Shown in pieces: positions 1 to 50,170 of a DNA stretch of 50,170 bases (position 1 is the first letter of the stretch; each line of letters starts with the position of its first letter). The notes beneath the pieces were generated by a model. That model worked only from the letters and a program-made list of their open reading frames with translations, searched no databases and was not told the origin of the DNA. The stretch covers positions 1 to 50,170 of the forward strand of contig NZ_JAFCIY020000008.1 in assembly GCF_020194955.2 (NCBI RefSeq), written 5' to 3'. The translations under genes were made by a program, and so were the position numbers. The stretch comes from Desulfuromonas sp. CSMB_57. Its GTDB lineage: Bacteria; Desulfobacterota; Desulfuromonadia; Desulfuromonadales; Syntrophotaleaceae.

Positions 1-60
1 AATGAAAAGTGTACCACCCCGGAACCGTGGTATTCCTCCTTGAGGAAAGGAGGGATGCCG

Positions 61-1317
61 ATGATCGCCACGGAGGTGTACATGGACATTATTGCTCTCA
101 AACGCCAAGGGCACAGTCTGCGCTGGATCGCCAAAAAGCTCGGCATCCACCGCAAGACGGTCAAGAAGCACCTGGAAAGCGAATCCTTTCCAGCCTACTC
201 CCCCAGGACGGCCAAGCCGTCCGTCCTTGACCCGTACCACCAGGTCATCCGAGATTTCCTCGACGAGGACGATTACCAGGCCACCTGGATCTTTTCTCGC
301 CTCAAGCGCATGGGATACGCCGGCAGTTACGAGACCGTCAAAATCTTCGTCCGCTCCATCAAGGAGCAGAAGTGCCGCATTGCCTATGCCCGCTTCGAAA
401 CGGAACCGGGCCTGCAGGCTCAGGTAGACTGGGGCGACTTCAAGATCGTGGAGGATTCCGGTGCCCTCTCCACAATCTACGCCTTTGTCATGGTACTCGG
501 CTTTTCCAGAGCCATGCATGTCGAGTTCGTCGAACGCTGCACCCTGGAGACTTTCATGGACTGCCACGTGCGGTCTTTTCGGCGGCTGGGCGGTGTGCCG
601 GCCGAGATCCTCTACGACAACATGAAGCATGTGGTTGTCGGCCGGGATCACGGCAAGCCAGCCTTCAACGTCGAATTCCTGCACTTCTCCAAGCACTATG
701 GCTTCACGCCCCGGCTTTGTCCGCCGTATAGCCCTTGGGTCAAGGGGAAGGTGGAGCGCCCCATGGACTACCTGCGAGAAAGATTCTGGCGCGGATATGC
801 GTACCGTTGCCTCTCCCAGGTCAATGAGGATGTCGCCACCTGGATTGCCGAAACCGCGCATCCACGGATTCATGGCACCTATCGACAACCGGTTCAGCTC
901 CGGTGGGAACAGGAGATTCCTCATCTGGGGCGACTCCCGGCGGCCGATTATGACACGTCCCTCAAATGCTTCCGCAAGGTGTACAAGGATTGCCTGATCG
1001 CCTTCGACGGCAACCGCTACTACGTCGCACCGCAATTCGTCGGCACCAAGGTGCTCCTCAAGGTCAAGAACGGCCTTTTGCGCCTGTATCACGATGCCGA
1101 TCTGCTCGGCACCTATAGGATTCCGGAGGGCAAGGGGCAAACCCTCGGCCTGCCGTTGCGGCCGTCCCGGACCTCCCAGCAGACTCCACGCTACGGGCGA
1201 GGCAAAGGCAAGGCAACCCGAGGCCTGGTTACCGGCACCCTCTATCCCGAGGTCGACCGTCGCCCGCTAAGCGAGTACGACCGCTACGCCGCCGGAGGTG
1301 TCTCATGGAACAACTGA
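61..1317 (+). CDS. istA: IS21-family transposase IstA
   Basis: This 418-aa DDE transposase catalyses strand cleavage and transfer of the IS21 element. An N-terminal helix-turn-helix (about residues 12-40, with GHSLRWIAKKLGIHRKTVKK) would bind the terminal repeats. It is followed by an RNase H-like integrase core with D123 (QVDWGDF), D186 (LYDNMKH) and E232 (KGKVERP), and a C-terminal beta-rich part. I chose ATG 61 because GGAAAGGAGG lies just upstream at good spacing. In-frame TTG 40 and ATG 55 are possible but would overlap the ribosome site. The 3' end overlaps istB by 13 bases, which couples translation of the two proteins. All catalytic residues are present, so the enzyme looks functional. 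Confidence 0.93.
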   Translation: MIATEVYMDIIALKRQGHSLRWIAKKLGIHRKTVKKHLESESFPAYSPRTAKPSVLDPYHQVIRDFLDEDDYQATWIFSRLKRMGYAGSYETVKIFVRSIKEQKCRIAYARFETEPGLQAQVDWGDFKIVEDSGALSTIYAFVMVLGFSRAMHVEFVERCTLETFMDCHVRSFRRLGGVPAEILYDNMKHVVVGRDHGKPAFNVEFLHFSKHYGFTPRLCPPYSPWVKGKVERPMDYLRERFWRGYAYRCLSQVNEDVATWIAETAHPRIHGTYRQPVQLRWEQEIPHLGRLPAADYDTSLKCFRKVYKDCLIAFDGNRYYVAPQFVGTKVLLKVKNGLLRLYHDADLLGTYRIPEGKGQTLGLPLRPSRTSQQTPRYGRGKGKATRGLVTGTLYPEVDRRPLSEYDRYAAGGVSWNN

Positions 1318-2084
1318 CCTTCGATCGCCTCCAGGACAATCTCAAGCGGCTCAAACTCTTCAAGGCGGTGGAGATCCTCGACGATGTCGCCACCCTGGCC
1401 CAGCAAAACGGCGGCTCCTACCTTTCCTTCCTCGACCAGCTTCTGGAGGAAGAAGTGGCGGCCAAGGACAAGCGCCGTGTCGATACCGCCATGAAGATCG
1501 CCGGCCTGCCCATGGCCAAGACCATCGAGGAGTACGACTTCACCTTTCATCCCCATCTGGACAAGAAGTCGGTCATGGAGCTTTTTGACCTGAGCATTCT
1601 CCCCAAGCACGAGAACGTGATCTTCCTTGGGCCGCCGGGTGTCGGCAAGACCCACCTGGCTATCGCCCTGGCCATCAAGGCCTGCTACCACGGCTCCCGG
1701 GTCTATTTCACGACCATGCATACCCTGATTGCCAAACTCAAGGAGAGCCAAGCCAAGGGCAAAGCCTATCTCAACTCCAGTCTCGTCATCGTCGATGAGG
1801 TCGGCTATCTGCCGGTCACCAGCCAAGAGGCCTATCTCTTCTTCCAATTCGTCAGTTACCGCTACGAGAAGAGCTCGACCATTATCACCTCAAACAAGAG
1901 CTTCGCCGACTGGCAGGAACTCTTTGGCGATCCGGTCATCGCCTCGGCCATTCTCGACCGCCTGCTGCACCATTGCCGGGTCATCAACATCAAGGGCCAC
2001 AGCTATCGACTTCGGGACCATGCCTTTGCCAAACAGCTCTCTCAAAAAGGAGGTGACTCTACGATTTCCGCTTCTCCGGACTGA
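1305..2084 (+). CDS. istB: IS21-family AAA+ ATPase IstB (transposition helper)
   Basis: This 259-aa DnaC/DnaA-like AAA+ ATPase selects target DNA and stimulates IstA. Walker A (GPPGVGKT) is at 109-116 and Walker B (VIVDEVG) at 161-167. A sensor-like TSNKSF motif follows near residue 198. The length fits the family (about 250-265 aa). ATG 1305 is preceded by GGAGG inside the end of istA, giving a 13-base overlap and probable translational coupling. The gene looks complete. Confidence 0.93.
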   Translation: MEQLTFDRLQDNLKRLKLFKAVEILDDVATLAQQNGGSYLSFLDQLLEEEVAAKDKRRVDTAMKIAGLPMAKTIEEYDFTFHPHLDKKSVMELFDLSILPKHENVIFLGPPGVGKTHLAIALAIKACYHGSRVYFTTMHTLIAKLKESQAKGKAYLNSSLVIVDEVGYLPVTSQEAYLFFQFVSYRYEKSSTIITSNKSFADWQELFGDPVIASAILDRLLHHCRVINIKGHSYRLRDHAFAKQLSQKGGDSTISASPD

Positions 2085-2156
2085 GTACGTTCTCTGCCGG
2101 GCAGTGGTACACCTTTCAATTACCGAAACTGGTACACTTTTCCGTTACCATTGACA

Positions 2157-2671
2157 TTTTGGCGGGCCGGTTTTCGTTCCGGCGCCCGAACCCACCCAGG
2201 AAATCCGCTACCAGCGGCGCAAGCCGGTCAAAAACCGCGGCGCCGACACCCTGAGCTACCCCGACGACCTGCCGGTCAAGCGCGTGGAACTCGATGTGGC
2301 GCCGGAAGAGAAACTCTGCCCGGAAACGGGAGAGCCGCTGGTGCGTATCGGCGAGGAGGTCAGCCGCAAGCTGGCCCGCAAGGCCGAACAGTTCTACGTC
2401 ATCGAGTATGTCCGGCCCAAATACGCCTCCCGCAAGAATCCCGACCTGGGTGTGCGCACCGCCGCCTTGCCCGATGCCATCATCGAGCGCTGTCCGGCCG
2501 ATGAAAGCCTGCTGGCCTATGTGCTCAATGCCAAGTTCGCCGATCATCTGCCCCTGTATCGTCTGGTGGAAATCCTGGGGCGCGCGAAGGTCCGCATCAG
2601 CCGCCAAACCTTGTCCAAGTGGGTGGTCACCTTGGGCACGGCCCTGTCCCCGCTCTACGAGGCCATGAAGG
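2157..2671 (+). pseudogene. IS66-family transposase (TnpC) internal fragment
   Basis: The reading frame is open from the IS21 right tip to a stop near 2697, but IS66 similarity ends near 2671. It encodes the linker and zinc-finger part of an IS66 transposase (LCPETGEPLVRIGEEVSRKL, from about 2320) followed by the helical region before the catalytic core (LPDAIIERCPADESL, PLYRLVEILGR). The N-terminal part is cut by the IS21 insertion or by the window edge. The whole DDE catalytic domain is missing on the right, where the frame runs into a GTGGGGTCAGG-type inverted repeat and stops. It is a dead remnant showing that this site has taken repeated insertions. Confidence 0.85.
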
Positions 2672-2674
2672 GGG

Positions 2675-2721
2675 GCAGTGGGGTCAGGATAACTTGATTC
2701 AGAACCTACCGACCCCACTGC
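2675..2721. repeat. 11-bp inverted repeat at the IS66/defence-locus junction
   Basis: GCAGTGGGGTC (2675-2685) and its exact complement GACCCCACTGC (2711-2721) flank a 25-base spacer. The repeat sits exactly where IS66 similarity stops and just past the 3' end of the 911-aa gene at 2763. It could be a REP-like palindrome, the scar of another mobile unit, or a factor-dependent end for the minus-strand operon. There is no T tract on either side. Confidence 0.6.
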
Positions 2722-2762
2722 TCCTCGTATTACTGCTCCCCTCTACCCCCGAACACGGAAAT

Positions 2763-5498
2763 TCAAGAACGACGAGCAGCGGTTGCCAGCCGTCTAAACA
2801 CTCTACTATCAGCCAGGCTGGGAGCAACTGTGCGAACGTGAGCAAGCGCATCGGGCAAATCATGGGGAATAACAGCTCCTTCTGCTGTCCCAACCGTCAG
2901 ATCGAGTAGGCGTAGAAACGCCTCTGCTTTTTCGAAGTTATCGATCCCATTAAGTGTGGGATTGTCATCGATTAAACCATAAAACCCATAATCGCTCATT
3001 GACCAGCAATTGAAGGGAACGAGGAAGCGTTCAACCGAAGATACAGCCTCCACAAAGGCCTCCCCAGTTAACGCTGGGAGACCAGAAAAGGCCTCGCTGA
3101 CACTAGGTGTCACAAGGGACCGCTCCTGGGGCCAAACTTGTTCTAAGAATGGTTTAGCCGCAAATCGAAAAAGTGTCTCGGGTGCCGAGATAGGCTGCTC
3201 GCCATTCTCGGCTCTTGATAGGTCACGAACAAAGCGCTGAACTGCTTCCGCGGCAAATGCCCGGACTTCATTATCAAGAGCTCTGAGCATCTGTTGGACT
3301 TGAGAATATTGCACTGCAGGGCTGCGGGTCTCACGAAATGCATGGAGACACTCAACCACAAGGCTAAAAACAAGTGAACGCCTGCTCTCGCGATCAAGCC
3401 GTTGATCGGTCGTCCTTTCTGGGATTGAGTCGCCAACAATATGGAGCACATCTGAAAACAAAGTACGAAATGCAACCGCGCGCCAAAGGAGAATTGCTTC
3501 CAAACTGTCTGACATTAACGGAATAATCAAATTATTCCGAGTCCAAATATTATCAGCACTCAAAAAATAAGGTAATTCTTCAATCAAACAATGCTGAGCA
3601 ATCAACAATGAACGCTCAGCTGTTGTAAAAATCTCAGATCGCATTCGATAAAGTTCGATATTGCTATCAAAAGGATTATTATCTATCTCAAGGCTTGGAC
3701 AGGCGGATACAAAAACACGAACTAGTTTGCCTGCTGGTGTATTTAGCGTGTCAAGCTCCGGTATTTCGGAATCATCATCTAACTTCACAGCAGTGTTAAG
3801 TCGAGCCGATTCTTCAAGATTTTCCTGAGCATTGGTAACTTCGACTGCAATGGGCCAAAGCTTGAACCAAACCCCGAAAAATTCAGGGAATTCGACAACC
3901 TGCTCTCGCCAAGAAAAAAACCAGCTTGAAACTCCTTGAATGGCTGAACGGATTGTTTCAATTGGAAGTTTAAGTATAAGCTTTAGAACACGAAAAGCCT
4001 CTGGAAGAAAAACACTCTCAGATAAAGCAGCCCTTTGCCCAATGGGTGAGTGCGCCCAACCGAACCTCTCCCAGACTCTTGCATAAGCCCCACCACCATC
4101 AGCGGTCGATTCAAAATCGGCAAGAACTTTGAGGTCATTTCCGGCCTGCCGAATCCAATCCGAAGCACCCACAGCAGGATCGTTATTCCAGTCCCGTCCC
4201 GTTGAAAGTGCCATCTCTAAAGCTTTCAACCGTACAATTCCTCTCAACATGTCGTATTTTTCATCTGGACAGGGTGAGATAAACCTTGCCTTCGGGGATT
4301 CCGGAAATCCTTCATCAATTCGAGCCATTTGAACCAATTCAGGGAATTGATCAAATTTTTCCTCCAGCCACCTTTTATCCTTTTCCGTTAGATTGGCGCC
4401 GGCAACCTCTATGCGTCGCAGTTCTCGAAGGGCCCAGAAAAGCCGTGCGCTTTTTACACGATGGGCCTCTGCTTTTTTAGGCCATTGATTGCGGGGAGGG
4501 CGTTTGCGAATTCTATTTATTATTTCTGTTTTGTCATGCGAAGCGAACTCAACAAACCGTTTTGCTCGCAGCTCAGCGATCTCCGGATACGCGTACACAT
4601 CCCAGAAAAACCAATCATCCAAGGCCAAAAGAAAATCCGCAACTTCGTCGGCTTGGGTTATATGAGGGTGATGTGACAGGGCCGCCCAAAGGCGCAAATG
4701 AACACAAGAATCCATTAATTTCCATTGCCCTGCAAATTCATTCGCGCACGCAAGGTCGATCTCAAGAATCCGAGAGACAACCTCGTACAGAAGCTTTACA
4801 GATGGGGCAAGCCCACGGTTATACTGATCAGGCTCATCTTGACCCTGTTGCCGCTGGTTTGCTGGTACATAATAAACACGGTTGAGTCGGCCAATTTTCC
4901 ACGATAATTTCTCACCATCCCATCCTATGCGCCGAGCGATATCTAGCCCTTCATGAAGAGTTGCCTCGAGGGTATGGGCCAATGACAATAAAAAAGGCTT
5001 ATCAGACAGAGTTGCCAACTTGAGCACGCCAGGATCTAATATTTTCCCACTAGTAAGCGATGAGGAGAAAAGATCCCCAATGTCTTTCGGTCGTTTAGGT
5101 GGCTTTCGATAAGCTAGATGCACTGAAGAAAACGGTTCCAACTTAAGCCGTGGCCTGACAAGATTAACTATTTTTTCGACAAGGGATCCCGTACGTTCTC
5201 CTGTGTTTAGCCGTATCTTAACTTCGTTTTCGCCATGTGATAAGTTCTCTTCATCTGCTGAATAATTCCAGCTCTCCGCTATCAGTAGCCAAGCAGATCG
5301 CCATGGCTCATTGGTTTTTACGCCAGAATGATTATCGATTATTTCGAGCAGAGCTAGACGCTTAACCGTTTCCTCAGGCTTGAGCCGCAACGCCCAGTCA
5401 ACTGTTTCGCGCTCTTCAAGCCGGCCTTTCAAAAACTCTATTGTGACTCGGAAAGCCTCCCAATCCCTCTTGTTGAGTATTGCCCGGCGCGGCTTCAC
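2763..5498 (-). CDS. Large protein of unknown function paired with SIR2 protein (putative defence partner)
   Basis: This 911-aa protein starts with GTG and has no obvious catalytic motif, signal peptide or membrane segment. The sequence is rich in amphipathic helices, Trp and charged residues, as in a helical-repeat scaffold. The C-terminal 120 residues contain a distinctive aromatic stretch (FLVPFNCWSMSDYGFYG). From memory this resembles the DUF4020-type region found C-terminal to SIR2 domains in long single-chain proteins; that link is unverified. Its start overlaps the SIR2 stop by one base (TAGTG), so the two are translationally coupled and probably form a complex. Codon use is A+T-richer than the flanking genes. 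I infer a phage-defence or abortive-infection role in which this part senses or assembles and SIR2 acts on NAD. Function is otherwise unknown. Confidence 0.6.
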   Translation of the reverse strand: MKPRRAILNKRDWEAFRVTIEFLKGRLEERETVDWALRLKPEETVKRLALLEIIDNHSGVKTNEPWRSAWLLIAESWNYSADEENLSHGENEVKIRLNTGERTGSLVEKIVNLVRPRLKLEPFSSVHLAYRKPPKRPKDIGDLFSSSLTSGKILDPGVLKLATLSDKPFLLSLAHTLEATLHEGLDIARRIGWDGEKLSWKIGRLNRVYYVPANQRQQGQDEPDQYNRGLAPSVKLLYEVVSRILEIDLACANEFAGQWKLMDSCVHLRLWAALSHHPHITQADEVADFLLALDDWFFWDVYAYPEIAELRAKRFVEFASHDKTEIINRIRKRPPRNQWPKKAEAHRVKSARLFWALRELRRIEVAGANLTEKDKRWLEEKFDQFPELVQMARIDEGFPESPKARFISPCPDEKYDMLRGIVRLKALEMALSTGRDWNNDPAVGASDWIRQAGNDLKVLADFESTADGGGAYARVWERFGWAHSPIGQRAALSESVFLPEAFRVLKLILKLPIETIRSAIQGVSSWFFSWREQVVEFPEFFGVWFKLWPIAVEVTNAQENLEESARLNTAVKLDDDSEIPELDTLNTPAGKLVRVFVSACPSLEIDNNPFDSNIELYRMRSEIFTTAERSLLIAQHCLIEELPYFLSADNIWTRNNLIIPLMSDSLEAILLWRAVAFRTLFSDVLHIVGDSIPERTTDQRLDRESRRSLVFSLVVECLHAFRETRSPAVQYSQVQQMLRALDNEVRAFAAEAVQRFVRDLSRAENGEQPISAPETLFRFAAKPFLEQVWPQERSLVTPSVSEAFSGLPALTGEAFVEAVSSVERFLVPFNCWSMSDYGFYGLIDDNPTLNGIDNFEKAEAFLRLLDLTVGTAEGAVIPHDLPDALAHVRTVAPSLADSRVFRRLATAARRS

Positions 5499-6766
5499 TA
5501 GAGACTCTCCAACTCTTTTTCTGTTGCAATTGTAGTAATTGCATCAAGCCACCCCAGATCAGCGCCCTGTTGGGAAACCAAGGCCGCAAAACGAACCCGT
5601 TCGTTATGGTCGCTTCGCCTTATCAAGTGGTCAAAGAGATCCCGCTCTGCATCGCTTGCTGCGCTTCGTCTTTTACGAACAATTCCCTTCATCTCAGTAT
5701 CGACCAGGCTTCTTTTGCCGTTGTTCGGTGACAATTTTGCCCAGCGCTCCAGGGTACCAAGAAGGGCCTCATGCCCATTTTCTTCATCGTAAGGGATGGG
5801 TGTGATGCCCCGCCCCCTCCAATCCTCCAATGAAACGGAATCCGGGACGACTTTTCCTCCGATAAAAGTAAATCTCTCCTTCAGGTCTTTGAAGCGGGTT
5901 CCGTCTGCTGCAACAGCGTTGAAAAGATACCTCATAGGTGGATCATTTGCGCTATAACCGACAAGAACGATGTTGAACAGACGTGCGGAATCGTAGATAA
6001 AATCTGGCACAACACGCCTACGTAAATAAAACTCACCAAAGTCCTGATCAGTTAAAATCAGATTGGACGCCCGGGAAGGATCACGACCCAATGCCCCATG
6101 AATATGAAGTACACCAGAAAAATCCTCGCTATGTCCTGGTCTTGGAATCCCTCCAAGGGCATAAGACTGAACTGATTGTTTCAATGATCTGGCCGCATCT
6201 TCCAAAAGGAGATCAAAGTTGGTTGTTGCAATCGTGACTGTGCTACCACGGTCAGCGAGCCTAATCAATGCTCTATGAATAGACGCAGGCTTAGGAGAAG
6301 GTGTCCGAAATTCATCTGCTAACGCCTGCCTAACACGGCTCTTACCATGAGACTGCCCGTCCATTCGCCTTTCGAGCATACCCAGTACGACGTCATAATC
6401 ACCGCTGATAAACCTATTGACCTCTGCGGATTGTTGATTTGTCAATCCGGAGTGGTTGGCTTCATATTGATTGTGGGCTCCAAGGGGAACTATAGATATG
6501 ACAGCGTGGACAGCCGAGTCGAGTTTTTTATATATTTTAATAACCAGCTCACGAAAATTAGGCAATTTTGAAGGTTGAGAGATTCCAGCACCGGCAACGA
6601 TGAGTACCTCTCCACGTGCATGCGCCAATAGGAGCCGCTCTGGGACAGAGGCGAGACCGGGCCCAAGGGATATGTCGCGATCACTACTCACAGTAATTTG
6701 AGATAATTGGTTTTTTGATGCTCCCATTGCTTCTTTGGTTACCTCAGCCAAATAATCCTGCCCCAT
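5498..6766 (-). CDS. SIR2-like NAD-binding domain protein (putative defence NADase)
   Basis: This 422-aa protein carries the hallmarks of bacterial SIR2_2-type domains: the NAD-binding loop GAGIS at 59-63, TTNFD at 181-185, HIHG at 221-224 (candidate catalytic His223), the LTDQDFGEFY segment near 238-247 and VGYSANDP near 269-276. In characterised defence systems such domains hydrolyse NAD+ to halt phage replication. No Cys-rich zinc module of classical deacetylase sirtuins is seen, which favours an NADase over a deacetylase. A second ATG (Met14) is a possible start because the ribosome site at 6766 is weak. It is the first gene of a two-gene operon, divergent from recQ, next to IS elements, and A+T-richer than its surroundings. 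These are signs of transfer. Confidence 0.72.
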   Translation of the reverse strand: MGQDYLAEVTKEAMGASKNQLSQITVSSDRDISLGPGLASVPERLLLAHARGEVLIVAGAGISQPSKLPNFRELVIKIYKKLDSAVHAVISIVPLGAHNQYEANHSGLTNQQSAEVNRFISGDYDVVLGMLERRMDGQSHGKSRVRQALADEFRTPSPKPASIHRALIRLADRGSTVTIATTNFDLLLEDAARSLKQSVQSYALGGIPRPGHSEDFSGVLHIHGALGRDPSRASNLILTDQDFGEFYLRRRVVPDFIYDSARLFNIVLVGYSANDPPMRYLFNAVAADGTRFKDLKERFTFIGGKVVPDSVSLEDWRGRGITPIPYDEENGHEALLGTLERWAKLSPNNGKRSLVDTEMKGIVRKRRSAASDAERDLFDHLIRRSDHNERVRFAALVSQQGADLGWLDAITTIATEKELESL

Positions 6767-7064
6767 TCTCCACTTTTTTTCGTGGTCGGCGTTTGCCTTT
6801 ACCGACTTCTTTTACTCTGCGTTTCCCCCAAATCCCCGGCAAAACAGCATCCAGCCTTCCGAAGAACTATGCGAGCAGGAACAACGCCGCCGCATTCCTT
6901 TCCAACCAAAATCCAATTTTGCGCCGATAGAAAAATTAGTCAATCATTTTAATGTTCATGGCTTTAATGTTTACACCAGCGCCTCCTAAACCTTGCCTTC
7001 CCCGCCGAATTCCCGTATAGAAAACAGAGCCGTTTTGCCCGCCCCGAGGAGCCCGTAGCTACCC
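6767..7064. other. 298-bp intergenic region between the SIR2 operon and recQ
   Basis: A+T-rich DNA separates the divergent SIR2 operon and recQ. On the minus strand TTGACT (6943-6938) is followed 17 bases later by AAAATT, a weak promoter candidate for the SIR2 operon. A short direct repeat TTTAATGTT occurs twice between about 6945 and 6985. Base composition changes to the G+C-rich chromosomal pattern only near 7000, so the right edge of the acquired segment probably lies in this gap. I see no mirror copy of the left-edge inverted repeat. Confidence 0.35.
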
Positions 7065-8864
7065 ATGTTTGCCACCCCCCTGGAAACCCTCCGGAAAGTT
7101 TTCGGCTATAGCGCTTTCCGCCCCTATCAGCAGGAGATTATCGAGGGTCTGATCGCCGGGGAGGATGCCTTTGTGCTCATGCCGACGGGCGGCGGCAAAT
7201 CCCTCTGCTACCAGATTCCGGCCCTGCACCGGCCCGGTACCGGCATCGTCGTTTCGCCCCTCATCTCCCTGATGAAAGACCAGGTGGATGCCCTGCTGGC
7301 CAACGGCGTGCGCGCCGCCTGCTACAACTCCTCTTTGGGTGCCGTGGAGGCGCGGCGGGTGCTGGCGCGGTTGCATGCCGGCGATCTGGATCTGCTCTAT
7401 ATCGCGCCGGAGCGCCTGATGAGCGAGGAGTTCCGGGCGCGTCTGGACGATTTGGACATCGCCCTGTTCGCCATCGACGAGGCCCATTGCGTCAGCCAGT
7501 GGGGGCATGACTTCCGGCCCGAATATATCCAGCTCGGCCGCTTGCGGGAACTGTATCCCGACGTGCCCATGATCGCCCTGACCGCCACCGCCGATCCCCA
7601 GACCCGGGACGATATCCGGCTGCGCCTCGGTCTGCAGAGGGCGGCCTGCTACGTGGCCGGCTTCGACCGGCCCAACATCCGCTACCTGGTGGTGGAGAAG
7701 CAGAAGCCCTTCGCCCAGCTGACGGCCTTTCTGGAGGGACACGCCGGGGAGGCCGGCATCGTCTATGCCCTGAGCCGCAAGCGGGTGGAGGAGATCGCCG
7801 GTCGTCTGGCGGCCCAGGGGGTGCCGGCGGCGGCCTATCATGCCGGACTGGCGGACGGCGAGCGGCGCCGGGTGCAGGAGGCATTTCTGCGCGACGACGT
7901 GCAGGTGGTGGTGGCGACGGTGGCCTTCGGCATGGGCATCGACAAGCCCAATGTCCGCTTCGTGGTGCACTACGATCTGCCGAAAAACATCGAGAGCTAC
8001 TACCAGGAGACGGGCCGCGCCGGCCGCGACGGTTTGCCGGCCGAGGCTTTGCTGCTGTTCGGCTACGGGGATATCGCCATCTCCCGGGGGCTCATCGAAA
8101 AGGGCGGCAACGAGGAGCAGAACCGCATCGAGCTGCACAAGCTCAACGCCATGGTCGGCTTTGCCGAACCTTTGACCTGCCGGCGGCGGGTGCTGCTCGG
8201 CTATTTCGGCGAAAGCCTGGAGCAGGATTGCGGCAACTGCGATATCTGCCTCAATCCGCCGCAGCGCTACGATGCCACGGTGGCCGCCCAGAAGGCTTTG
8301 TCCTGCGTGTTCCGGGTCGGCCAACGCTTCGGCATGGGCCATGTCATCGAGGTGTTGCGCGGTTCGCGCAGCGAGCGGATTCAGAAGCTCGGCCACGACC
8401 GGCTGTCCACTTACGGCATCGGCGCCGACCTGAGCGGCGAGGCCTGGGGGCATCTGATCCGGCAGCTGGTGCATCTCGGCTACCTGCGCCAGGATGTGGG
8501 CAACTATTCGGTTCTGCAACTGACGGAAGCCGCCCGCCCGCTGCTGCGCGGCGAGCAGCGGCTGGAACTGATCCAGCCCCGGGTCAAGGCCCGGCCGGTG
8601 AAGGGGCGGGGGCCGCGCCGCGCCGGGGATATCCCCTGTGACGAGGGGCTGTTCCAGGCCCTGCGCGCCCTGCGCAAACGGCTGGCCGAGGAGGAAGGGG
8701 TGCCGCCCTTCGTGATCTTCGGCGATCAGACCCTGGCCGAGATGGCGGCCGTCAAGCCCGCCGACGAAGGGGCGCTGCTGGCCGTCAACGGCGTCGGGCA
8801 GCACAAACTGCGGCGCTATGGCGCCGACTTTCTGGCGGCCATCGCCGCCTACGAGGAATCCTGA
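7065..8864 (+). CDS. recQ: ATP-dependent DNA helicase RecQ
   Basis: This 599-aa protein is a 3'-5' superfamily 2 helicase acting in recombination and fork repair. The N-terminal helicase core shows the Q motif region ([14 protein letters not shown]), Walker A (TGGGKS, 41-46), DEAH (138-141), IAPERL and the RecQ aromatic loop ([11 protein letters not shown]). The second core domain carries the conserved [10 protein letters not shown] motif. An RQC zinc cluster ([12 protein letters not shown]...CGNCDIC) and a C-terminal HRDC domain ([15 protein letters not shown]) follow. Length and architecture match E. coli RecQ. The stop is directly followed by the next start, so the radical SAM gene is probably co-transcribed. 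Confidence 0.96.
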
Positions 8865-10721
8865 TTGCGCGTCGCGAAGCTGACCCTGGTCTCCATCCAT
8901 CTCGAACCGTCCCCCCGCGCCGTGCCCCTGGCCGCCGGCCTGCTGAGCGCCGTGTTGAGGGAAGCCCATCCGGGCCGCATCGAAACCCGCCTGGTGGACG
9001 GTTTTCTGCAGCAGTCGGAGGGTGAACTGGTGGCGGCCATCCTGGCCGAGGAGCCCGATTGGGTGGGGTTTTCCATGTATGTCTGGAACCGCCACCGCAT
9101 GCAGGCCGTGGCCCGGCGGCTGAAACGGCAGCGACCGGAGCTGATCCTGTTTGCCGGCGGCCCGGAGCCGACGGCGGCGCCGGACGGCCTGGTGGCTCCG
9201 GACGGGCTCGATTTCATCCTGCCGGGGGAAGGGGAGCGGGTCATCGCCGAGGCCCTGGGCATCCTGCTGGAGGGCGGCGCGCCGGCGACCATCGCCGGGC
9301 GCATCACGCCCGGTCCGATTCCGGATCTGAGCGGGCTGCCGTCGCCCTACCTGGACGGCAGCCTGCCGCCGGAGCAGCTGCCCGGCATCGTCTGGGAACT
9401 GTCCCGCGGCTGCCCCTTCCGGTGCGATTTCTGCTATGAATCGCGCGGCAGTCGGGGCGTGCGGCGCTTTCCCCGCCAACGCCTGGAGGCGGAACTGCGC
9501 CGCTTCGTATCCGCCGGCATCGAGGAGATTTTCGTCCTCGATCCGACCTTCAACTTTGAGCCGGAACAGGCCAAGGAGCTGCTGCGCCTGTTCCGGGATC
9601 TGGCGCCCGGCATCCGCTTCAGCATCGAAATTCGCGCCGAGTATGTGGACCGGGACATGGCGGAGCTGTTCGCGGCCGTCCACTGCTCCCTGCAGATTGG
9701 CCTGCAGAGCGCCGATCCGGCGGTTTTGGCCAACATCCACCGCAGCCTCGACCGGGAGGATTTCGAAAACCGCCTCCTGCTGCTGCACGAGGCCGGCGTC
9801 AGCTACGGCCTGGACCTGATTTACGGCCTGCCCGGCGACACCCTGGGCGGGTTTCTGGACAGCCTGGATTTCGCCCTGGCGCTGCTGCCCAACCATCTGG
9901 ATATTTTCCCTCTGGCGGTTCTGCCGGGGACCCGGCTGGCGGAAACGGCAGCCGGCTTCGGTCTGGAATACGAGCCCCAACAGCCTTATCGGCTGCTCGC
10001 CTCGCCGACCTTCAGCGCCGCCGACCTGGCCGAGGCCGACCGGCTGGCCCGGGCCTGCGACCTGTTCTACAACCGGGGCCGCGCCGTGCCCTGGTTCGGG
10101 CTGGTGCTGGAGAACCTGGCCGTGGCGCCGTCCGTCCTGCTGCGTCGCCTGGCGGACTGGCTGGATGCCGCCGGCGCCTGGGCGGACACGGACCTGACGG
10201 CCCTGCAGCAGCGGTTCGTCAGCGACCGGTTCCTGGCCGAGGAACGCCCCGCCGTGGCTGCCGTGGCCGCCGATGTCATCGCTTATTTCGGCCACTCCGC
10301 CGCCCTGCTCAGCGGCGATTGCGGTTTGGATGGGGAGCCGCCGGCGCCGAGCGGCCTGCGCCTCCATCCCGACAGCCGCTGGGTGGACTTCAACCATGAC
10401 CCTTCGCTGTTGTTGGAGAACCTCGAAATCGGCGTCACGGATTTCCAGATTCTGACCTGCCTGCTGCCGCCGGAGCCCTGCCGGGCCCTGCTGTACCTGT
10501 GCCGGGGCGAGGTGTCCCTGGGGGTGTTCGCCGACGAGGAAAGGGAACTGCTGGAAGCCATCGCCGAAGGGCGCTGCCAGGGGGCGCCGACGGGGCCGCT
10601 GGGCGAGTTTTTCGAGGCCGCGGTCGCGGAAGGGATTATTGATGATAACTATTCAGCATCGTGGAGCAGGGGCTCGCGCCGCCCACCCCGAGGGCCGCAT
10701 GAACCCATCCCTGGGGCTTGA
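8865..10721 (+). CDS. B12-binding-domain radical SAM protein (DUF4080-like)
   Basis: This 618-aa protein has an N-terminal cobalamin-binding Rossmann-like region (about 1-150, with VGFSMYVWNRHRM and LFAGGPEPTAAPDG) and a radical SAM core. The core carries the [4Fe-4S] motif CPFRCDFC (C183, C187, C190). The C-terminal region resembles DUF4080 proteins. The reaction is unknown; relatives are often methyltransferases. The start is TTG 8865, immediately after the recQ stop. The last 25 or so residues (from SASWSRGS) are translated from a dispersed palindromic repeat that begins at 10646, so the natural C-terminus has been replaced or extended. The catalytic core is unaffected. Confidence 0.85.
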   Translation: MRVAKLTLVSIHLEPSPRAVPLAAGLLSAVLREAHPGRIETRLVDGFLQQSEGELVAAILAEEPDWVGFSMYVWNRHRMQAVARRLKRQRPELILFAGGPEPTAAPDGLVAPDGLDFILPGEGERVIAEALGILLEGGAPATIAGRITPGPIPDLSGLPSPYLDGSLPPEQLPGIVWELSRGCPFRCDFCYESRGSRGVRRFPRQRLEAELRRFVSAGIEEIFVLDPTFNFEPEQAKELLRLFRDLAPGIRFSIEIRAEYVDRDMAELFAAVHCSLQIGLQSADPAVLANIHRSLDREDFENRLLLLHEAGVSYGLDLIYGLPGDTLGGFLDSLDFALALLPNHLDIFPLAVLPGTRLAETAAGFGLEYEPQQPYRLLASPTFSAADLAEADRLARACDLFYNRGRAVPWFGLVLENLAVAPSVLLRRLADWLDAAGAWADTDLTALQQRFVSDRFLAEERPAVAAVAADVIAYFGHSAALLSGDCGLDGEPPAPSGLRLHPDSRWVDFNHDPSLLLENLEIGVTDFQILTCLLPPEPCRALLYLCRGEVSLGVFADEERELLEAIAEGRCQGAPTGPLGEFFEAAVAEGIIDDNYSASWSRGSRRPPRGPHEPIPGA

Positions 10722-10786
10722 CGGTTGCCATCCGGGCGCCAGACACCCTCGGGGAGGGCGCCCCGAGCCCCGGTGCTGAATGGTTA
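10646..10786. repeat. Palindromic intergenic repeat, copy A
   Basis: This 141-bp element has terminal inverted repeats TAACTATTCAGCATCG (10646-10661) and CGGTGCTGAATGGTTA (10771-10786), 14 of 16 bases paired. The inner arms CCCACCCCGAGGG (10682-10694) and CCCTCGGGGAGGG (10746-10758) also pair. The central part, from about CCGCATGAACCCATCC to GGGCGCCAGACA, is nearly identical in copies B and C. It overlaps the end of the radical SAM gene. It resembles a MITE or REP-type element with no coding capacity. Confidence 0.85.
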
Positions 10787-10925
10787 CTATTATTGTAGAC
10801 TGAACGGGAGGATCAAAGGCTGCCGCCGGGATGATGGTGCATCATGGCCGGGGCGGCAGGCCGGCGCGGCCAATGGGTGGCCGGACGGTGCTGTGTATTG
10901 GGGAAGACGGGGAAAGGAGCGAGGT

Positions 10926-11246
10926 ATGTTTGCAGTGGTGGTCAAGGTACAGATCAAACCTGAAAATCGAACCGAATTTCTGGAAGCCATGTTCGACGAT
11001 GCCCGCGGCTCGGTGGCCAACGAGCCCGACTGTCTGCAGTTCAACATCGTCCAGGATCAGAACGACATCAATCGGCTGTACCTGTATGAAGTCTACCGGG
11101 ATGCGCAGGCCTTCGAGACCCACAAGCAGACCCCCCATTTCACCCGCTGGCTGGAGACCACCGCCGACTGGCTGGCCCAGCCCCTGGAAATCGCCACCGG
11201 CAGCCACCTGTTCCCGGCGGATGCGGTCTGGCAGAAACAGGGCTAG
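10926..11246 (+). CDS. Antibiotic biosynthesis monooxygenase (ABM) domain protein
   Basis: This 106-aa single-domain protein has the ferredoxin-like ABM fold (FAVVVKVQIKPENRTEFLEA, then RLYLYEVYRDAQAFETHKQT and HFTRWLE). The YgiN/LsrG family includes quinol monooxygenases and isomerases that work as dimers without a cofactor; the substrate here cannot be deduced. ATG 10926 follows GGAGCGAGG at a suitable distance, and the in-frame upstream extension lies in repeat-derived DNA. It sits alone between two repeats. Its stop codon lies inside a long hairpin (11245-11303). Confidence 0.85.
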   Translation: MFAVVVKVQIKPENRTEFLEAMFDDARGSVANEPDCLQFNIVQDQNDINRLYLYEVYRDAQAFETHKQTPHFTRWLETTADWLAQPLEIATGSHLFPADAVWQKQG

Positions 11247-11303
11247 GAGGCTGTCGGACTATCCGAATTTGCAGCCAGCGCATGGATAGTCCGATAGCCT
11301 CCT
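11245..11303. repeat. Hairpin with 20-bp arms overlapping a stop codon
   Basis: Arms at 11245-11264 and 11284-11303 are complementary over 20 bases with a single G-T pair, separated by 19 bases. The arms begin AGGAGGCT and end with the GGACTATCC core. The left arm includes the last two bases of the monooxygenase stop codon. The shape suggests a REP-like palindrome that could stabilise the mRNA 3' end. It lacks a T tract. Confidence 0.75.
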
Positions 11304-11330
11304 GAGTTCCGAATTGTCACGGATTTGACG

Positions 11331-11366
11331 AAAAAAGGGCCGTACCCAGGGGGTGCGGCCCTTTTT
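11331..11366. terminator. Bidirectional intrinsic terminator
   Basis: AAAAAGGGCCGTACCC and GGGTGCGGCCCTTTTT form a 16-bp stem with one G-T pair and a 3-base loop, with A and T tracts on the two sides. It can end the monooxygenase transcript (plus strand) and the lytic transglycosylase transcript (minus strand). Confidence 0.88.
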
Positions 11367-11404
11367 CGATGTGCCTTAACGGTTCAACGCAGCGGGCCGG
11401 ACCC

Positions 11405-11426
11405 CTGCGCCACCGATGCTGAACAG
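11405..11426 (-). repeat. Solo end of the palindromic repeat family
   Basis: Read on the minus strand this is CTGTTCAGCATCGGTGGCGC, the left tip of copies A and B, with nothing of the central part. It is a decayed or partial copy just beyond the 3' end of the lytic transglycosylase gene. Confidence 0.55.
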
Positions 11427-11442
11427 GTGCGATGGACCTGCT

Positions 11443-12168
11443 TCAGGCGCTCTTGACCCGGACCAGGTAATCCCGGGTTTCCCGGGGCAGGCGCTCCATG
11501 CCGTGGCGGTCGACGTTGCCCATGCCCCAGTTGTAGGCCGCCAGGGAACGATCCAGGTCGCCTTGGTAGCGGTCTAGCAGTTGGCGCAGGTAGCGGGTGC
11601 CGGCCATGACGTTCTGCTCCGGGTCGAAGGGGTTGCTCACCCCGAGATCCCGCGCGGTGCCGGGCATGAGCTGCATCAGGCCCTGGGCGCCGGCGGGGGA
11701 CACGGCGCGCGGATTGAAGGCGCTCTCGGTACGGATCACGGAGCGGATCAGGCCTTCCTCGACGCCGTGGGCGCGGGCTGCGCGGCTGATGATGGCATCC
11801 AGATCGGCGGGGGCGTCGGCCCGGGTCGGTCCTGAAGCCGCGGAAACGTTGCGCTCCGCATCGGCCCCGTCGCGGCCGCCAATGTCAAAGTTCTGACCGG
11901 TGGGGGCCAGGGAGGGCAGGTCGGGCAGCGCGAAGCCGGCATCTTCCTGCTCGCTCTCGGCGGTCATGGCAAACAGTTTGCGGGCCACCTCGAGTTGCCG
12001 CAACTGCACCTGGAGCCCGGCCAGACGGGCGGCGCGGGCCTGTTCTTCCACGGGCTGTTCCGCCTGGTCGAGGTGGTCGGCAAAGGCGGGGGCGGACCCC
12101 GCCCTGGCCGGGGCCGAGGCGGCGCTCGGCCGGATGGTGTGGGCCGGGCCGCTGATCTTGATGCTCAT
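11443..12168 (-). CDS. Lytic transglycosylase, SLT domain
   Basis: This 241-aa protein cleaves the MurNAc-GlcNAc bond of peptidoglycan. The SLT domain occupies about residues 125-238, with catalytic Glu148 (IRTESAFNP), GAQGLMQLMP and AAYNWGMGNV, matching the Slt70 C-terminal family. The first 120 residues are low-complexity, Ala- and Gln-rich with a possible coiled coil at 35-68, and show no hydrophobic signal peptide. Export would therefore need a non-Sec route or a partner. ATG 12168 has GGAGG upstream. The gene is flanked by repeat elements on both sides and ends toward the bidirectional terminator. Confidence 0.88.
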   Translation of the reverse strand: MSIKISGPAHTIRPSAASAPARAGSAPAFADHLDQAEQPVEEQARAARLAGLQVQLRQLEVARKLFAMTAESEQEDAGFALPDLPSLAPTGQNFDIGGRDGADAERNVSAASGPTRADAPADLDAIISRAARAHGVEEGLIRSVIRTESAFNPRAVSPAGAQGLMQLMPGTARDLGVSNPFDPEQNVMAGTRYLRQLLDRYQGDLDRSLAAYNWGMGNVDRHGMERLPRETRDYLVRVKSA

Positions 12169-12201
12169 CGGTGCCTCCGGAGCTCGAATGTTCTTCCTGC
12201 G

Positions 12202-12343
12202 AAACTATTCAGCATCGTAGAGCAGGGGCTCGCGCCGCCCACCCCGAGGACCGCATGAACCCATCCCTGGGGCTTGACGGTTGCCATCCGGGCGCCAGAC
12301 ACCCTCGGGGAGGGTGCCCCGATCCCCTGTGCTGAACAGTTAC
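12202..12343. repeat. Palindromic intergenic repeat, copy B
   Basis: This copy is almost identical to copy A at 10646-10786, including the tips (AAACTATTCAGCATCG and TGTGCTGAACAGTTAC) and the central block. It differs at one inner-stem base (GAGGA instead of GAGGG) and in the outer right arm (GATCCCC instead of GAGCCCC), both of which cost one pair. It lies between the lytic transglycosylase start and the metallophosphoesterase stop. Confidence 0.85.
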
Positions 12344-12376
12344 CTTCCCGCAAGGTTTTGCAGGGACCGTGCCGAA

Positions 12377-13501
12377 CTATTCACCGGCCGCCGGCCGGAT
12401 TTCGATCAGGGTGATTTCCGGCGGGGCGCCCAGGCGCATGGGCGGTCCCCAGCTGCCGGTGCCGCGACTGGTATAGAGCCAGCCGCCGCCGGCCAGGGGG
12501 TAGAGGCCGTTCTGCAGGGGGTAGACCAGGCGGGTGACGAGGTTGAAGGGGAAGATCTGGCCGCGATGGGTGTGGCCGGAGAGCTGCAGGTCGAAGCGAC
12601 CGGCGGCGGCCGCATCGATGTGCGGGCGATGCTTGAGCAGGACGATGAACCGCTCCCGGGGCAGCCCGGCGAGGAGGGGGGCTTCTGCCTGGCCGGCGCC
12701 GCCGGCGGGATCGTCCACTCCGACCAGGATCAGGTCGGCGCCGACAGCGGCGGACTGGCCGCGCAGCACCGTAAAGCCGCTGGCTTCCAGGTAGGCCAGG
12801 GACGGCTTGAGTCCCGCATAGTATTCGTGGTTGCCGGTGACGGCAAACTTGCCCAGGGGCGGCTGGATCTCGTGCCAGAGGGAATGCAGACCGTCCAGAT
12901 GATCGAGCTGGGCATCCACCACGTCGCCGGTGGCCACCAGCACATCGGGCTGCAGTTCCCGAATGCGGCTGACCACGGGCGCCAGGGTCTCGTCGCGGTG
13001 GAGCAGGCCGAGATGCAGGTCGGAAACCTGGACGATGCGCAGGGGCGGGCGGCCCGGCGCAAGTTTGTCGGAAACCAGGACGACCCGTTCCAGGCGCAGG
13101 TCGGTGGCTTCGAAGAACCCGTACAGGGCGCCGCCGAGGGCCAGCAGCAGCACCACGGCGGCACAGACCGGGCCATGCACGCTCAACAGGGGCATTCCGG
13201 GCCGCACGGCCCGCAGGCCCAAAGCCAGCAGGTGCCAGGCGGCCACCACGCTCAGCAGGCTGAAGGCCAGGAAGATCAGACCCATCCAGCTATAGCCTAG
13301 CCAGGCCAGGCCCCGCGCCATGGCCGGATAGCCGTTGCGATCCAGCAGCCGTATCAGGATTGGGGCGAGGATCATGACGCCCATGCAGACCTTGACCAGG
13401 CCCGGCAGCAGGGCGTGGCCGGCCAGCAGGGGCTGAATACCCCAATAAACCAGGGCGTGCATGGCGGTGTAGAGGATCAAAAACGTCAGCACGAACAACA
13501 T
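12377..13501 (-). CDS. Membrane-anchored metallophosphoesterase
   Basis: This 374-aa protein has an N-terminal membrane region of about four hydrophobic segments (residues 1-130) followed by a calcineurin-like phosphoesterase domain. All metal-binding motifs are visible: DLHLG, GDVVDA, GNHEYY and GHTHRGQ. It resembles the YkuE/YaeI group of membrane-associated phosphodiesterases; the substrate is not predictable. ATG 13501 follows AAGGGGGA. The CBS protein gene lies 41 bases upstream on the same strand, so the two may be co-transcribed. Confidence 0.9.
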   Translation of the reverse strand: MLFVLTFLILYTAMHALVYWGIQPLLAGHALLPGLVKVCMGVMILAPILIRLLDRNGYPAMARGLAWLGYSWMGLIFLAFSLLSVVAAWHLLALGLRAVRPGMPLLSVHGPVCAAVVLLLALGGALYGFFEATDLRLERVVLVSDKLAPGRPPLRIVQVSDLHLGLLHRDETLAPVVSRIRELQPDVLVATGDVVDAQLDHLDGLHSLWHEIQPPLGKFAVTGNHEYYAGLKPSLAYLEASGFTVLRGQSAAVGADLILVGVDDPAGGAGQAEAPLLAGLPRERFIVLLKHRPHIDAAAAGRFDLQLSGHTHRGQIFPFNLVTRLVYPLQNGLYPLAGGGWLYTSRGTGSWGPPMRLGAPPEITLIEIRPAAGE

Positions 13502-13542
13502 GGTCCCCCCTTGCTTCCGGCGGTTTGGCCCCGCTCTCCGTT

Positions 13543-13965
13543 TCAGAGGGCTTCGAGGCCGGATACGAAGGCTTTGAACAGGTCTTTCCAGCTTAGAATG
13601 CCGGCCACGGTGCCGTCAACCGTCACCACCGGCAGGCAGGATACGCGGTTTTGCACCAGCAGCCGCGCGGCATCCTCGATGGAGGTCTCCGGGGTGACGG
13701 TGACCAGGGCGCGGGTCATGATCTGGTGGGCCTTGCGGTTCATGAGGGCCAGGTCGCGGGCCTGTTCGTTGACCGTATTCAGAAACGGGCTGCTGGCCTT
13801 GAGCAGGTCCCGGTCCGAGATGATCCCGCACAATTGTTTGCCTTCCACCACCAGCAGATGATGAAACCGGGCATTCTCGAAGATTTCGGCGATGATGCGC
13901 AGGGAGTCGTCCATATGGACGGTTGCCACCCGCGTCGTCATGATGGTTGCAATGGTTGGAGGCAT
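13543..13965 (-). CDS. CBS-domain-pair protein
   Basis: This 140-aa protein consists of two tandem CBS motifs (about 8-60 and 82-136; MTTRVATVHMDDSL and MTRALVTVTPETS are the two typical starts). CBS pairs bind adenine nucleotides and regulate partner proteins. No other domain is present, so it is a stand-alone sensor of unknown target. ATG 13965 is preceded by GGAAGGAAAG. The partner may be the metallophosphoesterase encoded just downstream, but this is only positional evidence. Confidence 0.9.
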   Translation of the reverse strand: MPPTIATIMTTRVATVHMDDSLRIIAEIFENARFHHLLVVEGKQLCGIISDRDLLKASSPFLNTVNEQARDLALMNRKAHQIMTRALVTVTPETSIEDAARLLVQNRVSCLPVVTVDGTVAGILSWKDLFKAFVSGLEAL

Positions 13966-13990
13966 GTGCTTTCCTTCCTTTGCGGAGAGT

Positions 13991-14062
13991 CACTATTCAA
14001 CATCGGTGGAGCAGGCGCCCCGAGACCCTGCGATGAGCAGTGGCTGCGAATGAACGGTTGCC
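13991..14062. repeat. Internally deleted copy of the palindromic repeat
   Basis: The left tip (CACTATTCAACATCGGTGGAG) is followed directly by material like the right half (GCGCCCCGAGACCCTG), then AATGAACGGTTGCC. The conserved centre is missing. It separates the divergent CBS protein and cardiolipin synthase genes. Confidence 0.6.
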
Positions 14063-14122
14063 GGCGTCGTCCCCGGGCAGGAATGCAAGGCATGTTCCGG
14101 ATTTTCCGGAGTTGGAGGTGGA

Positions 14123-15559
14123 ATGCTGTCTGAACTGTTGCAGATAGTGCTGCGGGTAGTGCTGGTCCTGGTCGGGCTGCTGTCGGCCCTGCATGCCCTG
14201 CTCAACAAACGGGATCCGCGCTCCGGGCTGGGCTGGATCGTGACCATCCTGGCCCTGCCCGGTTTCGGAGCCCTGCTGTACTGGCTGCTGGGGGTCAACC
14301 GCATCCGTTCCACCGGCCGCGGCTGGCAGGAGCGCGGTCTCGGTCTGACCTGGCGCAATGCGCCGGTGTGCTCCTGGTCGGCCGAATTGGCGGCCACGGA
14401 TCTGCCCTTTCGCCGTCACGGCTTTGCCAGTCACCTGGCCCTGGCCGATGCCGTGACGCGCCGACCGCTGGTGGGCGGCAACCGGGTGCGGCCCCTGATC
14501 AACGGCGAAGAGGCCTATCCCCCCATGCTGGCGGCCATCGAGGCGGCCCGGCACAGCGTTTACCTCTCGACCTATATTTTCGAAAGCAACGTCACCGGGC
14601 GGCGCTTCGTGCAGGCCCTGGCCGACGCCCGGCGTCGCGGCGTCGCGGTGCGGGTGCTGGTGGATGCCCTCGGCGCCCTCTATTCCTGGCCGCTCAGCCA
14701 TCGCCTGCTGCGCCGGGCCGGGGTGCCGACGGCGCGCTTCCTGCCCCTCAGCCTGAGCGGCCGGGGCGCCTATTTCAACCTGCGCAACCACCGCAAGCTG
14801 CTGGTGGTCGATGGCCGCCTCGGCTTCACCGGCGGCATGAACATCGGCGACCGGCATCTGCTCTCCGGCAGCAATCCGCGCCGGGCCCGGGATCTGCATT
14901 TTGAGTTGGCAGGGCCGGCGGTGGCCCAATTGCACGCTTCCTTCTGCGAGGACTGGCAGTTCACCACCGGCGAGGTATTGCCGGAACCGTTCGGGGCGGA
15001 GGCCGTCGGCAGCGCTTTCTGCCGGGGCGTCAGTGCCGGACCCAATGAGGATTTTGAAAAGCTGCACTGGCTGATCCTGGGCGCCCTGGCGGCGGCCCGC
15101 AACCAGGTACGCATCATGACCCCCTATTTCATCCCCGATCGCAGTCTGATTGCAGCCCTCAACACCGCAGCTTTGCGCGGCGTCAATATTGAACTGTTGC
15201 TGCCGGGCTGCAACAACCTGCCCTACGTGGCCTGGGCGAGCCGGGCCTACTTCTGGGAACTGCTCCAGTACGGGGTGCGCATCGGCCTGCAGCCGGCGCC
15301 CTTCGATCACAGCAAGCTGCTGCTGGTCGACGAGGAGTACGTCATGGTCGGTTCGGCCAATCTCGACCCGCGCAGCCTGCGGCTCAATTTCGAATTCAAC
15401 CTGGAAATCTATGATGCCGAACTGAACCGGAGTTTGAGCCTGCATTTCGACCGCTGTCAGCAGGCGGCGCATCCGGTCACCCTGGCGGAGGTGGACGGCC
15501 GGCCGTTGCCCGAGCGGTTGCGGGATTCCTTTGCCAAGCTGTTTTCGCCCTTTTTGTGA
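14123..15559 (+). CDS. cls: Cardiolipin synthase (phospholipase D superfamily)
   Basis: This 478-aa enzyme condenses two phosphatidylglycerol molecules to cardiolipin at the inner membrane. Two N-terminal membrane segments (about 5-25 and 34-56) come first. Two HKD motifs follow: H223-R-K-L-L-V-V-D with GGMNIGDRH, and H396-S-K-L-L-L-V-D with GSANLDPRS. Length and layout match bacterial ClsA-type enzymes. ATG 14123 has GGAGGTGG upstream. Transcribed alone, divergent from the CBS gene. Confidence 0.94.
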   Translation: MLSELLQIVLRVVLVLVGLLSALHALLNKRDPRSGLGWIVTILALPGFGALLYWLLGVNRIRSTGRGWQERGLGLTWRNAPVCSWSAELAATDLPFRRHGFASHLALADAVTRRPLVGGNRVRPLINGEEAYPPMLAAIEAARHSVYLSTYIFESNVTGRRFVQALADARRRGVAVRVLVDALGALYSWPLSHRLLRRAGVPTARFLPLSLSGRGAYFNLRNHRKLLVVDGRLGFTGGMNIGDRHLLSGSNPRRARDLHFELAGPAVAQLHASFCEDWQFTTGEVLPEPFGAEAVGSAFCRGVSAGPNEDFEKLHWLILGALAAARNQVRIMTPYFIPDRSLIAALNTAALRGVNIELLLPGCNNLPYVAWASRAYFWELLQYGVRIGLQPAPFDHSKLLLVDEEYVMVGSANLDPRSLRLNFEFNLEIYDAELNRSLSLHFDRCQQAAHPVTLAEVDGRPLPERLRDSFAKLFSPFL

Positions 15560-15569
15560 GCCGGCGGGT

Positions 15570-16184
15570 TCAGTCGCGCAACAGGGCGATGCGCAGACCG
15601 AGGGCCACCATCAGGCTGCCGAACAGGCGTTCCAACAGCAGGTGGCCGCGGGCCAGGGCCCGGCGCACCAGGCCGTTCTGAACCAGCAGCACGAACAGGG
15701 ACCAGCCCAGCAGGGAGGTCAGGACAATCACCAGGCCGAAGCCCCCTTTGCGCCAGAGGGAGTCGCTGGGCGCGATGAACTGGGTGAAGACGCTGAAGAT
15801 GTAGAGGGTCACCTTGGGGTTGAGCAGGTTGCAGAGAAACCCGTCCCGCAGCCCCTGGCGGCCGGTCCGGCCGGCGGCGGCCGACAGTGGGGACAGTTCC
15901 AGGCTGCCGCGGCAGCGCAGGGAGCGGATGCCGATATAGATCAGGTACAGGGCGCCGAGCAGGCGCAGGGCATGGTAGACGTAGTGGTTGCCGGTGAGCA
16001 GCCAGGCCAGGCCGGCCACGGACAGGGAGACATGGATCAGCAAACCGCCGACGATGCCCAGGACCGTGGCCAGTCCCGCCCGACGGCCGCCGGTGAGGCT
16101 GTTGCGAAGCAGCAGCAGCATGTCCGGACCCGGGCTGGCCATGGCCACCAGGGTGATGCCGGACAGAAGCAGATAGGTTTGCAT
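15570..16184 (-). CDS. LysE/RhtB-family amino-acid exporter
   Basis: This 204-aa inner-membrane protein has about six hydrophobic segments and the family signature near the N-terminus (MASPGPDMLLLLRNSLTGGRRAG). Members export lysine, threonine, homoserine or related amino acids; the substrate is not evident. GGAAGG precedes ATG 16184. The gene is convergent with cardiolipin synthase, with only ten bases between the stops. Confidence 0.92.
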   Translation of the reverse strand: MQTYLLLSGITLVAMASPGPDMLLLLRNSLTGGRRAGLATVLGIVGGLLIHVSLSVAGLAWLLTGNHYVYHALRLLGALYLIYIGIRSLRCRGSLELSPLSAAAGRTGRQGLRDGFLCNLLNPKVTLYIFSVFTQFIAPSDSLWRKGGFGLVIVLTSLLGWSLFVLLVQNGLVRRALARGHLLLERLFGSLMVALGLRIALLRD

Positions 16185-16241
16185 GGTTACCTTCCCGTTT
16201 GGAACGTGGCCTGTCTTGCAGCAGAGGTCGCGGGTGGGCCG

Positions 16242-16604
16242 TCAGTCCTTGTCGCCGGTGGGTGCCGGTTGCCAGGGCCAGCGGCCTTCGACTTCCAGAT
16301 GCAGGGTGAAGCTCATGAAAGAGCGGATCAGGATGATGAAGGCCAGGCTGGTGACGCCGGCCAAGTCACGGGCGACGACTACGGTACGGATAATGTCGCC
16401 GGCAATCAGGAACTCCAGGCCGAGAATGATGGAGCGGCCCAGGTTGCGGCGATAATAGCGGAAGGCATGGTTGCCCGGCTGGCGGCGGTGCTGCTGTAGC
16501 AGAAAGCGCCAGGTGGCGATGGCCAGCCCGATGAGGACCACCAGTACGCCGACGGCTTCGATGGCGTGAGCCGCGGTCTCGATGCTTTCGCGGAATGCGG
16601 TCAT
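16242..16604 (-). CDS. DUF1622 membrane protein
   Basis: This 120-aa protein has three hydrophobic helices (about 15-35, 55-75, 82-103). It contains the arrangement RRNLGRSIILGLEFLIAGDI followed by IILIRSFMSFTLHLEVEGRWPW, typical of DUF1622. Function is unknown. It precedes the LysE-type exporter on the same strand by 57 bases and may share its transcript. Confidence 0.85.
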   Translation of the reverse strand: MTAFRESIETAAHAIEAVGVLVVLIGLAIATWRFLLQQHRRQPGNHAFRYYRRNLGRSIILGLEFLIAGDIIRTVVVARDLAGVTSLAFIILIRSFMSFTLHLEVEGRWPWQPAPTGDKD

Positions 16605-16629
16605 GGCTTCCAGCCCCCTGTCGGTCCTA

Positions 16630-16662
16630 CCCGAGCCCCCACGCTGAATCTTGCCCGGTTAC
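16630..16662. repeat. Right-end fragment of the palindromic repeat
   Basis: CCCGAGCCCCCACGCTGAAT followed by CCCGGTTAC resembles the right end of copy A (CCCCGAGCCCCGGTGCTGAATGGTTAC) with a small insertion. It lies between the DUF1622 and CAP genes. Confidence 0.45.
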
Positions 16663-16665
16663 AAA

Positions 16666-17325
16666 TCAATAAGGTTTCTGGCCGAGGATATTTCCGGCCG
16701 GGTGGTAGTTGCAGACCAGCATCATGCGCCCCTGGCATTGGGCTACGCCGCAGCCCAGTTCCCGGGTGCTGTGCCAGACCAGTTGGGTAAAATGCCCGAC
16801 CGCCTGATAGTTGCGTTGCGTCAGGGGTTGGCCGTCATAATATTTTTTCTCGCTGTGCCAGAGCTGGACGGCGTCGGCCATGCCATAGTGGCCGAGGGTG
16901 CCGGTGTACAGATTTTCGCCGTATTGCTGCTGCCAGGGGCCGGAGGCCGGCCGATGGGCCATGCGGCAACCTCTGTCGGCCAGGCGTTCGGCCCATTGCT
17001 GGGCGTAGCGGGCCAGGTCGTCCGACCAGGCCAGGGGGGGGACGCCCACTTCGGCCCGATAGCGGTTATGGGTCTGCAGCAGGGCGGCCACATCCGCCTT
17101 GGAGAGCGCGGTGTTTTCCGTCGATGCGGGCGGGCGGGCCGCCGCCAGCGCCATGCCGGCGTTGGCGTCTGCAAGGCAGGTCAGGAACAACGGTTCCGTC
17201 CGGGCACCGGAAAGGCTCGGGCGATGGTGCTGCCCTTGGGCAAACTCGCTGCTGCCGGGGATGGCCGCCACGACCATTGAAGCGAGCAGGAACAATCCGG
17301 CCAGCATGAATCCCTTTTGCACCAT
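16666..17325 (-). CDS. Secreted CAP/SCP-family protein
   Basis: This 219-aa protein begins with a signal peptide (MVQKGFMLAGLFLLASMVVAA). A CAP domain then spans roughly residues 75-218: LLQTHNRYRAEVGVPPLAW, YGENLY, VGHFTQLVWHST and MLVCNYHPAGN. These are the usual CAP signatures, including the His and Glu residues of the central cleft. Bacterial members are extracytoplasmic and of unclear function. I chose ATG 17325 because AAGGA lies eight bases upstream. It is divergent from the aldehyde oxidoreductase gene. Confidence 0.88.
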   Translation of the reverse strand: MVQKGFMLAGLFLLASMVVAAIPGSSEFAQGQHHRPSLSGARTEPLFLTCLADANAGMALAAARPPASTENTALSKADVAALLQTHNRYRAEVGVPPLAWSDDLARYAQQWAERLADRGCRMAHRPASGPWQQQYGENLYTGTLGHYGMADAVQLWHSEKKYYDGQPLTQRNYQAVGHFTQLVWHSTRELGCGVAQCQGRMMLVCNYHPAGNILGQKPY

Positions 17326-17534
17326 GGATGTCATCCTTATAAATCGGGTTGAAAGAATGGCAAGGGTTAATATCACCCAGAAGCGGCTGGGAAACAAGCC
17401 CCCTTTTTTTACCAGGCGGCATGGCTTCCTCTTGGGGGAAAACTCGCATTTGCCGGATTTTGGGGTATATTTCAACCAAACTCCAATCCAGCGAGCGCTG
17501 CCAAGCGTCTAGCCAAACCATGGGAGGAACCAGC

Positions 17535-19265
17535 ATGGACAAAATCGTACGCGTGAATATGACGGATCTGACCACCCGCACGGAAGCGGCTCCGGCCGCC
17601 TGGACCGGGCTTGGGGGGCGCGGTCTGACCTCGACCATCATCGCCGCCGAGGTACCGCCGCGCTGCCATCCCCTGGGACCCAACAACAAGCTGGTTTTCG
17701 CGCCCGGACTGCTCACGGGCACCCTGGCAGCGCAGTCGGGGCGACTCTCGGCCGGGGCGAAAAGCCCCCTGACCAAGACCATCAAGGAAAGCAACTCCGG
17801 CGGCACCGCCGCTCAGCAGTTGGCCAAATTGGGCATCAAGGCGCTGATCATCGAAGGACATCCGACCACGGAGCAGTGGCATCGGCTGCATGTGACAGCC
17901 GACGGGGTTTCCTTCGAGACGGCTGACGACCTGGCGGGCCGCAACAACCGCGAGGTGATTGCCGCCATGAATGAGGAATACGGCAATAAGGTCGGTGTAC
18001 TCACCATCGGGGTCGCCGGGGAGATGCGCATGGCGGCGGCCGACATCTCCGTCAAGGATCCCGACCAGAACATCCGCAGTCACGGGCGGGGCGGCCTGGG
18101 GGCGGTCATGGGCGCGAAACGCGTCAAGTGCATCACCATCGAGGATCCGGGGGCGGCCAAGGTGCCGGTGGCCGATCCGGAAAAATTTCGCGCCGCCGCC
18201 AAGATATTTGCCAAGACCCTGCTCGATCATCCGGTCAGCGGCCAGGGCCTGCCCATTTATGGTACCGATGTGCTGATCAATATCCTCAACGAGGCCGGCG
18301 GCCTGCCGACCAAAAACTTCCGCTTCGGACGCTGCCCCCACCATGACGCCATCAGCGGCGAAACCATGCACGACGTGATTGCCGAACGCGGCGGCAAGGT
18401 CAAGCATGGCTGCCATGCCGGCTGCATCATCCAGTGTTCCCAGATTTATACCACCGAGTCCGGCGCCTTCCTGACTTCCGGTTTCGAGTACGAAACCATC
18501 TGGGGGTTGGGCGCCAATGCCATGATCGAAAATCTGGATGATATCGCCGAATGTGATCGGCTCATGGATGATATCGGCATCGATTCCATCGAAGGGGCGG
18601 TGATGCTCGCCGTCGCCATGGAAGCGGGCGTCATTCCCTGGGGCGATGGCAAGGAATGCCAGCGGGTGTTGCGCGATGAAATCGGCAAAGGCACTCCCTT
18701 GGGCCGGATTCTCGGTAACGGCACCTCCTCCGTAGGGAGGGCCTACGGTCTGGTCCGGGTACCGGTGGTCAAGGATGAAGGCATTCCGGCCTACGACCCC
18801 CGGTCCGTCAAGGGCATCGGCGTCACTTATGCCACTTCGACCATGGGTGCCGACCATACGGCCGGCTATACCGTGGCCACCAACATCCTCAAGGTCGGCG
18901 GCTATGTCGATCCCCTGAGCAAGGAAGGGCAGGTGGAACTGTCCCGCAACCTGCAGATCGCCACCGCCGCCGTCGACAGCACCGGCATGTGCATTTTTAT
19001 CGCGTTTCCCATGCTCGATATTCCCGAAACCTTTACCTCCCTGATCGATATGATCAATGCCCAGTACGGTCTTGAGATGACTGCCGACGATTTTTTGAAA
19101 ATGGGGAAGACCATTCTCAAAACCGAGCATGCCTTCAACCAGGGTGCCGGATTTTCCAAGGCTCAGGATCGACTGCCGGAATTTTTCAATTACGAGCCGG
19201 TGCCGCCGCATAACGCGGTCTGGGATTTCACCGACGAGGAACTGGATGAATTCTGGAATTTCTGA
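17535..19265 (+). CDS. Tungsten-type aldehyde:ferredoxin oxidoreductase family protein
   Basis: This 576-aa protein of the AOR family uses a tungsto-bispterin cofactor and one [4Fe-4S] cluster to interconvert aldehydes and acids with ferredoxin. The N-terminal beta domain (LGGRGLTSTI, SGRLSAGAKSPLTKTIKESN, HGRGGLGAVMGAKRVKCI) is typical. The cluster ligands look like HGCHAGCIIQC, giving C-x3-C-x3-C rather than the C-x2-C-x3-C of the Pyrococcus enzyme, with a distal Cys in STGMCIF. GIGVTYATSTMGADHT matches the cofactor-binding segment. The start at ATG 17535 has GGGAGGA upstream. The substrate is unknown; it may belong to a poorly characterised AOR clade. A membrane protein gene follows 50 bases downstream. 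Confidence 0.9.
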   Translation: MDKIVRVNMTDLTTRTEAAPAAWTGLGGRGLTSTIIAAEVPPRCHPLGPNNKLVFAPGLLTGTLAAQSGRLSAGAKSPLTKTIKESNSGGTAAQQLAKLGIKALIIEGHPTTEQWHRLHVTADGVSFETADDLAGRNNREVIAAMNEEYGNKVGVLTIGVAGEMRMAAADISVKDPDQNIRSHGRGGLGAVMGAKRVKCITIEDPGAAKVPVADPEKFRAAAKIFAKTLLDHPVSGQGLPIYGTDVLINILNEAGGLPTKNFRFGRCPHHDAISGETMHDVIAERGGKVKHGCHAGCIIQCSQIYTTESGAFLTSGFEYETIWGLGANAMIENLDDIAECDRLMDDIGIDSIEGAVMLAVAMEAGVIPWGDGKECQRVLRDEIGKGTPLGRILGNGTSSVGRAYGLVRVPVVKDEGIPAYDPRSVKGIGVTYATSTMGADHTAGYTVATNILKVGGYVDPLSKEGQVELSRNLQIATAAVDSTGMCIFIAFPMLDIPETFTSLIDMINAQYGLEMTADDFLKMGKTILKTEHAFNQGAGFSKAQDRLPEFFNYEPVPPHNAVWDFTDEELDEFWNF

Positions 19266-19315
19266 AGCAGGGGCATGGGTGCGATGCCGGTTTGGATCTG
19301 CCAAAGGAGGGCAAG

Positions 19316-19921
19316 ATGAGTGAGGAAAATGCGGCTGGAACCCGTCATAAACAAACCTTTGTGGACAAACTCCGGGAAATTCGCCTGCCCCTGTGGGTGA
19401 GCCTGGTCTTGCTGGTGCTGCTGCTGGTGGTTTTCACCTGGCAGCGCATTGCCGTCGGCGCCGCCGAACGCCGTCTGGCGGCCGAAAAACAGGCCTGGAC
19501 GGAACAGTCCGCCGCGGCTCAGGCCGCCTTCATGGCTCAGGCCCGCGAGGCCCTCGCCCGGCACAGCGAGGCCAATCACGTGCTGTTCGGCAACGCCCTG
19601 GCCTGGGCCGTCCGCGGTGAAATGATTCGCAACAATCGCGACCAGATCGATCAATATTTTACCGAACTGGTGCGCAACGAACGGATCCGTTTGGTGCTGC
19701 TGGCGGACGTCAATGGCAAGATCTTGCTGGCCAGCAACCGCAAACTGCAGGAGGGGAATTTTGCCGACGTCTTTCCGGCGGCCCTGCTGCAGGAACCCCA
19801 AGTCACGGTGCAGGAGGGCGAGGGCAATGAAAAGCGGCTGGTGCTTCCCATCCAGGGGTTGACCGCCCGGTTGGGCACGGTGGTGGTGGTCTATCTGCCC
19901 GAGGCGTTGCCCGAGGGATGA
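19316..19921 (+). CDS. Membrane protein with extracytoplasmic sensor-like domain, no output domain
   Basis: This 201-aa protein has a short cytoplasmic N-terminus, one membrane helix (about 25-45, LPLWVSLVLLVLLLVVF) and a long periplasmic helix rich in Ala, Glu and Gln (about 50-95). A compact alpha/beta region follows (RIRLVLLADVNGKILLASNRKLQEG...LPIQGLTARLGTVVVVYLP) that resembles the sensor part of single-Cache proteins. No kinase, HAMP or GGDEF part follows. It starts at ATG 19316 after AAAGGAGGGC and is probably co-transcribed with the aldehyde oxidoreductase. Function unknown. Confidence 0.65.
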   Translation: MSEENAAGTRHKQTFVDKLREIRLPLWVSLVLLVLLLVVFTWQRIAVGAAERRLAAEKQAWTEQSAAAQAAFMAQAREALARHSEANHVLFGNALAWAVRGEMIRNNRDQIDQYFTELVRNERIRLVLLADVNGKILLASNRKLQEGNFADVFPAALLQEPQVTVQEGEGNEKRLVLPIQGLTARLGTVVVVYLPEALPEG

Positions 19922-20035
19922 AACTGCAGGTAAAACAGGCATAACCGGCATCGGCCGGCCAGGTCGATGCCGGAATCATGGTGGCAAACAGAGGTCGCCT
20001 CAGGGCGTCCATCCTCAACGAAAGGGAGGTTTTCC

Positions 20036-20224
20036 ATGCACATTAATGAAGTACGGTCCAGGGCCAAGGCCATGGGATTGCAGGGGCTCGGCCGCCAGAC
20101 CAAGGCGGAGATTATTCGGCATATCCAGCGGGCGGAACTCAACACCCCCTGTTTCGGTTCAGAGCAGGCGGCGGATTGCCCTTATCCCGATTGCTGTTGG
20201 CGCTCCGATTGTCTGAAAGCATGA
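20036..20224 (+). CDS. Small SAP-like, Cys-rich protein
   Basis: This 62-aa protein has an N-terminal helix-extended loop-helix like a SAP nucleic-acid-binding motif (EVRSRAKAMGLQGLGRQTKAE). A Cys-rich tail follows (CFG, CPYPDCCWRSDCLKA) that could bind a metal. Similar short proteins are, from memory, common in Geobacter-like genomes. ATG 20036 follows AAAGGGAGG. No partner is apparent. Confidence 0.7.
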   Translation: MHINEVRSRAKAMGLQGLGRQTKAEIIRHIQRAELNTPCFGSEQAADCPYPDCCWRSDCLKA

Positions 20225-20301
20225 TGCCTGTCGGTAGGTTGCTGGTCACCGGCCTCCCGGCAGTGAGTCTCGTTCCAGCCCTCCGAAGTTGACGGCTTTT
20301 A

Positions 20302-20331
20302 TTGTTTTTCCCCATTCAATTCGGTTATGAT
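20302..20331 (+). promoter_or_regulatory. Candidate sigma-70 promoter of the diguanylate cyclase gene
   Basis: TTGTTT (20302-20307) and TATGAT (20326-20331) are 18 bases apart. The predicted transcript would start near 20338, giving a leader of about 108 bases before GTG 20446. Confidence 0.45.
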
Positions 20332-20336
20332 GCTGG

Positions 20337-20411
20337 GCATTCGCGGTTTCTTCGGAAACGGAGGGATGCGTGCGGCCAACGCCGTTTTGATTGCCCCCCT
20401 TGACGGGGGGC
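20337..20411 (+). other. Structured 5' leader of the diguanylate cyclase mRNA
   Basis: Two hairpins are visible. The first pairs GCATTC (20337-20342) with GGATGC (20364-20369) outside an inner GTTTC-TTCG-GAAAC hairpin (20346-20359) with a UUCG tetraloop. The second is GCCCCCC-TTGAC-GGGGGGC (20393-20411), without a T run. I could not match it to a c-di-GMP riboswitch consensus. Confidence 0.4.
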
Positions 20412-20445
20412 GAATTCGGTATGAGCGGACAATCGGGGGACGGAA

Positions 20446-21696
20446 GTGAAAAAGATACTGTTGGCAGAGGATTCCGGATTTTTTGGCCGCATGCTGACCA
20501 AAAAACTCGAAGCCGAAATGGGCCTCGAGGTTTGCTGGACGGAAAGCATGGCGGCGGCGTGGGAGCAGGTCACGACTCCCGGCAATCAGTTCGCCGCCGG
20601 TATCGTCAACTTTCATCTGCCTGATGCGCCGGGCGGTGAGATTGTCACCAGGCTGGTGGAGCGCCAGATTCCGGTCATCGTTTTCACCAGCGTCGTCAAC
20701 AAGGAAGTCCGGGATCGCATCTGGGCCGAAAAGGTGGTGGATTACGTCTACAAGGAGGGCATCCAAAGCCTGGATTACCTGGTCGGTCTGCTGAAACGCC
20801 TGGAACGCAATCCGAAAATCAAAATTTTGGTGGTGGACGATTCCGAATTCCAACGTCAGGCCATCGCTGATCTGCTGCGGGTCCATCGCTATCAGGTGCT
20901 GGAGGCCGCCGACGGTCTTCAAGCCCTGGCTCTGCTGAACGAGCACCCCGATGTCAGGCTGGTGATCAGCGACTTTCACATGCCGCACATGGACGGCTTT
21001 GAGCTGACCCAGACCATCCGCAAATCCCATTCCCGGGATGAAATGGCCATCATCGGCATTTCAGCCCTGGGCGACAATGTCATGGCGGCCCGTTTTCTGA
21101 AGTGCGGGGCCAGCGATTTCATTATCAAACAGCATTTTCTGACCGAGGAGTTTTACTGCCGCGTCAGCCAGCATATCGAGAATCTCGAGAACATACAGGC
21201 CATCCGCAAGGCCTCGGTGACCGACTTCCTGACCGGGGTATCCAATCGGCGGTTTTTCTTCGACCAGGGCGAAAAGCTCTACCAGCAGATTCTCGACAGC
21301 GGCGGCCAGATGTGCTGCGCCATCCTGGACATCGACCACTTCAAACAGGTCAACGATACCTTCGGGCATATCGCCGGTGATGAAACCATCCGCCGGCTGG
21401 CGGAGCTGTTGCAGGACAGCCTGCCGGACAACGCCATTCTGACCCGCATCGGCGGCGAGGAGTTCTGTGTTCTGGTTCCCGGTTCCCGGGACGAGGCGGT
21501 TCGGCTGTTCGAAGGCATTCTCAGCGAAATCGCCGCCATGGAGGTCTGGGTCCCCTTCATCCGCGCCACCATTCGCATCACCGCCAGTGTCGGCATCTGC
21601 GCCGAGCCGGGACGCAACCTGCTGGAGATGCTCAGTCGGGCGGATGCCTTTCTCTACCAGGCCAAGAAAGACGGCCGCAACCGGGTGATCTATTGA
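20446..21696 (+). CDS. Diguanylate cyclase with a pseudo-receiver and a receiver domain
   Basis: This 416-aa response regulator makes c-di-GMP. Receiver 1 (about 1-120) keeps the acidic pocket (LLAEDSG) and a Lys near the end (YVYKEG), but the phosphoacceptor is Asn (GIVNFHLPDAPGG), so it cannot be phosphorylated there. Receiver 2 (about 125-240) is intact (VVDDSEFQRQ, VISDFHMPHMDG). The GGDEF domain (about 258-416) has TDFLTGVSNRR and an active-type RIGGEEF; I see no RxxD inhibitory site at the usual place. GTG 20446 is preceded by GGGGGA. trmJ follows 31 bases later, possibly in one transcript. Confidence 0.92.
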   Translation: MKKILLAEDSGFFGRMLTKKLEAEMGLEVCWTESMAAAWEQVTTPGNQFAAGIVNFHLPDAPGGEIVTRLVERQIPVIVFTSVVNKEVRDRIWAEKVVDYVYKEGIQSLDYLVGLLKRLERNPKIKILVVDDSEFQRQAIADLLRVHRYQVLEAADGLQALALLNEHPDVRLVISDFHMPHMDGFELTQTIRKSHSRDEMAIIGISALGDNVMAARFLKCGASDFIIKQHFLTEEFYCRVSQHIENLENIQAIRKASVTDFLTGVSNRRFFFDQGEKLYQQILDSGGQMCCAILDIDHFKQVNDTFGHIAGDETIRRLAELLQDSLPDNAILTRIGGEEFCVLVPGSRDEAVRLFEGILSEIAAMEVWVPFIRATIRITASVGICAEPGRNLLEMLSRADAFLYQAKKDGRNRVIY

Positions 21697-21727
21697 GCGG
21701 CCAGGTTCCCGTACGGTTTGTCCGCTG

Positions 21728-22480
21728 ATGGATTCCGGCCTTTCCCAACGCCTGACCATTGTTCTCGTCGAGCCCCAACAGCCCGGCAACATCGGCATGG
21801 TGGTGCGCGCCATGGCCAATTTCGGTGTCGACGAGCTGCGTCTGGTCAATCCCTGCCCGCATCTGCACCCCGAGGCCCGCAAGTTCGCCGTCGGTGCCGC
21901 CCCGCTGCTGGGCCGGGCCCGGATTTATGACAGCCTGCCCGCCGCCTTGGGCGATTTGACCTTTTCCGTGGCCGCCACCCGCCGCACGGGTCGGCTGCGC
22001 GGCGAACTGCTCGACGTGGCCGCGGCCGCGCACCAGGTACGGCAGGGCGGCAGCCAGGATCGCATCGGCCTGGTGTTCGGTCGCGAGGACGCCGGTCTGA
22101 CCAGCGAGGAGGTGGCGCTCTGCAGTTGCAGCGCGACCATCGCCACTGCGCCGGAGGTTGGCTCCCTCAATCTGGCCCAGGCCGTGGTGGTATTCCTTTA
22201 CGAATTTACGCGCGAATTGGCAGCCGCCGGGGTTGCAGCCGAGGCAGCCTCGGAAAGGCTGCCGCAAGCCGAGCTGGAACCCCTTTTCGCCCAGATCGAG
22301 GCTCTTCTTACCCGCATCGCTTTTATCAATCCCAGTTGTCCCGAGGCGGTCCTCAATCGTCTTCGGCGTCTGCTGCATCGGGCCGCGCCGGATGGCGAGG
22401 ATCTGAATCTGCTGCGGGGACTGTGCAGCCAACTCACCTGGAGCATCAATGATTGGCGGGGCCGCAAGCGGGGTGGGTGA
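21728..22480 (+). CDS. trmJ: tRNA (cytidine/uridine-2'-O-)-methyltransferase TrmJ-type
   Basis: This 250-aa SPOUT enzyme methylates the 2'-OH of position 32 in tRNAs. The family motifs are clear: VEPQQPGNIGMVVRAMANFG near the N-terminus, VFGREDAGLTSEEV, and the knot segment SLNLAQAVVVFLYEF. The C-terminal 80 residues match the TrmJ helical extension. The gene ends inside the convergent nitrilase-family gene (35-base overlap of 3' ends). Confidence 0.9.
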   Translation: MDSGLSQRLTIVLVEPQQPGNIGMVVRAMANFGVDELRLVNPCPHLHPEARKFAVGAAPLLGRARIYDSLPAALGDLTFSVAATRRTGRLRGELLDVAAAAHQVRQGGSQDRIGLVFGREDAGLTSEEVALCSCSATIATAPEVGSLNLAQAVVVFLYEFTRELAAAGVAAEAASERLPQAELEPLFAQIEALLTRIAFINPSCPEAVLNRLRRLLHRAAPDGEDLNLLRGLCSQLTWSINDWRGRKRGG

Positions 22481-23294
22481 CAGTCCCTGACGGCACCAGC
22501 GGCGAGGTGCGCAGGGAGGCCGCGATGGGTTCCTGCCGTTTCAGATCCCAATCAAAGACCACCATGGCCGAGTCCGGGGAGCGAAAGGTCAGCAGCCGCT
22601 CACCGTCCTTGACCACCACGCTTTCCGCGGCCCGAAAGTCGAGGGTGCGATCCGGGCCGGTGCGATTGCAGACCAGCAGCGGCAGGCCGGTATCAAGGCT
22701 GCAGCGCTCCCATTCGCCGTCGGGACCATGGAACCCCGGCGCCCAGGCGGCGGCCGAAACCAGCAGGCGGGCACCCTGTTGCTTCAGGTGGCGGGCGATG
22801 CCGGGTGAAAAGGCATCGCCGCAGATCAGGATGCCGACGCTGCCGACGGCGGCCACCGGGACGGGAATGGCGCTGTCACCGGGGCTGGACCAGGCTTCGG
22901 AGCCCTGGCGCAGGGCATTGATCTTGCGATGCCGCCCGACTACGACACCCTGCTCGACGACCAGGACCGCATTATGCAGCAGGCCGGTCTGCGGGTCCCG
23001 TTCCGGCAGGCCGAGAAACAGGGTGAGATTATGCAGGGCGCTGTCCCGGCAGAGGGACTGCAGCCAGGCATCGGGCTGAACATCGATCCAATCCGTGCCG
23101 AGGCCGTCGGCGAAGGTGTAACCGGTGGTGCAGAGTTCCGGGCTGATGATCCACCCGGCGCCGGCTGCAGCCGCAGCCTGGATGGCGGCCTCCAGCTGTT
23201 GCCGGTTTTCGTCCAGCGCCCCGGGTCGGGGGGCGAGATGGAGCAGAGCGATGCGCAGTCGTCCGGTGGCGGTTGGATGGGGTCTGGTGGTCAT
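22446..23294 (-). CDS. Carbon-nitrogen hydrolase (nitrilase superfamily)
   Basis: This 282-aa protein has the Glu-Lys-Cys triad of the superfamily: SPELCTTGY (Glu near 52), HRKINALRQGSE (Lys near 125) and ILICGDAFSP (Cys near 157). The C-N hydrolase fold covers about residues 12-260. Substrates in the family include nitriles, omega-amides and N-carbamoyl compounds; nothing here narrows it. The gene is convergent and overlapping with trmJ, and divergent from prfC. Confidence 0.88.
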   Translation of the reverse strand: MTTRPHPTATGRLRIALLHLAPRPGALDENRQQLEAAIQAAAAAGAGWIISPELCTTGYTFADGLGTDWIDVQPDAWLQSLCRDSALHNLTLFLGLPERDPQTGLLHNAVLVVEQGVVVGRHRKINALRQGSEAWSSPGDSAIPVPVAAVGSVGILICGDAFSPGIARHLKQQGARLLVSAAAWAPGFHGPDGEWERCSLDTGLPLLVCNRTGPDRTLDFRAAESVVVKDGERLLTFRSPDSAMVVFDWDLKRQEPIAASLRTSPLVPSGTVTHPACGPANH

Positions 23295-23401
23295 GGTCTG
23301 GCCTTTCCTGGCGGCCGGTCCCGGTGTGCCGCTGAAACCGTATCATGGCAAAGCCGGGCGATCCCTGTCAACGGCCGGTCTGGTCGGGGCTGGCCCGTCG
23401 G

Positions 23402-23431
23402 TTGACCTGGGTTGGCGGTTTACGCTAAGAT
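23402..23431 (+). promoter_or_regulatory. Candidate promoter of prfC
   Basis: TTGACC (23402-23407) and TAAGAT (23426-23431) are 18 bases apart. Transcription would begin near 23438, just ahead of a terminator-shaped hairpin. Confidence 0.5.
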
Positions 23432-23442
23432 AATCTGTCCAT

Positions 23443-23465
23443 CGGGCCCTTGCGGCCCGTTTTTT
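23443..23465 (+). terminator. Terminator-like hairpin in the prfC leader
   Basis: CGGGCC (23443-23448), loop CTTGC, GGCCCG (23454-23459) and six T residues form a compact intrinsic-terminator shape 25 bases before the prfC start codon. No plus-strand gene ends nearby, so it belongs to the prfC leader and could act as an attenuator. Confidence 0.55.
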
Positions 23466-23489
23466 CATTTGCAGCCAGAGGTTTATATC

Positions 23490-25076
<1,587 letters not shown>

Positions 25077-25135
25077 CACGGCCCCGTGGCGGCAACCCGC
25101 CCTCCGCGTCGGCGGCCTGCAGGCGGTATGAGGTT

Positions 25136-25164
25136 TTGCCTTTTGAAACGGATGCGGTTATGAT
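25136..25164 (+). promoter_or_regulatory. Candidate promoter of the 58-aa zinc-binding-like protein
   Basis: TTGCCT (25136-25141) and TATGAT (25159-25164) are spaced by 17 bases, and ATG follows 56 bases downstream. Confidence 0.45.
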
Positions 25165-25220
25165 GAAAACAGGTCGCAGGCCGGGCCGATCGGTTTTTTA
25201 ACCATTGACCAGGAGGCGTC

Positions 25221-25397
25221 ATGACCATCTATCGCAAATGGTACTGCACCTGCACCGGGGAACCGGTGGAGTTGACCTGCAACGAGTTCCTCGAGGATGA
25301 ACCGGTGGAGTTGGTCTGCGAACTGTGTGGCGCCACCCCCTCCTCCGATCCGCGGCGGACCCTCATTTTTCGTGAGTTGGACGACTGGGAAGACTGA
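25221..25397 (+). CDS. Small Cys-containing protein with internal duplication
   Basis: This 58-aa acidic protein has ATG 25221 after AGGAGG, and it has its own promoter candidate. Five Cys residues (9, 11, 20, 33, 36) form CTC, a lone Cys and CELC, compatible with a small zinc site. The unit EPVELxC occurs twice at a 13-residue period. The DNA behind it (GAACCGGTGGAGTTG, at 25260 and 25299) is an exact 15-base repeat, so the duplication is recent or strongly conserved. The stop lies three bases from that of the convergent DUF4177 gene. Function unknown. Confidence 0.72.
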   Translation: MTIYRKWYCTCTGEPVELTCNEFLEDEPVELVCELCGATPSSDPRRTLIFRELDDWED

Positions 25398-25400
25398 TGC

Positions 25401-25577
25401 TCAGTCCTGGTGCGGACGGGTAAAGATGATGAAGGCCATGGCCGGCCGCTTGCTGGCGTCGCGCATGGCAAACTGGATGCCTTCGAACTGCCAGCCCTCG
25501 GCGGTCCAGGTGTTGAGGATATCTTCCAGGCTGTCGTCCGTCACCAAGCTGGTTTCCACGACTTTGTAGATCGGCAT
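25401..25577 (-). CDS. DUF4177 small protein
   Basis: This 58-aa protein matches the short DUF4177 pattern: an N-terminal strand (IYKVVETSL), a helix (DDSLEDILNTWTAEGWQFEG) and a final strand (AFIIFTRP). Function is unknown. I start it at ATG 25577; the longer frame would run back through the adjacent repeat and is not credible. No strong ribosome site is visible. It faces the 58-aa Cys protein tail to tail. Confidence 0.72.
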   Translation of the reverse strand: MPIYKVVETSLVTDDSLEDILNTWTAEGWQFEGIQFAMRDASKRPAMAFIIFTRPHQD

Positions 25578-25659
25578 AGATAGACTTTTCCCCGGGCCGC
25601 CGCGCCATTGGCGCGGCGGCCCGTCTGGTTTTATATCGTCAGGCTTCGTGATGAGTGTC

Positions 25660-25800
25660 TTTACAAGCAGCGGTGGAGAAGGGCCTCGCGTCCCCCCCAC
25701 CGAGGGCCGCATGAACCCATCCCTGGGGCTTGGCCGGCGCCATCCGGGCGCCAGACACCCTCGGTGGGGGGGCCCCGAGACCCTTTGCCGAACGGTTGCA
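25660..25800. repeat. Palindromic intergenic repeat, copy C
   Basis: The central block (GCATGAACCCATCCCTGGGG to GGGCGCCAGACACCCTCGG) is nearly identical to copies A and B, but both stem arms differ. CCCCCCCACCGAGGG pairs perfectly with CCCTCGGTGGGGGGG. The pair corresponding to C-G in copy A is A-T here, a compensatory change. The outer tips (about 25660-25680 and 25785-25800) are more diverged. It lies between the DUF4177 gene and the trpS 3' end. Confidence 0.82.
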
Positions 25801-25807
25801 GGTCTTT

Positions 25808-26773
25808 TCAATAGGCCAGGCCGGTTTTCTTGCGCACCTTGCGCAGGGTCTTGGCGGCGACGTAACGGGCCTTCTGGGCGCCGTCGGCGAGGATGCGGCG
25901 CACACCTTCCGGGTCGGCCAGCAATTCCGTGCGGCGGGCGGTGAAGGGCGCGAAATAGTCCCGCACCGTCACGAACAGTTCCTCCTTGACCTCCCCATAT
26001 CCCAGCCCCCCTGCCACATAGCGGGTGCGCAGGTCCTTTTCCTGCTCCTTGTCGAGAAACAGACGAAAGATGTTGAAGACGTTGCAGCGTTCCGGATCCT
26101 TCGGATCCTCCACCGGCGTCGGATCGGTGACGATGCGCATGATCTGTTTGCGCAGGGACTTTTCGTCCTGGAACAGGTCGATGGTATTCTTGTAGCTTTT
26201 GCTCATCTTCTGTCCGTCCAGACCGGGGACCGTCGCCACTTCGTCATCGATGTCCGGTTCCGGTATCGCGAAAAGCTCCCCATACTCGTTGTTGACCTTG
26301 ATGGCGATGTCGCGGGCCACCTCCAGATGCTGCTTCTGATCCTTGCCGACGGGCACCAGTTCGGACTGAAACAGCAGGATGTCCGCCGCCATCAGCACCG
26401 GATAGGCGAACAGTCCGTGGTTGGGGGCGATGCCCTTGGCGACCTTGTCCTTGTAACTGTGGCAGCGCTCCAGCAGGCCCATGGGTGTGAAATTGGACAG
26501 TACCCAGGCCAATTCCTGCACTTCCGGCACATCGGACTGGACCCAGAACAGGCTCCGTTCCGGGTCGAGGCCCAGGGCCAGGAAATTGGCGGCGGCTTCC
26601 AGGGTGCCCTTGGCCAGGGACTTGCCGTCGGGTACGCTGGTCATGGCATGGTAGTTGGCGATGAAACAGAACAACTCCTGGTGCTCCTGGTAGTCGATCA
26701 TCTTTTTCATCATGCCGAAATAGTTGCCCAGGTGCAGGGCGCCGGAGGGCTGGATGCCGGACAGAACGCGCAT
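25808..26773 (-). CDS. trpS: Tryptophanyl-tRNA synthetase
   Basis: This 321-aa class Ic synthetase charges tRNA-Trp. The HIGH-type motif is PSGALHLGNY (9-18) and the second signature is KMSKS (189-193). TSVPDG, the AADILLFQSELVPVGKDQKQH stretch and VPGLDGQKMSKS are typical of TrpS. Length is normal. ATG 26773 is preceded by GAGGA. It follows an attenuator with its own promoter, so expression probably responds to charged tRNA-Trp rather than only reading through from lon. Confidence 0.96.
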   Translation of the reverse strand: MRVLSGIQPSGALHLGNYFGMMKKMIDYQEHQELFCFIANYHAMTSVPDGKSLAKGTLEAAANFLALGLDPERSLFWVQSDVPEVQELAWVLSNFTPMGLLERCHSYKDKVAKGIAPNHGLFAYPVLMAADILLFQSELVPVGKDQKQHLEVARDIAIKVNNEYGELFAIPEPDIDDEVATVPGLDGQKMSKSYKNTIDLFQDEKSLRKQIMRIVTDPTPVEDPKDPERCNVFNIFRLFLDKEQEKDLRTRYVAGGLGYGEVKEELFVTVRDYFAPFTARRTELLADPEGVRRILADGAQKARYVAAKTLRKVRKKTGLAY

Positions 26774-26792
26774 GGTCGAATCCTCGTCGTGG

Positions 26793-26829
26793 AAAATAAA
26801 AAAGCCGCGGTCCAGGGGGCCGCGGCTTT
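26793..26829 (-). terminator. Intrinsic terminator of the trpS attenuator
   Basis: On the minus strand AAAGCCGCGG (26829-26820), loop CCCCCTGGA and CCGCGGCTTT (26810-26801) form a perfect 10-bp stem followed by TTTATTTT. It ends 20 bases before the trpS start codon. The left half can instead pair with GGTCCGCGG at 26852-26844, the antiterminator. Confidence 0.85.
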
Positions 26830-26844
26830 GGGTTGTTCAGGTTC

Positions 26845-26864
26845 CGCGGACCGTCAGGTCCGCG
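26845..26864 (-). promoter_or_regulatory. Hairpin 1:2 of the trpS attenuator with leader stop codon in the loop
   Basis: CGCGGACC (26864-26857) pairs with GGTCCGCG (26852-26845) around the loop TGAC, which contains the leader stop TGA (26856-26854). The second arm extended by one base (26852-26844) also complements CCGCGGCC (26825-26818) in the terminator, with one bulged U. The two structures are mutually exclusive. Confidence 0.75.
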
Positions 26865-26964
26865 CTGCCCATGGAGAGACACTGGCATGCGAACCGGAGA
26901 TGGATTCGGACCAGCGCCACCAGCGACGGGCAAGCAGCATGCAGGGGATCATGAAGGTTTCCAT
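26854..26964 (-). CDS. Trp-rich leader peptide of trpS
   Basis: This 36-codon ORF on the minus strand begins METFMIPCMLLARRWWRW and ends SPWAART. Trp codons TGG are at positions 15, 16, 18 and 32. Trp32 (26871-26869) lies four bases before arm 1 of the attenuator hairpin, where a stalled ribosome would mask it. ATG 26964 has no good ribosome site and may be nearly leaderless given the promoter position. ATG at codon 5, with GGAAA upstream, is an alternative start. The ORF arrangement is seen directly; its regulatory role follows from the classical trp attenuation model and is inferred. Confidence 0.7.
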   Translation of the reverse strand: METFMIPCMLLARRWWRWSESISGSHASVSPWAART

Positions 26965-26972
26965 AAGCGCCA

Positions 26973-27001
26973 AACCTAGCAGCTCGACAGCTTTTCGTCA
27001 A
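26973..27001 (-). promoter_or_regulatory. Candidate promoter of the trpS leader
   Basis: On the minus strand TTGACG (27001-26996) and TAGGTT (26978-26973) are 17 bases apart. The predicted start is near 26966-26964, at or next to the first ATG of the leader peptide. Confidence 0.5.
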
Positions 27002-27009
27002 TGGTGAAA

Positions 27010-27237
27010 TCAGTCCCCGGTGCCGGCCGGCTGCAGCAGGCTGGCCATCTGCAGCAGCTGCGAGAGCTGGATGCCGCTGTCCTGAAGAATGCCGAGAAAC
27101 ACGGGGAACAGTTGCAGCAAAAAGCCGCTGTCCTGCATGGCCTCCCGGGCCAGGCCGGGCAGGGTTTCGATGATGAAGGCCTGCTTCTCCTCGGTGCTGA
27201 GGGACTCCAGGGCGGTTTTCAGTTCTTGTACGGTCAT
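27010..27237 (-). CDS. Small helical hypothetical protein between lon and trpS
   Basis: This 75-aa protein is predicted to be mostly helical, with a hydrophobic run in the middle (SGFLLQLFPVFLGILQDSG) that is amphipathic rather than a clear membrane helix. AAGGAGG lies about 13 bases before ATG 27237, a little far. It lies 69 bases downstream of lon on the same strand and just upstream of the trpS promoter. I do not recognise the family. Confidence 0.55.
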   Translation of the reverse strand: MTVQELKTALESLSTEEKQAFIIETLPGLAREAMQDSGFLLQLFPVFLGILQDSGIQLSQLLQMASLLQPAGTGD

Positions 27238-27306
27238 GACGGGGGTTGTGCCTCCTTGGGATTTAATGAGTCGGATGCCTTAACAGCAGCCAAGCAACGA
27301 CCTTTT

Positions 27307-29754
27307 TCAGGGTTGACCGAAAGCTACCCGGTACACGTCGCGATAGTCGCGGGCAAAATGCACCGCCAGACCCTCGCGCAGATAGTCGGGGAGTTCCTCG
27401 AAATCCTTGCGGTTGGCTTCCGGCAGGATGACGGTCTGCAGGCCGGTGCGGCGCACGGCGATGATCTTCTCCTTGACGCCGCCGATGGGCAGCACCCGTC
27501 CGGTCAGGGTCAGCTCCCCGGTCATGCCCAGCTTGCGGATCACCGGCCGGCCGGTGATCATGGACAGCAGGGCGGTGGCCATGGTGACCCCGGCGGAGGG
27601 GCCGTCCTTGGGCGTGGCTCCCGCCGGCACGTGCAGATGCACGAAGTGCTTGTCGAAAAACTCCGGGTCGGCGCCGTATTCGGCCAGGTGCGCCATGACA
27701 TAGGAATAGGCGATGTCGGAACTCTCCACCATCACCGCGCCGAGTTGGCCGGTCTGTTTGAAACCCTTGCTCTTGCTGGGCATGGCCGCGGCTTCGATCT
27801 GCAGGGTGGCGCCGCCCATGCTGGTCCAAGCCAGGCCGGTGACCACGCCGGCCACGTTCTCGAACACCTCCTCGGCGGTGAACACGGGCTTGCCGAGGTA
27901 GCCTTCGATATCCTTGCGGGTGATGGCGATCTTGTCCGTGCGCCCCTGGGAGAATTCCATGGCCGCGCGCCGCATGATCTTCTTGATGCGGTTTTCCAGG
28001 TTGCGGACCCCGGCTTCCCGGGCATAGCCGTCGATGATGGCCTCCAGGGCATCCTTGCGGATGGTGACCTGGCCCTTTTCCAGGCCGTGGCTTTCGAGGG
28101 CCTTCGGAATCAGGTAGCGGCGGGCGATCTCCAGCTTCTCCTCAAGGATATAGCCCGCCAACCTGATGACCTCCATGCGGTCCAGCAGGGGTGCCGGGAT
28201 GGTGTCGAGCTGGTTGGCGGTGGCCACGAACAGCACGTTGGACAGATCGAAGGGCACGTCCAGGTAATGGTCGCGGAAGGTGGCGTTCTGTTCGGGATCC
28301 AGCACCTCCAGCAGGGCCGAAGCCGGGTCGCCCTGGAAGGAGGCGCCGATCTTGTCGATTTCATCCAGCATCAGCACCGGATTGGCGGTGGCGGCGCTCT
28401 TCATGGCCTGAATAAAGCGGCCGGGCAGGGCGCCGATGTAGGTGCGGCGGTGGCCCTTGATTTCCGCCTCGTCGCGCATGCCGCCCAGAGAGAAACGGTA
28501 GAAGGTGCGGTTCAGGGCGCTGGCGATGCTTTTGCCGATGGAGGTCTTGCCGACCCCCGGTGGACCGACCAGGCAGAGGATGGAGCCGGAGATGTCGCCC
28601 TTGAGTTTGCCGACGGCGATGAATTCGAGGATCCGCTCCTTGACGTCCTTGAGGCCGTAGTGGTCGCGGTCCAGCACCCGCCGTGCTTTCTCCAGGTTGT
28701 AGTTGTCCCGGCTGAATTTGCCCCAGGGCAGAATGGTCAGCCAGTCCAGGTAGTTGCGGGATACATTGTACTCCGGCGACGAGGGCTCGATGAGCTTGAG
28801 CTTTTCGATTTCCTCGTCGATGGTCTTGCGGGCCTCCTCGGTCAGGGTCAGGTCCGCCAGGCGCTGCTGGAATTTTTCGATTTCGCTGACCTTGCCTTCT
28901 TTTTCCAGACCCAGTTCCTTCTTGATAGCCTTGAGTTGCTCGCGCAGGAAGAATTCCCGCTGGTGGGCGCTGACCTTCTCCTCGATCTGTTTGCTGATGC
29001 GGGTCTGCAGGCGCGAGACCTCCAACTCCTTTTTCAGCAGCACCAGCACCTTGTCGATGCGCTTGCGGACGTCGAGGGTTTCCAGGATCTCCTGCAACTG
29101 CTGGCCGTCGCTGGAGGTGAGGTTGGCGGCAAAGTCCGACAGGCGGGCCGGATCGTTCATGCTCTGCCGGTTGAGGAACATCTTGATTTCCTCGGAGTAG
29201 AGCGGGTTGATCTGCACCAGTTCCTTGAGGGCGGAAATGATGGCCATGGAATAGGCCTGCAGTTCCGGATTGACGGACAGTTCGGCGGCATAATGGTATT
29301 CGACCAGCCCGAACATGCCTTCGGCGGTTTTGCTGATCTCCTTCACGGAGAACCGCTCCTGGCAGCTGACCAATAGGTGGATGCTGTCGTCGTCCGACTG
29401 GAATACTTTCATGATGCGTCCGGCCACGCCGATGCGATGCAGGTTGCCGGGATCGTCGGGGCCTTCGACGTCCCGCACCAGCACCAGTCCCAGGGTTTTG
29501 GTCGGGCTGTCCACCGCCTTTTGAGCCATGGCCACGTGGGGACGACCGGTGAAAATCATCGGCGTCAGGATGCCGGGAAAGGCCGGCCTGGGCCGCAGTG
29601 GGATGATGGGCAGATTGACGGGCAGCAGATCCGCGGCCAACACCAGACCTTCCGCCTGGATTTCCGGGCGGGTCGATTCCGCATCGGCTGCTTCGTTGTC
29701 CTGATCCGTCAGGTTCTCCTCGGGGAGTTCCTGTATGTCCCGATCGTCACTCAT
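27307..29754 (-). CDS. lon: ATP-dependent Lon protease
   Basis: This 815-aa AAA+ serine protease degrades misfolded and regulatory proteins in the cytoplasm. The N-terminal substrate-binding domain begins near residue 48 (LPIIPLRPRPAFPG), followed by a coiled coil (about 230-320). Walker A GPPGVGKT is at 397-404. The proteolytic domain has GPSAGV with catalytic Ser720 and GGVKEK at 758-763 carrying the catalytic Lys. The acidic N-terminal 40 residues are typical extra length. ATG 29754 follows AAGGAG. gspN lies 38 bases upstream on the same strand. Confidence 0.96.
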   Translation of the reverse strand: MSDDRDIQELPEENLTDQDNEAADAESTRPEIQAEGLVLAADLLPVNLPIIPLRPRPAFPGILTPMIFTGRPHVAMAQKAVDSPTKTLGLVLVRDVEGPDDPGNLHRIGVAGRIMKVFQSDDDSIHLLVSCQERFSVKEISKTAEGMFGLVEYHYAAELSVNPELQAYSMAIISALKELVQINPLYSEEIKMFLNRQSMNDPARLSDFAANLTSSDGQQLQEILETLDVRKRIDKVLVLLKKELEVSRLQTRISKQIEEKVSAHQREFFLREQLKAIKKELGLEKEGKVSEIEKFQQRLADLTLTEEARKTIDEEIEKLKLIEPSSPEYNVSRNYLDWLTILPWGKFSRDNYNLEKARRVLDRDHYGLKDVKERILEFIAVGKLKGDISGSILCLVGPPGVGKTSIGKSIASALNRTFYRFSLGGMRDEAEIKGHRRTYIGALPGRFIQAMKSAATANPVLMLDEIDKIGASFQGDPASALLEVLDPEQNATFRDHYLDVPFDLSNVLFVATANQLDTIPAPLLDRMEVIRLAGYILEEKLEIARRYLIPKALESHGLEKGQVTIRKDALEAIIDGYAREAGVRNLENRIKKIMRRAAMEFSQGRTDKIAITRKDIEGYLGKPVFTAEEVFENVAGVVTGLAWTSMGGATLQIEAAAMPSKSKGFKQTGQLGAVMVESSDIAYSYVMAHLAEYGADPEFFDKHFVHLHVPAGATPKDGPSAGVTMATALLSMITGRPVIRKLGMTGELTLTGRVLPIGGVKEKIIAVRRTGLQTVILPEANRKDFEELPDYLREGLAVHFARDYRDVYRVAFGQP

Positions 29755-29792
29755 GGAGTATCTCCTTGGATTGCGGTAGTTGGTCAGTCAAC

Positions 29793-30713
29793 CTAATCAC
29801 TGGCCGGCCGGTTGTCAACCGGGCCGGATGGCACCTTGCGCAGTCGCGGGTTGGCCGGAGACCCCGTGAGGCTGAGGTAGAACCGGCCATCCGGTGCCGG
29901 AGGGAACAGTCGGGCGAGGAGCTGCCGCAGGGGTGGCGGCAGCATGGGCGTGGGTTGCAGGCTGAGGAGCAGTTCGAGTCGCCCGTCGAGCCAGGGGCGG
30001 GTCAGCTGCAGGCTGCCGGAACCCTCCCCCTGCAGGGCGCCGCCGTTGAGAGTCAGCCGGGTGAGACGCAGTTCCGGCCCCAGTCCTTCGGCGGCCAGGA
30101 TGATCTCGCCGAGGGGCAGGCCGCGGCTCAACCCCAGTCCCTGCAGTCCGGTCAGAGAGGCGCCGGTCACGGCCAGTTCCAGGGTTCGCGCACTGTGCAC
30201 GGTTGCGGCGGCGCCGGACAGGGGGCCCCGGTAGCGTCCTTCCGACAGAATCCCGTCCAGACCCAGGCCGGTGGAGGCCGGCAGCAGGCTGCTCAGGGGC
30301 AGGTCGACGGCCCGGATTTCGCCGAATCCGCTGCGCCGCAGATACCCACGCAAGCGACCGCCCTGATAGCGGGCGCTGACCCTCAGGCCCGGGTCACGGC
30401 TGAACAGGGAGCGCCAGTAGGGCGCCACACGCACCTGTTCGAACTGCAGTTCGTTCCAGGGCGGCCGGCCTCCGCGCAGGATGGCCCGTTTGAAATGCAG
30501 TGCCGCCGGCAGCCGCAGGGACGGATCCTCGAGGCTGACCTGCAAACCGGTCCGCCGGCTCAGTGCCTGCTCCAGTTCAGCCGCAATGCGACCTCGAGGT
30601 ATGGCCAGGAACAGGACGGCAACCAGGCCCAATAGCACCCATATCGTCCAACCGATCCGGCGTCGACGGCCGGATGGGCGTCGGCTGGAAGTTTCTGCAA
30701 GGCGGGATGTCAT
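29793..30713 (-). CDS. gspN: Type II secretion system GspN-family protein
   Basis: This 306-aa protein has a positively charged N-terminus, one membrane helix (about 22-42, IGWTIWVLLGLVAVLFLAI) and a long beta-rich periplasmic part. That part has the pattern GLQVSLEDPSLRLPAALHFK and later repeats resembling AsmA/GspN folds. In organisms with a type II secretion system GspN is an accessory inner-membrane component. No other gsp genes are adjacent; the only related gene is a pseudopilin at 37504. Divergent from polA. Confidence 0.7.
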   Translation of the reverse strand: MTSRLAETSSRRPSGRRRRIGWTIWVLLGLVAVLFLAIPRGRIAAELEQALSRRTGLQVSLEDPSLRLPAALHFKRAILRGGRPPWNELQFEQVRVAPYWRSLFSRDPGLRVSARYQGGRLRGYLRRSGFGEIRAVDLPLSSLLPASTGLGLDGILSEGRYRGPLSGAAATVHSARTLELAVTGASLTGLQGLGLSRGLPLGEIILAAEGLGPELRLTRLTLNGGALQGEGSGSLQLTRPWLDGRLELLLSLQPTPMLPPPLRQLLARLFPPAPDGRFYLSLTGSPANPRLRKVPSGPVDNRPASD

Positions 30714-30825
30714 GGCCGGTGCTCCCTGGCGCGGAAAGGGTTTGGCGGGACGTGCCGGAATCCCGCGATCCGTTAGAGAATATTTGCAACCGCTCGAAAA
30801 TGCAAGGTTCGAAAGCTGCGGCAGG

Positions 30826-30853
30826 TTTGCTTTTTGCGACGGCGTGGGATAAT
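30826..30853 (+). promoter_or_regulatory. Candidate promoter of polA
   Basis: TTTGCT (30826-30831) and GATAAT (30848-30853) are 16 bases apart, and TGG before the -10 gives an extended -10. The leader to ATG 30943 would be about 80 bases. Confidence 0.45.
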
Positions 30854-30942
30854 GTTAGCAGGCCGACTTTGCCATCGGCGGCAATTCCAAAATGACCCGG
30901 AACCCCGGTTCCATACCCACTTTTTTCATGAGGCACGTCTGC

Positions 30943-33618
30943 ATGAACGATGCTCAACCCCAACGTCTGTTTCTCATCGACGGTTCATCCTATATCTACC
31001 GGGCTTATTACGCCATTCGCCACCTCTCCAATTCCCGGGGCGAGGCCACCAACGCCGTGTACGGGTTCACCAACATGCTGCTCAAGGTGATGCGCGATTA
31101 CCAACCGGATCATCTGGCCGTGGTCTTCGACGCGCCGGGCCCTTCCTTTCGCAAGGAACTCTATCCGGAATACAAGGCCAACCGGGCGGCCATGCCGGAG
31201 GATCTGCGGCCGCAGATCCCCATCATCAAGGAGGTGGTTCGGGCCTTCAACCTGCCGGCCCTGGAACTGGCCGGCTACGAGGCCGACGACATCATCGCCA
31301 CCCTGGCGCGCCGTTTTGCCGAGCGGGGCCTGGCCATCACCGTGGTCACCGGCGACAAGGACCTGATGCAGATTGTCGATGAGCGCATCGGTCTGCTCGA
31401 CACCATGAAGGAGCTGCACATCGGCCCGGCTGAGGTCGCCGAGCGCTTCGGTTCTCCGCAGCAGGTGGTGGAGGTGCAGGCCCTGGCGGGAGACAGTTCG
31501 GACAACGTGCCGGGGGTGCCGGGCATCGGCGAAAAAACCGCCCGGGAACTGATTCGGGAGTTCGGCACGGTGGACAATCTGCTGGCCCACATCGACCGGG
31601 TCAGCGGCAAAAAACGTCAGGAAAACCTGCGTGCCTATGCCGAGCAGGCGCGCCTGTCGCGGGAACTGGTGCGGCTGCGCGACGATCTGGCCCTGGAGGT
31701 GGATTACGGACAGTTCGCCCTCGGCGAGCCCGACCGGGAGGCGTTGACAACTCTATTCAAGAGCCTCGAATTCCACAAGCTGTTGCAGGAGTTCTCCAGC
31801 GACGAGCGCACCAGCGATGCCGGCTATCTGGCGGTTCTGAACCAGAACCAGCTCGATGAACTGCTCGCCGAACTCGGGCGCGCGCCGCGCTTCGCCTTCG
31901 ATACGGAAACCACCAGCCTCGACGCCACCCGGGCCGATCTGGTCGGGCTGTCCTTTGCCGTGCAGGCCGGCCGGGCCTGGTATCTGCCCGTCGGACATCG
32001 CTATCTGGGAGCGCCGGAGCAGCTGGATCGAGCCCTGGTGCTGGAGCAGCTGCGGCCGCTGCTGGCCGATGCAGCCCGGCCCAAAATCGCCCAGAATGCC
32101 AAGTACGATGTGCTGGTGCTGCGCCGGGCCGGAATCGACGTGGCGGGCCTGGAGTGCGATACCATGATCGCCTCCTACCTGGCCAATCCCGCCGGCAAAT
32201 CCCACGGCCTCGACAGCTTGGCGGCGGAGTTGCTCGGGTACCGCACCATCAGCTACGGCGAGGTGGCCGGCCAGGGCAAAAACCAGGTCTGCTTTTCCGC
32301 CGTGGCCGTCGAGACGGCGACCCGCTATGCCGCCGAGGATGCGGATATCACCCTGCGTCTGGCCGATAAACTGCTGCCGCAGGTGATCGCCACGGGGCAG
32401 GAACGGCTGTTCCGGGAGGTGGAGCTGCCCCTGGTCACGGTGCTGGCGGACATGGAATGGCACGGGGTCGGCATCGACCGCGAGCTGCTCGGCGAAATAT
32501 CCGCCGAAATGGCCGGCCGCCTGCGGGTCCTGGAAGAGGAGATTTACCAGCTGGCCGGGTGCCAGTTCAACGTCGGTTCGCCCAAGCAGCTCGGCGAAGT
32601 GCTGTTCGAACACCTCAAGCTGCCACGGGGCAAAAAGACCAAAACCGGCTGGTCGACGGATGTCGAGGTGCTCAACGCCCTGGCCGAGGAGCATCCCATT
32701 GCCGAGCGCATTCTCGATTACCGCACCCTGGCCAAGCTCAAGAGCACCTATTGCGACGCCCTGCCGAAGCTGGTGCATCCGGAGACCGGCCGTATCCATA
32801 CCTCCTTCAACCAGGCGGTGACCGCCACCGGCCGGCTGTCGTCCAGCGACCCCAACCTGCAGAATATCCCCATCCGCACCGAGGAGGGGCGTCGCATCCG
32901 GGCCGCCTTCGTGCCGGCACCGGGCAACATACTGCTGGCCGCCGACTATTCCCAGGTCGAACTGCGGATTCTCGCCCACCTCGCCGACGAACCGGCCCTC
33001 AAGGACAGTTTCGCCCGCAGGGAGGACATCCATGCCCGCACCGCCAGCGAGATTTTCAATGTGCCCCTGGGCATGGTGCCGCCGGAGTTGCGTCGCCAGG
33101 CCAAGACCATCAACTTCGGTGTGCTGTATGGCATGAGCGCTTTCGGTCTGGCCAAATCCCTGGGCATCGGCCGGGCCGAGGCCCAGGAATATATCGATCA
33201 CTATTTTGCCCGTTATCCGCAGGTGCGGGAGTTCATGGCCGCCAAGGTCGAGGAGGCGCGCCGGCAGCGCTACGTCACCACCCTCCTCGGTCGGCGCTGC
33301 GCGGTGCCGGAAATCGACAGCAGGAATGCCGCGGTGCGCGGCTTTGCCGAACGCAACGCCATCAATTATCCCATCCAGGGCTCGGCCGCGGACATCATCA
33401 AGGTGGCCATGGTCAACATCCATCGCCGCCTGCAGGAAAAGTCGTTCCAGTCCCGGATGGTGCTGCAGGTTCACGACGAATTGGTGTTCGACGTTCCGCC
33501 GGCCGAACTGCCGGCCATGACCGAACTGGTGCGCCGGGAGATGGAGGGCGCGGTGACTCTTGATGTACCGCTGCTGGTGGAGATGGGCAGCGGCGCCAAC
33601 TGGCGGGATGCCCACTGA
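30943..33618 (+). CDS. polA: DNA polymerase I
   Basis: This 891-aa enzyme removes RNA primers and fills gaps. Three domains are intact. The 5'-3' nuclease (1-290) has FDAPGPSFRKELYPEYKANR, GYEADDIIATLAR and GDKDLMQIV. The proofreading 3'-5' exonuclease (about 315-490) has FDTETTSLDA. The family A polymerase has SSSDPNLQNIPIRTEEGR, ADYSQVELRILAH and VHDELVFDVP. ATG 30943 is preferred over the upstream in-frame start because GAGG lies nine bases before it. The next gene starts 55 bases later and may be co-transcribed. Confidence 0.96.
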   Translation: MNDAQPQRLFLIDGSSYIYRAYYAIRHLSNSRGEATNAVYGFTNMLLKVMRDYQPDHLAVVFDAPGPSFRKELYPEYKANRAAMPEDLRPQIPIIKEVVRAFNLPALELAGYEADDIIATLARRFAERGLAITVVTGDKDLMQIVDERIGLLDTMKELHIGPAEVAERFGSPQQVVEVQALAGDSSDNVPGVPGIGEKTARELIREFGTVDNLLAHIDRVSGKKRQENLRAYAEQARLSRELVRLRDDLALEVDYGQFALGEPDREALTTLFKSLEFHKLLQEFSSDERTSDAGYLAVLNQNQLDELLAELGRAPRFAFDTETTSLDATRADLVGLSFAVQAGRAWYLPVGHRYLGAPEQLDRALVLEQLRPLLADAARPKIAQNAKYDVLVLRRAGIDVAGLECDTMIASYLANPAGKSHGLDSLAAELLGYRTISYGEVAGQGKNQVCFSAVAVETATRYAAEDADITLRLADKLLPQVIATGQERLFREVELPLVTVLADMEWHGVGIDRELLGEISAEMAGRLRVLEEEIYQLAGCQFNVGSPKQLGEVLFEHLKLPRGKKTKTGWSTDVEVLNALAEEHPIAERILDYRTLAKLKSTYCDALPKLVHPETGRIHTSFNQAVTATGRLSSSDPNLQNIPIRTEEGRRIRAAFVPAPGNILLAADYSQVELRILAHLADEPALKDSFARREDIHARTASEIFNVPLGMVPPELRRQAKTINFGVLYGMSAFGLAKSLGIGRAEAQEYIDHYFARYPQVREFMAAKVEEARRQRYVTTLLGRRCAVPEIDSRNAAVRGFAERNAINYPIQGSAADIIKVAMVNIHRRLQEKSFQSRMVLQVHDELVFDVPPAELPAMTELVRREMEGAVTLDVPLLVEMGSGANWRDAH

Positions 33619-33672
33619 TGCTCTGTAAGCCTTGACGGACCCGTGGTATTCCATGGCCGATCCGGAGGAGCC

Positions 33673-36600
33673 GTGAAAAGGTTGCCCATCCGCACGCTGA
33701 TCTGGCTGCTGGTGCTGGTGCCGCTGGTAATGGCGGCATTGCTGGTGGCCGGTTTGCGCTCGGAACGGGTACTCAACTCGGTACTGGTGCCCCGCTTGGA
33801 GCGCATGGCCGGAGCGCGCCTGCAGGCGGAGCTGAACATCGGTCGATTGCGCTGGCAGGGGTCGACCCTGGTGGTGGAGGAACTGCGCCTGGTCCGCAAC
33901 GGCCGTTATGCCGTGGCTTTGCCGCAAACCCGCCTGACCCTGGGCCTGGCCGATCTTCTCGCACGGCAACTCACCGCCTTGGAACTGGACACCCCCGAAA
34001 TCAGCTTCTGGCCCACTGCCGAAAAAGCCCCGCCTCCGCAGTGGCCCGAACGCCTGCCCGTGACCGCCCGCCGGATCCGCGTCAACAACGGTGCTCTGAG
34101 CCTGGCCATGGGTGAAACGCCGCTGGTGGTGCGGAATTTTCAGGCCGAACTCCGTGGCGGCGAGGTATTCATCTTCGAGATTCGTGCCGAGGTCGGGCAG
34201 GGGCAGCCGCTGGCCATCCGCGCCGCCGGTCATGGTGCCTGGCAGCGGGGTCTGGAACTGGTGTGTGATGTCCTCGACTGGGAGGAGCGCGCCTTGCTGC
34301 GCCGTCCTCTCAGGGTCAGCCTGCCTTCCGGCCAGGGCGTCGAAATCCGGGTCGGGTTGGGGATGGAACTGCTGGATCGGGGTGATGTCGAGCGGATGAT
34401 GGTCGTGTTGCCCGAGCCGGTGGCCCTGCCGGAGAATTGGGATTTTGTGCTGCGCGACCTGCGACTCGATGTGCTCTGGTCGCCGGACGGCCTGTCCATG
34501 CAGGTCGTTCTTGACCAGGGCCGGGTGCGGGGGCCCGGCCTGACCCTGCCTTTGGAACGAACTGCCATGTCCCTTAAGAGTACCGCCGCCGGTTGGGCTG
34601 GAGAGGGACGCTTTGCCTTGGTCGGGGCGCCGAAGGGCACCCTGGAGTTCCGCAGTTCCGCCGAGGTCCTCAGCGGACAGCTGGCCATGGACGTGCCGGA
34701 CCCCAACCTGTTGCAGCGGTCGGTATTGGGCGAGGTGCCCCTGCCCGTGGCGGGAGCGGCAGGGGTGCGCCTGTCGGCGACCCGGCAAGCCGGCACGACC
34801 ACCGCGCAGGTGGCGCTGAGCGGCCGGCCGGGGGGGACTCCCACCGCCGCCCGGTTGGATCTTTCGGCCCTGGCTTTGCAGGCGGAGCTGCGGCAGCAGG
34901 CTTCCGGCTGGGGCGGGCAGGCGAATCTGCAGTTGGCCGGACAGCGTTTGGGTCGGGTCCGTTTCGATGCCCGGCAGTTTCAGGCCGAGGTGCCGCCCAT
35001 CTGCTGGCAGCGACTGCGCCGGCTACTGCCGGCATCCCGTCGTCCGGCCGCCCTGCAGGGCGGCGAAGGAATGGCCGGAACCTTGACCATGCAGCGCCGA
35101 GGCGCCGGTTGGGGCGGTCGTTTCCAGGCCCGCGCCGGCCGCCTGCAATGGCTCCAGGGCGAGGTTAGCGAGGCCACGGTATCCGGCGGGGTGAATCTCG
35201 CCGCCGGCCGCCTGTCCCTGGATCAGGGCGTTCTGGCGGCCAAGGTGGCGGCCCATGACGGGCAGGGGCGGCTGCAGGTCCGGACCACGGGCCATTGGCA
35301 GGAGGGCCGCTGGCAAGCTCGGATTGCCGACCTGCAGCTCCAGGAAGTGGAGTGGATGTCCCCCGACGGTCAGGGCGGTCTGGTGGATGGGCGATTGCAG
35401 CTGGCAGGCACCCTGGCCACGGACCAAGCCGGCAGCATGACCTTCGATCTCGACGGCCGGCTCGGTGCCGGGGAGGCGCTGTGGGGAGCCTGGTACGCGG
35501 AACTGGCCGATTGGCAGGGGCAATGGTCGGTGCGCGGTCGCTGGCAGCCGGAACCGGCCGCTCTGCAGGTGGATGCCGCGACCCTGGCGGTTCCGGAGGC
35601 CCTGCAGCTGTCAGGGCGGGGGCGTTGGGGCCAAAACCCGGAATGGATTGGGAGGCTCGAGCTGACGGATCTGGACCGGCTCTGGCAGGGGCTGGCGCGG
35701 GATCTGCTGGCCGCGCTGCGTCCCGGCTTTGCCGGGCTGCAGCTGGCCGGCAGGATGACGGCGGACCTGCAACTGGAGGCCGCACCGGACGGTTGGCGAC
35801 TGACCGGTGAACTGGCCCCGCAGGATATGGACCTGGTTTGGCCCGAACTGCAGTTGGAGGGTCTGAACGGCACCGGCCGGCTGCCCTTGGCCCTGACCCT
35901 GCCGACCACGGCCGCCGCCGGTTGGCAGCCGGCGGCCCGGTCGGGCCGGCTGCGTTTCGACCTGCTGCGCATGGGACCGGTACAACTGGGCAACGAGACC
36001 TTGCCGGTACTCGTCACCCGCAATCGTTTCCGGTTTGAGGAACCGCTGGTGCTGTTGGCCGGCGGCGGGCAAATTACCGTTGCCGATCTGCAGCTCGGTC
36101 GGGATGCCGCCGGTCCGGAATTCGGGGCCCGTATCGGCATTACTGAAATCGATCTGGAGAGATTGACACGGGAACTCGAGCTGACGCCCATGGCCGGCAC
36201 CCTGAACGCCGACCTCGGTCAGATCCGGTTTGGCGACGGGGTCTTGAGTTCCGATGGCGAGGCGCTGTTCGAGGTGTTCGGCGGCCGCATCCGGCTGCGC
36301 AATCTGAGGTTTCGCCCCGGTGGCCTGGGCCGTCCGCAAACCTTCGCCGACATCGATTTTCAGGGCATCGACCTGTTTCAGCTGACCCAGACCTTCGAAT
36401 TCGGCGCCATCAACGGCGTGGTGGACGGCGCCGTGCAGAACTTGCGGCTGTTCGGCGCCACCCCGTCGGCCTTCAGCGCCTGGCTGGAAACCCGCCTTTC
36501 GGGCCGCCGCAATATCAGCGTCAAGGCTTTGAACAACCTGGCGATTATCAGCCAGGGGGGTTTTTCCGGCATCCTCTCCCGAGGCCTCTACCGGTTTATC

Positions 36601-36831
36601 GATTTTTATCGCTATCGCCGCATCGGAATTCGCTGCGACCTGGAAAACGACGTTTTCCGTCTGCGCGGGAGCGCCCGCAAGGGCAGCGACCGCTACCTGG
36701 TTTATGGCGGATGGCTGCCGCCCCGCATCGACATCCTGGCACCGCAGCAGCCGATTTCCTTCCGCGAGATGCTCAAACGCCTGGAGCGCATCGACCGGAC
36801 CGGGGGCGGCAGCGGCGGCAAGGCCGATTGA
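33673..36831 (+). CDS. ydbH: YdbH-type intermembrane phospholipid transport protein (AsmA-like)
   Basis: This 1052-aa protein has an N-terminal membrane helix (about 5-28, LIWLLVLVPLVMAALLVAG) followed by a very long beta-strand-rich periplasmic region, as in the TamB/YhdP/YdbH bridge-like proteins. The C-terminal 250 residues (LTPMAGTLNADLGQIRFGDG, INGVVDGAVQNLRLFG, LSRGLYRFIDFYRYRRIGIR) match the conserved end of YdbH. In E. coli YdbH helps move phospholipids to the outer membrane and pairs with lipoprotein YnbE and periplasmic YdbL. Here a DUF1318 lipoprotein gene follows 83 bases later, supporting the assignment. GTG 33673 follows GGAGGAG. Confidence 0.82.
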   Translation: MKRLPIRTLIWLLVLVPLVMAALLVAGLRSERVLNSVLVPRLERMAGARLQAELNIGRLRWQGSTLVVEELRLVRNGRYAVALPQTRLTLGLADLLARQLTALELDTPEISFWPTAEKAPPPQWPERLPVTARRIRVNNGALSLAMGETPLVVRNFQAELRGGEVFIFEIRAEVGQGQPLAIRAAGHGAWQRGLELVCDVLDWEERALLRRPLRVSLPSGQGVEIRVGLGMELLDRGDVERMMVVLPEPVALPENWDFVLRDLRLDVLWSPDGLSMQVVLDQGRVRGPGLTLPLERTAMSLKSTAAGWAGEGRFALVGAPKGTLEFRSSAEVLSGQLAMDVPDPNLLQRSVLGEVPLPVAGAAGVRLSATRQAGTTTAQVALSGRPGGTPTAARLDLSALALQAELRQQASGWGGQANLQLAGQRLGRVRFDARQFQAEVPPICWQRLRRLLPASRRPAALQGGEGMAGTLTMQRRGAGWGGRFQARAGRLQWLQGEVSEATVSGGVNLAAGRLSLDQGVLAAKVAAHDGQGRLQVRTTGHWQEGRWQARIADLQLQEVEWMSPDGQGGLVDGRLQLAGTLATDQAGSMTFDLDGRLGAGEALWGAWYAELADWQGQWSVRGRWQPEPAALQVDAATLAVPEALQLSGRGRWGQNPEWIGRLELTDLDRLWQGLARDLLAALRPGFAGLQLAGRMTADLQLEAAPDGWRLTGELAPQDMDLVWPELQLEGLNGTGRLPLALTLPTTAAAGWQPAARSGRLRFDLLRMGPVQLGNETLPVLVTRNRFRFEEPLVLLAGGGQITVADLQLGRDAAGPEFGARIGITEIDLERLTRELELTPMAGTLNADLGQIRFGDGVLSSDGEALFEVFGGRIRLRNLRFRPGGLGRPQTFADIDFQGIDLFQLTQTFEFGAINGVVDGAVQNLRLFGATPSAFSAWLETRLSGRRNISVKALNNLAIISQGGFSGILSRGLYRFIDFYRYRRIGIRCDLENDVFRLRGSARKGSDRYLVYGGWLPPRIDILAPQQPISFREMLKRLERIDRTGGGSGGKAD

Positions 36832-36914
36832 TTTTCGCCGCCGGGAACGGTATAGTGTCCCTGACAGACAGAAAAGTCCACGAAATTGCATGGAAAATCA
36901 ACCTGGAGGATGGC

Positions 36915-37532
36915 ATGAGAAAGAATCTTCTGCTTGCTTCGCTGACCACCGTGATGATGTTGGCGGCCTGTGTCACCATCAATATCTATTTCCCGGCCGA
37001 GGAGGTGCGCAGCGCCGCCGACCGCATCGTGCAGGAGGTCTGGAGCGAGCGCAATGGAGCACCGGCGCCGCAGCCGGTCGCGCCTCCCGCAGCCCCGGCG
37101 GCACCGGCGGCTCCCGCCGAGAAGCAGGGACCGACCAGCCTGTTGCGGCAGTTCTGGGGAGCGTCCACGGTCCATGCCGCTCAGGATATCAACGTCACTA
37201 CCCCGGAAATTCGCGCCATCAAAGAGGCCATGAAGGCGCGGACTACCGAACTGCGGCCGTTTTTGGACGGCGGGCAGGTCGGCATCGGCCGCGACGGCCT
37301 GCTCAAGGTCCGCACCCTGGATGGGTTGGACCTGCGCGCCCGCAGCCAGGTCAACCGGCTGGTGACCGTCGAGAACCAGGATCGCCTGCGCCTCTACAAG
37401 GAGATCGCCAATGCCAACAAGTTCCCTGACCGGGCCCATGAAGTGCAGGCGATTTTTGCCGACTCTTGGCGGGAACAGGCCGCTTCCGGCTGGTATATCG
37501 AGGATGCCGCCGGCGCCTGGAGCCGACGCTGA
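36915..37532 (+). CDS. DUF1318 (YdbL-like) lipoprotein
   Basis: This 205-aa protein has a lipoprotein signal (MRKNLLLASLTTVMMLAAC, lipidated Cys19) followed directly by a strand-forming VTINIYFPAEEV. A Pro/Ala-rich linker (about 54-76) leads to a C-terminal DUF1318 domain (LKVRTLDGLDLRARSQVNRL, LRLYKEIANANKFP, ASGWYIEDAAGAWSR), which matches the end of E. coli YdbL. E. coli YdbL is not lipidated and a separate small lipoprotein, YnbE, adds strands to YdbH. Here one protein seems to combine both features. ATG 36915 follows GGAGGA. Confidence 0.8.
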   Translation: MRKNLLLASLTTVMMLAACVTINIYFPAEEVRSAADRIVQEVWSERNGAPAPQPVAPPAAPAAPAAPAEKQGPTSLLRQFWGASTVHAAQDINVTTPEIRAIKEAMKARTTELRPFLDGGQVGIGRDGLLKVRTLDGLDLRARSQVNRLVTVENQDRLRLYKEIANANKFPDRAHEVQAIFADSWREQAASGWYIEDAAGAWSRR

Positions 37533-38010
37533 CGCCTCCGGTCGATCTCTGCTGGCCGACCAGCGCGGGGCCACCCTGCTGGCGGTACTGGTCGCCGTGA
37601 CCGTCATGGGGTTGGCGGCCGGCATCGCCGGCAGCACCTGGCGTACCATCCTGCAGCGGGAACGGGAGGAGGAACTGCTGTTTCGGGGCGAGCAGTATCG
37701 CCGCGCCATTGCCGGCTATTTCGCCGTCGGCGGCGGCTATCCCCGGCGGCTCGAGGAACTGCTGAAGGATACCCGGACGCCGCTGCCGTCCCGTCATCTG
37801 CGGCGGTTGTATCCCGACCCCATGACCGGCGGTCCGTGGCAGTTGGTACGCGATAATGCCGGTAATATCCTTGGGGTGCGCAGCGACAGTGCTCTGCGGC
37901 CCTTCAAGAGTGACGGTTTCCCCGAAGGGTACGAAGGCTTCGAACAGGCGGAAAGCTATCGCGAATGGGAGTTTGTTTTTCAGCGACCCCAGGTCGCGCC
38001 TGAAACCTGA
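37504..38010 (+). CDS. Type II secretion/type IV pilus-like pseudopilin
   Basis: This 168-aa protein has a prepilin-type leader ending in QRG before ATLLAVLVAVTVMGLAAG, a hydrophobic helix, and a globular part. The globular part contains YPRRLEELLKD and LRRLYPDPMTGGPWQLV, typical of pseudopilins of this type. The usual Glu at position 5 of the mature protein is absent (A-T-L-L-A), as in some minor pseudopilins. I start at ATG 37504, giving a 22-residue leader and a 29-base overlap with the DUF1318 gene. ATG 37411 is in frame but would overlap that gene by over 120 bases. Confidence 0.72.
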   Translation: MPPAPGADADASGRSLLADQRGATLLAVLVAVTVMGLAAGIAGSTWRTILQREREEELLFRGEQYRRAIAGYFAVGGGYPRRLEELLKDTRTPLPSRHLRRLYPDPMTGGPWQLVRDNAGNILGVRSDSALRPFKSDGFPEGYEGFEQAESYREWEFVFQRPQVAPET

Positions 38011-38027
38011 ATCCCGGTTTGAATCTG

Positions 38028-38061
38028 ACAGCAGCGGCCGCATACGCGGCCGTTGCTGTTT
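38028..38061 (+). terminator. Hairpin terminator after the pseudopilin gene
   Basis: ACAGCAGCGGCCGC and GCGGCCGTTGCTGT form a 14-bp stem with one mismatch around ATAC, followed by a short T run. It separates the polA-to-pseudopilin genes from mgtE. Confidence 0.65.
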
Positions 38062-38080
38062 GACGCGGGTCGTGTGCCTG

Positions 38081-38110
38081 TTGACAGTGACGGCCCGGCG
38101 TTGGTAGCAT
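38081..38110 (+). promoter_or_regulatory. Candidate promoter of mgtE
   Basis: TTGACA (38081-38086), a consensus -35, is followed after 18 bases by TAGCAT (38105-38110). The mgtE start codon lies 40 bases downstream. Confidence 0.55.
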
Positions 38111-38149
38111 GCTCTGTTTCCAATTCGCCTTTGCCCGCGGGATGTTGTC

Positions 38150-39505
38150 ATGGATCAGAAACTGCAGCTTCTGTTGGACACCGTCAAGCGGCTGATGCGC
38201 CGGGGCGCCACGCCCAACCTGGCCAAGGTGCTGACTAAATCCCACCCCGCCGATATCGCCCACCTGTTTCCCTTTTTGTCCCGCAAAGAACAGCACACCC
38301 TGTTTCGGCTCATCGAGGATAATGAGGTGGCGGCCGGCGTCCTGTCCGAGCTGGACCATGCCACGGGGGCACAACTGCTCGAGGAAATCGGCCATGAGGC
38401 CATGACCGAGGTGTTGCAGGAAATGCCCTACGACGACGCCGTCGAGCTGATCCGCAACATGCCCGAGGAACTCGCGGAAGAGATTCTCAACACCATGAAG
38501 GATGAGCACTCCGACGAGATCGAGCAGTTGCTGCAGTACGCCGAAGATACTGCCGGCGGCATCATGTCCACGGAGATCTTTTCCCTGACCGAGGACCAGA
38601 CCGTGCAGCAGGCCATTGTCGCTCTGCAGCAGGCCTGTGACGTGGAAATGGTCTTCTATATCTATGTGACCGACCGCCACAACCATCTGGTCGGAGTCCT
38701 GTCCCTGCGGCAGCTGCTGACGGTGCCGCCGGAAACCCGCCTGAAGGAGATCATGGCCACGGACGTGATCAGCGTGCGGACCGACAAGGACCAGGAAGAG
38801 GTGGCCCATCTGGTGTCCCGCTACAATCTTCTGGCCTTGCCGGTGGTCGACGAAACCAACAAGCTGGTCGGCATCATTACCGTCGACGATGTCATCGACG
38901 TGTTGCACGAGGAGGCCACCGAGGACATTTACAAGATGGTCGGTACCAGCGAGGAAGAGCTTCTGTACGGCTATCGGGCGGTCCGCATCGCCCGCTTGCG
39001 GCTGCCCTGGCTGATCACCAATCTGTTCGGCGGCATTATCACCGGCTACCTGATGTGGCTGTTCAAGGTGACCCTCAAGGAGGTCATCGCCCTGATTTCC
39101 TTCATCCCGGTCATCACCGGCATGGGCGGCAACGTCGGCGGCCAGTCGGCGACCATCGTGGTGCGCGGATTCGCCACCGGCAACATCGATTTTTCGAGCA
39201 TGCGGCAGGTGTTTTTCAAGGAACTGCGGGTCGGCATGTTCATGGGGGCCGTCTGCGGCATGACCGTCGGCCTGGTGGCCATCGCCTGGCATCATAACGG
39301 TTACCTGGGGCTGGTGGTGGGTCTGGCCATGGTTTCCGCCATGACCGTGGCGGCGACCATGGGGGTGCTGGCGCCGGCGTTTTTCAAACACATCGGCATC
39401 GATCCCGCCATCGCCTCCAGTCCCTTTGTGCAGACCGCCAACGATATCACCGGCATTCTGATCTACTTTGGCACCGCAACCATATTCCTGCAATATCTGC
39501 GCTAA
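38150..39505 (+). CDS. mgtE: Magnesium transporter MgtE
   Basis: This 451-aa protein has the full MgtE layout: an N-terminal acidic helical domain (about 10-130, HPADIAHLFPFLS), a CBS pair (about 135-260, with MSTEIFSLTEDQT and IMATDVISVRTDKD), a plug helix and five membrane helices (about 283-450, with FIPVITGMGGNVGGQSATIV). Magnesium binding between the cytoplasmic domains closes the channel. The conserved PVITGMGGNVGGQ pore segment is intact. No magnesium-responsive leader RNA is evident in the short upstream region. Confidence 0.95.
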   Translation: MDQKLQLLLDTVKRLMRRGATPNLAKVLTKSHPADIAHLFPFLSRKEQHTLFRLIEDNEVAAGVLSELDHATGAQLLEEIGHEAMTEVLQEMPYDDAVELIRNMPEELAEEILNTMKDEHSDEIEQLLQYAEDTAGGIMSTEIFSLTEDQTVQQAIVALQQACDVEMVFYIYVTDRHNHLVGVLSLRQLLTVPPETRLKEIMATDVISVRTDKDQEEVAHLVSRYNLLALPVVDETNKLVGIITVDDVIDVLHEEATEDIYKMVGTSEEELLYGYRAVRIARLRLPWLITNLFGGIITGYLMWLFKVTLKEVIALISFIPVITGMGGNVGGQSATIVVRGFATGNIDFSSMRQVFFKELRVGMFMGAVCGMTVGLVAIAWHHNGYLGLVVGLAMVSAMTVAATMGVLAPAFFKHIGIDPAIASSPFVQTANDITGILIYFGTATIFLQYLR

Positions 39506-39549
39506 ACGGATGTCATTGCCTGCGACATGTCAGGGAACGGGGTGCGAAC

Positions 39550-40344
39550 ATGAGCAACTGCGCTTCGGAGGCCATAATCCTGCGGCGCTGCGATTACGGC
39601 GAGGCGGATCGGATCGTCACTTTCTTCTCCCTCGAGCAGGGCCTGGTCAAAGGCTTTGCCCGCCGGGCCCGCAACAGCCGCCGTCGTTTCGGAACGGCCC
39701 TGGAGCCCTTTGCCAGGGTGTGCCTGCACTGGACGACGGTGCGCGGCGGTGAACTGGTCAGTCTGTGCGATGCCGAATTGCTGGACCTGCGCACGGCCCT
39801 GCGCAGGGATGTGACGACCCTGGCTTTGGCCGCCACGGGGGGCGAGCTGGTGGAGGCTCTGTTGGCTGAACGCCAGCCGCAGGCGGAGGTGTTCGGGCTG
39901 CTGGAAGCTTTTCTGGACCACCTGGCGCGCCGGGGATTCAGTGCCGAAGCCCGCCTGCTGTTTGAATTGCGGCTGCTGAACCTGGCCGGCTATGCTCCGC
40001 ACCTGGCCCACTGCGCCCTTTGCAGCCGGGGGCTGAGTGGCAGCATGGTGGCCTTCGATATCCGCCAGGGTGGGGCCCTCTGCCTGGGTTGCGCCGAGCC
40101 GGAGCAGGGGCTGCGCCTGTCGCCCCTGACCCTGGGCACCCTGGCGCGTCTGCAGCGATCGCCTCTGACCGCCTTCGACGGCCTGCGGCTCTCTTCTCAG
40201 ACCCTGCAGGAGGGCGGCCGCCTGCTGGCCGCGGCTCTGCGGCCGCAGCTCGGACGGCCGTTGCGCAGCGCGGCATTCCTGCAGCAGGTGCTGGCCGCCC
40301 GCACCGATGGCGGCGCGGCTTGCCGGCCGGCGGAAACCGGTTGA
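39550..40344 (+). CDS. recO: DNA repair protein RecO
   Basis: This 264-aa recombination mediator works with RecR to load RecA onto SSB-coated DNA. The N-terminal OB fold ([34 protein letters not shown]) and the C-terminal helical domain with a four-Cys zinc site (CALC near 157, CLGC near 180) are present. ATG 39550 lies 44 bases after mgtE. recO-glyQ-glyS-ppdK is, as I recall, a conserved order in Geobacter-like genomes. Confidence 0.93.
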
Positions 40345-40453
40345 CAGGGTAGGACAAAAGATCTACCCTTGGCTGCCCTACGCAGCGCAGAGCCCTGATT
40401 CCGGCTGGGGCGTTGCTCGACAAGCAAAGTGGCGCCCGGCGCCTGGAGGCATT

Positions 40454-41326
40454 GTGACTTTTCAAGAATTGATCCTCGGATTGCAGAACTACTGGGCCCG
40501 GCAGGGGTGCATCATCCAGCAGCCCTATGACCTGGAAAAAGGCGCCGGAACCTTCAATCCCGCCACCTTTCTGCGCGTACTCGGGCCGGAGCCCTGGAAT
40601 GTGGCCTACGTCGAGCCCTCCCGTCGGCCCACGGACGGTCGGTACGGGGAAAACCCCAATCGCCTGCAGCACTATTATCAGTTTCAGGCGATCATGAAAC
40701 CGTCCCCCATGAATATCCAGGAACTGTACCTCGATTCCCTCAAGGAGTTCGGTATCAGCCCTTCCCGGCACGATATCCGGTTTGTCGAGGACGACTGGGA
40801 ATCGCCGACCCTGGGCGCCTGGGGACTCGGTTGGGAAGTCTGGCTGGACGGCATGGAAATCACCCAGTTTACCTATTTTCAGCAGGTCGGCGGCATCGAT
40901 CTGAAACCGGTTTCGGCGGAAATCACCTATGGCTGCGAGCGCATCGCCATGTACCTGCAGGGCGTGGACAACGTCTATGATCTGGAGTGGGTCAAGGGAA
41001 TTCGTTACGGCGACGTGCACCATCAGACCGAAGTGGAATTCTCGACCTACAATTTCGAGGAAGCCGATGTGACCATGCTGTTCCAGCTGTTCGATATGTA
41101 CGAAAAGGAATGCACTCGCCTGACCGGGAAAGAACTGGTGTTCCCGGCCTATGATTTTGTTCTCAAGGCCTCCCACGCTTTCAATCTGCTGGACGCGCGC
41201 GGCGCCATTTCGGTCACGGAGCGCGCCAATTACATCGGTCGCGTCCGCAATCTGGCGCGCCTGTGCGCCGAGGGCTATGTCGCACAACGGGAAAAGATGG
41301 GATTTCCGCTCCTCAAGGGGCGGTGA
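40454..41326 (+). CDS. glyQ: Glycyl-tRNA synthetase alpha subunit
   Basis: This 290-aa catalytic subunit of the alpha2-beta2 class II synthetase contains the family stretches [38 protein letters not shown] and [15 protein letters not shown] 40454 follows GGAGG at six bases and gives the canonical N-terminus [19 protein letters not shown]. The beta subunit gene follows 81 bases downstream. Confidence 0.96.
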
Positions 41327-41347
41327 ATCGAGCTTTTCGGTAACCGC

Positions 41348-41377
41348 GCCACGGAATCAAGGATTTCCGTGGCTTTT
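41348..41377 (+). terminator. Terminator-like hairpin between glyQ and glyS
   Basis: GCCACGGAA (41348-41356), an 8-base loop and TTCCGTGGC (41365-41373) form a perfect 9-bp stem followed by TTTTA. It sits inside an operon whose two products are needed in equal amounts, so it is probably a weak or mRNA-processing site. Confidence 0.5.
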
Positions 41378-41407
41378 ACATTTTATGGAGAAGGACGGAG
41401 CGCCGCC

Positions 41408-43474
41408 ATGTCTGCAGAACTGTTCCTGGAAATAGGCACCGAAGAAATCCCGGCCGGCTTTTTGCCCACCGCCATGGCCGATCTGGAGCGGCTGGTGCGC
41501 AAGGAACTGGACGATGCCCGTATCGGCTTCACCGAGATTCGAAGCTTTGCGACGCCGCGCCGCCTGGTGCTGGCCGTCTCCGCCGTGGCTCGTCATCAGG
41601 AGCGCCGAGAAATTTCCGCTCTCGGTCCATCGGTCAAGGTTGCTTTCGATGCCGACGGCAATCCGACCAAAGCGGCTCAGGGTTTTGCCCGCAGCAACGG
41701 TATCGAGGTCGCGGATCTGCAGCGGCGTCAGACCGACAAGGGAGAATATCTCTATTTCTCCAAGGTCGAGGAAGGCCGCGACACCGCCGCTCTGTTGCCG
41801 GAAATGCTGCCGCGTGTCATTGCCGCCATCCCGTTTCGCAAGTCCATGCGCTGGCAGGATCTCGACGTGCGTTTCGCGCGGCCCATGCATTGGATCGTAG
41901 CCCTCTTCGATGGCACCGTGGTGCCTTTCAGCTTTGGCAATCTGACCAGCGGCAACCTGTCCCGGGGGCATCGCTTCATGGCCCCGGAGCCCTTTGCGGT
42001 GGAGAATCTGGCCCAGTATCTGGCCGCCGCCGAGGCCCGCTATGTGGTGGCCGATCCCGCTCGGCGTCGGGCCATGATCGCCGAAATGGCCGCCGCGGCG
42101 GCGGTCCGGGCCGGCGGTCGGCTCAACGACGACGAGGCCCTGCTGGATGAAGTGACCTTTCTGGTCGAGCATCCCACAGCCATCGTCGGCGGTTTCGAGG
42201 ACAACTACCTGCAGTTGCCCCCGGAACTGCTCATCACCACCATGCGGGAGCACCAGCGCTACTTCACCGTGGTCGACGAGCAGGGGCGGTTGCTGCCCCG
42301 TTTCGTCACCATCTCCAATACGCCGGTTACGGATCCGTCCGTGGTCCAGCGGGGCAACGAGCGCGTATTGCGGGCCCGTCTGGCCGATGCCATGTTCTTT
42401 TGGAACGAGGATCGCAAGGTCAAGCTGGAAAATCGCCTCGAAGCTCTGAAAAACGTGGTGTACCAGGCTCGCCTGGGCACCAGCTACGAAAAAGTCATGC
42501 GCTTTCGGGAACTGGCCCTGCACCTGGCGCAGCAGTTGGCCTCCGACCTGGCGCCGCTGGTGGACCGGGCCGCGCTGCTGGCCAAGTGCGACCTGGAAAC
42601 GGGCATGGTTTTCGAGTTTCCTGAATTGCAGGGCATCATGGGGCGCGAATACGCCCTGCTCGAGGGCGAGAACCCGCGCGTGGCCCGCGCCATCCACGAG
42701 CATTATCTGCCGACCCAGGCCGGCGGCCGTCTGCCCGGCGACGATGTCGGGGCCCTGGTCTCCATCGCCGACAAAATCGATACCCTTTGCGGCTGCTTCG
42801 GGGTCGGCCTGATTCCCACCGGGACAGCCGATCCCTTCGCCCTGCGGCGCAGCGCCCTCGGCATTTTGCAGATTATGCTGGATCGGGAGTACCGGTTTTC
42901 CCTGCGGGACCTGGTGGGCCGCAGCGTCGCCCTGCTGGCCGGCAAATTGAACCGCTCGACGGAGGAAGTCGCCGCCGATGTGCTGGAATTCATCCGCCTG
43001 CGCTTTTTGCATCTGCTGACCGGCCAGGGCTTCCCCCAGGACGTGGTGGATGCGGTGCTGGCGGTTTCCGCCGACGATCCGGTGGATGCGCTGCGGCGCA
43101 TCCAGGCACTGGATGCGCTGCGCCAGCAGGCGGACTTCGAACCACTGGCCGTGGCCTTCAAGCGGGTGGTCAACATCATCAAGGGCGGCCTGGACCGGGC
43201 CGTTGAGGCAACCCTGTTCGAAGCGCCCTGCGAGCAGGCCTTGCTGACGGCCCTGCAGGACGTGGAGCAGGGTTTCCGACAGGCGGTGGCGGTCGGTGAT
43301 TATGCGCGGGCGCTGCGAACCGTTGCGACCCTGCGCGGTCCGGTGGACGCCCTGTTCGACGGGGTCATGGTCATGGCTCCGGAGCAGCGGGTGCGCGACA
43401 ACCGTCTGGCCCTGCTCACCTCCGTGGCACGGCTGTTTCAGGGCCTCGCCGATTTTGCCCGCATCGCGGCCTGA
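41408..43474 (+). CDS. glyS: Glycyl-tRNA synthetase beta subunit
   Basis: This 688-aa subunit recognises tRNA-Gly. LFLEIGTEEIPAGFL opens the protein. PTAIVGGFEDNYLQLP and TTMREHQRYF mark the middle. TGTADPFALRR and a C-terminal anticodon-binding region (about 570-680, with FDGVMVMAPEQRVRDNRLAL) complete it. ATG 41408 is preceded by GGAG. Length is normal for the family. Confidence 0.96.
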   Translation: MSAELFLEIGTEEIPAGFLPTAMADLERLVRKELDDARIGFTEIRSFATPRRLVLAVSAVARHQERREISALGPSVKVAFDADGNPTKAAQGFARSNGIEVADLQRRQTDKGEYLYFSKVEEGRDTAALLPEMLPRVIAAIPFRKSMRWQDLDVRFARPMHWIVALFDGTVVPFSFGNLTSGNLSRGHRFMAPEPFAVENLAQYLAAAEARYVVADPARRRAMIAEMAAAAAVRAGGRLNDDEALLDEVTFLVEHPTAIVGGFEDNYLQLPPELLITTMREHQRYFTVVDEQGRLLPRFVTISNTPVTDPSVVQRGNERVLRARLADAMFFWNEDRKVKLENRLEALKNVVYQARLGTSYEKVMRFRELALHLAQQLASDLAPLVDRAALLAKCDLETGMVFEFPELQGIMGREYALLEGENPRVARAIHEHYLPTQAGGRLPGDDVGALVSIADKIDTLCGCFGVGLIPTGTADPFALRRSALGILQIMLDREYRFSLRDLVGRSVALLAGKLNRSTEEVAADVLEFIRLRFLHLLTGQGFPQDVVDAVLAVSADDPVDALRRIQALDALRQQADFEPLAVAFKRVVNIIKGGLDRAVEATLFEAPCEQALLTALQDVEQGFRQAVAVGDYARALRTVATLRGPVDALFDGVMVMAPEQRVRDNRLALLTSVARLFQGLADFARIAA

Positions 43475-43500
43475 GTCGAGCCTGCGAGGAAGGTTTTTCT

Positions 43501-43509
43501 TGTTATAAT
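43501..43509 (+). promoter_or_regulatory. Extended -10 promoter candidate of ppdK
   Basis: TGTTATAAT is an extended -10 with consensus TATAAT; no good -35 is seen. The leader to ATG 43681 would be about 165 bases and contains strong G+C-rich palindromes such as CCGGACCCGGTCCGG. Confidence 0.5.
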
Positions 43510-43680
43510 CTGCCCGAACGGCATCCGGACCCGGTCCGGTCCGGCATGGCGGGCAACGGGGTAATTGGGAGACAACAGGGGACCGGTGGCCGCGCAACCG
43601 GCACGGCATCGTTCCGTGGGGCACACGATAGAAAGCGTCCGGGCATGGAGCCGACGCAAATCCTTCAGGAGGAAGAGTTA

Positions 43681-46347
<2,667 letters not shown>

Positions 46348-46423
46348 CAACCGTCCTTCGGGGCCGCAGCTGGTTTTGATAATGGCGTAAAGGCATTTAA
46401 AAACAAGTGATTATAGTAGGTTT

Positions 46424-46469
46424 GGAACGGCAGCGGCCCCCGGATGGTTCCGGGGGCCGCTGCCGTTCC
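46424..46469. repeat. Perfect 21-bp palindrome after ppdK
   Basis: Arms 46424-46444 and 46449-46469 are exactly complementary around the loop TGGT. Each arm begins or ends with GGAACGGCAGCGGCC or its complement. There is no T tract, but the hairpin would be very stable. It could end the ppdK transcript or act as a REP-like element. Confidence 0.8.
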
Positions 46470-46509
46470 TGTCTGGATACAGGCTCCTGTTCGGTCCTGG
46501 ATCCGATTC

Positions 46510-46539
46510 TTGACAGTGCCGGCGGGTCGATGGTACAAC
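46510..46539 (+). promoter_or_regulatory. Candidate promoter of the zinc-ribbon protein gene
   Basis: TTGACA (46510-46515) is followed after 18 bases by TACAAC (46534-46539). ATG 46610 is about 65 bases from the likely start. Confidence 0.5.
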
Positions 46540-46609
46540 TCCCTCCCCTATGGACTTCATCGCCGCAGCAGGGTTTTGCCTGTGGCTTTTTCGTTATCTT
46601 CGAGGAATT

Positions 46610-47062
46610 ATGGCTCACAAGCAATTAAGCGCCGGCGATTACGTCGAAAGCCGCTGCACCCGTTGTCGGACGGTAACCAACCATACCATTATTGCCATGG
46701 TCGGCGACACGCCGGCCCGAGTGCGCTGCAATACCTGCGCCAGCGATCATAAATATTATCCGGTGCGGCCGGCGGCGCCGGCGAAGACGGCGAAGACCGG
46801 CGGGGAGCGGGCCAAGCGGGTCGGCGAACCGCGTTCAACCTCCCGCTCCTCGGCCGGCGCCGATCAGGAGCAGTGGCTCAGGTGGTCCCAGGAAGGCGTT
46901 GCAGATCAAGCGATTCCCTACAGCATGGAACGTGCCTATGCCTTTCGCCAGGCCGTGAACCATCCCCTCTTCGGTCTAGGCATGGTCACCGCGGTGCTGC
47001 CTCCCAACAAAGTGGAAATTCTTTTTGCCGGCGGAAAAAAGCTGCTGCGCTGCAAGACCTGA
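46610..47062 (+). CDS. Zinc-ribbon protein with C-terminal SH3-like segment, unknown function
   Basis: This 150-aa protein starts at ATG 46610 after CGAGGAA. An N-terminal zinc ribbon (CTRC at 16-19 and CNTC at 40-43) is followed by a basic Ala/Lys/Arg linker (about 52-85). The C-terminal stretch (HPLFGLGMVTAVLPPNKVEI then FAGGKKLL) looks like an SH3-type barrel of the CarD/KOW kind. Both ends suggest nucleic-acid or RNA polymerase contact, but I do not recognise a named family. Confidence 0.7.
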   Translation: MAHKQLSAGDYVESRCTRCRTVTNHTIIAMVGDTPARVRCNTCASDHKYYPVRPAAPAKTAKTGGERAKRVGEPRSTSRSSAGADQEQWLRWSQEGVADQAIPYSMERAYAFRQAVNHPLFGLGMVTAVLPPNKVEILFAGGKKLLRCKT

Positions 47063-47167
47063 CCTCGGACTTGAGATCCGGCCGGCCTGTTGCGCCCACG
47101 GCGCTGGTGGCCCCGGGACCTCAAGGGGGGAATGGGATCCGGCGGAAGGGACGGCAATGGAGGCAAA

Positions 47168-47884
47168 ATGGACTTTGCCGAACTGCATGGTTGGGATTTG
47201 ACGCCAACCGAGGCCATCGCTCTGCAGAAACGACTGGCGCGCCGGGTCCGCCCCGAATCGGCCGGGGGCGGTGCCGGTGCCGTGCGACGGGTCGCTGCCG
47301 TGGATGTATCCTGCCGACGCGGGGACGCCCTGTTGTTCGGTGCGGTTGTAGTGCTGGAATTGCCGGAAATGGTGGTTCGGGAGGAGATCGGGGTCTGTCG
47401 GCAGGAAACTTTTCCCTATGTGCCGGGTCTGTTGTCCTTTCGTGAACTGCCGGTGCTGCTGACGGCCTTTCGTTACCTCTCCTGCCTGCCGGATGCGGTG
47501 CTGGTCGATGGTCAGGGCATTGCCCATCCACGTCGACTGGGATTGGCCAGTCATCTCGGTCTATGGCTGAATCTGCCAACGGTGGGTTGTGCAAAAAGCC
47601 GGCTTTGCGGCGAATACGCCGAGCCGGATGGTCGGCGCGGCGCGCGTTCGCCCCTGCTGCTGGACGGACAACCCGTCGGTGCGGTGCTGCGCAGCCGGCA
47701 TCATGTCCGTCCCCTGTTTGTCTCTCCCGGTCATCTCATGGACACCGAACAGGCGGTCGCCCTGGTGGAACGCTGCCTGACCCGCTATCGATTACCCGAG
47801 CCGCTGCGTCAGGCCCATCAGCTGGCCAACTTCTGCCGTCAGGCCGGCCTGGTACCAGGCCAGGTGCATATCAGCGGATCCTGA
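47168..47884 (+). CDS. nfi: Endonuclease V (deoxyinosine 3' endonuclease)
   Basis: This 238-aa repair enzyme cuts the second phosphodiester bond 3' to deoxyinosine. The motifs are clear: VAAVDVSC (first catalytic Asp), FPYVPGLLSFRE, VDGQGIAHPRRLGLASHLG with the second Asp, and GCAKSRLCGEY. Length is normal. ATG 47168 follows GGAGG at a short spacing. The 3' end overlaps the convergent FAH-family gene by 14 bases. Confidence 0.93.
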   Translation: MDFAELHGWDLTPTEAIALQKRLARRVRPESAGGGAGAVRRVAAVDVSCRRGDALLFGAVVVLELPEMVVREEIGVCRQETFPYVPGLLSFRELPVLLTAFRYLSCLPDAVLVDGQGIAHPRRLGLASHLGLWLNLPTVGCAKSRLCGEYAEPDGRRGARSPLLLDGQPVGAVLRSRHHVRPLFVSPGHLMDTEQAVALVERCLTRYRLPEPLRQAHQLANFCRQAGLVPGQVHISGS

Positions 47885-48527
47885 TATGCACCGCGCCGAC
47901 GCCCTTGATGCTGGCGGTAACCTGGTCTCCCGGTCGGACCGGGCCGACCCCGGCCGGGGTGCCGGTCAGCAGAATGTCGCCTCTTTCCAGGGCAAAGATA
48001 CGCGAGGCGGCGCTGATCAGGGTCGCCGGGGGATATATCATGTCCGCGCTGTTGCCGCTTTGGCGCAGTTCCCCATTCACCATCAGGGTCAGGTGCAGGG
48101 CTGACGGATCGGCCACCGCCGCCGCCGGCATGAAGTCGGACAGGGGACAGGAGGTGTCGAAGCCCTTGGCCTTGTCCCATGGCAGGCCCTCGGCCTTGAG
48201 CTGCTCCTGGACGTCGCGCAGGGTCAGGTCGATGGCCACCCCATAGCCGGCGATATGCTGCATGGCTTCTTCCTCGCGAATGTTTCGGCCCCACTTGCCG
48301 ATGAGCATGGCCAGTTCGACTTCATGATGACAATTTTGGGAGTAGGGCGGAATGACCGCCGTTTCCCCTGAGCGGATGATGCTGCTGGCCGGTTTCAGGA
48401 AGAATACCGGTTCATTGGCCGGCCGGTTATGCAGTTCTCGCACATGTTCGCCGTAGTTGCGGGCCACACAGACGATTTTGCCGACCTGGAAAAGTCGTGA
48501 GCTGTGATGCAATCGGACGGTGTGCAT
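47871..48527 (-). CDS. Fumarylacetoacetate hydrolase-family protein
   Basis: This 218-aa single-domain FAH protein shows the metal-binding signature HHEVELAMLIG (His and Glu ligands), CVARNYGEHVRE near the N-terminus and GDILLTGTPAGVGPV near the end. Relatives such as YcgM/FAHD1 are acylpyruvases or oxaloacetate decarboxylases; the substrate here is inferred only at that level. ATG 48527 follows AAGGAGG. Divergent from the rhomboid gene. Confidence 0.9.
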   Translation of the reverse strand: MHTVRLHHSSRLFQVGKIVCVARNYGEHVRELHNRPANEPVFFLKPASSIIRSGETAVIPPYSQNCHHEVELAMLIGKWGRNIREEEAMQHIAGYGVAIDLTLRDVQEQLKAEGLPWDKAKGFDTSCPLSDFMPAAAVADPSALHLTLMVNGELRQSGNSADMIYPPATLISAASRIFALERGDILLTGTPAGVGPVRPGDQVTASIKGVGAVHIRIR

Positions 48528-48594
48528 GGTTGCCTCCTTGCGCCGGGACGGAGGGTCGGCTGCGGCCTTTTGGCTGGGGGTGAAGAATGAAAAT

Positions 48595-48610
48595 TATGTT
48601 AACATGTTAC
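48595..48610. promoter_or_regulatory. Overlapping palindromes in the FAH/rhomboid divergent region
   Basis: TGTTAACA (48597-48604) and AACATGTT (48601-48608) are overlapping perfect 8-bp palindromes in an A+T-rich patch between two divergent genes. It could be an operator. No clear -35/-10 pair is seen. Confidence 0.25.
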
Positions 48611-48667
48611 CAGCAATCAGCGGCTGCAGCGAGCCATTATCCCCATCCTTTCTCGTGAGGAGCCTGC

Positions 48668-49432
48668 ATGTTCCTGCCTTATGGCGACACACCCAATCCG
48701 CCCGGCTTCGCGGTGGTCAACTGGCTGCTCATCGGCGCGAATGTCGCGATTTTTCTGTTTCTTTCCGTGCCGTTGATGGCCGGTCGCCCGGATCTGGCCG
48801 ATCCCCTGCTGGAGGAATATCTGCGCACCCTTGGGGTTCGAACCATTCCCGCGGCCCAGGAAGTGCTGGCGCGGACCAGTGCCTACGACCTGTTCGTGTT
48901 CCGCTACGGATTCCGACCCGTGGCACCTTCCCTGTCCACCCTGTTCAGCTGCATGTTCCTGCACGGCGGATGGTTTCACCTCGCCGGCAACATGCTGTTC
49001 CTGTGGATTTTCGGCAACAACGTCGAGCATCGCCTCGGGGCGGTGCGCTATCTCCTGGTCTACCTGGTCTGCGGCATCCTGGCCACGGTGTTCTTTGCCC
49101 TGTTCGTACCCGGTTCCGGCATCCCTCTGGTTGGTGCGTCGGGGGCCATTTCCGGCATCCTGGGCTGTTATTTTGTGTGGTTTCCCCGCAACCAGGTCAA
49201 AGCCTTGGTTTTTCTGTTTCCCTTTCTGGTCACCACGGTGCTGGTCTCGGCCCGCCTGGTGCTGGGATTTTATCTGATCATCGACAACCTGCTGCCCTTT
49301 CTCCTGGACGGCGGACGCGGCTCGGGTGTGGCTCATGGCGCCCACATCGGCGGTTTCCTGGCGGGGCTGGGGCTGGCGTGGTTGTTTGATCGAGGGAAAG
49401 GAGGGCCACGGCGCTCGCAACGGGCCTGGTAG
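48668..49432 (+). CDS. Rhomboid-family intramembrane serine protease
   Basis: This 254-aa membrane protein has about six hydrophobic segments. The family features are LHGGWFHLAGNMLFLWIFG, the catalytic serine in GASGAISG, and the catalytic His in AHGAHIGGFLAG. Rhomboids cleave transmembrane substrates within the membrane; the target is unknown. A long loop after the first helix is common in this bacterial subgroup. ATG 48668 follows GAGGAG. Confidence 0.93.
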   Translation: MFLPYGDTPNPPGFAVVNWLLIGANVAIFLFLSVPLMAGRPDLADPLLEEYLRTLGVRTIPAAQEVLARTSAYDLFVFRYGFRPVAPSLSTLFSCMFLHGGWFHLAGNMLFLWIFGNNVEHRLGAVRYLLVYLVCGILATVFFALFVPGSGIPLVGASGAISGILGCYFVWFPRNQVKALVFLFPFLVTTVLVSARLVLGFYLIIDNLLPFLLDGGRGSGVAHGAHIGGFLAGLGLAWLFDRGKGGPRRSQRAW

Positions 49433-49449
49433 TTGCTCTCTGCCCTGCT

Positions 49450-50082
49450 TTACAGAGCGGCCAGCAGGGCGCGGGTCGCCTGTTGCGGGTCCGGTGCCGC
49501 CAGGATGGCTGAAATCAGCGCGACTCCGTCGGCACCGCAGGCCAGCACGGCCGGAACGCGTTCCAGGTGGATGCCGCCCAAGGCAAACACCGGCAAGGGG
49601 CTGGCGGCGCACACGGCCTGCAGGGGCGCCAATCCCTGGGGCGGGCCAAAAGGGGCTTTGGAGGGGGTAAAGTAGACCGGGCTGAAGGTGATGAAGTCAG
49701 CGCCGCCGACCGCGGCCTGTTGCGCATCGGCCAGGCTGTGGCAGGAACAGCCGATCAGTCGATTTGGTCCCAGGATGCGGCGCGCGGCTGCCGTCGGCAG
49801 GGATTTGCCGCCGAGTTGGACGCCGTCAGCTTCTACCGCCAGGGCCACATCGAGGCGATCATTGATCAACAGTCTGGCCCCATAGCGACGGGTCATGTCC
49901 CGCAGTTGCTCGGCCAGGCGAAACAGGTCGCGGGCCGGCAGATCCTTTTCCCGTAGCTGTATCGCCGGGAGTCCGCCATTCAGGGCCTGCTCCACGCTGT
50001 TGAGCAGGCTGAGTCCGGGGGGCAACAGGTTCCGGTCGCTGATGAGGAGGAGTCGGAAATCGACACAGCGGTTCGGTTCCAT
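49450..50082 (-). CDS. thiE: Thiamine-phosphate synthase
   Basis: This 210-aa TIM-barrel enzyme joins HMP-PP and thiazole phosphate. LLLISDRNLLPPG, AIQLREKDLPARDLF, LLINDRLDVALAVEADGVQL and ITFSPVYFTPSKAPFGPPQG are family motifs. The final FALGGIHLERVPAVLACGAD is typical. A TenI-like role cannot be excluded by sequence alone, but the substrate loop looks complete. The start codon directly follows the stop of the upstream thi gene, so they form an operon. Confidence 0.9.
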   Translation of the reverse strand: MEPNRCVDFRLLLISDRNLLPPGLSLLNSVEQALNGGLPAIQLREKDLPARDLFRLAEQLRDMTRRYGARLLINDRLDVALAVEADGVQLGGKSLPTAAARRILGPNRLIGCSCHSLADAQQAAVGGADFITFSPVYFTPSKAPFGPPQGLAPLQAVCAASPLPVFALGGIHLERVPAVLACGADGVALISAILAAPDPQQATRALLAAL

Positions 50083-50170
50083 TCAGCAGCCCGCTTCCCG
50101 TTCCAGAAACGCCCGGTCCCAGTCCTTCCAGACCGGGTCATAGCCCTGAGCCTGCAGCATGGCGCAGATC
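50083..50170 (-). CDS. thiH: C-terminal end of an upstream thi gene, probably thiH (partial)
   Basis: Only the last 29 residues are inside the window, ending GYDPVWKDWDRAFLEREAGC. PVWKDWD is, as I recall, typical of the ThiH (tyrosine lyase) C-terminus, and thiH commonly precedes thiE. The stop TGA is followed immediately by the thiE ATG. The rest lies to the right of the window. Confidence 0.7.
   Translation of the reverse strand, partial: ICAMLQAQGYDPVWKDWDRAFLEREAGC

Follow-up and report, generated by a model that had tools for sequence, protein, structure and literature searches.

A probable tryptophan-sensing leader-peptide attenuator upstream of trpS in Desulfuromonadales

The trpL leader of the Escherichia coli trp operon combines tandem Trp codons with alternative hairpins and an intrinsic terminator, and the attenuator of the his operon has six arms, with the pairings A:B, C:D and E:F set against B:C and D:E. 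Experimental work reportedly exists on trpRS1 of Streptomyces coelicolor. A candidate attenuator is described upstream of trpS2 in S. avermitilis (PMC1262725), and the trpL2-trpS transcript of S. lividans is leaderless by RNA-seq, with trpL2 being credited with one Trp codon and no U tract (PMC8079986). Ribosome profiling in Caulobacter crescentus revealed a translated small ORF upstream of trpS, for which attenuation was suggested (PMC4117421). Leaderless trpL has been reported for Sinorhizobium (PMC7298713) as well as Streptomyces (PMC8079986), and the leader RNA of S. meliloti trpL begins at its ATG (PMC7298713). No description of such an attenuator was found for the bacterial group considered here in the literature searched; the survey by Lopatovskaya et al. 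(2010) may bear on this point.

The window analysed here, a stretch of 50,170 nucleotides from Desulfuromonas sp. CSMB_57, carries trpS at positions 25808–26773 of the minus strand, on which all elements of the device described below also lie. The gene encodes a tryptophan--tRNA ligase of 321 aa (TIGR00233, scoring 306.6 bits with the cut-off at 176.75; PF00579). The interval between a 75-aa ORF and trpS holds, in the direction of the minus strand, first a promoter and a 36-codon ORF and then two hairpins followed by a terminator. The 75-aa ORF itself (27010–27237, minus strand) is situated between lon and the trpS promoter and has no Pfam match. Taken together, comparison and structure prediction indicate that the element is most likely a Trp-sensing, ribosome-mediated transcription attenuator of trpS, a reading to which we assign a probability of about 0.85. 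The first-pass annotation of this DNA had proposed a Trp-leader attenuator of this kind, a proposal supported by the finding that promoter, leader, Trp core and terminator are conserved across the order; all of its coordinates were confirmed when the sequence was read again.

As in the Streptomyces trpS2/trpL2 attenuators, a Trp-coding leader and hairpins are found upstream of trpS. Unlike trpL2 of S. lividans, the present element has tandem Trp codons, six arms and an intrinsic terminator with a U tract, and it belongs to a different phylum. A small leader ORF is likewise found on the trpS mRNA of C. crescentus. Tandem Trp codons, alternative hairpins and an intrinsic terminator are shared with the trpL attenuators (E. 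coli trp and Sinorhizobium trpLE(G)), from which it differs in that the target is trpS and not biosynthesis. The alternating-arm topology resembles that of the his attenuator, whereas the sensed amino acid and the target are different. The kind of device is thus known and its principle is not new; what is new is the lineage and the layout. The RNA appears not to have been catalogued yet, no Rfam family having been matched at threshold.

The promoter (26973–27001) consists of TTGACG (27001–26996) and TAGGTT (26978–26973) separated by 17 nt, with TGC just 5' of the -10 box (extended -10). The pattern TTGACGN{14,15}TGNTAGNTT has its sole match in the whole genome at this place. A looser form, TTGACN-(13..15)-TGNTANNNT, is present upstream of the leader in all 35 loci in which a leader was found (see below). 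In 34 of these the first ATG comes 7–10 nt 3' of the -10 box, and in 33 it is in frame with the Trp pair; the exceptions are one locus with a spacing of 17 nt (L043) and one in which the ATG is out of frame and opens the sequence MKKVFA (L038). The leader ORF of the window, METFMIPCMLLARRWWRWSESISGSHASVSPWAART, runs from the ATG at 26964, 8 nt behind the -10 box, to the TGA at 26854. Since the distance from a -10 box to the transcription start is usually ~7 nt, the transcript would be expected to have its 5' end at the leader ATG or a few bases upstream. Pairing with the anti-Shine-Dalgarno sequence in the region 20–4 nt before the leader ATGs has a median of +1.0 kcal/mol and reaches -5 in none of the 35 loci; a Shine-Dalgarno sequence of the leader ORF is absent in 34 of them, the remaining locus (L047) having GAGG directly at the leader ATG (-6.6). 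At the trpS starts of the same loci the corresponding duplex has a median energy of -6.6 kcal/mol, compared with -2.2 for random 17-mers, and in the window the ribosome-binding region of trpS (GAGG) occupies 26774–26792. The leader ORF is therefore probably leaderless, as judged from ATG spacing and the missing Shine-Dalgarno sequence in 34 of 35 loci each. What had been offered as a guess, a nearly leaderless leader, gains support from this comparison.

In order to follow the element among relatives, the TrpRS of the window was searched in 136 genomes of the order, of which 126 yielded matches. Upstream DNA was obtained from 110 loci and measured 300 nt or more in 106 (L046, L050, L056 and L065 were shorter). 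Two genomes with full-length TrpRS (G068, G078), eight with partial or diverged matches (G048, G071, G073, G087, G093, G124, G126, G127) and those whose only matches had E values of ~1e-5 to 1e-7 were left out of this sample. Named close relatives of the locus belong to Desulfuromonadales; the TrpRS of one, Pelobacter sp. UBA6812, is 86% identical to that of the window. An ORF with TGGTGG no more than 420 nt from trpS occurs at 35 of the 106 loci (mean 3.0 and maximum 7 in shuffled sequences) and is absent from the other 71. The strict form, defined as an ATG 6–11 nt behind TTGACN-(13..15)-TGNTANNNT and in frame with TGGTGG, was found in 33 of the 106 upstream regions, whereas 100 dinucleotide-shuffled versions of the set contained no case. 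Families with a leader number 12 of 21 by the loose form and 11 by the strict one.

The leader peptides have WWRW, WWWR or close variants as a common core and differ elsewhere. In the window, where Trp is encoded at codons 15, 16, 18 and 32, this core corresponds to codons 15–18 (Trp-Trp-Arg-Trp, 26911–26922), the predicted conserved stall site. Two leaders (L043 and L038) are decayed or out of frame. In L038 (genome G103), where the leader is out of frame with the Trp codons, a long inverted repeat was also seen in the fold between the attenuator terminator and trpS. Codon 32 (26869–26871) is matched by nothing in the other 34 leaders: it lies 51 nt behind the Trp pair, a distance that never exceeds 12 nt for the final Trp codon of those leaders. 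The leader stop is likewise displaced, at WW+66 in the window as opposed to WW+51 at most in the other 34, and in the alignment with L003 the window leader extends past the stop of its nearest relatives (TAA in L003). By reading on to WW+66 the leader acquires Trp32, and its stop comes to fall in the loop of hairpin 3:4. Of the Trp codons in the original model, then, the core Trp15-16-18 is kept in relatives, whereas Trp32, to which general stalling had been ascribed, recurs in none; a stop codon placed in the loop of a hairpin is likewise peculiar to the window genome among those compared, the other leaders stopping earlier. The predicted sensor is thereby corrected from Trp32 to Trp15-16-18.

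A six-arm device with the Trp codons in arm 1 is most likely, in which the pairings 1:2, 3:4 and 5:6 (the terminator) alternate with 2:3 and 4:5 (the antiterminator). Arm 1 (26901–26922) comprises the Trp codons and the bases that follow them. Arm 2 (26879–26897; consensus CGGUUCGCGCGCC) pairs with arm 1 in the folds, and its segment GGUUCGC (26895–26889) can pair with arm 3. This hairpin of the Trp15–18 codons with 26897–26879 had been overlooked in the first-pass annotation, the arm set of which was incomplete; the conserved core would act through arms 1 and 2. The 8-bp hairpin, the alternative pairing and the perfect 10-bp terminator with its U tract that it did contain are all present. Arm 3, CGCGGACC (26864–26857), forms hairpin 3:4 with GGUCCGCG (26852–26845) across the loop UGAC, within which the UGA stop is located. 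Arm 4, GGUCCGCGG (26852–26844), can instead pair with CCGCGGCC (26825–26818) in arm 5, giving eight pairs with one U bulged in the fold. Arm 5, AAAGCCGCGGCC (26818–26829), is the 5' arm of the terminator and arm 6, GACCGCGGCUUU (26801–26812), its 3' arm; the 10-bp stem is made of 26829–26820 and 26810–26801, and the rest of the U tract (26793–26800) leaves 19 nt to the trpS ATG at 26773. An intrinsic terminator is present in all 35 leader loci, its 5' arm beginning 73–103 nt behind the Trp pair. The 181-nt region as a whole folds at -77.4 kcal/mol (z = -3.6).

The two sets of pairings, 1:2, 3:4 and 5:6 (set one) and 2:3 and 4:5 (set two), were compared on an alignment of all 35 loci (A1) and on one of 18 of them (A2), for which a covariance model (R1) was also built. 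On A2, 91.6% of the cells in set one and 95.6% of those in set two are standard pairs, against 27–47% with the partners slid; on A1 the figures are 84.4% and 83.8%, respectively. Covariation clearly supports set one on the 35-sequence alignment: 61 cells were changed on both sides, compared with 22.0 (sd 3.4) in shuffles (0/500), and the covariation score was 0.239 compared with 0.150 when shuffled (0/500). Two other measures on A1 were weakly raised or not raised at all (double-change pairs, 28/500; further pair types, 254/500), and the signal on A2 is weaker (score, 12/500; double-change pairs, 196/500). For set two, no pair showed double-sided change and covariation did not exceed that of shuffles on either alignment (A1, score 0.120 against a shuffled mean of 0.139, 490/500 as high; A2, 407/500). 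The expectation that covariation would reveal 2:3 and 4:5 was consequently dropped; of the competing stems put forward earlier, those of set one gain covariation support on A1, whereas the antiterminator is without it. In a register-free strand-swap test, in which arms were paired between different families (L043 and L044 were left out), the native combination was better for 1:2, 2:3, 3:4 and 5:6 (0/500 as good in each case) and borderline for 4:5 (36/500), the controls giving 481/500 for 1:3, 328/500 for 3:5 and a likewise low 21/500 for 2:4; such tests are inflated by shared ancestry.

When the whole leader was folded at equilibrium with a ribosome at various codons, the terminator won nearly always (median ~1.0), the exceptions being a few sequences (L017, L016 and partly L047). 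Equilibrium folding of the complete leader was accordingly discarded as evidence of a switch, of which it shows none. The result is in keeping with a different view of the locus, namely a plain strong promoter followed by a partial terminator, with the Trp ORF incidental and trpS held at a constant, reduced level; this view also draws on the same promoter type being present in 26 of 72 loci that have no tandem Trp ORF (at 40–126 nt from trpS in 21 of them), from which it follows that trpS can dispense with the cassette. It does not account for the in-frame Trp core, whose position with respect to promoter and terminator is constant in 11 families, with no case in the 100 shuffled sets, and we regard this view as highly improbable.

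Because the terminator wins at equilibrium once arm 6 is present, a switch in the proposed attenuator must be kinetic, and nascent RNAs ending in arm 5 were folded instead for 33 loci (L043 and L038 were left out). In these calculations arm 5 was tied up at a mean of 0.83 with the ribosome stalled at the first Trp codon, so that arm 1 is covered, and at 0.48 with arm 2 covered. The difference of 0.35 was positive in 32 of the 33 loci, compared with 0.04 (maximum 0.10) in 20 sets with shuffled arms. With no ribosome the mean was 0.68, the stall value being higher in 25 of 33, and the two states are not well separated in the model. Four loci (L038, L044, L021 and L016) fit the scan of ribosome-edge positions poorly. 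For the window the values were 0.87 (stall), 0.39 (arm 2 covered) and 0.76 (no ribosome); a ribosome at Trp32 (edge WW+64) again gave 0.87, and one near the stop (edge WW+76) gave 0.28.

We infer the following course of events, from transcription start and translation through stalling and switching to the response to tryptophan. The attenuator would sense charged tRNA-Trp and control trpS. The transcript would begin at the leader ATG or a few bases away, and a ribosome would enter at its 5' end to begin the peptide. When charged tRNA-Trp is scarce, the ribosome would stall at Trp15–18 and cover arm 1, leaving arm 2 free for arm 3, so that arm 4 could pair with arm 5; the terminator 5:6 would then come too late and polymerase would enter trpS. 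With plentiful Trp the ribosome would advance and cover arm 2, hairpins 3:4 and/or 5:6 would form, and transcription would stop before trpS. In the window genome, where the leader stop comes late, the advancing ribosome would cover arms 3 and 4 as well, and a stall at Trp32 would likewise free arm 4.

The first-pass model relied on this last step by itself: a four-part attenuator whose arm 4 is released when a ribosome halted at Trp32 covers arm 3. Every part that it needs is present in the window, and arm 5 is tied up at 0.87 at WW+64. It leaves the conserved Trp core, arm 1 and arm 2 unexplained, lacks a counterpart of Trp32 in the 34 other leaders and has Trp15–18 being reached first by the ribosome; we consider it very improbable. 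Within the six-arm attenuator, Trp32 may be an added, local stall site, because a stall there would, in the folding model, still favour antitermination. The window genome may have obtained a second Trp checkpoint through loss of the ancestral stop. Combined with the start of the leader, this leads to a more far-reaching and rather doubtful proposal, that of a distinct lineage-restricted attenuator in which promoter spacing fixes the ATG at the transcript start, a ribosome loads onto the exposed 5' end in time with polymerase, and the window genome, having gained Trp32 by stop loss, has two stall sites acting on different arms.

In the genome of the window R1 had one strong match (99.4 bits; the next had 29.0). 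Among 277 genomes of the class, strict filters left 27 matches of at least 44 bits, all just upstream of trpS and all within the order; 18 of these are loci from which the model was built and 9 are independent of it. The model also detected the element in three genomes outside the locus sample (G073, G124 and G127). On 79 named trpS loci and 9 loci of the class, R1 gave five matches above 40 bits, every one of them from a Desulfuromonadales or Desulfuromonas record. Matches below ~40 bits included antisense copies of the same places and others elsewhere in the genomes, and R1 was rejected as a finder of further targets; the weak matches elsewhere are tentatively read as terminator hairpins. 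The trpS linkage of all 27 strong matches bears on the idea that termination here yields a short stable RNA or peptide acting in trans, like peTrpL/rnTrpL of Sinorhizobium, with trpS control being secondary. Action in trans is possible for attenuator leader RNAs, which can have the ATG at their very start (PMC7298713), and the RNA here would be ~165 nt long. Besides the linkage, the poor conservation of the peptide outside the Trp core, as expected for a sensor in cis, makes a role in trans extremely unlikely.

A structured, terminator-bearing leader of an aminoacyl-tRNA synthetase gene might also be a T-box or riboswitch that binds a tRNA or ligand, and not a sensor that works through the ribosome. 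Neither a T-box nor any other Rfam family was found at threshold in the window, and at lax settings there was no T-box in the element; the six sRNA families that appeared at those settings were far below threshold and were taken as chance. With the Trp codon cluster sitting at the switching arm, we give a binding element next to no credence. That the trp operon might share the attenuator was considered as well and rejected, no tandem-Trp ORF being found in the gap that separates the L17-like from the trpE-like gene in the genome of the window, the only one inspected in this respect.

Outside the order, 60 genomes were chosen from 141 of the class, and TrpRS was found in 59, with 36–42% identity among the best matches listed. 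In the best 30 of these 59, the promoter type was present upstream of trpS in none, and a loose W-cluster ORF without the promoter was present in eight. The TrpRS proteins of the other orders of the class (L232–L261) are only ~40% identical to that of the window order, while those of Desulfobulbaceae and other distant groups are 60–67% identical to it; because of this discrepancy, replacement of trpS by transfer is possible. Within the order, two genomes (G120 and G040) have a single-Trp ORF at the position of the tandem-Trp leader. In a tree of 106 loci (261 nt of trpS), leader presence changes 12 times, compared with a mean of 29 when shuffled, and at least three changes are forced by well-supported branches, the tree being too weak to tell gain from loss. 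This suggests that the leader has been gained or lost repeatedly. Three loci with no Trp pair, L025 (G105), L014 (G104) and L055 (G135), have the promoter followed by an ATG at a distance of 8 nt, together with a different short ORF near trpS, e.g. MQPAAADNRGVFIDTERCNH.

If the proposed reading is true, leader-peptide attenuation would amount to tRNA-charging control of an essential synthetase gene in Desulfuromonadales. The loci would form, on a single promoter, a natural series that ranges from intact through reduced (single-Trp) to absent attenuators, and would allow a test of how leaderless translation begins early enough for attenuation.

Downstream of trpS, the window contains a dispersed palindromic repeat of ~130 bp (25660–25800) with 28-nt inverted-repeat arms (25679–25706 and 25758–25785). 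The genome has 39 matches to it, and further copies in the window are located at 10661–10785 and 12217–12341. An inverted repeat with perfect 15-nt arms 1 nt apart (25593–25623) lies just beyond the dispersed repeat on its downstream side.
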